Shown: in pieces, positions 1-64,000 of the stretch | Layout of the letters: the number at the start of each line of letters is the position of its first letter | How positions within the stretch are numbered: the stretch's first letter is position 1 | NCBI RefSeq assembly: GCF_026914265.1 | Contig: NC_069124.1 | Span: 15,831,088-15,895,087 of the forward strand | Source: Mya arenaria | Lineage: Eukaryota; Mollusca; Bivalvia; Myida; Myidae | Length of the DNA: 64,000 nucleotides | Direction of reading: 5' to 3' | The notes under the pieces: generated by a model | Told to the model about the DNA's origin: nothing | What the model saw: only the letters and a program-made list of their open reading frames with translations | Database searches by the model: none | Program-made: the position numbers and the translations under genes

Positions 1-813
1 AATAACATATTATAAGTATCATCCACGGCCGCTCGTGTAAGAAAGGTTCATCCCAACCCGAGCGCAAGGGTCTTTGGGGAAAAGAGGTTTACCTAGTGTT
101 ATCACTGATAAGGGCATTCATAAAATGATCATAATATCACAACGTCATTGAACTTTCTTCTTAATATGAATATTTGTATGGTCGAAAATAAAAACAGAGA
201 AATTCATTTAGATCACTTGTTTTAATATTACTTTGAATAATTAACAAGTGGAAATAGAAAAACAAAACCGACCGGAGATTAATGATATCACGTTTATGCA
301 CGTATAGAAGTTTTGAGATGTAATGGACGTCTGCAGCATCGATGAATAAAAACAGGCAGTTATATTGAACATTTTCAGGACATCCTCCTAGCATTTAGAT
401 ATCATTAAACTGTCAGGGAACTATTATGTCCGTCGTGTTGTAACATCGCTAGGATGTGGCTCATTTTATGTTATCGTTTGATTTTACTACAGAGACAGGT
501 ACAGTCGTCAAACATTTACACATAAAACCTGTTTAGTGGCACAAGACTAGGGCCAAAACGACTATGAAACATTCTACATATGTATCACACAGCTTTATTG
601 ATATATGACGTGATTATCGCCTTTGAACTGTCAGTGAAACACGAATCACTGGAATAGGAGTCTACTGGAGGCTTAAACTATTTTGTATGGCCGTAACCTT
701 ACAATTGTTATTTTATCCTAAAATATTAAACCTCACATAAATTTGTTCCTTCCTTGTATATATAAAATCGATCGGTCCGTATATCATTGTATTATGATTA
801 AAATCCAGTTTAA
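1..813. other. non-coding stretch, nothing recognised
   Basis: AT-rich sequence with stops in all frames at short intervals. No conserved coding motif, RNA gene or repeat unit was recognised. Confidence 0.5.
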
Positions 814-888
814 TGACGTCAACGGTCCATATTATATTTTTGGTCGGTCCGGACCTCGCCAAAAATGTAATATGGACCGCTGACGTCA
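814..888. repeat. near-perfect 75-bp palindrome (foldback)
   Basis: Two 30-bp arms (814-843 and 859-888) are inverted copies with about two mismatches, around a 15-bp loop that contains the self-complementary GGTCCGGACC. Each outer end is TGACGTCA, the perfect CRE octamer. The structure would form a strong hairpin. It looks like the core of a foldback or MITE-type element; no target-site duplication was identified. Confidence 0.75.
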
Positions 889-1040
889 TACAATTGGTAA
901 GTGCGGCTTGCTATTTTCACAACGGCGAAAACATTATTAGCTTTGTTTGATAAAACACATCTAAATCGCTTTTTTAAATATTGAATGGTAATGAGAACTG
1001 TTCGGTATAATATAAGAAATATAACACACCACTTCGGGCC

Positions 1041-1154
1041 ATATGGCATTATAAGGACCGTCCAGTCAGCCCCCGAAGGTGAATGAACCTAGGCTAACGC
1101 CTCGGTCCATATACACTTTCGGTGGCTGACTGGCCGGTCCTTATATTGTCATAT
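1041..1154. repeat. inverted repeat with ~31-bp arms
   Basis: Arms 1050-1080 and 1115-1145 are inverted copies with three mismatches, and weaker complementarity extends a few bases outward. The loop contains CGGTCCATAT, a motif also present in the arms of the palindrome at 814-888. The two may be parts of one degraded foldback element. Confidence 0.7.
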
Positions 1155-2544
1155 TTACATTCACACTTCATTCCTTAACGATGGTTGTTGTTTATCAATT
1201 GCACTTTATTTCTGTTATAAGTGCAATGGCATTTCCCATCAATATCGCGTGCGTTTGTTCGATACTTCTGTCCTGTCATTGGGCGCAATAATACCAAGGG
1301 GCTGGGCATATTTACTACGGAACTATTTTTTTAATGAAATCGTAGTAAAATTATTGGCAACATGCAAAACTGTAATCTGCAGTAAAGCAGTTAAAACAAA
1401 ATGAGCAACGATAATTTGATTGATTTTAATGTAGATAATTTTATGATGGCTGGACAGTTGAAGAAACGTTTGTGATTAAAAATACTGTTAAATGTCACGA
1501 AAATGCAAAAACAGTTAGTTTAAAATAACGTCTATAACGGGTGCTTGTATGACGTCATTAGTGATGTCATTGATTCGGGCCGCAACATTACTCGACAGCT
1601 GCATTTTGTTTCGACGCCATTTTTTGCAGTGTTCATTCGATTTGAAAGTGTTGTTTTTTCGAAAATTGACTGGATTACTGGGATTATTTACACACAATAC
1701 CTATCGGGTAATCAATTAATTACCTATTCAGTTCTACTTTAACCATTATTTGTTTTGATAACTAATTTAAGCCTGAACATTTTGTTAACATGTTCTTGAT
1801 AAAATGTACAGCATCTTCAGCATCATAAAAAAAATATTTGAAATTTCCTTGTTCATTGCATACGACGTAATGGAATCATGTCAATATAAGTCGTATGTTC
1901 TAAATAAAATCGACAGAAATAACTAAAGTTCGGAGGAGTGAGTCGTTTTAGACATAATTTAGTGATTTTAATAGCCTAAACAACTGCAGAAAAAAACTAT
2001 TTGGTAAACACATCAGCTTGCCAGGAAAAGACAACTCAGCAGAAAATATGTAAGTTATATGTGGTTTATTTCATGTTTTGGTATTTAAATGCAGCTACAT
2101 TATATATTCTAAAATATGTTTTTGTGCAAAAGTTTGCATCGTTGACCAACTTTCGGTCAGAAACCTGGTCGCTCAGCCTTCATTGTTATGATGCGGGCCC
2201 TGAAAGAGCATATGTAAAACAAAACACCGGGCATTAACGGCACGTGAATTTATTGAATAATGCACGTTTTCTACCGATTACGCCCGGGTTTTTGCGTTTT
2301 AATACACCACGATAACGGACCGAAAACACACATTGTATGCAATAATACGTATTTATAATATTCTTGACCTTGAAAAGAAAACATATAAATAAGGAACTAT
2401 TTTATGTGTGCATTCATTGTCGTATAAAATTAGGTTACGATAGCTGTTCTAATTTACCCACCGTTGAGAACAACGAGAGAAAGAAAAGAGAAAATGCTCT
2501 TGAATAATCAATTTATCTTAGCAGAAATGTAGATTTAAATGAAT
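1155..2544. other. non-coding stretch, nothing recognised
   Basis: AT-rich. Short open frames near 1545-1742 and 2001-2237 show no recognisable family and no splice-site context. Nothing else supportable was seen. Confidence 0.4.
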
Positions 2545-2705
2545 GTAAATATAAGTATTAAAATTCGACATGTTGCATTTTATTGGGGTGTAGTATGCAA
2601 TGGGGCTGTTCAAAATGGGTGGAGTCCACCAACATTTTGAAATGCGCCATTACATACCATACCCCAATAAAATGCAACATGTCGAATTTTAATCCTTAAA
2701 TATGA
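2545..2705. repeat. ~160-bp palindromic MITE-like element
   Basis: Outer arms 2557-2589 and 2661-2693 are perfect 33-bp inverted repeats. The inner sequence continues the palindrome imperfectly to a self-complementary centre, GGTGGAGTCCACC. A related half-element with the same GTGTGGAGTCC-type core lies at about 60550-60588, so this is probably a dispersed non-autonomous family. Confidence 0.8.
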
Positions 2706-4542
2706 CCCTCAGTGGTGTGTTATATTTCTTAATTAAACAATTAGATATGTAAGCATCTAGTAAACCAGGACACACATATATTTCATCTATCAGTCATTTA
2801 AAAGATCCGGAAAAATCATAAACTTATAAATTTAATACGTAAAACATTTAATACAAAAAAGTTAAACGCAAACTCAATAACAATAGGTTCCTGAGTCAAT
2901 GTTGAAGTCAATGGTATTTCCCTAAATTCTTCTGTTTTGTTTACCAGGGAACTTAATCATGCATCGGCTATCTTTATTGGATCGTTTGAATGTTTCTTAC
3001 CGGTTTTCGAATGTTTAATAGATCCCCTTAAACCGTTTGATTTACGTCCAAGTTCTTGTTATTATTGACGGATAACGGAGCATTTCAGATATAAAGATAT
3101 CAAAGGCCATTATTCACTTATGTCTAAGTTTTAGTTTTGAGGTCCTAAATATAGCACTTCTTATCATACATTTGCTGCTACGAGTAGATTTGCCGACGAA
3201 AACATTTTCATTTTACAAATAAATTGTTTGAATATAATTTACAAACATTTAATGGAAAAATTCAAATCATTAATGATTCGCGTTATATGAAGACCTTTGA
3301 GTCAAACTGAGACTCAATACTTAGTTTTATGGACCAAGGGCCGGTACATCTTAATTAAGTCATTTCCTATCTGTAGTTCGTAAAAATGGTATTGTCAAAT
3401 AAAATCAGATCAATCAGTATAAAACAATGTATTTTCATTAAAGTCAATGATAATTATGTCCCATTTGACATTTTCAAAAGATAATATTGCATTACCAATA
3501 AGATAATCAAATCAAGCTACGGAAACGACCTTGGCTACGGGATGACTTAATGTTTTTTTAATAAATCTTGCCAAGAGCTTCCTATGGAGCTTCGTACAAA
3601 GTTTGACTTTTTTGACGCTTCACGGATCGATATAAAGTGGTACCTTCATATCTTGTTGGTAGTTTTATCGGTATTGGTGTGAATTATATGGTAAGTGTCT
3701 GTAGTATGATTGAGTTTGTATCGCATCCTTTTTTAAAATATCATTATCCATTGAAATCATAGTAAAAAACTATAAAAAAATGACCATAACAAATAGCACA
3801 TATACAAGTACAATAATCTTAATGTAGCCTTTGTACCAGTCTTTTTGTTATTTCATGACCTACAACTAGGTAAGCATGAATTTTGCGTGAAAACCCGGTA
3901 CACGCCGTATAAATATTGGACACAAAAACATTAAATGTCACTCGGTTACGTTCATTTTCATAACTTTAAGTGATTATTATGTTGGCAACAACTAATGCAT
4001 TCATACATATATTCGAGTTATGGTACGTTGAAACATAAATTATTATTTTTATAATTAGATGATGAATTGATATCTTGGATTACTATTGACCTGATATTTT
4101 AGATTCGTTCACTTACATACACTTCGTCATCTTTTTAAGTTGTTCAGCAATGTATTTCACGCAAGAGATTCCCTTATCTCCGTTGGATATTTAGGAAGAC
4201 TTTATTGTAGTCGTGTGTATCCTTTGTCTTACAAGTTTAAGGGACGAGCGGTCTCATTTTGGGAATATTTGTGAAGTACATAAATTAAAATCTCCGATTT
4301 CTAATTCGTTCACATTTCTCATTTCAATGTGTTTCTCATTCACAGTTGGACGGTCTTTGCAGAGTATCTTTGGTAATATTTCTTGAAATAAGCATTAAAT
4401 CCAGGGAGACATTTTGTGCGTTGCAGGTGACCGGAAATGGTGGTAACCGTAAAAATATCGACATTGAGCAATGGAATGAAAATAGAACTAGTTGGAATTA
4501 TGTCAGACAAAATCAAGAAAACACAGCGCGAGCAAAATATAA
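2706..4542. other. non-coding stretch, nothing recognised
   Basis: AT-rich. The open frame at 4346-4546 overlaps the start of the next entry in another frame and was not assignable. No repeat or RNA gene was seen. Confidence 0.4.
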
Positions 4543-4803
4543 ATGAGTAAAATATTGTTCACAAGAGTCGCTAGGCAAAACAAAAAGAGTAAAAGTGCAA
4601 AAAGAAAGATAACTCAAACAAAAAATAGCATCACAAGGCATAATAAGATTAAAACATATAGTTTAAAACAACGTCCGCCAAACAGTGATATTAAGGATGA
4701 TATAAAAATGGTTCTGACAGTATTTCCTCTTGTGCCTGACAATGACATAGATGATATCCAACTGAACGTTCTGGGAGTAGTCACACAGGTCTCTCCGTTC
4801 TGA
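4543..4803 (+). pseudogene. possible fragment of a ligand-gated ion channel N-terminal domain
   Basis: An 86-codon open frame. Its second half has the spacing of the start of a pentameric ligand-gated channel extracellular domain: a YSLKQRP stretch (compare YNxxxRP), then a hydrophobic alternating strand (IKMVLTVFPL), an acidic turn and a second strand (LNVLGVVTQV). The tryptophans expected just after this point are missing and the frame ends at once. The first half is a lysine-rich leader unlike a signal peptide. It may be a decayed exon of a divergent molluscan channel, or chance. No partner exons were found nearby. Confidence 0.3.
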
Positions 4804-7800
4804 TTATGCACCATAACGCCTCGCTCTTCCCTTCACCCAATCCTTTGAGTAGAGTAGAAGTAATTTGGCGTATTCAATAGTTTAAGAATAAGGCAAACAG
4901 GTTGGAGGTTGATTGAATGATTGGATATGTTTGAGAAAGTACTTGAACAACGGATTTATCACGCTCGTATGTGAATATATCAGCTATTACACCGACCATT
5001 TAATTATTATAAAAGTCACCGCAGTATTGGTCCACTGGTTTCATAGAAACTAACAACGCATTGCCAATTTATCGTGAATGCATAACATTATTATTTTGTA
5101 ATAAAGCTTTAAAAATATTACTCCTGATTGTAACAATTTTGAAGAAAATCAAGTGACAATGCTAGAAAAAAGAGGAGCAAATGTTAGCCGCAAGAATGTA
5201 ACTGCCTATATAAAAGTTGGCGGCAAGGCCTAAAAAATTACAAACATACAGGCACATCTACTTATATACAAGTCGCTAACATAAAACGGTGACAATTTGA
5301 ACAACTTTAAAACTGCTTATGTTTATTAAAATAAATTCAAATAACCTATAATTATGGTTAAATGTCATCGATTCAAATACATTGTACAAGTATATGCCAA
5401 TGTGTAATTAAATGATGTTTTAGATGGATTATTCAGCAGTTTGCACACGCATGCTAGCTAGATATAGCTAGTTAGATATAGTATAGATACAATCGTGCCA
5501 AGACTTATATGTAAGCCAAGCTAAGATCTAAGCCCATCTTATTCTTGCAAAAAAACAATATTTAGAAGTAATTTCTGGAATTAAAGGCTCAAATTTAAAT
5601 CATGAAACGAACTTCACGTGAACGTATGAAATTAAGAACAGTGCAGTTCCGAAATGCCTCGGTTATGCTTAAACTTACATATGCATCTTACATATGCATT
5701 TGGGTGAGTTGGTTATGTGCACTAAAATAACATAAAACAAAAAGTATTTTCTTTAAAAGATTACAACAATTATGCATTAAAGTATTTGTTATGGTATTTT
5801 CGGTTCCAAAACAATCTTTAAAAAAGGACGGACATGTGACAATTCAATTCGTTGTCGACAAGTACAGCCAAAGGTTGGTTGTCTAAATCTGGTTCTTTTT
5901 CCGACTACAACGACATAATATAACATATGAACGACACCGATATAAAAGTAAAAAAGCAAAGCCAATAAGGAACAATGTCTCATTTTAGCGAAAAACAATG
6001 AAATGAATTGAATTACAAGGTTATGTTTGATGATAGGAGAACATAGCCTCCAGCCATGAAAGCCCCCAGCCATGAATCCTGGGATAATTCTGGTTTAGGC
6101 AGTACTGTTATCGATTTTAAAAAAACTTAACTTTTAAATGTTTTCATTCAATTCAAATTATCATGCCGTTTTCCATATCTTATAGACATTTACGAGCAAT
6201 GCCTTTGAGCATTGGATTAAAAGGCAATACAAGCAACTGCATAATGTATTCTTAATAATGACGAACAACTGCTTGGTGTTAAACAGCCAAACAGTAATCC
6301 ATTGTCTATTTCTTACCAAAATTTAATGCTTTTCAGTTAGAGAAAATCTGATAGTTACATGCCATTCATCAAATGCTTAGAAAGGTAAGACATTTTAATC
6401 ATTTTAAATTCTAATTCCTGGAATAATTTAATGTTCTACAGCAATCAAACACTTTTAATATGGTTACATATATATCTGGTGCGATTAATCGAATAAAGAG
6501 TGTCTTTACAATTCTTATTATAGTAATGTTTTCTGTCAAGGTGCATGTACTTTTAACGGATTTCTAGTGGTTTCAGGCTAGTGTGTGATACAATGTAATC
6601 TATTTGATAAGTATTAAACAATTTATCTATTTACAATCAAGATGAGACAGAAACTCTGTTTGAATTATATTTCAGAACACAGTCGTAGATACGATTTATG
6701 ATTTATTCAGCAAAATTGTATGGTTTATTGTGTGTGCTATTAACATTATAAATGATATGCGTGCTTAGAAGTAATGGGTATTCTGTGAAAGGTAACACAA
6801 TTATTCAAATAATTGCAAAGCGCAAGCGAATGCATTAATTCTCAATCATTAGATGCCAAACAAAATATAAGGAAGTGATAGATCTGGAATAACTTCTTAT
6901 ATCTATTCAAAATGCCGCAGTGGTTTGTATTTGTTTATTATTTAGCCTAACTTTCTTCCAAATTGTTAAGAAGTTTATGCTCACCTTTCGTAAAGCTTGT
7001 TACTAAAAAAAAAATTTCCCATTGCTAAGGGACGTTTTCTTCAAAACTCGTATTTAAATACAACACGTTCTGTGCGACTGTGTATGTTTCCAACATAGGC
7101 ATGAATGGTTTTCAAAACATTTTATAAAAGAATGACATAAGAGGTTGATCTAGTAAGTATAATCGTGTTCTCTCTTATGATGAAATCATGAGAATAGTAA
7201 ACCATTCGGTTATTCAAAATTACAGGAAACAGTTAAAACAGCATCAGTTAACTTTACCCGATTCGTTCTGAGAAATGTTTCAATCTCTATTTACTGCTAT
7301 TATACGTCCTCAGGTTCTTTTAATGAGAGTTCACTTTGATTTTTGAGATTGAAATTAATGCACCATTACTGTTTGAAACGAGTGATAAATTATGTTTGTG
7401 TAAAAGAATTAATAGTAAAGAGTAAATTTATTGTCCATAGTGCATTTCTGAGACACTTACATTGTAACAGGAAACATATTACAATAACCTCGTTAACTTC
7501 CTAAATAATCACATCTTACAGTGACCAATTTGTGCTCAATTTTATTCAGTTTTCCATGTTTATCAATTTGTGGACGAAATAAAGCAGTAACATACACTTA
7601 AACTATAATTACCTAACGTGTGTTAAATACTCCTTATGATAATTTCATCGCAAAAAGTTAAATCAATGCACGACATTAATATCTTAGTACTAAGGAAAGC
7701 AGTTTTGGCGTAAAACGCGCATATGTCTGACTCGATCTTGCAATGAGGGATACCAAACCCCAAAATGACGTTTAATTGTGAACGATAACGATTGAAACAA

Positions 7801-8330
7801 AATATGAGATATCGAAGATGGTGTGTAAATAAATTAATTTGCACTAAACGTACGAGAACGTCAGATTTTCGAGGATTGGTGCGATTTATGGTTTTCTTGA
7901 TTTTGTGTGTTATTCAAATGCATCTGTGTTCAATCCCCGTGGATTTTTCCTCTTCTAAAATAGTTTATTACCCAGAAACTGCTAAAATCATCAATATATT
8001 CCTGTTTAATCAAGAGCATTTTGTGTGAGATTTAATTTTTGTCTCATTATACTACAGCCTAATTACAATAACACCTGTTGCCATTTTTATTCACTTGAAA
8101 GAGAGATGTGACTTAAAAACGAGATATATCAGCATTGATCACGAAATGTTTCTGAATTTATTTAACTACAGTTTGAAAGAAATATCAATCTATGGAAGCA
8201 CACTGTTCGCGTAAAGCAATATAAATCAGGTTAAAATTGTTGTCTTAATTTGTTGCTTTTGGTATTTTTATGATTATTATTATAATAATACAGTGAAAAA
8301 TACAGGATGAAGCATGTTCCTTTATTTCAT
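4804..8330. other. non-coding stretch, nothing recognised
   Basis: AT-rich, with scattered short open frames (for example 5789-6073 minus and 7792-8028 plus) that lack recognisable motifs. A short TAGCTAGATATAG-type repeat occurs near 5455-5485. Confidence 0.4.
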
Positions 8331-8339
8331 CGAAGTCGG

Positions 8340-8435
8340 GTACACGGTGTGTTGTCATGCTGGTCTATTCCGAGAGGGTGCCAAGCAAACATCAGCGCAC
8401 CAATAACCACTAGGTCACAAGGCTAGGTATTTAGT
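8340..8435 (-). repeat. possible decayed tRNA-derived SINE head
   Basis: Read on the minus strand, the sequence contains TGACCTAGTGGTTA, close to a tRNA internal A box. A convincing B box is not found at the expected distance. This is a weak candidate. Confidence 0.25.
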
Positions 8436-8439
8436 TCAG

Positions 8440-9452
<1,013 letters not shown>

Positions 9453-9477
9453 TACAGTTTTAAATTCTCAACATGTT

Positions 9478-10905
9478 TTCTTATCCCGACTCATATATGG
9501 AGTATAGATACATATGTAATCAAACAGATTCAAAAACTCCATACTTATTTTTCCTGTATCAAAAAATAAGGTTTTTTTCATGCGTAACGTGCACTTCTGC
9601 TGTATGGTTGCCTTTTAGATCGTTTCGGTTACCAGTTTTAACCAAGTACTTGCGCCACGTAATTGTGTTTGTCTACAATTATCTTGGACTTGTATCTGGA
9701 GATGGCCAGCAGATATCATGTAAAAGAAGTAATGAACGTTGATTGCAGGTACCGTCTATGCCCTATAACACATAATTGAAGATCAATGCTTAAGGCATGG
9801 TTGGATAATTATACATAAGTTGGAAACCCAAGTATCATCAGCACGATACAATTTATCGGTTTAGTTGGGAAAGTATATATTGCGTATGCATTTTTGGTGG
9901 GCTGACGAAGATATGCATACAAAGCGAAAACAAACAAACGGAAAGACTTTTGCCACTATTATAATACTGAAATATTCATTGATATATTTTTTCAACAACA
10001 TAATATTTGTTTTGTAAAAAATATTAATAGTGAAAGTTTGCCAAATCTCTGATAATGACATTGTCGCTGATAGCAATGTTAGTTGCTGAAAGATGCATAA
10101 AGAAATTTAGACAAATGATTGAAAATATATGCATTTGTTATGAATTGAAAATACTTTATGTACAATCCCTGTCGAGCGTAATTTTATGAACTATTTTTGT
10201 GCACACTTATGATCTAAATCATATAATTTAAATCATTCCACCTGTCCTAGTTTAGCATTCCTATGTTTCAACTTCTCTTCAAAATGCCCTGCATGAGTAA
10301 TTATGAAAGTGCGCTTCTTGGGAATTCGACAAATCGTTTTTTCGAGTTAATTTAATGTTTAATAGTCTTATTCATTTCTGCCTACTGCAATGCAAGAAAT
10401 CTGCACAAAGTATTTGTATTTTAATTGTATCGCTACTAAACGAGGATTGAATCGATGCCGAATTGTCAAATTATATTCGTAACAATCTACTGAGAGTTAA
10501 AATTGATTTAAATAAACTTCGATCAATTGTTTAAATGGTCTATTTGAGATGGACACCAACTATCATAACGTGTCATGATTTTCAAACAATGTAAAACAAT
10601 AAGTGATTTGTCATCTTATGAAATATTTACAAGTCCAATACACATTAAGGGTAATGAAAATGAACGTAACTTTGCTGTCTCCTGCTAAACAACATGCAAT
10701 CTGAGTAGTCATCAAAAATCTTTGACCTTTGCTACAAATTACATAACCCAACAAACCGAACTTCGGTATAAGGTCACGACGCATTACCGGAAGCGGACGT
10801 GCTTGCAACACGAAATAGCGCAGTTGTTGCTCCGCCGGCAGCTCACTCGAGGCAACCAAAAACACAATCCAAAACACAAACATAGCCGTAGTGACATGGC
10901 CTCCG
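9478..10905 (-). repeat. inverted segmental duplication of the nAChR 5' region
   Basis: On the minus strand this interval is collinear with 28227-29840 on the plus strand. The anchors are the receptor exon 1 with its intron start (10803-10905), a middle block near 10660-10760, and a strongly similar block at 9478-9800 matching 29840-29520 in reverse orientation. In the last block, long runs such as CTGGAGATGGC and AGCAGATATCATGT are shared. The region between anchors is more diverged and lacks the AGT microsatellite of the plus-strand copy. Confidence 0.75.
10803..10905 (-). pseudogene. solo exon 1 (signal peptide) copy of the nAChR gene
   Basis: On the minus strand this encodes MFVFWIVFLVASSELPAEQQ and then LRYFVLQ, matching the signal-peptide exon at 28227-28331 almost residue for residue. 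Similarity continues into the intron. The original start codon is lost: an in-frame ATG occurs only at 10881-10883, where the other copy has Val9. The donor has changed from CAG|gtacgt to CAA|gcacgt. No exon 2 was found downstream on this strand, so it is an orphan exon left by the inverted duplication. Confidence 0.8.
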
Positions 10906-11359
10906 GCCTACAGACTCAAAAGTATTATTTATAAGCAAAACTGGATTTTTTTTATCGAAGTTATATGTATTAATATGATTTAACTATATAAATATATATT
11001 GTAACAAACGGTTATCTTGATATTTACAGGAAACAGTTTACTCAACAATAAGCTGTCTGTAACTTATTGGTCCACTTAATCATTATTCTCGATATACCTA
11101 CAAAACCAAGAATTGGTCCTAATCAATGAATGTTATGTAATTCACTGCTTTAGAGCACATTTGCAATAACCAGTCAGCAATTTCACATTGGATACATTTC
11201 GGCTTATTGTTGAAACGTCGGCAAATTGGTCCGATGAAGTCTCAAGTGTCATATCAAATCCGATATTAGCGTACACTCTCTGTATGTGTTTGGTACATAT
11301 TTTTTTTAAACATAGTGCTGTAGTTGGTAAAAAGCAATTGAGGTCCAAAATCAGAGTTA

Positions 11360-11790
11360 TAGATTTCAAATAACGGATATAAATCGAAAACAATATTGGG
11401 TCTATATGATTTACCCATCGTAAAAAAGTTGGATCGATATCTTGTCGGCTTCATATCGGACTAATATAAAATTTATGTCAGCAAAATGATATCTAGTCAA
11501 TATTACATATATATTGGAAATATTTCGAAAATATATTGAACCTATATTACCCTGCACATTGGATTAAAGTCGAACAAATATCTTCCAAATATCGGATAGA
11601 TATTAAACGATGTTGGATCAATACGTTTTGGTGAAATAGGACCAACACCATATCGGTTTCACATCGGAAAGATATCGAAAAGAATATCAGATTTAAATTA
11701 GTTTTCCAATAATAAACAAGTTGGATCAATATCATATCCAACACGCATTTGGCAGATAAACGATATCCCATATGTAAATAATATTTATCC
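11360..11790. repeat. degenerate AT-rich short-period repeat
   Basis: Recurring motifs such as GTTGGATCAATA, ATATCGG and CATATCGG appear every 30-60 bases across the interval. Units are too diverged to define a period. It resembles an old satellite-like tract. Confidence 0.45.
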
Positions 11791-14700
11791 ATTATCGGCT
11801 GTGTAGGATTTTGAGTAGGTATGCCCATAGTCAAGACAACTGATCGAATGTTCGCGAAACCAGGTGTCATCTAGTGAATTCTCAGTCTCAAATAATAGTG
11901 TACACATTGCTTAGATTAAGAGTTATTCAGTTATAAATACCTCTGTGACCATGACCTTTGTAAACATAATCATGATATGATCATGGATAACCTATATCCA
12001 AATTACACTAAGCGTTGTCATAGTTTAAGAAAACTTATTCAAATGATAATTGTATCAATGAAACTGAAGGATGCAAGATTTGAGACATGTGTAAAATGTG
12101 GGGACATTTTTGTGTTGCTTATTGGACCTTCATCAAGGTTGGTGCAACCGGTGAGAGTCTCGAAGAGTCATACTTAAGGTACTTAAATATATTTTAAATC
12201 AGTACTTCTTATCGATTTTTGAATTACGTTGTTCAGAATCAGAACGAATGGGCACGTCCGTTCATTACAGGGCTTTTATCAGTTTGCTGGTGGTTACACA
12301 GTGAACGCCATGTGGCAATATCTACCCCGCTAGGTAAACAATCATGCCGCTCGACATCTGCAGAGTATGCTCTTAAAATGTCGGGAAAATCACACTACTA
12401 GGAATCATTCTTATCATTTTCAAATACACAATAAGCAGGATGATTAGAGATGCAGGAATATCATGAATAATACACATTTGGCAATCCACACACGGAGAGA
12501 TAAAGTTACTTTTGACTCGGTCCATATACAATTTAGAGTGCTGACTTATTAGTCATTTTATTGCCATCTGACCCTTAGTGGAATGTACTACTTTTTGAAT
12601 AAGTTAAAATGATATCAACAGCTTACTGGCTTATTATTTTGTATTATCATTTATTATCCTACCGAAATTGATTTGCAAACCCCTGCGTACTAGAGTTCGC
12701 AAAGTTACGTTCTTAAAATGTATATACAAATTTAAATCCTACTTAAATCCTGCTTCAAAATGACTGCAGGTGGGAATAAAATACCAATTTACTTAAAAAG
12801 TAAATTTATATCATATTTTTAGTATATAGGTCTATTTGACAATGTTAATACGTTAACATCAAATTCCTTCAATAGCTAACAGCTGAACATTCATATGACC
12901 AATTGCATTATGTCGGAAAACAGGATTCGGTTATTCAAGACAGATAAGAAAATATTAATGATAATGATATTAAACACTTATATATTATAGGTTGGAGAAA
13001 GTAGTTGCCTTGTCTTATAACCTAAAATTGCAATTAGCAAAGATAACTGCAAATATACTTTAAATTGGGTTAAATCAAAACACGTGCCATTCGGAACAAA
13101 CGAATTTCCTTCTATAGTATTCTAAATGAAGACAAATATATTAAACCGGAAACATTATTGGAATATATTTCCAGAAAAATACCTTCTTAAGAAATAAATT
13201 AAGTGCTATAATGATAGACTGTCATTCATGAATGAGATTTAGCAACGGTGTCTGCAAAAATTGTATTCCAGAATCGTTTTCAATAAGTATGCAGTATCTT
13301 AAAGAGATGAGACCGCCTTCAGAACACAGCACTTACATTCATATAATCACAGCCAATTTACTCAAACCGTATTTGCATCTGTGATTATACAGCTCCTATT
13401 AATGGGATTCTGCCTGCGGAAACTTTACCATGCAGTACGATCATTCCAAGAAGTTCCATGCAAACGATTTCCATATATTTCGACATATATGTATTTGTCC
13501 CATTCAAAAATTTGGTTATAAATCCATTATTTTTTACAGTATAAATGATCAAGTGAAAAGCTGCATGCAAGAAATATAAAGAAAACGCCTAATAAATGTG
13601 AATCAAAATCAGTATTAATCATTATACTGTAACTACTTGATTCAGTCTAAGCAATTGGCATGATCGGTGAAAACATATATAAAAATCACAATAATAACCG
13701 TTTACATGCTATACAATAATTACTGTCTAAAAGCTTCATTTTATCGCGCTATAAAGTTTTGTTCCCACATAATTTTAGATTACATCTGAGTTTTCAAAAA
13801 TTACATACAGTGTATTGTTTAATCTAGTTAACTACCAGAACGTTTTTACTTGCCCATGAAATTTTTCTACAAGCATTTAAGAATCAATCATGTTAAAACT
13901 TTACTTAATTGTACGTCATAATCACTTACAGGAAAACTTCCCATAACATAAGAAAGCACAACGTAGCATAAACGTACGTTTGGAAAAAAATGTTTTTATC
14001 TTTAAACTTGAATATTTCCAAATATTGAATTAATTCTTCTCAGCATTGTATCAACGACAATGAACTAGAGACTGTTATTCATTGCTTGCCTGATCATGAC
14101 AAGCGTTGACGTGGGAAACTGATGATAAGAAATACACAAAACGATTTCCAGAATTAACTCACAAAACAGCGATATACGCGTAGCCCAATACACAAATAAA
14201 TCATATTGCTTAATCTATTGTTTGAAGTTGACTTAAAATTGTAATAGGGAGGCATTAACCCAATTGTAGGCTGACAGACCGACTTTTTTCCTTTTTCCTT
14301 ACACAACACAGACAGAAAATGTGTCAGTGGATGTACCTAGCATGCAACGGAAGTATTCGAGGCTGCTGATCAATATAATTTATACAGAAACATCGAAACA
14401 AAAAAATGAATATAAAAAAACAGACATAGTATTGCTGATTGAGAATATTTTGACAAAACGCATTATCTAGTTTTCTTTCCGAAATATTGCAAGTGCATTT
14501 TGAACTAAACTATGAATAATATTTCACAAAATATACTGAACACCTCCTTCGAACGTTTGTATCATGTTTGCTTAATATTAAGCCTCAAAACTAAATTAAG
14601 TTTTAAACACTTTGTGCGTTGATCGTTAAAATCAACTTTTGCAATAAAAAAGCATTCAAACTTAAAACACAATACCCGTACATTCCAAATACATCGGATA

Positions 14701-17371
14701 TTATATTGTGTGTTTCCCTTTGACTTTCTGTAACGATAACATGCGTGTGCCTTTCAATAAGAGTATATGTATTCCCTGTAACTGGTCGTGTCCCCGTAGT
14801 TTACATTGAATAATTGTACAAATATACATAACACAGTTTTAAACTGCTTCAAACTTAATAAGTTTGAAAATCTGAGATTCGACAGATGCAAAACTCGGCA
14901 AATATGCAAGAGGATTTCCATTATTCCACCGTAGACATAATTTCCCCTTATCATTAAAAACAGATTAACATTTGTATTGGTACAGGGATTTTATCTGGCA
15001 ATGGAGTTGTCATAACAGGAGATAAGTTTGCATGCGCCTTTTTATTATTTCTGGCTTCTTCATTATTCCGAACAATTGCGGTGTTCTGGAATAGTAGGCA
15101 AAATACGTGATTTGAGTGACAAACAACCATGTCTGCAGGAGATGTATTTGCCTTGTGGAGACAAACGCCGGTCTGCCAATACACTGATTCTTATGTTAAA
15201 TGCATAACGTTATCAAAATAAGTCTTTGCATTTTATTGGATTATATCATATGTAATGATTAAAGATTTTATATCTGCTTAATTGAAGCCATTATGTGGCC
15301 TCGGCAAACGGCTTTAGCGCACAGTCGAGGGTAAAAAGCACAACTCCTTTCTTAATCTTGACATTTTAATGTTTATGTAGAAAGAAAAACAAGTAGTTCA
15401 ATACCTTTCAAGCATTTACTAAGATAACAGTCCTAGCTGAAATAAGGCAATGGAAAATTAATCATTTCAAGGGAACGATCATTAGATTTCGTAGATGCAA
15501 TCAAACAGCATCAAGTATTGAAATAACACTTCTATCTTTCGTTTTATTATACCAAATATGGTTAATATCAAGACAGGAGCATATATGTGAATTGAGAGAC
15601 ATCACACATTGGAGGCAAACGGCGGCCCCGTAATTTAACTTATCAAATGTTTCATGTTATTTTTATCATTGTTATATCAATTTTCCAGGGAAACTGAATT
15701 TTTTGAAACGTTAGGTTTTTTAATACTTTTCACGCTTCATATTAACTATAAGATAAAAGTTTCACGTTATTTAAAAAATGTGCAAAAACAATAATATAAT
15801 AATTTTCTGAACACAGGCCAAATTTTCATTTACTGCAATGATAATATTCCTCAATGGCATGATATCGATTATTGTCATGCGATGCAATCAAACTTAACTT
15901 TTGATCATCATATTAAATAAATTCAGCTGTAGCTCCTAATTTAATGAAATAATGCAATTTTAACATATTTGGATTGTATTCTTTGCAAATTTGTTCCCTC
16001 GAGCTAGCAAGTGTGCGGATATTACTTTAAAATTGAAAGGTAATGAAACTTTGTTTTGTCGTTTGTTTTAAATAAAATGTGTATGTTTCGCTGTAGGACG
16101 AGTTGCATTCAATATATAAAGCCAGAAGTTGCCCATTAAACATTTGAGTCGGTTTTCATTTAAAACATGCACAATCAAGTTTTATGTAATAAACGAAAGA
16201 TAAAATGGAATTGCTTTAGATTATACAAACTATTTGTCAGTAGTAAAAAAACAAAATCCGAAAATTAGTTCATACGGTCCCAGATTGAAATAAATACTAA
16301 AAATAATTTTAATAGAAGAGATAGATGGTCTTTGATTGCTAGGATTGAAACGACGTATGACTATGAAAGAAGAAATCAGTCATAAATTGGATGCATTACC
16401 ATTGCATCTATTCATAAAACAGTAAATAAGTATAGTTTAAATAGTTAAAACAATTGCATTGAGAGGGATACATAGGCCAGATAGACACGCTGTCAATTTA
16501 TTTGTTTGTCAATATTTGTATTCATGAACTACTATTATATTTAGACTTTTCCAACAGAACATTCTGTTAAAATTATGATGCCCTAATTTGATATGCATCA
16601 AAAGTATGTTGAACTTAGATCATTGGCTTGATCCTGTACAAGGATGATAACTATTCAAATGTTTGGATTTGATATTCATCGAAAAATGTGGCGAATATTT
16701 GCTTGGAAAAATGTCTATTCCGTTTTGTCGAATACAGTTATGAATGTGATTATACTATTTATTTATTGATATATATTTAAATGAAGCTTGGACTTTGCTC
16801 TTGAATAAGCAGGGACTTTCACAGTATTTACAGACGGGTGCAATTAACAAGGGCGGTTGAGAATTTTCCGCGATCAGAAATAAAACAAGCAGAATCAAAA
16901 GATGAACCATTGTTACAGTGCTAACCAATGTGTTTTGTCTTTCATAAATAATGAAGAAGGGAAGTTCGCGAGTCAACCGCTATTTCTTTCGATTACTCGC
17001 ATTCGCCTTCTTCTTTGTATTCGCAAACTGCTCATATTTTTATAGTAAACATGTATAATGCAACAATTTATGAAGCTCGAAATGGCAAACAACTGGTTCA
17101 CAGAAGCATGTGTGAAGTAGCTGTCTAGATAGATTGTACGTGTTATCTTTTTTGTGCTTCTTAGAAGAACATGAGGACCATGATCCTGAATATTGACATG
17201 CTTCTGGAGCGTGAGTAAAGTTAGTTACTTTAATGTATTTAAATGTTGACAGGTTTTAACAGCTTGTTTGGTCGGGCTATTTTTAGCAACGCAGAAGGAG
17301 TTCGAAGATTACACACGGTACTCGCATGATACGGAATCAGAAAACGACAGTATCATGATACGGATTTTTCA
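11791..17371. other. long non-coding stretch, nothing recognised
   Basis: AT-rich sequence with only short, unsupported open frames, for example 11977-12177, 14754-15184 minus and 16755-16976 minus. No conserved domain, RNA gene or clear repeat was seen. Confidence 0.4.
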
Positions 17372-17673
17372 ATACGGCGGGCTGTATTTTCACAATAGGA
17401 TATGGAAAAGGAATTTGATAGGCATATAATAACATTGATCATTGATGTCACTATATTTATTTTAATAATGGCTTGGACTATATCTTTGATGCAAAATGTC
17501 GTCCCGCTGATCTGTTAGTACCTGCCTTTTAAAATGATTTCAGTCACATTATCAATTATTATAATTGTCACAGCACTAAACGTCCACTTCCGATAGCCAA
17601 CTTCCCACAATATATCGCCCTAGGTGAGATGCGTCTTCCTTGACATTTTGTCAAAAATGTCGTTAATGAGACA
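17372..17673 (+). pseudogene. decayed nAChR relic covering TM2-TM3
   Basis: One continuous frame, interrupted by four stops (CAA TAG, TGT TAG, CGA TAG, CCC TAG), aligns with the transmembrane part of the intact-frame copy at 39.3-39.6 kb. Matching pieces are IRRAVF (compare IRRRTLF), EK...TLIIDVTIFILIM for TM2, VVPLIC*YLPFKMISVTLS for TM3, and NVHFR*PTSHNISP (compare [14 protein letters not shown]). Most of TM1 is deleted. It is older and more degraded than the relic at 18.4 kb and lies about 700 bp upstream of it in the same orientation. Confidence 0.7.
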
Positions 17674-18366
17674 AATAATGTTAGAGCTCGAAAATATCCA
17701 GGGACTATCTTGCTATGTTGATATAGGATCTGTATGTAACCAGACACAAGTTTGAGATAACTAGACGTTACGGCTTACGGCGCAAGAGGAATTAGGGTCA
17801 GACGTCAACGTGTTATCAGTTAACGTGGAGGATGGCAGTCGACGGCAGTTTTCATACCTGAACACATCAAAAAGGGGGAGGGGCATACATCTTCGGAAAT
17901 TAGAGATGATGAAGTTTTTGTGGTACTATAACTTTATAACAACTTAAGCAAATATATGAAATTCATTTCATATTGTTTTATTGGGGCAGTTCCCGGTGTT
18001 TTCCTTTTCGTAAGTTTGATTCTGACGGAAATTGATGTATAATATTGTTTCAAACACGCTGTCCATGTCCTGTTTCAATCCACGTAATTTCTATTGTTGT
18101 CTTTTGAAAAAGGTTATCAGAACTGACAATTGTGAGACTCGACTTTCAGACCAAGCTTTGTTGATAGTTGTTTGATCGTTCTTGATAGATTAAAACTGCA
18201 TGGATTGCATAAATGATGTCAATATTTTTCGTAGAGCTAATGTCATTTCTCAACTTTTGACATATATATTTTTAATAATTGTTGTGTTCATGATTATCTA
18301 ATGCCTACAACATTTATTGTAAAACTTGATTCAGAACATGATAAGTATGCTTTTAACCTGTTATAG
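17674..18366. other. spacer between two nAChR relics
   Basis: No receptor exons 1-4 could be recognised here, so the 18.4 kb relic lacks a 5' half. Confidence 0.4.
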
Positions 18367-19697
18367 CGCCAACGTAGATTTTGAAACCAAATTTCTTATA
18401 ACGGCGACAGACATGTATTCGGGCCTCATCATTTGGGAGCCGCCAGCTATTTACAAAAGTGTTTGTATTATTGATGTTGAATACGTCTCTTTTGACGCAC
18501 AAAACTATTCCTAAAGTTTGGATCCTGGACCTGCAATAGACTTAAATGTATATTTAGTTCAAATTTTTGCAAATGACTGATTCAATTGAGGTTAATGTCA
18601 ATGGAATTGACTGTTATCAAAGAGTCGAATGGGACGTAATCTCAGTAACTGCTAAAAAGAATATTTAAAAATAAACTGCATTGAACCATGTATTGACGTT
18701 ACATTTCATGTAGTTGTGCGAAAAACGACTTTGTCCCACACTGTCACCCTAATATACTATGTGTTGTTATATCATTGTATTTAAAGTCAAACAGTGAGAG
18801 AAACATTATGTATATACGTTCTTCTATCCCTTACCGTGTTCTTTCTTGCCCACACAAATAAGTTTTCTTCGTCGGTCGTTATCCCCTTTATTGACAAATA
18901 TTTGCTCTTTACGATGATATTAAATACCTTATCCATCATTGTCACCGCTTGTATCTTAGCAATTCATTTTCGGTCACCAGCCACGCATAAAATGTCTCAT
19001 TGGACGCAATCCGTAATTCTCCATGTTCTTCCGAAATTTTATGCATGAAACGTCCTATCGTGCGGAAATACAGACTAATGAAGTTCAGCATGGGGTTAAG
19101 CAGTGGAACCACAGGCTAGATCCCAGCTTCATACGCTGTGATGAGATAATGTAACGTATCAAACGTGCTAAGAGTTGCAATCATTGGAAGAAGACAACAA
19201 ATGTCCGAATTACTGAGGAGGTTCAGCTGTAAATACATGCGCCGAGGTCGCTTTTACCGATGTAAAGGGCATATCCTACCGCATTACATAGTAGGACGAA
19301 CATTTATCGGATATATATCTCTTATGATGAATATTTCTCAAATATATCTTATTTCTTTCCAAGCTCTTATCGATTACTCCATTCATGCGTAATCTTTTCC
19401 ATCACACCCCTTTCTTTCTGTTGATAAACGAATAGACAATGTCAGTCAAGTATTTTATCTTTGTTATAAATTCAAGATATGTATTTATTGTTTTAGCTGC
19501 TTTATTAATGTATACATGATTATTTCAATTTTTAAAGAGATAAATTGTGTTTTTCTGGTGCAATAGTTCGGTTTTTTTTGTTTTCAGAAGATCGGAAGTC
19601 TGTTTGTATGGTTTTGGATCGCGTGTTCTTTTATGTATTTACATCTACCTCATCGGAACATCCGGAATACCTCTGCAAGCACCGACCATACTGCTCC
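18367..19697 (+). pseudogene. nAChR relic (exons 5-7 equivalent)
   Basis: Starts after an acceptor (cctgttatag) with ANVDFETKF, then [12 protein letters not shown], homologous to exon 5 of the 28-40 kb gene. The Cys-loop keeps its first Cys, but the second is Tyr and the frame shifts there. Further homologous blocks are VNGIDCYQRVEWDVISVTA (18605-18655), a degraded pre-TM1/TM1 segment (18680-18775), TM2-TM3 LLSLTVFFLA...[13 protein letters not shown] (18808-18925), [13 protein letters not shown] (18967-19005) and a TM4 remnant (19575-19697) preceded by ttgttttcag. Exon-5-like and exon-6-like blocks are almost contiguous, so the intron there seems missing. Several stops and frameshifts make it non-functional. 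Confidence 0.85.
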
Positions 19698-22600
19698 AAC
19701 GGCCGAAACGGAAAAATCTCGGTATTGCTGACATCTGGAAAAAAGCAATTAACATTATGTATTACTTTGTTATGAATGGATCTTGTAAAGAATGCACACT
19801 AACATTATTATATTACGGTACATTATTATTGAATAGATATATTATTTTATATTAAGTGTATTATGTCGTTTGAAACTTTGTTTTGTTATATAGCAATGTT
19901 TCCAGATTTATATTTACATATTACATATTTATTTTAAGGATTGAAATGTACATGTATCTTCATTACGCTTCTCGATTGATAAAAATAGTCATATGTGTAT
20001 GTATTTTGTTTGACAACGTCATGTTATGCATACTTGTTATATGGTTTTGAGTTTGTTTTTTTCTCGAATAGTTCTTATTAATACCCTTTTTATTTCTGTA
20101 ACTACAACTTACTATCGTGTCTATTATTTCTTTCTTTATTTTGATATAACGAAAGTATCCGCCTTTTAGTGCATTTTACGAACTGCACACTATTTCTACA
20201 GCTGTTTTCTTTGCCTTATATGATTGAATGTCAGTATCCTTTTGTACTTTTCAAGAGCAAAGATGACTATGTCGATTAATTTTCTAAACCAATAATAAAC
20301 TAAATCATATAAGTATAAACACAAAACAAACGGCAAAATATACACAGTCAGTGGCGCGTCCTACCTATTTTGCCGTCCTTGGATATTTTAGACCTAGAAG
20401 CCTTCTTTAAGAAGAGAGCAAAAATACCTGTGCTCATTCCCACCACTTAATTACCAATTATTACAAATCTAATCACAGGAGACTATCAAAAAAGCAACGA
20501 TGATCTGTATATTTCTACAGGCGGCCTGACATATTCTACTAAGTAATAAAATTGTCAGTTACATAAAATAATACAACATAACCGAAAATATTAGCTCCAA
20601 TTAAGTTATCATGAAGAGGAAACATATGTTTATTAAACCATATGGCATGAACATTTATTTACCAATCTCTTCTCGGTTAAGCTATTTTGGTGAGGGTGTG
20701 GCCTGTTTGAGATGGTAATTTTGCACCAAGGTAGATGCTACCATAAAATAGATACCATCAAATACGACATATGAGCCACTCTTGAAATAATGAAATTCGG
20801 AATGGATTTTGAACGGATTGGATGCCAGTTAAATTCATGTATTTAGTATATCAATGAGCCAGGCAAAGTGATACAGGTGTTTAAAATCTACGCTGCTAGG
20901 CGCTACAGAGCTTTCTTGTTACTTCACATAAAGCGGGGTCCTGAGTCTACACCGCCAATGGGCCGGATCGCGATACTAGCACTAGTACATTTAAAATCGT
21001 TATTTATATGGCTCCCATTTCCATTGTGTTACCATCCAAGTCTCTATGTTTGGATCCAGACATTGTTAAACAAACCACTTGAGTCACTTCTTGAAAGGAG
21101 GTTTGCTCATGAACAAATTTAATAACAAATTCTTATGAAATTAAATGTCACACCTGTCTCAAATATAGTTTAAAACAAATTGGCTTTAAACATTCTGATA
21201 AAAATTTAATTTCATCAATGCATTTTGAATATTGAAGAACATCAGCTGAACAATTTGAACGAATTTGAATCTGATTTTAGTTGGCATTAAAATAGGTGTC
21301 ACAATGTATTAAAATTTATAATCTCAATCAAACCAAAACCGACGTAGCTGTATTAAGAATGTTTTTGTGTCCCCTAGTGACTACTGCAGCATTTATTGAT
21401 ATCAATACTTAATGGTAAAACAAACTGTTTTTTATATTGGCGTTGTGTATCTCATATTGAGTTTCGGTTTGGCATTGAACCATGTGCCTCAAATCTGCAA
21501 TTATGAACCATACATAAAAACATAGAATGTAGAATACATTTAATGTCATTAAATCGACTTTCAATACAAATTAAACGTGTTCCCGTTACGTTATTTTCAA
21601 CGCGAACTAATTTGAAAGCACTCGGCCTCACACTATTAAGGACCTTGTCCGTATCCACGTACACACTGAATGTGAGTTTTAGACTGAGGCTCAGAAAACG
21701 GATTTCATAAATGTATATAAAAGTATCTATAATAAAAACATGACAAGAGATGTTTGCCTGATTATAGAACATATAATTCGTTACGAACATAATTTTTTAC
21801 CATCTTTGCTCCTATTATACAGTAAAATAAAATTTAAGCTGGACTCTGGACGTTGGTGAATACGGACCCTGCATAGCATTTACTTTAAAGTTAGTGATAA
21901 CTGTTAAGATCTGTTTCTGTTTTGTGTTTTGTTTTGTTCCTTATTTATATATTGTTAGTGTAAACTTAATATTTCATATCTTGTCTTCCTCACTTCAAAG
22001 CACGAACTATTACCTTGCAGAACTTTAGATCGCATGCATGGTTTGTTTTGTACGATATACGATAATACTCCTTCATTTCCGTTCGTAGTACGCACATGTT
22101 ATTTTAAGTACGGTCTAAATTCACCGTATTGCAAGATGGGTTGGTCACCAGAACGTACTGAGCAGGCACACAACGGTCTGGAAAACATTCCTTATAAAAC
22201 CCGTCCGAACCCCAAATGAAGTATAATAAATACTACGTTCATGTCGTTTGCGAACATACAGTTTGAGTCCGTTTTGCTCATAATTGGATTTCGTGTGATT
22301 TCGGAATAAGAAACTTAAAGAGGAACACTTGGCATAGTATATAATGTGTCTTGAATAAATGAGTATCTTCCTTATTAGAAGGAGAGGTAACGGTTGCTAA
22401 ACAATCTATTAACGTTAAATAAACCATATTATATATGTTGGAAACGATCTAAACGTACATGGTTTCACAGCGAATTATTCATGTACATGAATAGATTTCT
22501 GATCAACATTTTATTTTGCCTGAAGAAGGATATATACTGTCGGTGGTTTCATATCATGTGATAGCGAATCGTGGAATACTATGGAAGGCGTATATTCCAT

Positions 22601-25600
22601 ACAGCCACAGCTACTAACAACTAACGATTATATTTTACCGAAAACCATTGATAAGTAGGGTTCTATTGATTATAAGGTACTAACATATATACGACCTCTC
22701 CACGTGATCTCTCTAGACCAATCGGATAACGTTATTTGTGTTGGATGTGAGATTTATCGTATTTTGTAAATGTTGGCACATCTGTCCGCGTTATTGTTCA
22801 TAAGTAACGTCAACGTAACCATCTGGAAACTACATAGTCGACCGATTGTATGACATTCTGTTTAAACATGTTGTAGGTTTCATATTCTGCTATCAACGTG
22901 TTTCATTACGGCTGTATACTCCGAAAGGAGGCAATCATAGAGGCTGCCAAAGTCCATCATTCGGTATTGATAGTCTCCCTCTACCTATGCGATTTTCAAA
23001 GTCTTATATGATTATTTCATATTGGCACAATCTTATAATAATTTTAATTACAGTGCGCTTGACACTCTCATTTAAGTTGTTGTTGTTTTGTATTTGATTT
23101 AGTTCCCTTTACTATTTCACATGGAATGTTGTCTGCAGATTTGATAATACCCATAATTCTTGACTTAATCCTGATCTGTTTCTATAATAAAATGGTTTTC
23201 TGAAAACCAACTATTAAATACTTTATATCTTATCGGTGCACGTAGTTGTATATGCAAATCGTAATTTTATAAGCGGAACGGTCTTAAAACGACTGTATTG
23301 CAGGCTATTATTTCCATTGGCAGATATATCTTTATACGAAAGAGCTGTATAATCATGAATGCAAAAGACCTCTGGGTAATATCTTCAAAGTAGATTGTAT
23401 GTGCTTATATGGGTGTAGAGGATGTATTTATATGGCAGTATTATTTCGCTACTCTAGAATACAGTAATTGCCGTCAACGTTGTAGACTCTCACTCATGAA
23501 TTAACGTATATCATGATAACGGATCTTGTAAATACTTTCCGGGGAAGATATATTTCCGATATCACAAATCTTCCTTAAGTGTACGTTATGTTTTTTTAAT
23601 TAATTTCATTTGCCTTTGCTCATTTTCTTGTCCGTCTTAAATAACTCTTTTCTATTTTTCTCCACAATGTTACTCGACGTATTTAAGCTCAGCTTTTCGC
23701 TATTTAGAAATCTGATGCTAATAGACTAGTCCAAACAGACTTCTGATAATATTGATTAAATACATATTCTTAAGATAATTAGTATCATATTTTCTCTGGT
23801 AGCCACTTGGCAGTTTGTATTAGAATTATGGAGGGGGTAATAAACAGCATAACAGCAACAATGACTGTTTGCACCATTAAGTAGTGTATATATTCCCATT
23901 TTCAATTAATACAATATTTTAATACCCAAAGATAGAAACAAATAATGTTCCTTCATTCTGTTGAATCAATAGCCAAACTTCACCTGATTTTGAACATGTT
24001 GAACGGTAAAGCACTAATTTAATTCACACTTAGGAATACTGCATGTATTCATGTACGTAGAGATCCTCATCGGATATTTTAAAGGACACAGTTTTGCTCA
24101 GCTGTACAACTAAACGAGACATGTCACCAACAGGGTCTTGATCCGTAACCCTAAAATAAAGATAACTGTTGAAGGTTTGATTCAGTGCGATCATGCTTCT
24201 ATGCATGTTCTATATATATTATAATAGTTTGGACTTTGTTAAATGATTTAACACAAACGTCCATCGAATTAAGACAGGAGATTATAAATAACTTTTTGAT
24301 GGTAGTCACGTTTTAACATTCGGTTATACGAAAACAAAGAAAAATAATACGTTTCACAAAAAGCAACAAGCCAGGTATTCAAAAAAAGAACAACAATAAA
24401 AGTGTTCGAAGCCGTGTCTTCTTAGAGCTTAACTTTTTTGGTATGTCCGTTCTTTTTTATATTCTAGATTACGTCAATACGAAGGATTTGCATATTACAG
24501 TAATTTGTTAGAAGTATGACCTAATGGTGTGATCTTCTCGCCATCATTCTATCAAGTTCTAATAGCAAACACTACGGACATCGAGCGGCGTGATTGTTAA
24601 TCTAGTATACTGGATTTTGCCACATGGAATTCACTAGGCAAATAACGGCAAGTAAATACAATCCCCATAATTAACTGCCAGACCGCTTTGTCAAATCGAT
24701 TGTACGCCCATTTGATCTGATACTGAACGACGTTGATCAAAGACCGACCGAAGTGCAAGGATTTTAAACATTTCTTACAATAGGTTTAGAAACATAACTC
24801 TGATTCTGGACATAACAAGTATTTTCCTCTGGTCACTAATAAACGATATTGAGGACTTATAAACAACAACAAAATTGTATCCCTTTGAGAATTTTCAGAT
24901 TACAGCAAGTTTGACTTCATCAAATGTGTCTATTCTAACATATGTAAATAACAACCAGGAAGCCTAAGTTAAGATAAAAAACCAAGCTGGGGTCCCATTA
25001 TGTTTTAGTGATGTAATATTTGTTTGTATGTATATCCAAATGTCTTCTCTTAACCTTTTTGACCTTTTCATTCCCCAAAATGATAAAAATGCATTTATCG
25101 TAGTAACAAAATGCAACAAAACCGAAAACACAATAAAAATATATAGCGTGCACAAAGTCATTATGATATTTTCATGTCACATGACTTTCTGAATACCTAA
25201 AATGTTGCTTTATATTATAATGATTTGTTCTTTTAAACTAAGAAGTTTCTGGTTTAAATAGCTTTCCCGGTAATGCATCTGAAACACTTATTTTATCGTT
25301 ATTTTACTATATAATATCGACATTGCAGAAAATGATAAGTTATAAAATAAACATATGTTGGTTTAGTGGGGTGCTGTTGACGCAAATATGAAAATGGTAT
25401 TTGAGCAAATATCAACATTGGCTGAAGGGTTTCATCTTTTAGTTTATGACCACTTCTAATTATTCACCACACTTGATTTCATCACACACAAAAAAAGTGC
25501 ATTTTACAAAAACATGAGCAAGTACCTATCTGCGATTTTTCACTAGACAACATTGATAATTCTTTGTTCGAAAATATTTGCATCACATTTAATATAAACA

Positions 25601-26070
25601 GGAGCTCAATTTTCTTTATGTGAATTTTACGAAGCGCTTTTCTCCGCCCACATATCTACCTCATTAGCATATAGTAGGTCAGTAGTCCAGTAAGGAATTT
25701 CATTGATCTTTTCCAGGTATTTCTTTTTTTTTAAAAAGCATCGCATGGACCTCGGAAATTATTTAGATATAATACGAGACTCTTCCATAATGATTTGCTT
25801 ACTTTTATTTATTTTTCTCTAATTAATTTTATCCTAAGTGGCCTGAAAGCAAATATTAAACGTCTGTTAGTTATACCAGTAAACGGAATGACGGATTTGA
25901 GTATACAACTTAGCGGTTTTCCTGTCCCAGAACAAACGTTTTCTTTTTAAATTTCTGTCAAAACATAAACGGCATTCCCATTACCAGTCGAGGAGGGATT
26001 GGCAGCCTCTTGTATTTTATATTTTACTATTTTCCGCTGTTTACATAAATTAATATTGATAACCTGCTTT
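19698..26070. other. long non-coding stretch, nothing recognised
   Basis: AT-rich. The longest open frame (21452-21790 minus, 112 codons) has no recognised family or start context. No RNA gene or clear repeat was seen. Confidence 0.4.
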
Positions 26071-26082
26071 CCATGCTTTCCT

Positions 26083-26155
26083 GTCTGCCTTCCTGCCTGC
26101 CCCTGCCTGCCTGCTAGTCGACCCGCCCACCTGTCCGCCTGTCCATCGCCCGGGC
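26083..26155. repeat. C-rich (CTGCC-type) simple repeat
   Basis: A pyrimidine/C-rich tract of imperfect CTGCC and CTGTCCGCC units in otherwise AT-rich DNA. It produces Pro/Cys-rich and Gly/Arg-rich shadow frames. Confidence 0.7.
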
Positions 26156-26159
26156 CAAC

Positions 26160-28226
26160 GTTGGGGTGTTTAGGGAGTACGTTCATAAGCACTAGGAGTT
26201 TTTTGTTTGTGTTTTGTATTGTTAACCACATAATAATACACGTTTTATGAACCTTTTTAAAAGAACAATAAACACTCGTCCCAGCAAAGTAGGGGTGAGT
26301 TCATAACGGTTAGGAGTGTATTTGGTTATGTTCCTGTTGAATAAATACATAAAGATCCGCTTTCTTAAATGGAAAATCATATTCCCTGTGTCCGCAAAAA
26401 GAATGCAGAAAATCGTATTTCTAATAGATTTTAGAATTTTCTGTTGATTTAAAGGGCATTTTATTTCGATAGTCGCAACTGTTTTTTTTTTCACATAAAG
26501 ATACAAATGTTTTATATGCTATTCGTCAAAATGTTTCATTTTCTTAAATTGCGGCCATTATTTAAAAAGGAAGGATTTAAAATAATTTTATTTCTTTTTT
26601 TTTATTTATGACAATGTTTTTGTTTTTCTTCTTTAGTTAAGTACCACGCATTGGATGCGGATCGGACGCGGATGCGAACTCGGACACATAAAATTTACCT
26701 AACATTATTGAACTCCTTCGGTGTTTACGTTCGTGCACATATAAAACCGACATATATAAAACCGGCCTTATGCCTATCCAAATCCCAATTGTATGGTTTG
26801 GATGAAAACTAATTCTTTAAATGTTAAGGTGATACCTATGTCTATGTTCACGCGTTTATATTAGCGACGGTTTGTCACAATACATCTTATCTTTTGACAA
26901 AAGGTTATGTGTGTGACTTTATTCCGATCACAGAAGCAAGATATTCTATACAATATGTATTTGAATAAGATGCAAATTAAAAGCGTTTATCTAGAAAAAG
27001 AGCACTTAGCGAGGGTAGTATAGTAATGCCAGTATATCGACCAAACGTGCTTGTTGCAAATAAATCGTCCGTCCAAACATAATTGCTTCGAACAATGAAT
27101 ACTTGAATTCATTAACCTCAATATGCATAGTTTTTGTCATATCGACCCTCTTAACTCCATCAGAAATGCTTTAAATGGCAATCACGCATTCTTGATGAGG
27201 AATTAAAAGAATAGCGGGCAATCTAGCTGCGAGCATGCATTTATGAGGGCGGTTAGCAATGACGGAAATAATGTGAAAATTGACAGGGCCAATCAGGCCG
27301 CTCTGATTGGTTATTGCATCACATACATATCATCGTTTTGATAAATGTGGACAAGAATGTCGAATGATTGGATGATGACCATCTGTCTTAGTCGTTTCTT
27401 TTTGCAAATCCCGTGTTGGAATCTTTTTTAAATAAAATTAAAGAAGCAATTATAGGTTCAACTTTGACAAAGGTCGGTTTGACCCTTGTCAACCCTCGAA
27501 CAGGTATTGCAAACGATTCATGTAGTATTAACTGGCATTATTACAGTTCTTAAACTGATTTCGCCTCAATGCGCATCTGTTAAACTAAAGTTTACTTTGC
27601 CAGGATGTTTTTATAAAATGTTTATTATAGAAAACGTTATATAAAATGCCGACAAAGCATGTAAAACTGATAGACATATGTTGAAAAAAATGTTTCAACC
27701 ATAGATTACACATGCATTCAAATACAGCCTTCGTTATTAGAGCTTCGCTTAAGATGTTAATAAAATAGAATCGGCAATGACAAATTTATGCAATTATCTG
27801 ATATCCAAGACCCTCTCACAGTAGGAACCAATCTGAAACTTTCGATAATGATTCCTATTGACCAATGTTCATTTATCATAAGAAAAACTTTCTGTTTCAT
27901 TGCCGAGTTAACTAAGCGCTATGTAAATCTTGGCACAATGATCTGTGATCATATAACTAGTGATGCTTGCACAATAAAGAAATTGGCTATGTGGATGGAC
28001 GACCTACATATCAACGTTTTATACTTCCAGAAGATAGAGTATCTTACAAGTGATCTCCTTGGTTGTAGTGGACTTGCTCCTGATCTAGGAGGCTGGTTGT
28101 GATTTGATATTGGTAAAACGCTGGTAAAAAATGGCAGTTTCCATGTAAGACGTAGTAACTGTCGTTTTGCAAATATTGTCTTGGCGTTTGTAAGGATTTT
28201 AATTTGTGGATTTGCCTAAGACAGCG
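26160..28226. other. upstream flank of the nAChR gene
   Basis: No confident promoter element was identified. A GGATGCGGA-like tract sits near 26652-26690. The open frame 27788-28102 (104 codons) has no recognised family and overlaps the promoter-proximal region. Confidence 0.35.
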
Positions 28227-28331
28227 ATGAGGGCGCAAGTCCCGATAGCCGTGTTTGTCTTCTGGATTTTGTTCCTGGTCGCATTGAGTGAGCCACCGGC
28301 GGAACAACAGTTGCATTACTTTTTGTTGCAG
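28227..28331 (+). CDS. nAChR exon 1: signal peptide
   Basis: 35 codons starting [20 protein letters not shown], a basic start followed by a long hydrophobic core, then [14 protein letters not shown]. The donor is CAG|gtacgt. The start was chosen because the ATG at 28227 opens the hydrophobic segment and the codon phase fits exon 2. An inverted, damaged copy lies at 10803-10905. Confidence 0.85.
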
Positions 28332-29260
28332 GTACGTCCACTTCCGGTCATCCGTCGTGACCTAATGGTTTGAAATTTGGATGTAATGATTATAACTGTG
28401 CTTAAGTCCAATGAAGTTTAAGAACTTTCGATGCCTGCTCAGCTAGTAGTACTGCATGATTTGATGTGACATTGCCAAAGCAAAGCAACTTTCTTTCTGT
28501 TCTATTCATTTATGATAAAATGAATATAAAAATGCATTTACATAAACGGCTTAATTGTGACGCAGACGCTTGGCCATTTTTTTGGTGAATGCATGTAAGA
28601 ACATTAAACTATTTCATTCACGTTTATTGTATACAGCAGTTATTTGTACACGTATGGAAATAAACTGATGCCATATTTTCAAAACAGAACCTGCATAAGC
28701 GAACATGAAAGAATGTATTTTATCTTTTCTTCTTGGGGTTTCAACAAATGCTTAACTTTGAATTCGTTAATCGCTTTACTTACTCCTTCATACTGTACTG
28801 CAACGATATTGAACAATTTGTCTAAGCTGTAAAATTTCTGAATGAGTACCCTTTGTATTTATGGGAATTGATGTAGCTGCATTTTCAAGATCGTATATTC
28901 ATTTTTGACAAAATTTACTGTTAACTGAATTTCGGTTTTAAATTATCAGAATTGTGTTGTTGATAACTAGTACAAACTTAAAGACAAAAGCATGAGTACT
29001 TAAACAGTATGATGCCAAAAGAAAAAAAACACAATCTATTTGAAACAATAACCGGGGCATCCAATTGTTACTGATTTGTGTGAAAGCATACTAATGACCT
29101 TAAACTATTATTTATTAACGTGTTTAGCATTCAATAAAGTGTTGTTTTTTATCACTAATGCATTTATTTTAATCAATTCTAGCGTACTTCATTAGTAACA
29201 AAAAACATCAGCAATGTTGCAAAACTAGGTTTTGATAATTAATATAATAATTATTATAAA

Positions 29261-29291
<31 letters not shown>

Positions 29292-29298
29292 TGTAGTT

Positions 29299-29363
<65 letters not shown>

Positions 29364-32300
29364 TGTAGTAGTAGAAGTCTTTCGCCATGGTATGTATATC
29401 GTAAATGAATAAAAAAACTTTACTACCCAACTAAGATATACATAAATATTACGACCAACTAAGAATTACTTACTCTAGTATTCGTAGATACTTTGGATTC
29501 AAATATTGTACAAGTACCTTGCCACACCTTGATCGTTAGTCTTCAATCATGTGTTATGGGGTTAAGACGGTACAAGCAATCAACGTTAATTACTTCTCTG
29601 ACATGATATCTGCTAGCCATCTCCAGATCAGAGTCCACAATTATTGTAGACAAACAAAATTACGTGCGAACTACAAACAATTGCTTCTACCGAAAAATCA
29701 AAACGTACTGTTAGGGGAAACCATACTAGAGACCAACATGATACGCACAGACAGAGTGAAATGTCTTTGGTAAACAAATTTAAGAATTGAGTTTTTAATT
29801 CAGTTTGATTACCTAAAAAATGATACTCCAAATACTCCGAGTGTAATTTACGTGAATATATTCTGTATTACAAATGTTATTTAGGAAAACCGAATAAACC
29901 CTTAACTCTCAGTTACTGTAGTCATTTGAAACATAACATAGAGTTAAGGAATCACCTGGTATTGCTGGAATGCTGCGACTGGAATATATCGCCTGAAAAA
30001 ACATGAACTAGTCATATTAAATTATAGTTGTTGTTCTTTCTGTTTGAAGTATTATATTTAAATTCTTATTCTGCCCTCTTTTTTAAAATACTGTTCAGGG
30101 ATGGAATACTGCGAGTATTAATAATTATCAGCTATCAACGTAGATCGACCTATTTTGGAAATACACAAGACTACCTGTTTTTGAAAACACCAAAAATCCT
30201 TTTTGTTAGCTTAATGTAAGTCTTCGAGGCTATAACTGATATTGACAAAATAATAATTGACCAGAAATGCTAAACAACAACCTCACAGCCCACTCTTCCT
30301 GCTAAATATCAGCTTCTATGATAGTATCTTCGTCAGTCAATATATAGATCACGTGTCATATCGCAGACTGATGTTCAATCACCCACCACCGTTTTTTGTT
30401 GTTGTAAATATCGTGGTAAATGCATCAAAAAAGTGTTTATGATTATAATTGTAACACATATCAGATTATAATGGCCACAGTTTTTTATATACGGATCAAG
30501 GTTTAACCGATGTATTTGTAAAACATTATATTGAAAAGAAAAACGTGCATGGTCATTTTCTGATTAAATTGACGCAGGCCGAGTGTTGATGATCAAAAAG
30601 GTGTCTGGGAACATAGTGGTAACCGCCGCAAAATATGTCATAATTATTATACATATTATAATTAATCTCATTCGCATTATAATGGACAGCGTATTAAGTT
30701 CATGGAATCTTTATCGAACAAAACAAAACGTTATCAGGTTCAAAGGTATCACAAGAAAGATACTGATCACAGGGCCAAAGGCTAAAACATGTAAGCATCC
30801 AATCATCATGTAATCCTGACAATTTGGCAGTCGTTATTAATAATAAATATTGACATCCGGCTGCCCTTACCTCGCCAAGTTTCCTCTTAGCTTAATTCCT
30901 TGTCACCTTCTTGGAGAAGGCACAACATTATTACAAAAACATGACCGCATGCCGTCTATATGCCTTCCGAGTAGTTTGCATGTCGCTGCAAAAATGAAGT
31001 TTTTACGCAAGATTTATTGATATTTCACATATGTTTGCAAAGGTGCCAAAAACTTCCAATACTCAATTGGCCAAACCTATTCCCGCCCTTTTTATCCGTC
31101 TGGTACGTGCACATTTAAGACTCGATTAAACTTTGTTTGTTTGTATTCAGCATTATTAGCAGTAGATGTCAATTGCAAGTCACGTGGTTGTGTACACATT
31201 AGTCCTATTTTGCATATATATCTATATTACAAGTTGCTATATATACTTGCAGAAAAATCCATACAACAAACTGATCCGGCCTTCCGGAAGCACGGCCAAC
31301 GGCACGACAGTCAGCAAGCTGACGGTGAAACTGGGGATGCGTCTCTCACAGCTACTTGATGTGGTAAGTTGAAAATTAAAGAGGACACTTTTGGTAAAAT
31401 AATGATAAAACAAAACAATCTAAGTCAGCAAACTTAATTGATAACTCGCCACGAGGATCTCAAAGCTGCTTGATGGGATGTGTTTTGGATGTAAAATAGT
31501 GGTAAAATGTATTGATATAAATACGTCATAAGGCTGACCTTAAAACCAGGAAAATCCCTTCCATAGTTAACAAGACTTGTTTAAATTTGATACAAGAAAG
31601 ATATTAAGTTTGCCAAGGATAGAGACTGAAAATTTCTTTCAACTGATATCAAGATAAGAAGATTTATTGATCAAGCATAGCATGTTTAACCTGTTAAACT
31701 TGTAAATCAAAATATAGACTTTGTACTGATTAAAGAGATACAAAAAATGATTGATGCTAGTAAGATACCTCGAACAATTTAACCATACCTCTCAGTCAAG
31801 TAAACTTACATTTGCAACAGATGGTTTGGTAGAAAATAATGATAACGCAAATGGCCTATACAATTTCAAATATGACAGAATACGGTACATTTATACTCCG
31901 TAAATATTCGCTGTAATTATTTTTTGGAGGCAGTGCCAGTTTAATGAGCTTAAAATTACAAGCAAGTTTCAACTTGAATGATTTGAAACACCATAGTTAT
32001 ATATATTTATTTATATAAAGCTTTTATCAATGTTATCGATAAAGCATGTAAATAGGCATTTAGAAAAGATCTTACACGTAATTGTCAATGATTTTTGTTT
32101 TCATAATTCAAATCATCATGATTATTATAATCACTTTTGGGGTTGACGTTTTTCAAAAGAGGAGTCAAATTCAAGGCGGGTTGATGTCATTCTTGATACT
32201 CATTTCCTTGAATTACCAAATTGTGCATGAATCAAACTATAAACGAGTATATCATATAACTGAGTATATTAAACATAAAAACATAAACTAAAAATGATCC

Positions 32301-35300
32301 AGACAATATAATTGTTGAGCAACGGTTCCCAACAGGAGTAATTCTAGGTAATTCTTATAATTGGAAATATTATGCACATTACTGTGCAATGCACTAGCAG
32401 GGACTATTAGAAGACTGGATACATTTATCGTCAATGGTATCTGAGAATTAGCCTATAAAAAAGTAAAATTAATTGATTTGTGTTTTTTTGTTATGTATGA
32501 TAAAACCATAGGCTACTATTTTTATAAACTGTAATATTTAAGCATATTCAAAGTCATTAATGAGAAGACAGTTTTTGCCAAGTTCGCGATGTTTGTTAAT
32601 ACAAAGGACAACAGGGACTAGATCATTAGCCAAAAATTAACAACTAATTTGTTAAAACGCAAAGGACTCAGACTAACAGGCATTTAATCCACTTAAAAGA
32701 AAAGTGTGGTCATTTTGATGAACCTGACGGGTTACAATAAAGTTAACAAAATAAGAACAACAATGAACAAGCGCAGAGGACCTTCTACAATAGCTCTTCT
32801 GTACACGTATAGGGTCGTTGATGCAGGGGAGAAGAATGACAAATTGCAATTCTCTCATACTCATTAGGTACTCTAAATCAGAATCAATGTCATTAATAGA
32901 ACATGAGATCGTCCATCAGCAGTAGAAAGAAATGGAAACACCATGAGCGTGTTAATAACAACCTCGCTTTCACTAACAACCACGATGTCACCTGTTCCGG
33001 AAATATTGAATATCCCAATGCTTTCTTAATTGCAAACGTTTCGCTTGAGGGAACCAATGCTTATACTTTATTTTACATCATCTAGCCTTTTCGTGAAAGT
33101 ATTTTCTATTTTGTTCTTTTTATGTTGTTTTTCTTGAATTTGCTTGAATTCGGTTGAGTAAATATTTTCCTTTTTGTACGTTTTTTTTCCAGCATAGTCT
33201 TCCTTTAAAAATATGCACGCGTGAATGGACAATAATAGACGCTTAAGCAGTATTAAATATTTAATAATGCCTATAGTCTTGTGGTAAATAAAAAGTCAAA
33301 CATGCTATGTCGACTTCTTTTTTAAGAAAATCTTTTTTATTCAACAAGTAGGCATAATTTAAACAGCAAGTCCTGTTATACCAGCTCTCTATTCATGTCG
33401 TGCATTGATTTATTTTTTACGACAAATTATAATAACGAGTACTAAACACGTACGGTAAAACTAGTGTTAGTGTTCGCTTAGGCGTTATTTTGTTTACAAA
33501 TTGATGAAAGTGAAACACATATAATGATTCAGACCTTATATTTGTTAAGCGCAAATTGGTCTGCACCAGATGTGATTCTTTAGAACATTTGCAAGGTTAT
33601 TTTGTATTTCAATATTTCTTTTCAATGGACGTGTTCGTTCAAAGTAGCAGCAAAGCTCTACAGAATTAAATTTATTTTGTAATTTTATTGATGTGACACC
33701 ATCATCAGAAACATCTTTTATAAGCTGTTACGGTGCTTTAGTTAAAGTTACCAAGTGTTAACTGCTTGTGCTGCTATTACTTCGAACAGATTATAAATAC
33801 TTTTCTGACGATAGACATTTCTCTCAATTTCCAAAAAATCCCCGAGAGGATACCATGGACATATTTATAAATCTTGAAAGTAACACAAATGTAAACAAAT
33901 CTGTGAGGAGATTTAAAATGACAATTCGTTATTCTCTAGCACCCATTAGGAATTCTAAGCAGATATTGCCCATTGTCAGTAGGAAGAACAATGAGGGTTT
34001 TAATAAACGCCACCGCATATGTTCCGGAAATGTTGCTTACGAGAACGTTTTCTTAAGTGCAAGCATTTACATAAGAGAAATTAATTAAACTCTCTGTTTG
34101 TCATTTATACATTCTTCTGTCCTAATAATCTTATCTTATCCTAAATAAAAAATCTTAAAACATATAGTTTGCAGGAAAATTCAGTATAGATTAACCATTG
34201 TTGAAATGACGTTTTATTTTTGGTAGAAGATATAAGATAGCTGGACAAAATTTATGAATCTTAAAAGTACAAGCGAATCATATCAAAACATGACTGCGTG
34301 TCGATCAATTTCGTCTGACTTTCAGATCAAGGATTTTTGTAATCTCTGTCAGTTCCCCATGCTTTGATTGGCATCTAATGATTGCGCTCCGTGAGCATTT
34401 TAATACGTATATCCAAACTCATGACCGAAAGCAACCAATGACTAATATAAGAAATAAATCAGTAAAGGGTATAACATTTAATGTCTACAATTGCTTTAAA
34501 ATCTAATTTAAACATGTGGGTTTTATATGTAAAAAATGAATAATGTTTTACGCAAAGTATAACCTCCTCTTTCAACCATTTAGGATAAAAAGTCAACTTT
34601 TGGGAGTGGCAAAAATATTTCTTTTATTACAGTTTAACTTAAATTACTAAAAACATCATTTAACCTGCACAATTAATACATTTTGTGTTTAGTTGATCAC
34701 AGCAGACATATGTCTAACCGAATAATCATAGAAAATAAATAATTCAAAGAAAAAAAAATCAGTTGAATACCATTCACTAAAACACGCATTCTGACATGTT
34801 ATCATTTATTTTGTATTAATCATCAGCGTTCAATTGATTGCACAGGTTTGAAATAAGCGATGGACTTTTTATTTTGCTATTTTACAGAACCCAGTTGATA
34901 AATTATTATGTCGAAATTAAAAATGAAATGATAAGGTTGCTTTTGTAGAGTAATACCTATAACGATATTAACGGTGCATGTGAAAAATGAAATCCAAGAA
35001 CGGATCATGAAATCGTCCTTAAAAAAAGAATTCTGGTATTGTTTACACCAGAAATATGCACCGCTCCATTGCCTGGTGCTATGTATTTCTACGTGATTCG
35101 TAATTAAATCAAAACGTTTTAAAAACAGAATAATGTTTCACTTGTTTCGGTAGCTCGATATAAATATTCGGTATCGTTTTGCATGTATGTCTTTGCTTTA
35201 TTACCACTTCATGTCGTTTCAGTCAGAAAAGAACCAGATTTTGACCTCCAACCTTTATTACCACTTCATGTCGTTTCAGTCAGAAAAGAACCAGATTTTG

Positions 35301-38300
35301 ACCTCCAACCTTTATTACCACTTCATGTCGTTTCAGTCAGAAAAGAACCAGATTTTGACCTCCAACCTTTATTACCACTTCGTGTCGTTTCAGTCAGAAA
35401 AGAACCAGATTTTGACTTCCAACCTTTATTACCACTTCGTGTCGTTTCAGTCAGAAAAGAACCAGATTTTGACCTCCAACCTTTATTACCACTTCATGTC
35501 GTTTCAGTCAGAAAAGAACCAGATTTTGACTTCCAACCTTTATTACCACTTCGTGTCGTTTCAGTCAGAAAAGAACCAGATTTTGACCTCCAACCTTTAT
35601 TACCACTTCGTGTCGTTTCAGTCAGAAAAGAACCAGATTTTGACCTCCAACCTTTATTACCACTTCATGTCGTTTCAGTCAGAAAAGAACCAGATTTTGA
35701 CCTCCAACCTTTATTACCACTTCATGTCGTTTCAGTCAGAAAAGAACCAGATTTTGACCTCCAACCTTTATTACCACTTCATGTCGTTTCAGTCAGAAAA
35801 GAACCAGATTTTGACCTCCAACCTTTATTACCACTTCATGTCGTTTCAGTCAGAAAAGAACCAGATTTTGACCTCCAACCTTTATTACCACTTCATGTCG
35901 TATCAGTCAGAAAAGAACCAGATTTTGACCTCCAACCTTTATTACCACTTCGTGTCGTTTCAGTCAGAAAAGAACCAGATTTTGACCTCCAACCTTTATT
36001 ACCACTTCGTATCGTTTCAGTCAGAAAAGACCCAGATTTTGACCTCCAACCTTTATTACCACTTCGTGTCGTTTCAGTCAGAAAAGAACCAGATTTTGAC
36101 CTCCAACCTTTATTACCACTTCGTGTCGTTTCAGTCAGAAAAGAACCAGATTTTGACCTCCAACCTTTATTACCACTTATTGTCGTTTCAGTCAGAAAAG
36201 AACCAGATTTTGACCTCCAACCTTTATTACCACTTCATGTCGTTTCAGTCAGAAAAGAACCAGATTTTGACTTCCAACCTTTATTACCACTTCGTGTCGT
36301 TTCAGTCAGAAAAGAACCAGATTTTGACCTCCAACCTTTATTACCACTTCATGTCGTTTCAGTCAGAAAAGAACCAGATTTTGACCTCCAACCTTTATTA
36401 CCACTTCGTGTCGTTGCAGTCAGCAGATTTTGACCTCCAACCTTTATTACCACTTAGTGTCGTTTCAGTCAGAAAAGAACCAGATTTTGACCTCCAACCT
36501 TTATTACCACTTCGTGTCGTTTCAGTCAGAAAAGAACCAGATTTTGACCTCCAACCTTTATTACCACTTCATGTCGTTTCAGTCAGAAAAGAACCAGATT
36601 TTGACATCCAACCTTTATTACCACTTCATGTCGTTTCAGTCAGAAAAGAACCTGATTTTGACCTCCAACCTTTATTACCACTTCGTGTCGTTTCAGTCAG
36701 AAAAGAACCAGATTTTGACCTCCAACCTTTATTACCACTTCATGTCGTTTCAGTCAGAAAAGAACCAGATTTTGACCTCCAACCTTTATTACCACTTCAT
36801 GTCGTTTCAGTCAGAAAAGAACCAGATTTTGACCTCCAACCTTTATTACCACTTCATGTCGTTTCAGTCAGAAAAGAACCTGATTTTGACCTCCAACCTT
36901 TATTACCACTTCGTGTCGTTTCAGTCAGAAAAGAACCAGATTTTGACCTCCAACCTTTATTACCACTTCATGTCGTTTCAGTCAGAAAAGAACCAGATTT
37001 TGACCTCCAACCTTTATTACCACTTCATGTCGTTTCAGTCAGAAAAGAACCAGATTTTGACCTCCAACCTTTATTACCACTTCATGTCGTTTCAGTCAGA
37101 AAAGAACCAGATTTTGACCTCCAACCTTTATTACCACTTCATGTCGTTTCAGTCAGAAAAGAACCAGATTTTGACCTCCAACCTTTATTACCACTTCATG
37201 TCGTTTCAGTCAGAAAAGAACCAGATTTTGACCTCCAACCTTTGGCTGAGACATGTAAGTGAACTGATTTTTCGTTAACGTCTAATGGCATGGTCATATT
37301 CCGACTCAAAAAAGTGGTTTACTCTTACATAAAATATGGAAATGCTTAGTTATTAAATATTTGTTTTGAGTCAATAATCGTTGTTTACTATTGTTTATAC
37401 ACAAATTATTCAATATGCACGTCTGCATGGTATACGGGATTTAAAACTTTTACAAGACTCAATATCATGACTAAATGTTAAGGCCCATTCCCAAATTCAA
37501 ATTTAAGCAGATGTTTTGTCCAATTTTACATTGGTATCCGATTGCTAGGCGTCAACTGATGCAAGAACGAGATTCTTTTAGAATTTATTATCATTTTAGC
37601 CAAAACGAGATTATCGGCCATTTCAAAACAACTCATTGAATCGGGTACGGCTTGCCTCATCAGTATGCAAGTGTAAGTGTAATGTTGTGCAGGAGAATAC
37701 TGGTTTACAACCCCATTGAGTTCTAAGTGCTAAGTCTGCTATCAAACATTTAATAGTAATAAATAGTGGTATGTGTAATAGATATTGCTGGAGACGTTGT
37801 GCCTTTCCGCTCCCTTAGTGTATTCTTGGCCTTGATATCCTTTTCTGATGGCTACACATATATAAAAAAAAATCATTTTCTGTCCTAAGGAGTGGGTTGA
37901 GCACAGACTTCGCTGGGACCCATCGTCGTTCGGTGGCATCAACTCCACCCACATTCCGTCTGAGGAGCTATGGAGGCCCGACATTGGCCTGTACAATAAG
38001 TAAGTACCTTGAATGTCAGTTTGAGGGTGTTTCTGACCGTGTGACATCACTTGTTAGGACCATTCTTACTTTTGACTTTTCTTTCGCCCACTTTCTTTGT
38101 TGTTCGTGTATATCGGGGGGTTGGAATGAACAGGTTCTAAGTGACATTTCATAAAGAATCAGATACAAGCTTTTCCCTTTCAACCCTCGATATATTATTT
38201 ATTTTCCCAAACCATACATTTTGATGATAGATCTAAATCAATTTGATAGTTGCAATAAATATCTGAGTTCTCGCAGTTTTCAGTTTAATTCTAGATATGA

Positions 38301-38895
38301 ATCCCTAAAATTCGTTTGCAAACATTTTTTTTAAGTAAAATTAGTATTTCTGTAGTAAAATCATTCATTTAATATAAGTGTACTTCAAACAAAAATTAAC
38401 TGCTGCAGACGACACATTTTATAGACGCTATTAAGAATGTCAATAAAATCGACGTAACTATGCTGAAATGGAGTGGAGTACATGTGTATCATGTTGTGAA
38501 ATGTTTTTATATAACACTCTTTGTTTATAGTGTTAATACATTTGCAAACAATAATTTAAGATATTTATTTATGAAGTATGTTTTACGTTTATTCTATACA
38601 TGATGTTGGTATCCTGCAGCGCTGACGGCGACTTTGTCGTAACGCTGCTCACAAAGGCGACGGTTTACCACACGGGTCTCATAGTCTGGGAGCCCCCGGC
38701 TATATACAAGACCTATTGTCCAATCAACGTCGAGTTTTTCCCCTTTGACCAACAAGAATGCTTCATGAAGTTCGGGGTGTGGACCTATGATGGGCATGAG
38801 GTATGTTTAGCAAATATAAATATGTATGTAGGAATCATTGTTGTTTGTTGTGTTTTCGATGATAAATTTGATTATGTTGCTGTTTTTGTTGTTGT

Positions 38896-38926
<31 letters not shown>

Positions 38927-40297
38927 GATGGCAATAACGATTATCATAATGCTGCAGGATGAATGTTTGATATAGGAGAAATTGATAACATTATTTCATT
39001 TGTACTTGTTTTATCGTTCATGTAGCCTTCATCAGTCATTACAAGTCTACTTATTGCTAATTTGCCACGTAATCATTGTGTTTCACTTCTCGCGGTAGGT
39101 TGATCTGCAGCATGTTTGGGAGGATCGAGGTGTCATGATTGATAATCAGATCGTCATTCCAAACGGCGTGGACTTGTGTGATTACTACCAGAACGTCGAA
39201 TGGGAGGGACATCATTAACGTCACTGCTAGGCGCAAAGAGAAATACTACCCATGTTGTCCGGAACCATTCCCTGATATCACCTTTAATATCACTATTCGC
39301 AGGAGAACTTTGTTTTATACTATAAATCTCATTATGCCTTGTGTAGCTATTTCTTGTTTGACAGTGCTAGTTTTCTATTTGCCAAGTGCCTCGGGTGAAA
39401 AAATCACATTGTCTATTTCGATTCTACTTGCGTTGACCGTGTTTTTCTTGCTTCTTTCCGACATTAACCCACCAACTTCTATTACCATTCCATTGATAGG
39501 GAAGTACCTACTTTTTACAATGATTGTTGTGACAATGTCGATATTCTTGACGGTTACCACGCTTAGTGTTCATTTCCGTTCACCTGCAACGCATAAAATG
39601 TCACCCTGGATTAAAAGGCTATTTACAGAAATATTACCAAAGATTCTGTGCATGAAACGTCCTTCTGTGAATAAGAAATACATTCCAATGAGAACTGTGA
39701 ACGGAATAGAAATGAGAGAGGTTAATTTAGATACTCCACAGATATTCCCAAAATGGGACCAATCGTCACCCAACTTTTTAAGACAAAGGATACACACGAC
39801 TACAAATGAATTTATGTCCAAATATCCACCGGATATAAGGGAATCTCTTAAAGGCGTGAAATACATTGCTGAGCAATTGAAAAAAGAAGATGATGAAAAG
39901 TCTGTAAGTGAAATGATATTAAGATACATAACTAATTCAGTTGATATCAAACTTATCCAGAACTCAACACCCTTTTCGCTTAATAATGTTTCAAAACCCA
40001 ATCAAGTTGCATCTTGCTAATAATGAGGCTTGGAAATTTAACTTCATGCAAGAGAAATTAATCATTGATTTCATTGTATATGCATTTAATTAATATGTTC
40101 TATTTCTTTCATTTCAGGAGGAACGAGACTGGAACTACGTTGCCATGGTAATGGACCGCTTATTTCTCTATATTTTCACCACAGCGTGCGTGTGTGGGAC
40201 GATGGGTATATTCCTCAACGCTCCTTCGCTGTACGATCCGAGGGAAGCTATGACAAGGGACAACTTTAACTGTTCCAAATCATATGTTGTATTTTGA
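28227..40297 (+). CDS. nicotinic acetylcholine receptor alpha-type subunit, seven exons, one frameshift
   Basis: Exons: 28227-28331, 31253-31363, 37210-37254, 37890-37999, 38620-38800, 39099-39903 and 40118-40297, all with GT-AG junctions in matching phase. The product would be a cation-channel subunit in the plasma membrane. Domains in order: signal peptide; beta-sandwich ligand-binding domain with loop D (NLWLRHEW), loop A (WRPDIGLYN), loop B Trp (GVWTYDG), a canonical 13-residue Cys-loop, and loop C with vicinal cysteines (YYPCC, alpha-type); TM1; TM2 with a GEKITL start (cation filter Glu); TM3; a short cytoplasmic loop; TM4. Frame-corrected length is about 510 residues, usual for the family. 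Exon sizes 45 and 110 bp equal the classic nAChR exons 3 and 4. A 4-bp duplication at 39202-39209 shifts the frame and gives TAA at 39216-39218. Exon 3 is embedded in a 57-bp repeat array. Identity is certain; functionality is doubtful. Confidence 0.92.
28332..31252 (+). other. nAChR intron 1
   Basis: 2.9 kb. It contains the AGT microsatellite (29261-29376) and the block 29520-29840, which is repeated in inverted orientation at 9478-9800. Nothing else was recognised. Confidence 0.7.
29261..29376. repeat. (AGT)n trinucleotide microsatellite
   Basis: About 38 AGT/TAG units with a few TTG interruptions, inside nAChR intron 1. It is absent from the inverted copy at 9.5-10.9 kb, so it expanded after the duplication or was lost there. 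Confidence 0.97.
31253..31363 (+). CDS. nAChR exon 2: start of ligand-binding domain
   Basis: 37 codons between tacttgcag and |gtaagt. It encodes [10 protein letters not shown], the family's YNxLxRP motif, then the first beta strand [18 protein letters not shown]. Both ends are phase 0. It joins exon 3 to give the conserved [10 protein letters not shown] junction. Confidence 0.9.
31364..35196 (+). other. nAChR intron 2, part before the 57-bp array
   Basis: Contains two diverged copies of one short segment (32910-33085 and 33950-34080; shared pieces include TGTTCCGGAAAT and TTTCTTAA). No coding exon was recognised. The intron continues through the 57-bp array to 37209. Confidence 0.6.
35197..37240 (+). 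repeat. 36-unit, 57-bp tandem array spanning the exon 3 acceptor
   Basis: Each unit has 26 bp of intron end (from TTTATTACC to CGTTTCAG) followed by 31 bp of exon (TCAGAAAAG to CTCCAACC). The array is 36 x 57 minus 8 bp = 2044 bp, because unit 22 (ending near 36440) lacks AAAAGAAC. The main variants are TTCATGTCG versus TTCGTGTCG, plus GACTTCC, CCTGATT and GTATCAG types. Because 57 is divisible by 3, two forward frames are open throughout except for the switch at unit 22. One reads [19 protein letters not shown] per unit, which is the receptor frame. Only the last unit runs into the complete exon and a donor (gtaagt). It arose by tandem duplication of the intron-exon boundary. Confidence 0.97.
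37210..37254 (+). CDS. nAChR exon 3 (45 bp), last unit of the array
   Basis: Encodes [15 protein letters not shown], the nAChR motif EKNQxLTTNxWL with the loop D tryptophan. The acceptor is gtcgtttcag and the donor CAT|gtaagt. Its length of 45 bp equals the classic nAChR exon 3. Only WLRH distinguishes it from the 35 upstream partial copies, where the sequence departs after TTT into ATTACCAC. Confidence 0.92.
37255..37889 (+). other. nAChR intron 3
   Basis: About 0.6 kb, AT-rich; nothing recognised. Confidence 0.7.
37890..37999 (+). CDS. nAChR exon 4: loop A
   Basis: 110 bp, the same length as the classic nAChR exon 4. It encodes [16 protein letters not shown] and, further on, [10 protein letters not shown], the loop A region with the conserved WxPD motif and Tyr. 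It ends in phase 2 (AA|gtaagt) and is completed by C from exon 5 to give Asn. Confidence 0.92.
38000..38619 (+). other. nAChR intron 4
   Basis: About 0.6 kb with nothing recognised. Its 3' end is alignable with sequence upstream of the relic at 46755. Confidence 0.6.
38620..38800 (+). CDS. nAChR exon 5: loops B/E and Cys-loop
   Basis: 181 bp between atcctgcag and |gtatgt. It encodes [22 protein letters not shown], the Cys-loop [15 protein letters not shown] (13 residues between cysteines) and KFGVWTYDG with the loop B tryptophan. Homologous exons lie at 18367 and 46755. Confidence 0.93.
38801..39098 (+). other. nAChR intron 5 with GTT/GAT microsatellite
   Basis: A 298-bp intron. It contains a (GTT)n(GAT)n tract (38887-38930), the apparent forerunner of the longer GAT run fused to exon 6 sequence in the relic at 46905-46958. 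Confidence 0.85.
39099..39903 (+). CDS. nAChR exon 6: loop C, TM1-TM3 and cytoplasmic loop, frameshifted
   Basis: 805 bp between gcggtag and TCT|gtaagt. It reads [11 protein letters not shown]...NVEWE, then a TAA at 39216-39218. After a +1 shift it reads [34 protein letters not shown] (TM1), [20 protein letters not shown] (TM2), [19 protein letters not shown] (TM3), [13 protein letters not shown] and [16 protein letters not shown]. The cause is TGG-GAC having become TGGGA-GGGA-C, a tandem GGGA duplication at 39202-39209. Paralogues at 18.6 and 46.97 kb lack these four bases. The rest of the exon has no lesion, so the break is recent, polymorphic or a sequencing error. Confidence 0.93.
39904..40117 (+). 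other. nAChR intron 6
   Basis: 214 bp. The frame stays open into it by chance up to TAA at 40018-40020, but the gtaagt at 39904 and family alignment ([14 protein letters not shown]) place the exon end at 39903. Confidence 0.85.
40118..40297 (+). CDS. nAChR exon 7: TM4 and C-terminus
   Basis: 60 codons after tcatttcag. It encodes [20 protein letters not shown] (the conserved helix preceding TM4), [20 protein letters not shown] (TM4) and a short tail ending at TGA 40295-40297. A copy with a broken acceptor lies at about 47690. Confidence 0.92.
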
Positions 40298-42361
40298 CTG
40301 TTAATGGTGACCTGCCGTATTTCAACCGTTCTAAAATACCTGTTGTACATGTAAGTTGATTGACCAAAAAGTTCTTTCGTATTTCAACTGCTTAAGTGAT
40401 CGGTGTCATTTAAATGATCCAATCTACTCGACTATTCAGCGACACGTTTCTATTCAACTGTTAAATGCCTGTTGTTACTCAACTGTTCGAAATGATCCGT
40501 TTGTACCAATTTTCGAAATGATATGTTTAACAGATGACGTAGGGTTTCTCAAAACTTCTTAAGTTAAACACGCTTATTTTGCCTTTTCCCAATTAGCCAA
40601 AATACCTACATAAATTGAATAAAAAATAATTTATTATGTTAATAAGTATTTCAAGTCTTAAAGCGTTTAAAGAAGTAAATATTTTAGATGAAAATAATTA
40701 AGTTTAGCTTAAACTTAAACTTATTATAAAGTTCCTAAGAAGTTTCGATAAAATGGGGCCATGCATATTTTTTATCCTTACAGGAAAGATATTTGATAAC
40801 ATAGTGTTCCTTTTAAATCATTGATGGTTTAGTACCTATGTGTGTGTTTGAGGCTAATGGGCCATCTTATCAGCATTCGTATGTAACAATCTAATGTTCG
40901 AAGCAGTAACTAGGTTTTAAAGAAATATATACTAGCTATTTTAAATAAAAAAAATGTTTGGAAATATTAATATATGATTATTTAGTTTCACAAGTTAAGT
41001 CTGTACTTTTATTTCTACACTCGCTTAGTATTCCGTTGAAAATCATCATCTTATGATCTTTATTGCGCACGCTGGTTGACTATGGTCACTGTTGTTTCTC
41101 GATCAACAACATTTGTGATATTGATAGCATATAACAATCACATTGAACCTGTTATTGGAATATGTAAAAAATAACACGAATTGTGCTGTTGAATAATTTA
41201 CCTTCTAGAATAAATATGACTTGTTCAAATCCTAAACTCCAAGACGTTATTTGACTTAAATTTAATAGAGTCTTAACATCTTCAAAGAATCAAAACGTTA
41301 ACTAGAAAACACATAAATAGTACTGGAAATCTGAGTATTCTCGTTAAGGAATTCATTAATTAGGCATTCAGAAAATACCGGGTTCAACGCAAAGTTCACC
41401 TCATTATATCCCATTGTTATTTCCTCCTAGCACAAATTTACCATATTATGGCCTTTTTGTTTTATCTAGCTTAACGCGACGTGTTAATATACTTAGTGGT
41501 GTTTGCAAACTCAACAAATTGTTGTTCTTGATATTAAGTAGCGTCATTTTTACTTGTAACGTAATCATCAACAAAATTTAAAATTAGCGTACATTGATGG
41601 ATGTTGAACTACGATCAACCTTGTATGTATTCACATATATGAAGTAAAACAGTAAGATTGCGTAAACATGAATGTGAAAATCGAATGAAATGCATTGATA
41701 AAATTCACATACAGCAGTAAGATACCAAACTATTCCAACAAAAATATTTAATACGTATGTGAAAAACTACAGAAACAAGCTCAGTAGCAAACAGTTTATA
41801 CATAAACCCGGTTTAATGACAAAGACATTTTAAACACAAAAACCAAAAAATAGGTATGTTTATCAAGGATTGTTAGTTTCCGCATTGGAACGGTCAGTAA
41901 AATGTAAATTTACTCGGGGCTTAAACCAGTTTATGTGCACAAACCTCATTCTTATCCCAACACTCCTCAATAAAGAATAAAGTAAAAGGTAAATCTTATC
42001 AAAGAATGCTTAAACTTGAGGAAACTTAATAATAAAGCAATAACACTAAACACCAAGTAGTTCAATGATTAGAAATCCCAACTCTATCTGCAGACGGAGG
42101 AATACAATTCAGAGCACCTTATGCCAAAGAAAATTCAAAGATAAGATGCAGTCATATACCAAATTTTTATTGTCTAAGACTCATATCACAAGAATTGTTT
42201 TTAACAATGATACATTATTTGACTGTTGGACAGTCAAATACATATATGTTGCCATTAATACTATAACATACACTCAAGCATTATTGACGTACAATCAATT
42301 GTTTTCATTAGTAGCATCAAATGCCAGATCAGTCAAACCATCGGTACACACAGTTGATTGA
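40298..42361. other. spacer between nAChR and cGAS-like gene 1
   Basis: The first part is alignable with the spacer after the relic at 47.8 kb: CCAATCTACTCGACT compared with CCAATCTATTCGACT, CCTGTTGTTACTCAACTG compared with CCTGTTGTTATTCAACTG, and a TTGAACCTG block near 41145 matching one near 48140. No gene was recognised. Confidence 0.6.
40618..40623 (+). terminator. AATAAA poly(A) signal candidate for the nAChR gene
   Basis: First AATAAA after the stop codon, about 320 nt downstream. In AT-rich DNA such hexamers are common, so this is suggestive only. Confidence 0.35.
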
Positions 42362-42367
42362 TTTATT
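42362..42367 (-). terminator. AATAAA poly(A) signal candidate for cGAS-like gene 1
   Basis: Minus-strand AATAAA about 100 nt beyond the stop codon of the gene at 42465. Confidence 0.4.
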
Positions 42368-44002
42368 ATTATTATCATTATTAATTATAATGTCAATTGG
42401 TCACAGATGAAAATGTCCGATTATTGTCGCAACGTTTTCAGCCCTCAATAGGCACCGTTTAGACCTAGAAAAAATCCGATCCGGCAACTGTACGCCTAAA
42501 CTCTTCTCTAACTGTTGATCTCTCTGAATCATCAGAACCTCCAAATGTAAATCCCAAATTCGGTATGAGATGACTGTCCAGCGAAAGCAACGCCTGTGCG
42601 AGGGAATCATTTGGTATTGTTCTGAACAAATCAAGCCTCAGCTGATGACCACGAAGCGATGGGTATCCCGGAAGCATTGATTCAATAACGCTGTTGTCTG
42701 AGAAAAATAAGTGAGGCAGGCGCTTTTCGTTCAAAGCAATTCGTAGCATAATGAAGAAATAGTGCAACGCCTTTTGCACACCATCTACCTCGAAGTTTGG
42801 ATATTTGTGGCAGAGATAGTTGAGCAGATAGAATGCTAACTGTTTGAGGTGATAGGACTTCAGAACTGTAACAATCTGTGGAGGAGAGGTTCTCGATTCT
42901 TTGGCGATCTTCTTCGTGTTAACAAAGTAAGTTTTAAGAATTCTATGCGCTGTCAGAATAATTAACTTTCTTTCATTTTTTCGTGCAACGTCCAGAATAT
43001 GCCTTTCGTAACCGATCGACTTAACATCCCAAATAAGGTTCTGATCGACAAATTCAAGCGCCTTGAAACTGTCTTCCTCTGCCCATTTGCAAATGGCGTG
43101 TATTGGACAATTAAGCAAATCACCTTCGTACCTAGTTGTTTCGTCATTACGTAACAGAAATGCAGGAACAAAGTCTAAATCAAGTTCCTTGTTGGTGGTA
43201 GTTGTTTTATTTCCCCAATAATCGTGTGTTACACCTCCTTCCATATAAATCGTTACGTTGATAGAGGGTGGATTCATTTTTCTTCGTAAACCGAATGTTG
43301 ATATTTGATCTGATCTTCTGTCATGTTGTTCGATTGCTTGATTGATATTTTCGATTGCCGAATCAACCATTGATTGAAAAACTTTCGTATGAAGATTTTT
43401 GGAACTCAAGTTCACTTTTTCATTTGATTCGATGAACACGTTTTTAGCGTGTAATCTTGGGTACGTTTTCCTCAGGAAACCCGAATCAAAGCCCAGAACC
43501 TCCAAGTAGCAATGCCCCATTATGGATTATCCGTTTCTCTTCTTGATTATTGATTGCTGAATACGATTGTCGAGCCCGTCAAAATGAAACTCTAGCATTG
43601 CATCGTATTCATCGGCTTTGAGAACTTTTAACCCTTCTCTTGAGCTTCCTTGGCGAACATACGAGTCAATACGTAGACCTTCGTAATGCTCAGCCTGACA
43701 TCGTAGTTCTTTCAGGAGAAGGTTCATCACTTCGTCAACAGCTCGCCGAGATTCTTCCCAATCCGAGGAATCGACCTCTATGTTACCTTAAATACGTTAC
43801 CCGTTTATAATATATATGTTAATATATAATACGAATAAAAGTGATTGCTGAAATCCTTAAATTTGACCGATATTAGCTTGCACATTTTGACATATAGCAC
43901 AATTCCAGCTATAAATGCATACGCAAATGTTCTTTCATATTGTATATGAAATACTTATACTCTTAATTCTACTCTACATGTATTTAATACGAGCCTACAT
44001 AC

Positions 44003-44138
44003 CCACATATGGCGACGCATTCAAGTTGACCTGCCATTGAGGGTTGTTCCGCCCGAATTCGGTAATAGGTTTCTGCCACTCATTATTGTAGATTCCCACA
44101 TGGCTTGAAACTTGCTGACGTCTGAACTGTGAGCTTTG
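44003..44138 (-). CDS. cGAS-like gene 1, exon 2: conserved N-terminal segment
   Basis: 136 bp after atatttacag, ending GTG G|gtatgt. It encodes SSHVGIYNNEWQKPITEFGR and further on PQWQVNLNASPYVG. The same exon occurs, equally long, in the two paralogues (52897-53032 and 61873-62008). No known domain was recognised in it. Confidence 0.85.
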
Positions 44139-45002
44139 CTGTAAATATATCATCGACGAATTCAGTGAGGAAAATGTCTGAATCAACCGAGTGCTCGGCT
44201 ATTTATATACTATCTAGCTGCAAACAAAATTAGTTGTTTACGTATAGGAATGAGTTTATTCAGTAGTTTCTTCGTGAATAAGTAACCTGCGGAAGCGGTA
44301 TGCAGCAAAGCGACCGTGGTTCACGAAGAAATTACTCTATGAATTATAACCGACTTCGTGTTAGCCTCTCCTAAATTGCATCAGCATTTAAATTAAGCCG
44401 TGTGCCCGTCAAAAAGACCTGTCAATCAATGTAAGATATTGTGACGTCATTTAATCAACGTTGACACTGAAAGTGCGCTTTTGCATATGCAAACAGTATG
44501 CGGGGATATATGCGCATGCGCAGTTACAGCAATTTACTTAATCCTGAAGAGTCGTCTTCACAAACAAGAAACGAAACATTTAGAAAATCTAGAGCCCATG
44601 ATTGGCTGACAATATAGATCAAACACTAAAGGTCATTAAAGTATAAGTATAACTTAACACTGTAGTGTTGGAAGATATATTCATCCGTATTACTATAATC
44701 CGTAACATAAATACACGTCATTTGCTACATATTCTTTTGTGTTCTTTTAACAAAGAAGTTATAAAGTACGGTATTAATCTCTATCAAATGATTCCATATT
44801 GAACTAGTGTATTGTGTATTGTAAACAACTGAAATAAACATAGAGAGCTTCCGTTCTACAATTTATGTAACTTTTAAAAAGTATGACGTTGAATATTTTC
44901 GCAATAAGTTACTACGCAGTATGTTTAAAAATGTCAATATTAATGTATGCATTTTGTAAATGATTTGTATTGATACAACTATGCAAATAAAATCAATCAT
45001 AC

Positions 45003-45056
45003 CCTTATTTCAGCATTAGCCTGTCTAATGTCCTCGCTATTTACTCCGGTAAACAT
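45003..45056 (-). CDS. cGAS-like gene 1, exon 1
   Basis: 54 bp from ATG to AGG|gtatga, encoding an 18-residue start with the family pattern M(F/A)TGV...EDIR. It is too short to be called as an open frame on its own; it was found by comparing the three loci. Confidence 0.8.
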
Positions 45057-45666
45057 AATAGAAAAAATAAGTTATTAGATGAAAAATGTACACTTGTAAA
45101 TCTCTGCCAGCTTACTTTGAGAAATAGTTAATATACAGCCGATTTCAGAAAATACTGACGTCATGGTATCATTGCTATTTTGAACTCGTCTTGTGCATTC
45201 GAACTTGATTTTCAGAAAATTGTTACCCGATTATATTATATCTTTAAAAAAAGTGACACAATTAATATGATTTAAGTGCTACCGTACTTTGAAACTTTAT
45301 ATCGAGACATTATAAATACAAAAGTTAATTTACGAAACTAGTGCGTATATCTTCGTTGTTTTTTAGTGAAATTGGAATTTAGACGAATTACAGCAAATAT
45401 TGACTTTGCGATATCAATGCTATATTTAACCTGGCTCTTGCATATAATTCTTATTTTAGAAAATAGTGGAACAGTTGCTACGTTTCTTATGCTACTTGAT
45501 ATCGTGATAAAAAGGTGTACTTAACAAGTGCACTTAACCTTGCACTTTAGTTTTAAACAGCTTAATAAAGCTATTGACTTTGCTGAACTTGTTTTCATTT
45601 ATAAATGAATATGGCATGATGTTATAATACAAATTTGAGATTTATTCTAAATGTTTTAAAAAAACT
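45057..45666. other. upstream flank of cGAS-like gene 1
   Basis: AT-rich; no promoter element was identified with confidence. Confidence 0.4.
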
Positions 45667-45962
45667 TTAAAGCTGCACTCTGACATTGAACGTTTTGACA
45701 ACTTTTTCTTATCTTGGAATGAGCAAATATTTGCGTAAATATCTTCAAACCAGTGATATAAGACTGGTGACAAAAGATCAGATCAGTACAAATGCATACA
45801 ACATCTAATTTTGAACTTAAATATAAACAACTGCATCTGTTCTGATTTTTGTCAGCAGTCTTATATAACTGGTTTTTATGGATTTTCGCAAAAATTGGCT
45901 TGTTCCAAGACAAAAAATAAAAAAGTTGTCAAAACGTTCAATCTATGAGAGTGCAGCTTTAA
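45667..45962. mobile_element. MITE with TTAA target duplication, copy 1
   Basis: Bounded by TTAA on both sides, with terminal inverted repeats AGCTGCACTC...GAGTGCAGCT and a largely palindromic interior (CGTTTTGACAACTTTTT at one end, AAAAGTTGTCAAAACG at the other). It has no coding capacity; the open frame inside it is incidental. The second copy is at 56245-56589. TTAA targets suggest mobilisation by a piggyBac-like transposase, which is an inference. Confidence 0.88.
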
Positions 45963-46754
45963 CAATCATAAACACATTTTGTTTATGAAAATATGCATTC
46001 ATATGCAGTAAAACAAAAAAAAAACTTATTTAAAATTAAACTATGTCTTAGAGTTTTATGACGATGTTTCACTCCTTTATAATTTGAGAGATGCACGAGC
46101 CCAGACACAATAATTTATTAACCCACATATATTATCGATGTACACTGTTAACGTGAAGTGGATTGGTCATGTATGTTTTTGATAAGGAAACTGAATTTGT
46201 ATTTCGCTTTTAACCAAATCAGGCTATTTAAGCGATAATGGTTTCAATAAGTTAATTCACGTACGTTCTTGTTGCATTTTGTAACAACGTTTCCAAGTTT
46301 AATTTTCGCATATTTATGTTAAACGTGCAATTGGCTTTAGTTTTGAAAAAAACAACATTGTTATACAAATCAAATTAACTGTCCCTATTGCTTTGTGCAT
46401 GAACAACTAAAGACTAGATTTACTTGTCAAAATGATTATATAGCCATAGCTATACGTCAGTTATTAGTAACTATCTAAAGACGTGACGGACATTACTTTT
46501 TGTCGTAAAGTGTTAGTAACGCAATTAAAAATTGAATTATTTAAGGCTTGGAGATACATAATTCTGTTTAAGGAATAATGTCAGTTGTTATGTTGTCTTG
46601 TGCTCGTTAAAGTTGTAAATATGCGGAATCGAGTTAAGTACAGGTGTGTCATATTCTAAAAACAAATTATCTATCACCTTTTGTATAAATTTGCAAACAT
46701 AGATATTCTCTCATGAAGAAAGTTTATTCCGTACATAATTTTAGTTTCCTGTAG
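45963..46754. other. non-coding flank of nAChR relic
   Basis: The last ~100 bp resemble the end of nAChR intron 4 (shared ATTTGCAAACA). No gene was recognised. Confidence 0.5.
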
Positions 46755-46899
46755 AGTGGAAGTGACTTTGTCGTCACGCTGCTCGCATAAGCGACAGTTT
46801 ACCGGACAGACCGTATAGTCTGAGAGACCTTGGCTATAAATAATATTGACTGTCAAGAAACGCGTGAAATGCTGTAAAGAAATAATTTTGTTTAATTTG

Positions 46900-46958
<59 letters not shown>

Positions 46959-47815
46959 ACCAGAACGTCGAGTAGGACATCATTTATGTCACCGCAAGGC
47001 GCACAGACAAATTGTACCCATGTTGTCCGGAACCGTTTCTTGATATCACTTTTAATATCACTATTGAAAGGAGGACGTTGTTTTATAGAATGAATCTCAT
47101 CTTGTCTTATGTGGCAAGTGCCTTAGGTAAAAATATACATTGTCTATGTCACCCAGCTTTATTTACAAAAATATTACCAAAGATTATGTGCATGAAACGT
47201 CCAACTGTGAATAAGAAATACATTGTAATGAGAACTGATACAGAATAGTTATGAGAGAGATTAATTTAGATACTTTACAGATATAACATTGGACCGCTCG
47301 GCACTATTTGTCATACAACAAAGGATGCATACTACTACGAAGAGTTTATATCCATATGAGATAAGGGAATCTTGTAAAATAAATTGCTGAATAATGATGA
47401 AGAAGGTGCAAGGCTAGTATAAGGTAAAATCAAAGGTATCAAGAAATCATCACTTTTTTCGCTAAATAAGCAGTTATGTTTTAAATTTGTCATGTGCTCA
47501 AATGATTGTCTTTAATATTACCGTACACGTTTTTTCTTTTTACAACAGCATAACTCGATCTATTAAAGCCTAATGATTCAGCGTGAAAGTTATGAGGCTT
47601 GAAACAAAAACTCCATGCCAAAAACATGAGTAATACTTTTAACAGTGTTTTTGCATTATAGTAATATTTTACTTCATTCGGGAGAAACCGGAGTGGAACT
47701 ACGTTGCCATGGTAATGGAAAGCTTATTTCTATATATTTTCACCACAGCGTGCGTGTGTGGCACGAAAAGTAGTTTCCTCAACGCCCCTTAGCTGCTTGA
47801 CCCTATGACCCGGGT
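46755..47815 (+). pseudogene. nAChR relic with microsatellite-fused internal deletion
   Basis: Part of exon 5 (46755-46851, GSDFVVTLLA followed by TAA) leads through residual intron 5 into a 54-bp GAT run at 46905-46958. This joins directly to the middle of exon 6 at QNVE-TAG-DIIYVTARR (Trp changed to stop) and then [20 protein letters not shown]1 is cut short, and TM2-TM3 are deleted at short microhomologies. The frame resumes at ILPKIMCMKRPTVNKKY. The exon 7 copy (about 47690-47815) has a mutated acceptor (ttcgg for ttcag) and a stop after LNAP. It is clearly non-functional. Confidence 0.9.
46905..46958. repeat. (GAT)n microsatellite, 18 units
   Basis: Uninterrupted GAT run. It occupies the position of the shorter GAT tract in intron 5 of the 28-40 kb gene, but here it abuts exon 6 sequence, marking a deletion breakpoint. 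Confidence 0.97.
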
Positions 47816-48999
47816 AAACTTCCGCTGCTCCAAGTGACTAATTATATTTCAACTGTTCTTAGTCATGCGAGGCAAATCGATTGTTCAAAACGTGATTTCG
47901 TAGTTTAACTGCTCTAATGATCTGTTGTGAGTGATACTCATTTTTTGACTGTCCTCAATGAGCCAATCTATTCGACTCTTCGGCATTTATTAAACTGTTT
48001 AAAGTTTCCTGTTGTTATTCAACTGTTCAAAATGTCCCGTTTCATACCGACTGTCAGATGTTCTTATTAAGTTTTTCGTCTTTCGTGTTTGTTCATAAGA
48101 CTGTTCGGAAATTGTAATAGCAATAAATAAAACAATCACCTTGAACCTGTTTATTGAAATATGCGAAAATAATACAAATTATGCTCTTAAATAAGTGATT
48201 CTCTAGCATAATTGTGACTTTATTCCATGAATATACTATCATTTTGTTCCTCAAAATCTTGACAAAAAGTGTTATCATCATCTGGTTCACTGTCAAATAT
48301 TAGTATAGTATCCATATATCGCAGATTTATGTTTTGAATAATGAAAATGCCACATAAAGCTTAACAGACCGTAAGTTTTGAGCAATATCAAAAACATGAC
48401 TGTTCTCTTTAACACATCGCCATGTTTAAAAAATATTTTTAAAATGTGGCATGCACACTATGAAAATTGACTAAATCCTTCTACAAAATTATTCAACAGC
48501 TAGACATATGAAATCCCCCCATCCACAAAAAAACATATTCCAAAAGCACTTTGTTTAACTAGAATTAAATAAACTCAAAATGGGAAAGCCAGTATACTGG
48601 AGGCGAAAATAAAATGATTACAATAAATATACTAAACTAAGTAAACGAAGTTGAAATACAATTAAAAGAAAAAGTATCACAAAAACAAATTCTACCAAAT
48701 AGTTTATCCAAACATGTTCAAAGTATAACACTCACATCATCGAAAAATGTACTGCTTAAGGATCTATTCAAATTTTAACCAGACAACATAATTCATTCGA
48801 TAAAGAAATGTTTATACAAAGTCAATTGTGCTTTGTTTTTTGCATTCAAAACATTCTCAAAACATTAAATGTATCATCATTTAAACCATCCTTACAGTAC
48901 GTTTATCAGGCAATTGACTAATAGATCACACTACTAACATAAAATGTACACCACACTCGTAGGCTGCTGCGCTTCCAATCGGCATTTGACCGTATGCAT
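47816..48999. other. spacer between nAChR relic and cGAS-like gene 2
   Basis: Similar to 40298-42464 over several blocks, as expected if both spacers derive from one duplicated block. No gene was recognised. Confidence 0.6.
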
Positions 49000-50330
49000 T
49001 CAGAAATAATCGTTGCCAGCAACTGTGTGTTGAAACTCTTGTTCAACTCGTGCCATCTCATAATCATGTAAACCACTGCCACCTCCAGTTGAAAAACCCA
49101 AATTTGGTATGAGATGATTGTCCAGCGATAGCAATGCCTGCGAGAGGGAATCATTGCGACGTACTGTTCTAAACAAATCAAACCTTAGCTTAGGAGCAGG
49201 TAGCCGCGGGTATCCTGGAAGCATTGTTTCAATCACGCTGTTGTCCGAGAAAAATAAGTGAGGCAGACGCTTTTCGTTCAGGGCAGTGCGCATGATGCAG
49301 ATGAAATAGAGCAATGCTCTCTGTACACCATCTACTTCAAAGTGTGGGTACTTGTGACAGAGAAAGTTGAGTAGGTAAAAGGCCAACTGTTTGAGGTGGT
49401 AAGACTTCAGCACTGCTACAAGCTGTGGAGGAGAACTTGCAATCTCCTTCGTTTTCACGAAGTAAGTTTTTAGAATTCTGAGCGCTGTCAGAATGTACAA
49501 CTTTCTTTTGTCTCTTCGTGCAACGTCCAGAATATGCCTTTCGTAACCGAGCGACTTGACATCCCAAATGAGGTTCTGGTCTACAAATTCAAGCGCCTTG
49601 AAGCTGTTTTCTTCTGCCCATTTGCATATTGCGTGTATCGGACAATCAAGCAAAACATCCTCGTACGTAGTTGTTTTGTCACGAGGTAAACGAAAGGCTG
49701 GGACAAAGTCTAAATTCAGTTCCTTGTCAGCGTTTACACTCCCCAATCTCTCGTAGATCACGCCCCTTTTAAGCTTGATGGTTACGTTGATAGAGGGTGG
49801 ATTCATTTTTCTCTTTATTGGTTTATCATTTTTCAAAACAAATTCACATTTTTGTCCCGTGATGATATCGTGGTTGTAAATCTGTTGATTTATGTTTTCT
49901 ATTGCCTTGTCAACCATCGACTGAAAAACTTTCGTGTGAAGATTTTTCGAACTCAAATACATTTTTCCAGCAGATTCAATAAACACGTTTTTAGCGTGTA
50001 ATCCCTCATACTCATTTCTTGGATCATTCAAATCCAAACCATTAATTTCCAAGTAGCAATGTCCTGGAATGTGATATCCATCCATGTTCTTGATGTGCGT
50101 TTGTTGAATGTTAAGTTTGTCAAAATGAAATTCAAGCATTGTGTCGAACTCGTCGGCTTTCAGGACTTTCAGACCTTCTCGGGAGCTTCCCTGTCTGACG
50201 TATGAGCCGATACGAAGACCTCGAAAGTCTTTTACAGCCCGACTTTTAATCTCTATCAAGAGTAATTTCATCACTACGTCCACTGTCTTCATTGATTCCT
50301 TCCAGTCCGAGTCATCAACTTCAATATTGC
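49000..50330 (-). CDS. cGAS-like gene 2, exon 3: catalytic and Mab-21 domains
   Basis: 1331 bp after acceptor ttctttacag; the first two bases complete the Gly codon begun in exon 2. It contains the whole nucleotidyltransferase and Mab-21 region in a single exon. The start of the open frame upstream of 50330 is intronic read-through. Confidence 0.92.
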
Positions 50331-53300
50331 CTGTAAAGAAAAAGTATTCTATCATATTTTCAGTTTTTTAATTGCAAAAAACAAACGCCAATCTTTGAAT
50401 CTATTAGATATGATATGTATTTATTTGTATAATAAAATGGTGTCGCCATCATGAATTAAACTATATTTAACTATTGTAATAACTATCAGAACGGTGTGCC
50501 GTTACCTCATATATAAATAACGTTGATAATGGCCTGGCCAATATAGCGACGTTTTAGGTTTATGATTTATGTATTTAGCTCTGTACATTGGTACATATGT
50601 TATTATGATATACATAGAATCTCATATGTGTAGTCATGCAATACAAAACTATTTAACTCATTTGTTAAAATTGGAAAGCAAAACTCGCCAAGGCTGGCAT
50701 GTGAAATCCACTAAATTTAAACACAAAAAGTATTGCATTTAACTATGATTATGTATATATTCAAAAAGCTAATTACAACAAATTGTCTCTAAAAAGCGCG
50801 GCGATTTCCAACGCTATCGCTATTTATAAATGACGTAGCGTCAAGCGCTCTGACTCAACAGTCTATAAGTATTACTGCCGATAATTTTATTGTTTAAGTT
50901 TACGAAATACATCTAGTGATACATACCACGAGTGACAGGGAAACGGTTGTCCTGTGTTAATGCAACTTTGAAGTATTTTATTAATATCGAATACATAATG
51001 ATGCATATAAATGCTATAATTATTTTACTGTAAAACGGTAGAATAATAATGTCATCAGGAGTTACTAAATTGGCGATCTACAACATATTTGACTGCACTA
51101 TATAAGCAAGAAAAATAAAAATCTTTAAAATATATGATAAAATATTTAGATGTCCTACTCATTTTAACTCATGAAGTACACAAATTTATTCGAAGAGCAT
51201 GTAACATATAGCAAAAAAGAAAGTCGGAAAAGTATTACAAACAAGTGAAATTGTTTTTTACAAGAATTGAATGGACAAAATATCCATTTAAGTAAGGAAA
51301 ATCAAGGCCAAACCTTTTCTCAATTACTTATATTAATAAAGAAAACATCCCTAACCTAAAAAATTGAGTGTACATGCTTAATTAACTATTCGAGCCAAGC
51401 ATCTCTGACATTATATCTGCAATAACATCTCAGTGAGAACATATTACAATTTTAGTTGTTTGTTTTTTAATAACAAATAGTACAAAATTGGTTGTTAAAA
51501 ACAGTTAGTTCATTGGTAACTACCATGAAGATAGTTGGAAGTCACTAAGGACGGACATGATGACTCAGGAAGTAAGTAGTAGCTTATGAAATCAATGTTT
51601 GTTATGGATTTAATAGGTTGATATTGATGTAGGTAGTTTGTTACCACTTTATGAGAGTTCATACTAATTACCAAGGGTCTGGACGTTGCGGTTTTAGAGA
51701 AGATTTTATTATAAAAGTATATAGAAATCCTGGGACGCCAAGAGTATGGCAAGCTTTAACCCCCAAGAGCATTATTTCACAAAATGCCACTACATTAGGC
51801 TAAAGATCAAATATCAACGATCTGAGCGTTTTCAGAAAAGACAATATTCAAGATTTTACTATTTAAGTATATAGAAATTATAGGACCCTCGGACGGGGCC
51901 AGCTATTACCCCAGCTTTGACCCCATGGACATACTTTGAACCATCATGGTAATCGGCCACTACATGAGGCTAAATACCAATTACCACCAGTCTTGGTTTT
52001 GAGGTTTCTGAAAAGAAGATTTTTAAAGAGGGAACACCATTTTTCACCACAGGTACATAATTTGTACAATCTTGGTCAATGACCAATACATGAGGCTGCA
52101 TAAAAATACCAAGGGTCTTGTTGTTGCGATTTCAAATATAAAGATGTTCAAACATTTATCTATATAATTATATTGAAAGCCTGTGAACCCCGTGTTGTCC
52201 CAGCTTTGACACCAGGGTCATTATTTGAACATTTTGGTAAAAGGTATGGGCCGTGCGATTTCAAAAAAGACGATTTTCAAAATCTTGCCTTATAAGTGTT
52301 TATAAATCCTGGGACACCCGGGGCGGGCCTAGCTTGGACTCGAGGGACATGATTTGAACACTCTTAGTAAATGACCACTAATTAAGGCAACATAAGAACT
52401 AACATGAACTGAGTTTCAAAATGTTTAACTAAATACATGTTAGCATAAAGAACACCTGGGAACCCTGTGACGGGGCCATGTTTGACCCCAGTGACATTAT
52501 TGAACAATCGTTGTTAAAGGGGTACTATATTAGGCTAAATATCATTGTCAAAGGTCCGGGCTTCACGGTAAAGTGAAGATTTTCAAAGGTTTTACTATAT
52601 CAGTATATATATAAAAAAAAATACACAGAGATTTAATTTGAACAATCTCTTATTTGTACTCGAAACCCGTTATATATAAGTTGAATATATAAAATGTATA
52701 AAGTCGTTATTTCATGAAAGCGACGTCATTAAAATAGTATAAACAAATGTTTACACGTTCTGTACTTGTTTTGTGAATAGATTATGTTAACTAAAGACAG
52801 GACCTTAAATTCTAACCGCTTTAATTGTGAACACTTTATACCTGGCTGTTATTTCAACTGTAACAAATAATAAAATATAAAGGAACGAGTTCTTACCCAC
52901 AAATGGCGACGCTAACAGATTGACCTGCCATTCGGGATCGTTCCGTCCATATTCTGTGATTGGTTTCTGCCACTGGTTCTGCTTATTGCCAACATGGCTG
53001 GCTTCTAGCTGGCTTTGAGATTGTTGCTCTGACTGTAAAAGAACATTGCCGACTACAGAAAGGGCAACTAGATGAATCAACCGACTGTTTAGTCATTTGT
53101 TTGTATGACCGTTGTTTCTAACTACTTTTTCATTTTATAACTTTTGATGGATCAAATTGATATATAGATCTGAATTTCAGAATTTATCAATATAATGTGT
53201 TTGGGTTAGTAGGAAGTGATATAACATCAAACAATTTACCCCTCAGCAATCATCCTGAAGGCACTGTTTCTAGTACCCGCTCCAATGCGGTAATGAGATA

Positions 53301-54973
53301 CAGTACTGCATCGTTTTTGGTTCCATTTGTAATGTACACAGAGGCGAAACCAGGATTTGACGTTAAATGGGCGAAACTTGTAGGCGCAACCAGGAAAGAT
53401 GGTCCATCTCTTATTTGGTTAATTTGCAAAAAAATTTATAGTTGTTTACATGCTGCCGTACTGAGCTGTTTTGTTGTTTCATTGTATTCATATTGAATGT
53501 GCAAGGTATCCATTGTACGTGAATTATGGATTTGTTGCGATCCCGTATTATTTCGGCATCATTTGGAAGGGTTTAATGTGAAGAAAATGGATAAATAGAA
53601 ACCATTCTAGGAAATTTAACTTAAACAAGTTTTTTGGGTTTAAATAGATTGCAAAAATATCAAATTACACCAAAAATGATATGGGGTGCCAGACACAACA
53701 ATTAAACAATTTAACAGTATCATCACTGACTAGATAAACTGACAAACCTATATTTACATCGGTAAACTATCATGTACAGCACTACGTTCCATATATGGTA
53801 ACACCTTTTAAGATTAATGTTACGTATGTAAACATTTCAATACATAGGTATACTAGGTTTTAATCGATAATTGATTTTTAACTTCATATATACACAACGA
53901 CACACTCAGACAGAGCGTGAAGCGATTCGTTCAGAAACGGCTAGTGATTCGTTCAGAAATGGCTAGTGATTCGTTTAAAAACGGCTAGTGATTCATTCAG
54001 AAACGGCTAGTGTTTCGTTCAGAAACGGCTTTTAATTCATTCAGAGACAGCTAGTTATTCGTTCAGAGACGCTTAGTGATTCGTTTAGATTGTGTTTAAG
54101 ACGTAAACTATTTTTTGATAATGTGAGCCGAAAGTGATGTCGTAAATGAAGAGTTTCAAATATGCCGGGATATATTCGACCTAAACAGTTATTATTTAGG
54201 TAAATGTAAATGGTGCGGTCTGTTGTATGGTTAAGGATTTAACACAGTTCGTAAAACAAACATACAAAATTACATCGGTTTAAAATACCTCTGAAATCAC
54301 AGTACAAATGTAGGTTTTTTTCACGAAACAAATTGCTATCCAAATAAATGAAACACTAACTACTTTAACGAACCACAGGCGTTTAACTGAAAAAATCGCC
54401 AATATTGTATTTTACATAGATGCGCTTTGTCTGAGTTGCGTTGATGTGATTTAGAAAATTCGACATTCCTTATCATTTAATCTTAAAATTATTAAATAAC
54501 AAATTACCAAAGGACTGATTACACTTTACATCGCCCACAATAAAGCGTGCACAATTTCTGACGTCACATCAAAATTCAAAACAATATTTATCACACTGTA
54601 CATATTCTATAAAAAGTGTTTTACAGCTTTAAACTATACATCCCAATTTAAATTTAATCTATTCGCTGCATATATTTCACCCAGGTTGTATCTCTACATT
54701 TTTTAAGTGGTGCAGGTACACAGAGAGATATCTATTATCTGTGACAACGTTGTAACCTTTTTATCTCTGTAGTTTAAATAATAGAACGTTTGCATAAAAC
54801 AATGCCCGTATTAATGATTGAATTTGAAATTTCAAAATATAATTTAAGCAAAATAAGTTATCAGTATTGATAGGCTAAGTAGCCTAATGTTATATTGTAT
54901 TCTTATACAAATCACTTACCCGTAGTTCTTCAATAGCCTGTCTTATATCCTCAAAGGTGACTCCGGTAGCCAT
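49000..54973 (-). CDS. cGAS-like receptor (Mab-21 nucleotidyltransferase) gene 2, intact
   Basis: Exons 54973-54920, 53032-52897 and 50330-49000 (minus strand) give 506 codons without a lesion. Residues 1-63 form the N-terminal segment seen in all three copies. The nucleotidyltransferase signature GSSREGL lies near residues 111-117, with catalytic acids Glu124 and Asp126 (DEFDTML) and the third acid at about Asp271 (LDFVPAF). The Mab-21 helical half follows, with YHLKQLAFYLL and LPHLFFSDN, and a glycine-rich linker and a short tail end at NDYF. Length fits animal cGAS-like receptors, which lack the cGAS zinc ribbon, as here. It is likely cytosolic, making a cyclic dinucleotide-type second messenger after ligand sensing; the ligand and product cannot be told from sequence. 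Confidence 0.92.
50331..51519 (-). other. cGAS-like gene 2, intron 2 (3' part)
   Basis: AT-rich; nothing recognised. Confidence 0.5.
51520..52650. repeat. degenerate ~144-bp tandem array in cGAS-like gene 2 intron
   Basis: About seven diverged units. The anchor GACCCCAGGGACAT-ATTTGAAC recurs near 51768, 51919, 52047, 52209, 52340, 52484 and 52630. Other shared parts are ACTACATGAGGCTAAATACC, AAGATTTTCAAA, TATATAGAAATCCTGGGAC and GGGGCC. It resembles an old molluscan satellite or tandem MITE-type repeat; the family name was not determined. Confidence 0.8.
52897..53032 (-). CDS. cGAS-like gene 2, exon 2: conserved N-terminal segment
   Basis: 136 bp between cttttacag and GTG G|gtaaga. It encodes SEQQSQSQLEASHVGNKQNQ, then WQKPITEYGRNDPEWQVNL and SPFVG. 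It is Gln-rich at the start and strongly conserved from SHVG onward among the three loci. The function is unknown. Confidence 0.88.
53197..53496 (+). other. unassigned 99-codon open frame, antisense in an intron
   Basis: Codes for a peptide containing SFLVPFVMYTEAKPGFDVKW and RKDGPSLIWL. The composition is protein-like, but no family was recognised and no splice context was established. It may be a remnant of a transposable element, or chance. Confidence 0.25.
53924..54088. repeat. 22-bp tandem repeat, ~8 units
   Basis: The unit begins GATTCGTTCAGAAACGGC and ends TAGT. Later units diverge (GTTTCGTT, AATTCATT, TATTCGTT). It lies in intron 1 of cGAS-like gene 2. Confidence 0.92.
54920..54973 (-). 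CDS. cGAS-like gene 2, exon 1
   Basis: 54 bp encoding MATGVTFEDIRQAIEELR, ending CGG|gtaagt. It matches exon 1 of the other two loci in length, phase and the TGVxxEDIR pattern. A charged amphipathic helix is likely. Confidence 0.85.
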
Positions 54974-56244
54974 TGTAGCAGATCGAGTAATTTTCCAAAT
55001 ACACTTAGTAACTTTATCAATTTAAAAGCTTTGATAGCTTTAGCTGTGTGAAGATAATGATAGAGCCGACTTTCGGAAAATTTATGAGATAAGATTACAT
55101 AGCATAGGTGCATTTAACGCGGGTATTGCGTATATCGTGATATTCGATTTTTAGAAAATGGTGAATAATCATTTGCACTACTGCGTATCTTTCGATAACT
55201 ACAGCCTTGAGATAACTATAGGCTTGGGATGTCACGAGATTATACGCTGATCTTGTAAATATAGATTAACATATATATATATATTTGTTCCAGAGCTATT
55301 TGAAGTGTCCATTAGTGTGTTTATAATGTCAACGCTGTTGAAAGCGTTATAAGGTTCAATATGAAAAATGAAAGTCATTATTTAGTGCTTCCTTTGTGTT
55401 ATAATTAAATGCAATTGAATATTGGACCGCGATCTTACCGCGAAATTTATCTAGCGAGGTAGCGCTTCCTGAAACAGTCCAAACGTTCATACTGTATAAA
55501 CGTAGTTTGGATTACAAGGTATAGTACTGGCGGGCAATGAACGCGACAAATAATAGTTATCATTAAGAACAGCAAATAATCATGCCGTTGAGTCTTATCA
55601 TAACTTACTCAAAATTATCCAATCAAAATTGCTGCATCCTTTCATGCGCTTTTTTATGGCAAACATATAAAAATGTGCTTCATTTATCCAGAACCTTTCG
55701 TTAAATAAGGTTCATGATTTAACCAATTATATTATACTGTATTCAAAATTTTGATTTATTAAAAGTCAAAGTTACACAATTGAACGTCTTATAAATACAA
55801 TAGAGGGACGTGCCCAGTCGTCAGTTGTTAAAAAATAAACCCCGTTTAGTATGACAAGACCAGGACCTAAGAGACAAACGTACAAACACCGCAAACAGAA
55901 TATAGCTTTATCATAAATGATTCAACTGCATTTGAACGGTCGGTGAAACACAAATTGACTTGGACAAACGTTTATTGGGGAATTAAACTAGTTTATAAGC
56001 ATGGAGCATCAAACTTATCTCAAATTTTATCGAGCATTTCAAAATTAACATCGGAGCTAGCATCAACTTGAAAACAATGAAGAATAAAGTAAAACTAAAA
56101 TATAAACTGATAATTTAATATTAATTACAATTATTCATCATCTCAAAACCCTGGTCAATTCATCGCGGGCAAACACATTTATCAAGCCCGATTAACAGTT
56201 CAAACTCTCAAATGTTACGTTGCAGTCATTCAATGGCAGCAAAA
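54974..56244. other. shared upstream region of divergent cGAS-like genes 2 and 3, part 1
   Basis: No gene was recognised. Genes 2 and 3 are transcribed away from each other, with start codons about 3 kb apart. Confidence 0.4.
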
Positions 56245-56589
56245 TTAAAGCTGCACTCTCACAGATATACCTTTTTTTTATTTTTTGGCTTGGATAGAGC
56301 AAATTTTTTCATAAATATCTGCAAACCAATGATATAAGTTTGCTGACAAAAATCAGATCGTAGATTTTCATATTTTCGTTCGAAAATTAATGTTTTATGG
56401 CTTAAACCGTTTAAGAAAAATGCATAAAACATCATTTTTTGAACTTAAGTATAAAAGTCTGCGATCTACTTTTTTGTCAGCAGTCTTATATTACTGGTTT
56501 CCATAGATTTTCGCAAAAATTGGATCGTTCCAAGAGAAAAAACTAAAAAAAGTTGTGAAAACGTTCAATTTGTGAGAGTGCAGCTTTAA
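56245..56589. mobile_element. MITE with TTAA target duplication, copy 2
   Basis: Same family as 45667-45962: TTAA flanks, AGCTGCACTCTC...GAGAGTGCAGCT termini, palindromic interior with the shared ATCTGCAAACCA/TCAGCAGTCTTATAT region. It is about 50 bp longer than copy 1 because of an extra central segment. Non-coding. Confidence 0.88.
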
Positions 56590-57830
56590 GGTTTAAAATT
56601 ATATTTTCATAATATTTTCAAAAAAGTATGATACTGAATGCTTCAAAGTACATACCAGGCGGAAAAACAAAATGAGAATAAAATAAAACAATAATTACAT
56701 ATATAAACTGTCGATTGTTCTTTGAATAAAACTTTACAATAATCTGCTATAAATAATGCTTGATCTAGCACATAGTACACATGATTTATTTACAGTATTA
56801 ATATTACGGTATTCTTTGCTCGTATGCTTTTTCATTCCATGAACTCTTTTTAATTGAATTCATACTTTTTATATCAATCGACATCATCCTTTAAAATTAG
56901 ACAATTCTTAGATTTTTAGGGTAAAGGAACAAATAATGTTCGTTTTCTATTTCACTGCCAAAATATGAAGGTTATATATCTTGTAATTTCTAGTAGTTTC
57001 GACAGAACATCGTCGTCATTTTGTCCTATGCAAGAAAATACCGAAAATGTACACCAAAAGGAGAAAATATAACGAATATTTTCTGCTTGCAACAACAAAA
57101 ATATGGTATGGTGCAGAATATTAGGGCAGGTCTTTAAAACGGTAGTGAATAAATTATTTTGTTACACCTTATAAAACAGGTTCCAAAGATCTAGAAAAGA
57201 AGAAACCGATACATTTAAATTATTTACAATAACATCGCTATTAACTGTTCCCATTTATTTCAATAAAAGCAGATTACAGAGTATTTAAAAACTAGCAGAT
57301 TAATGGATCGTCTCTTTGCATACATTTTGAATACATTAATTAGATGGCAGATATACATAACGTCTCTTTGCATAAACATAATAAATATATCATATATTAT
57401 CTAGATGGCAGATAAACACATCGTATATTTGCATACATATATACTTAGGGAACATTATCTAGATGATAATAATTCAAAGTTTCTTCTGAAGAACCGTATG
57501 TCACCCTTTAAATATGATTAATAATTTTACATTTTTTGTACTGTCTTAGGTAGACTGTATGTTACTGAATGTCTTAAGAGAAATATTGAAACATGTCACA
57601 TGCTTTACTCAAGATAAGTGGTCTCTTCATCTGCTAATATGTCATTGAGTTATAGAACACAATGGAAATAACATAAGTTTGGTTCAGCAAGATGCTTATA
57701 ACAATTTATATTTATTCTCGTTGACACCAAAAACTATATAGGATAAATTTTCAAGATGAAAGATTTGCATATCGTATATATGTTTATAAATGATACATAC
57801 TCAAGATGATAGATGAACATATCATATATT

Positions 57831-57895
<65 letters not shown>

Positions 57896-58019
57896 CAAAT
57901 ATAGCATGTTATCTTTATGTCAAGGCGAAAATCGGTTTTATATTCACTATTTAACATGGAAAACTATCAAAGCTAATAGCAATAAATAGTCAGTGTTTTA
58001 TGACAAATTTTTTTTTTCA
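56590..58019. other. upstream region of cGAS-like gene 3
   Basis: 57290-57830 carries a diverged repeat of AGATGGCAGATA.ACA and TTTGCATACATA motifs, leading into the TA microsatellite. No gene was recognised. Confidence 0.5.
57834..57894. repeat. (TA)n microsatellite, ~61 bp
   Basis: Uninterrupted TA run next to diverged TTTGCATA-type repeats. Confidence 0.97.
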
Positions 58020-58328
58020 ATGTTTACCGGAGTTACTCGTGAAGACATCAGACGGGTGAATGATGAAATAGGGGTATGATTTATTGTATATGATGGCGAT
58101 ATAACGTAATTGTATGAATACGAATCATAGCTTAGAGTCATGGGTGTACCAGGATTTATTAATACGGACACTAACAAAAATAACTAACAAAATGTTTTAA
58201 CTTATATTTCCGTATATTTATATTATGCTAAAACAAGTTAATTGTACAAACTGTCACAAATTAAAAGTATTTGTAAACTGTGAGCACTCTCTTATGTGTT
58301 AAGTCAACTGCGACTATCATCAAATAAA

Positions 58329-58860
58329 CTAAGAATTGAGACTGGACGTTTCGGGAGAAACCGAAAAGAAAGACATGATCGAATATGAGTTTTTTGTGAT
58401 AGCAGGGACATTGAAGATGAGTTTCACTTCATGTTCAAGTGTGATATATCTAAAAACATAAGAAAAAGATACATAAGTCGTTATTACTGGCAGAATCCAA
58501 GTATGTTTAAACTTATAGGACTGTTACAAAGTAAAAATAAGAATGTATTAAACAATCTTTCTTGTTATATAAATTGTGCGATTAAAATTAGAAATAACTT
58601 AAACAATACCTAAAGTAAGACGGTTTCTGTTTTATGCTTATGGATACATATGCTATAAAAAATATAGTAACATAATAATAAATGGTTTTCCGAACTTTTT
58701 ATTACTACTAACTATTACTATGCTTTTTTTTAATTTTTAAATGTATTATATGTATGTGTATGTGTTTGTTTTTGTATGTATGTACATTTCTGTGATTGTT
58801 TGTATGATGAGAGACTATGCAGTCTAAATCAAAATAAACTTCTGTTCTGTTCTGTTCTTA
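58329..58860 (+). mobile_element. 5'-truncated LINE, 3' end of the ORF plus tail
   Basis: Coding remnant LRIETGRFGRNRKERHDRI-stop-VFCDSRDIEDEFHFMFKCD, continuing RYYWQNPSMFKLIGLL to TAA at 58611-58613. The ETGRF...C...IEDEFHF...C pattern is the usual C-terminus of molluscan LINE reverse-transcriptase ORFs. A 3' region follows, ending in TTCTGTTCTGTTCTGTTC, a probable short tandem tail. It lies in intron 1 of cGAS-like gene 3 and has one in-frame stop. Confidence 0.82.
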
Positions 58861-59937
58861 TCTGTGTGTTAATCAATGTTTAGGACTATATTGCACTAGC
58901 ATATCGAATGACTCATTTGAACATAACTTTAAACTTAATCTCAATAAAACTATGGTAATATATTCCAATACGTACTAACAATCAATTGTTTTGAGTGCGC
59001 ATATATATTCTTAAGATAATTATAAGAAAAAAACACACCAGATTTTAAGTGATGAATTTTTTTCTTTCCAAATAAATCATTTCCTGATTTTATGAAATTG
59101 TTTGAAACAAACCGTCTAATGTATCTGAATTACTTTACATCATATGCAACTGTATTTAGTGAACAAATTTCATCAATTTGGAAGTGACTACTTAGTGCTA
59201 CATGTTCTTTTTTCAAGACAATGAATCAAAGTTAAACATGCTGGATCTACTTTACCTATTGTTTTCTTTGTTTACAATTTCACCACATTGTTTGTACACC
59301 TACACCGGCTGAGGTCAATCTTTGGGGAAAATAGCTGTTACGTTCAACAATTATTTATTAAGAAAAGTTACATTTTTGTATCGTCGTTTAATGTTTTGTA
59401 CACAAGATGAACTTTCATCCTACATATGGTGTTTGAGGTGTAAAATACTAGAAATCAGTGTCATTTCACGTGTAAATTCGTCAATTGACCATATAATTTA
59501 CAGGATATGTATGCAATGGTCACTTAATTAGACATTCATTATGATTGATATAGGATATCTTATAAACGAAAGGTTAGCATGTTATCACAAAAGAAGTATA
59601 AACACTTAAGAGTCTTGTGAAGAAACGATTATCGAGTACAATCGATAAATCGTCGCTGACAATGCCAATCGGCGACAATCGATAGTGGTTGTCCAAAAGC
59701 GATTTCGCTAATGCTACATCCGGTAACAACGTAGTTTTTGTTATGCGGTAAAAGTCGAGTAAATGTCATTTTTTTCTTTCCGGTCAATTCTCGTTTACTT
59801 CATTTTAGCAAGGGAGGTCACTCTCTTACACAAATGCGGTGAGGTGAATGTAAACACTTTTGCTTTAAAACTTATAAACTTTCCCAAAATTACAAATTGT
59901 TTTTTTATGTTTAGTATACTTCATAAAACCCCAATAA
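58861..59937. other. intron of cGAS-like gene 3, nothing recognised
   Basis: AT-rich; short open frames without motifs. Confidence 0.45.
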
Positions 59938-60004
59938 CCTGTCTCTATGGTGTAGTGGGTTCTATCTTACCTGCAAATACCGGGGATCCCGGCTCGATGC
60001 ATTC
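59938..60004 (+). repeat. tRNA-derived sequence (SINE head or tRNA pseudogene)
   Basis: Has an A box (TGGTGTAGTGG, 59948-59958) and a near B box (GGCTCGATGC, 59991-60000) at tRNA spacing, but the 5' GTCTCTA has no complementary 3' acceptor stem. It is therefore not a functional tRNA gene. A SINE body could follow but was not delimited. Confidence 0.55.
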
Positions 60005-61872
60005 TGTTTTTAAAAACCTTTTTTTGGTATCGTTTGTTATTAAAAAAAATATTTTTATGTAAAAGTTTTATGAATGTTAAGCTGGTTAACAAATATTTAA
60101 TATGCATTTAAATGGATAAAATGCTTAGATAACTTACTTGATGCGGTGTGCATCATTTTGCAATTGATCTGCAATAACTAAATATGTGTTTTGTTGATAT
60201 GTTTTTATGTTAAGTTAATATTAAAGACAGAAAATGGTTATGGATATTTACTAGCTGTTGCAAAAAGCATGACTGTAGCATCACGCGTACTGATTCCAGG
60301 TTAAACCATTTAAATGATCATGATTAAACTATGTATAAAGAATGTATTTCTAAATGACATTATGATGTTTCGATTATAATGATAATTGTCCGATAGTAAA
60401 TCGAAATACTTGGTCCGATTCGATTCCATCATCGATAGCAAATCGATTTCAATTTTCAAACACTATAAGAGTCTATATATATTTTCACTTCTTGATTAAA
60501 ATTTTAATTTAAGGAATGAATTTCGGGATAAATGTCAATATCGGGGAATGAACGCAATTGGGCTGGTCGAAGTGTGTGGAGTCCGACTTATATTTGCACC
60601 AATAGTGCATTATTTCATTCAAGAATTTTTGAAAATATACTTCATTTTATTTAAGGAAACCTTTCAGTAATCCTTTCTTAACCATTCTGTAAATAGAACG
60701 ACCCGACTGTAACCGGAAACGTTTTATCAAATGACGTCACAATAACGCGGGAAAATATTTATTTATATTTCACGGCACCCGCTGACTCAATACAAACAAT
60801 AACAAGATAAAAAATTCCATGTATGTTGTTATGCGATGAATTGTGATCCGAACATATCCGAAGATTTTGCGTTCATCGATTGATAAACGCAATTGCCGAA
60901 AGGCAGTTCATTTAGAAAATGGAAGTTGAGGTGTAAATATTTCGTTTTTAATATCATTCAACATTGTAAAGGCAATGGAGTGTGCTTACCAAAATAAACA
61001 GTATGTTTAGAAATATATCATAGTCAGACTCAGGAAGTTGTTTTATTCATCCAAGAATATGTGGTAAAAGAAAACAGATATCACAGTAGGCTTACCTTTT
61101 CCTATCACTATAGTGACCAGATATTATGAATAAACACTTTTAGAAATATATACAAACGGAACAATTAAACAAAATACTGTTAAGTTTAGGCTACCTTCAT
61201 CAGGTCAAATTCTAGTTTTGAGTATCATGATTTATTTTTTAAATACAATCCACTTGAATAAAGAAGACTCTTAAAACTTGTGCTATTATCATCAAGACAA
61301 ACATTTCACAGTCAAATGATTAAGCAATTTAAACAGCCCTGAAATCGCAATCTTGTTTCAAATGATTGAAAACAATGCTTAACCGGATGATATATATGAT
61401 CCATGAATCGATGACTTTCCAATGGTAATCTATACTATAACAATGTGTAGGAAAATTATAATCGATCGTTTTGAGGAAATCGAAAAGCAAACACTACTAA
61501 AAAATCCAGTTCGCGATGAAATAGGCATATAACAGTATGGAACTACATTAAAAATACGAACGTGAAAAAGTTCATGATATTCTAAATTAAATCCCTTAAA
61601 TTTGCTTTTACATGTTGATTTTCACAATCAAAAGTAGAAATCACTTTCTAGTGCCTCTGCGTTGGACAATTTGTTGCTTAATCTCATAAAATACTGCATA
61701 GGTTGATATCATAACTGTTAATTGTATGGAGAAATGAATGTGACTCGAAACAACGATCGTCGGTTTATTGTAGTAGATTATCGTTTCATCAAAGAATAAT
61801 AAACATTTAACAACTTATGTAGGTTAGAAAAGATTAGAAATGACTAACCACTCGATAAATGTTATTTTACAG
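60005..61872. other. intron of cGAS-like gene 3, 3' part
   Basis: Contains the half-element related to the palindrome at 2545-2705 (60550-60588). Nothing else was recognised. Confidence 0.5.
60550..60588. repeat. half-copy of the GGAGTCC-core palindrome family
   Basis: GCAATTGGGCTGGTCGAA followed by GTGTGGAGTCC parallels GCAATGGGGCTGTTCAAA followed by GGTGGAGTCC at 2597-2626. The flanks are not clearly related. Confidence 0.5.
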
Positions 61873-62008
61873 CAAGCGATACAATTTCAAAGCCAGCAAG
61901 AAGCAAGCCATGTTGGCAACTACCAGAATCAGTGGCAGAAACCAATCACCGAATATGGGCAAAACGACTCCCGTTGGCACGAACAACTGAATACTTCGCT
62001 GTTTGTGG
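61873..62008 (+). CDS. cGAS-like gene 3, exon 2: conserved N-terminal segment
   Basis: 136 bp after gttattttacag, ending GTG G|gtatgc. It encodes SQQEASHVGNYQNQWQKPIT and EYGQNDSRWHEQLN. It has no lesion and is of the same length as in genes 1 and 2. Confidence 0.85.
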
Positions 62009-63590
62009 GTATGCATTATACAATTAACGATTTAAATTGAACATATAGTAAAGAATTAAAATTCATTTGCAAAATAAGTAAGTTTATGAAAGGCCGATTG
62101 TGCCGGTGAAACCATACAATTTAAGATGTAAGATGTTGATATGTATTAATTAAAATCACATAACCTTCCTTAATGTGTAAAATAAGTAACACTTTCTTCT
62201 AACGTGAAATACGTCTATACATAAGACTAAATTCCTGGTATTAACCAAGGTTATAATGTCTTCAGGTAAAATCGACTTTGACTCCTCCGATTGGGCAAAG
62301 TCTCGAAAAGCGGTAGACGCGGTGATGGAACTACTCATAAAAGAACTAAAGAGTCAGGCTAATGCGAACTACGAAGGTCTTCGTATCGATTCGTACGTTC
62401 GACAAGGAAGCTCCCGTGAAGGACTCAAAGTCTTAAAAGCCGATGAATTTGACGAGATGCTTGAGTTTCATTTTGACGGGCTGGAAAGTAAAATTGAACA
62501 AATGAATATCAAGAACAGCGATGGATATAACATTCCCGTCATTGCTTTTTAGAAATTCAGGGCGTTGATATGGCTTACCTCAGAGGAAGATATCCAACAT
62601 TATACGCTAAAAGTGTGTTTATCGAATCTGATGGAAAATTTTACTTGAGCTCCAAATATCTCCACACAAAGGTATTTCAGTCAATAGTTGATACAGCAAC
62701 TATCAACATAAATAAAGCAATCGACCATCACAACAGGATAGAAAGTCAAATGTCCAAATTCGGTTTGCGAAGATTAATGAATCCACCGTCTGTCAACGTT
62801 AAAATCAATTTGAAAGGGGGCGTGACCTACGATGAATGGGGAGGTGTTAAAACTTCCGAGGATAAGGAAATTGATTTGGATCTTGTCCCTGCCTTTCTGT
62901 TACGTCGTGACCGAACAACTAGGTACGAATGGGGCCTTGCTGCAATGCCCGATACACGCCATATGCAAATGGGCAGAAGAAGACAGCTTCAAAGCGCTTG
63001 AATTTGTCGACCAAAACCTCAAATGGGATGTTAAGTCCGTCGGCTACGAACGACATATCCTAGACGTGGCTCGAACAGATAAGAAAATGCGGATTATTCT
63101 GACTGCACTCAGAATCGTGAAAACCTGTTTTGTGAAGACAAAGGACGACGCAAGAGACTCTGGGCGTTCTCCTCATCAGATAGTTACAGTGCTGAAATCA
63201 TACTATCTCAAACAAGCGGCCTTCTATTTGATCATGTATCTTTGTCATAAATACCCACAGTTCGAAGTTAATGGTGTGTAACAAGCGTTGCTGTATTGCA
63301 TAGAGATGATGCGCATCGCCTTGAGATAAAAGCATCTGCCGCATTTCTTTTTCTCGGACAACAGCGATATTGAAACTATGCTGCCATGATACACATCACT
63401 TCCTGCTCCTAGGCTCAGTTTTGATTTGTTCAGAAAAATACCCAATGATTTACTCATACAAGCGCTTACATCTTTTGACAATAATATCGTACCGAAACTT
63501 GTCTTCGCATTCGGCGTAGTTGAAGATACTGAGAGACTCAAAGTATATGAAGACTTCAAACGCACAGTTACCGGGTCGGATTTCTTCTAA

Positions 63591-64000
63591 ACACGGCTGA
63601 TGAACAATTTGTTATTGGAGATGTAGAACTGCTCTTGCTGTTGCATAATTGTGATTTTATTATTTTGAACTACGAAATGTAAATGAAAGATATAAATTTT
63701 GTAAATAATTACATAAGACTAAATACGTTTCTTTTTCGAACTGTTATGTTGATTTCTTTATCTTTTTTATGATTATAAAGTATCCTTATCAATGCACACA
63801 TGCTTTCGACATTTAATTGGAAATAGTAATTGCTTAATATATTATATTTTAACAAGTGATACGCTTATTTCTCATGTTGATTAAAGTCAATTACGAAAAA
63901 GATTTATTTGAATAAAGTAGTTATTCATTTAATTTCAATCATAAAAAGAACATGTGATCTTTTCTGCATTTCATGAAAAATCTTCATCACATTCTGTATT
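63591..64000 (+). other. 3' flank of cGAS-like gene 3
   Basis: AT-rich; an AATAAA lies at 63911-63916, about 320 nt after the terminal stop. Nothing else was seen. Confidence 0.4.

Follow-up and report, generated by a model that had tools for sequence, protein, structure and literature searches.

How did a receptor gene come to carry dozens of head-to-tail copies of one of its own splice acceptors, and which of them would the spliceosome use? The question is raised by a 64,000-nt stretch of Mya arenaria DNA that we analysed as a whole and refer to as the window (C3:15831088-15895087 of a 1.216-Gb assembly of 18 contigs). Our overall explanation, which we consider likely to be right, is that the array is a mirage minisatellite, a tandem repeat of an intron-exon boundary, that was duplicated at a CTTT microhomology, that is spliced mostly at its last acceptor and that is tolerated as a by-product.

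Anatomy of the array and its host gene

The gene that holds the array had been described from the sequence as a nicotinic receptor gene, and this identity was borne out by matches to both the ligand-binding part (PF02931, E 8.4e-55) and the membrane part (PF02932, E 1.2e-53) of these channels. The best of 120 database proteins listed, with 99% identity, was the acetylcholine receptor subunit alpha-like 1 of Mya arenaria (P0001), an annotated protein. The PF02931 profile gave 152 matches. Exons 2-7 were placed by splice sites and translation, and the array by Tandem Repeats Finder and unit-by-unit cutting, which gave the following features of the window:

~28227..28331, plus strand, exon 1 (signal peptide), its ends estimated from the 35 leading residues of P0001
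31253..31363, plus strand, exon 2, ending in phase 0, donor GTAAGT
35196..37239, plus strand, 36-unit tandem array, after which the common CTTT runs to 37243
36393..36441, plus strand, unit 22 of the array, 49 bp, with an 8-bp deletion within its exon part that shifts the frame of exons starting at acceptors 1-22
37210..37254, plus strand, canonical exon 3, 45 bp, acceptor of unit 36, donor GTAAGT
37890..37999, plus strand, exon 4, 110 bp
38620..38800, plus strand, exon 5, 181 bp
39099..39903, plus strand, exon 6, 805 bp, containing a frame break
40118..40297, plus strand, exon 7, including the stop codon

Over exons 2-5, the protein sequence of this copy is that of P0001. What breaks the frame in exon 6 is a 4-bp tandem duplication within 39198-39213, absent from P0001 and from the twin gene described below.

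Tandem Repeats Finder reported the array as 35196-37243 with a period of 57, 36.1 copies, 97% matches and a score of 3851, against 224 for the runner-up among its 14 rows for the window; 2 kb of tandem units this alike is not chance. Cutting the array at CTTTATTACC yielded 36 head-to-tail units (35 of 57 bp and 1 of 49 bp; 2044 bp in full), an exact count that derives from a single assembly and that confirms, together with the one 8-bp deletion, the preliminary description. Fifteen of the 36 units are identical to the consensus and another 10 differ from it by a single A>G at unit position 16. Along the array the types run in the order AAAEBCBBAAAAFBGBBHCBAIJBKDBAADBAAAAA; no lag from 1 to 12 showed significant periodicity, the lowest p being 0.07 at lag 1. 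The four-type word DBAA is present twice in tandem in this order.

In the phasing used here, each full unit joins the last 27 bp of intron 2 to the first 30 bp of exon 3. CTTT lies at both unit ends, so the boundary can slide over five equivalent phasings, from 27+30 to 23+34; the 26+31 split given earlier is one of these, and the unit is indeed derived from the host gene itself, taking in its 3′ splice site and the beginning of exon 3. The CAG acceptor is intact in 36/36 units, upstream of one donor, in agreement with the earlier claim of 36 AG acceptors before a single donor: by a simple donor consensus, the true exon 3 donor matches at 8/9 positions and the best GT-containing 9-mer in the array at 5/9. 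Branch-point-like yTnAy words recur in each unit with 35, 22 and 11 nt between their A and the next exon start, and the one at 35 nt, TTGAC, lies in exon-derived sequence that is free of AG up to the acceptor. Comparison of the acceptors from -84 to +34 revealed that nine of them (2, 3, 10, 11, 12, 29, 33, 34 and 35) are identical to acceptor 36, so that among these only position can decide, while acceptor 1 has a different upstream context.

A twin array and a single-unit paralog

Querying with the array's 3′ end revealed a twin gene ~130 kb downstream. It has its exon 2 donor at C3:15993210 and carries 10 units; 9 of these match the most frequent window unit exactly, and 1 has a private substitution. 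This second array makes the observation firmer. A third paralog (L011, C3:16082532) holds a single unit, in which CTTT is already found both at the start of the intron end and inside the exon, indicating that the unduplicated state already had the 4-bp microhomology. Unit number thus stands at 36, 10 and 1 at three loci of one assembly, the length instability seen in mirages. A whole-assembly query of two units plus exon 3 returned at least 26 matches, all on C3, made up of both arrays, the single-unit paralog and three weaker exon 3 homologs, and no further array was found in that search, whose match counts are lower bounds. A transposon or dispersed satellite was rejected because the unit was found only within this C3 gene cluster, which is in line with the earlier statement that the array is not explained by transposition.

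The array genes lie in direct repeats of ~74 kb (C3:15803368-15877701 and 15935108-16007295) that are 96-98% identical except for two short segments at 91% and 94%. Either a segmental duplication or the tandem placement of two haplotypes could account for these twin blocks. As far as the available text of its report goes, the 1.22-Gb Mya assembly was built from PacBio, Hi-C and 10x reads with purge_haplotigs applied (PMC10663159), and the 296 kb examined around the array genes contain no N; taken together, these two points lean towards a true duplication. That text also mentions RNA-seq of six tissues of the reference clam. If the twins are alleles, they offer a ready repeat-number polymorphism for clam population studies.

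Exons 2-7 of the twins are separated by seven point differences, one in exon 2 and three each in exons 5 and 6, with none in exons 3, 4 and 7. All seven are synonymous, an outcome expected by chance with a probability of ~2e-5 in a hand calculation over 313 synonymous and 1115 nonsynonymous sites. Just upstream of the array the twins differ at 12 positions in the first 100 bp and 26 in the first 500, compared with ~1 per 100 in 81 more distant gene windows; downstream there are 0 differences in the first 100 bp and 13 in the next 200. Across the whole duplicated block, at least 12 differences occur in 2/703 other 100-bp windows and at least 26 in 9/663 overlapping 500-bp windows. Since differences are clustered across the block anyway, we did not press the idea of a mutation halo beside the array.

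Relation to known boundary repeats

We class the clam array among the mirages, a rarely described repeat type, as a new and long example. Mirages are characterized in the available parts of two amphioxus reports as minisatellite-like tandem duplications of an intron-exon boundary, in BflGb6, BflGb9 and Adh3, and are also reported there for troponin C and PGBD5 (PMC3087553, PMC3902484). The clam unit likewise contains an intron-exon boundary, and the closest likeness is to BflGb6, in which, according to the same excerpts, the repeat joins an intron's 3′ end to the beginning of exon 2, the two haplotypes have 6 and 3 units, much as the clam loci differ with 36 and 10, and splicing is reported to be regular (PMC3087553, PMC3902484). 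We count the regular splicing of amphioxus mirages, as far as these excerpts describe it, in favour of last-acceptor splicing in the clam. The amphioxus units are given as 150-160 bp and 81-100% alike, whereas those of the clam are 57 bp and 97% alike; the amphioxus hosts include globin and Adh3 genes, whereas the clam host is a mollusc ligand-gated channel gene, known from genomic sequence and an annotated protein. For the amphioxus Adh3 mirage, somatic instability has been reported, and mirages are described as frequent in amphioxus.

Two human systems bear a partial resemblance. The IFI6 (6-16) gene, like the clam gene, has a minisatellite that repeats a splice site of a transcribed gene. 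That minisatellite is said, in work by Turri from 1995, to provide multiple splice donors. The accessible text of a later source has its repeat units used as alternative splice sites (PMC4526556), so that IFI6 repeats donors, several of which are used, whereas the clam gene repeats acceptors that are candidate sites by sequence. For genes in human segmental duplications, the portion of the report available lists 27 introns modified by variable tandem repeats (PMC2812944); as in the clam, these are variable minisatellites at an exon-intron boundary, in the human case within recently duplicated paralogs, with 30-bp units repeated ~4 times on average and with transcripts, whereas the clam has 57-bp units repeated 36 and 10 times, genomic sequence only and twins that are paralogs or alleles.

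The preliminary description had called a minisatellite across a splice acceptor of such a gene unusual. The long array is real, but repeats of the same kind are known from the amphioxus mirages and human boundary repeats described in these partly available sources. The literature searched, available in part, gave no report of an array of this type from molluscs or from nicotinic receptor genes, and the clam locus would add a mollusc, and a ligand-gated channel gene, to a phenomenon described in that literature for amphioxus. In the available text of one study, nicotinic receptor genes have expanded greatly in bivalves and are frequently arranged in tandem arrays (PMC6896357); they could supply recently copied, partly redundant genes in which arrays of this sort could survive.

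Origin, reading frame and splice choice

The presence of CTTT at the unit bounds, and already in the single-unit paralog, makes a microhomology-mediated tandem duplication, and not a transposon, the most likely origin. The starting point would be the 57-bp segment between CTTT in intron 2 and CTTT in exon 3, which would have been duplicated head to tail in the ancestor of two recently duplicated (or allelic) receptor genes, the first duplication arising through replication slippage or microhomology-mediated repair and later growth, by slippage or unequal exchange, bringing one copy to 36 units and its twin to 10. The array would be transcribed as part of intron 2, and the spliceosome would mostly join exon 2 to the last acceptor, the only one from which the conserved 45-nt exon next to the donor results. 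Those upstream, with the same local sequence as the last, would be distinguishable by position alone, and occasional use of the last few of them would result in an in-frame gain of multiples of 19 residues.

Splicing at acceptor 36 gives the 45-nt exon 3 as in P0001, which is the twin's translation from exon 2 onward. Use of the last acceptor in P0001 and the synonymous-only differences between the twins suggest that canonical splicing has probably been mostly kept in the array-bearing genes. The simplest way for acceptor 36 to win would be its closeness to the one strong donor. We consider that the array is probably a tolerated by-product and not a regulatory device, and that it is most likely neutral.

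The junction between exon 2 and exon 3 is in phase 0 and a unit spans 19 codons. In the twin, the frame is open to the normal stop from 10/10 acceptors, giving 476 to 647 codons (stop counted, exon 1 excluded). In the window copy, the unit 22 deletion throws acceptors 1-22 out of frame, exon lengths are divisible by three for the last 14/36 acceptors (23-36), and all 36 readings stop early because of the exon 6 frame break.

These frames bear on whether the array is a working isoform generator, in which regulated use of several acceptors would place 0, 1, 2 or more extra 19-residue blocks between exons 2 and 3, a reading that we think quite unlikely. The fully open frames of the twin speak for it, as do the nine window acceptors that match acceptor 36 exactly. 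The exon 2/3 junction presumably falls at the beta1-beta2 loop, facing the membrane part of the receptor. Its alignment to DVDEKNQ of alpha-4 in 8ssz, and the use of IFI6 repeat units as alternative donors in the accessible part of that source (PMC4526556), also favour such a generator. However, by our estimate chance alone would yield a unit length divisible by three and an open frame in about one-fifth of cases, so that a frame-neutral unit is weak evidence of function; acceptors 1-22 of the window copy are out of frame; and an insertion at the exon 2/3 junction was present in 0/22 aligned homologs. A protein search restricted to the array part found the repeated peptide in none of 7992 candidates at E 0.001, which counts weakly against the generator since a repetitive query may be penalised. 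On the same search we rejected the array as annotated coding sequence. Little likelihood also attaches to the array acting as an expandable ladder of acceptors, in which gain or loss of units would alter the frequency of 19-residue blocks or of mis-splicing, with clams differing in receptor output.

Another reading takes the window gene as a young pseudogene in which the array grew unselected and has no bearing on a working gene there. The frame-breaking duplication in exon 6, absent from the twin, and the greater length of the array in the broken copy are what it would predict, but a 10-unit array is also carried by the twin, whose frame is intact and equals P0001, so that arrays arose or persist in an intact gene, and exons 2-5 of the window copy still encode the residues of P0001; as an account of the array, decay seems very unlikely. 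The window copy itself may nonetheless be a fresh pseudogene whose splicing no longer matters, in which case the synonymous-only record describes its past and the twin. That one or a few true units were inflated in assembly is the least probable of these readings and highly improbable. Tandem arrays can be mis-sized, yet 2 kb is short relative to PacBio read lengths. One amphioxus mirage was, in the available part of its report, aberrantly assembled in the draft genome (PMC3087553), but the clam assembly comes from PacBio long reads according to the accessible text of its description (PMC10663159), the units differ in variants, the array at the twin locus differs in size and has a variant of its own, and the 296 kb are free of N.

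The array amounts to a natural experiment in which the spliceosome must choose among many acceptors, and the 36-, 10- and 1-unit genes, neighbours in one assembly, make a system in which acceptor choice could be studied.

The 296 kb also hold minisatellites with units of 81, 39, 83 and 52 bp.

Duplicated block around the twin receptor genes

The window receptor gene and its twin, a second nicotinic receptor gene about 130 kb downstream, lie inside direct repeats of approximately 74 kb on the contig that holds the window (C3):

C3:15803368-15877701, first direct repeat
C3:15935108-16007295, second direct repeat

Identity between the repeats is mostly 96–98%; past window 46.6 kb the similarity goes on in unchanged order, with identity down to about 72–84%. 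The twins differ more than usual locally at window 34700-35195 and 37340-37540, on either side of the array, with 12 differences in the closest 100 bp upstream of it. Divergence clusters of similar size were also found elsewhere in the duplicated block.

Exon 6 frame break and receptor remnants

The frame of the window receptor gene is broken in exon 6 by a 4-bp tandem duplication (window 39198-39213). Comparison with the twin copy and with P0001, the annotated acetylcholine receptor subunit alpha-like 1, revealed that the duplication is absent from both; it may represent a recent pseudogene, a polymorphism or an assembly error. Further receptor sequences occur in the window:

46764-47795 (+), degenerate second receptor copy, with leftovers of exons 5, 6 and 7
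4132-5899 (−), receptor remnant similar to exon 6 (69%) and exon 3 (91%), its translation containing many stops

Mab-21 domain gene, a similar neighbour and other minisatellites

Two further window features resemble each other:

49003-50367 (−), Mab-21 domain gene (PF03281, E 9.2e-10)
42468-43787 (−), neighbour resembling it, with a stop inside the reading frame

A search with the longer part of this neighbour returned no Pfam match at E 0.001. The cluster that contains the receptor genes also carries other long minisatellites:

C3:16051905-16053093, 81 bp × 15
C3:16053923-16054431, 39 bp × 13
C3:16070227-16071021, 83 bp × 10

Translation of the 81-bp and 39-bp units revealed that they are open in some reverse frames.
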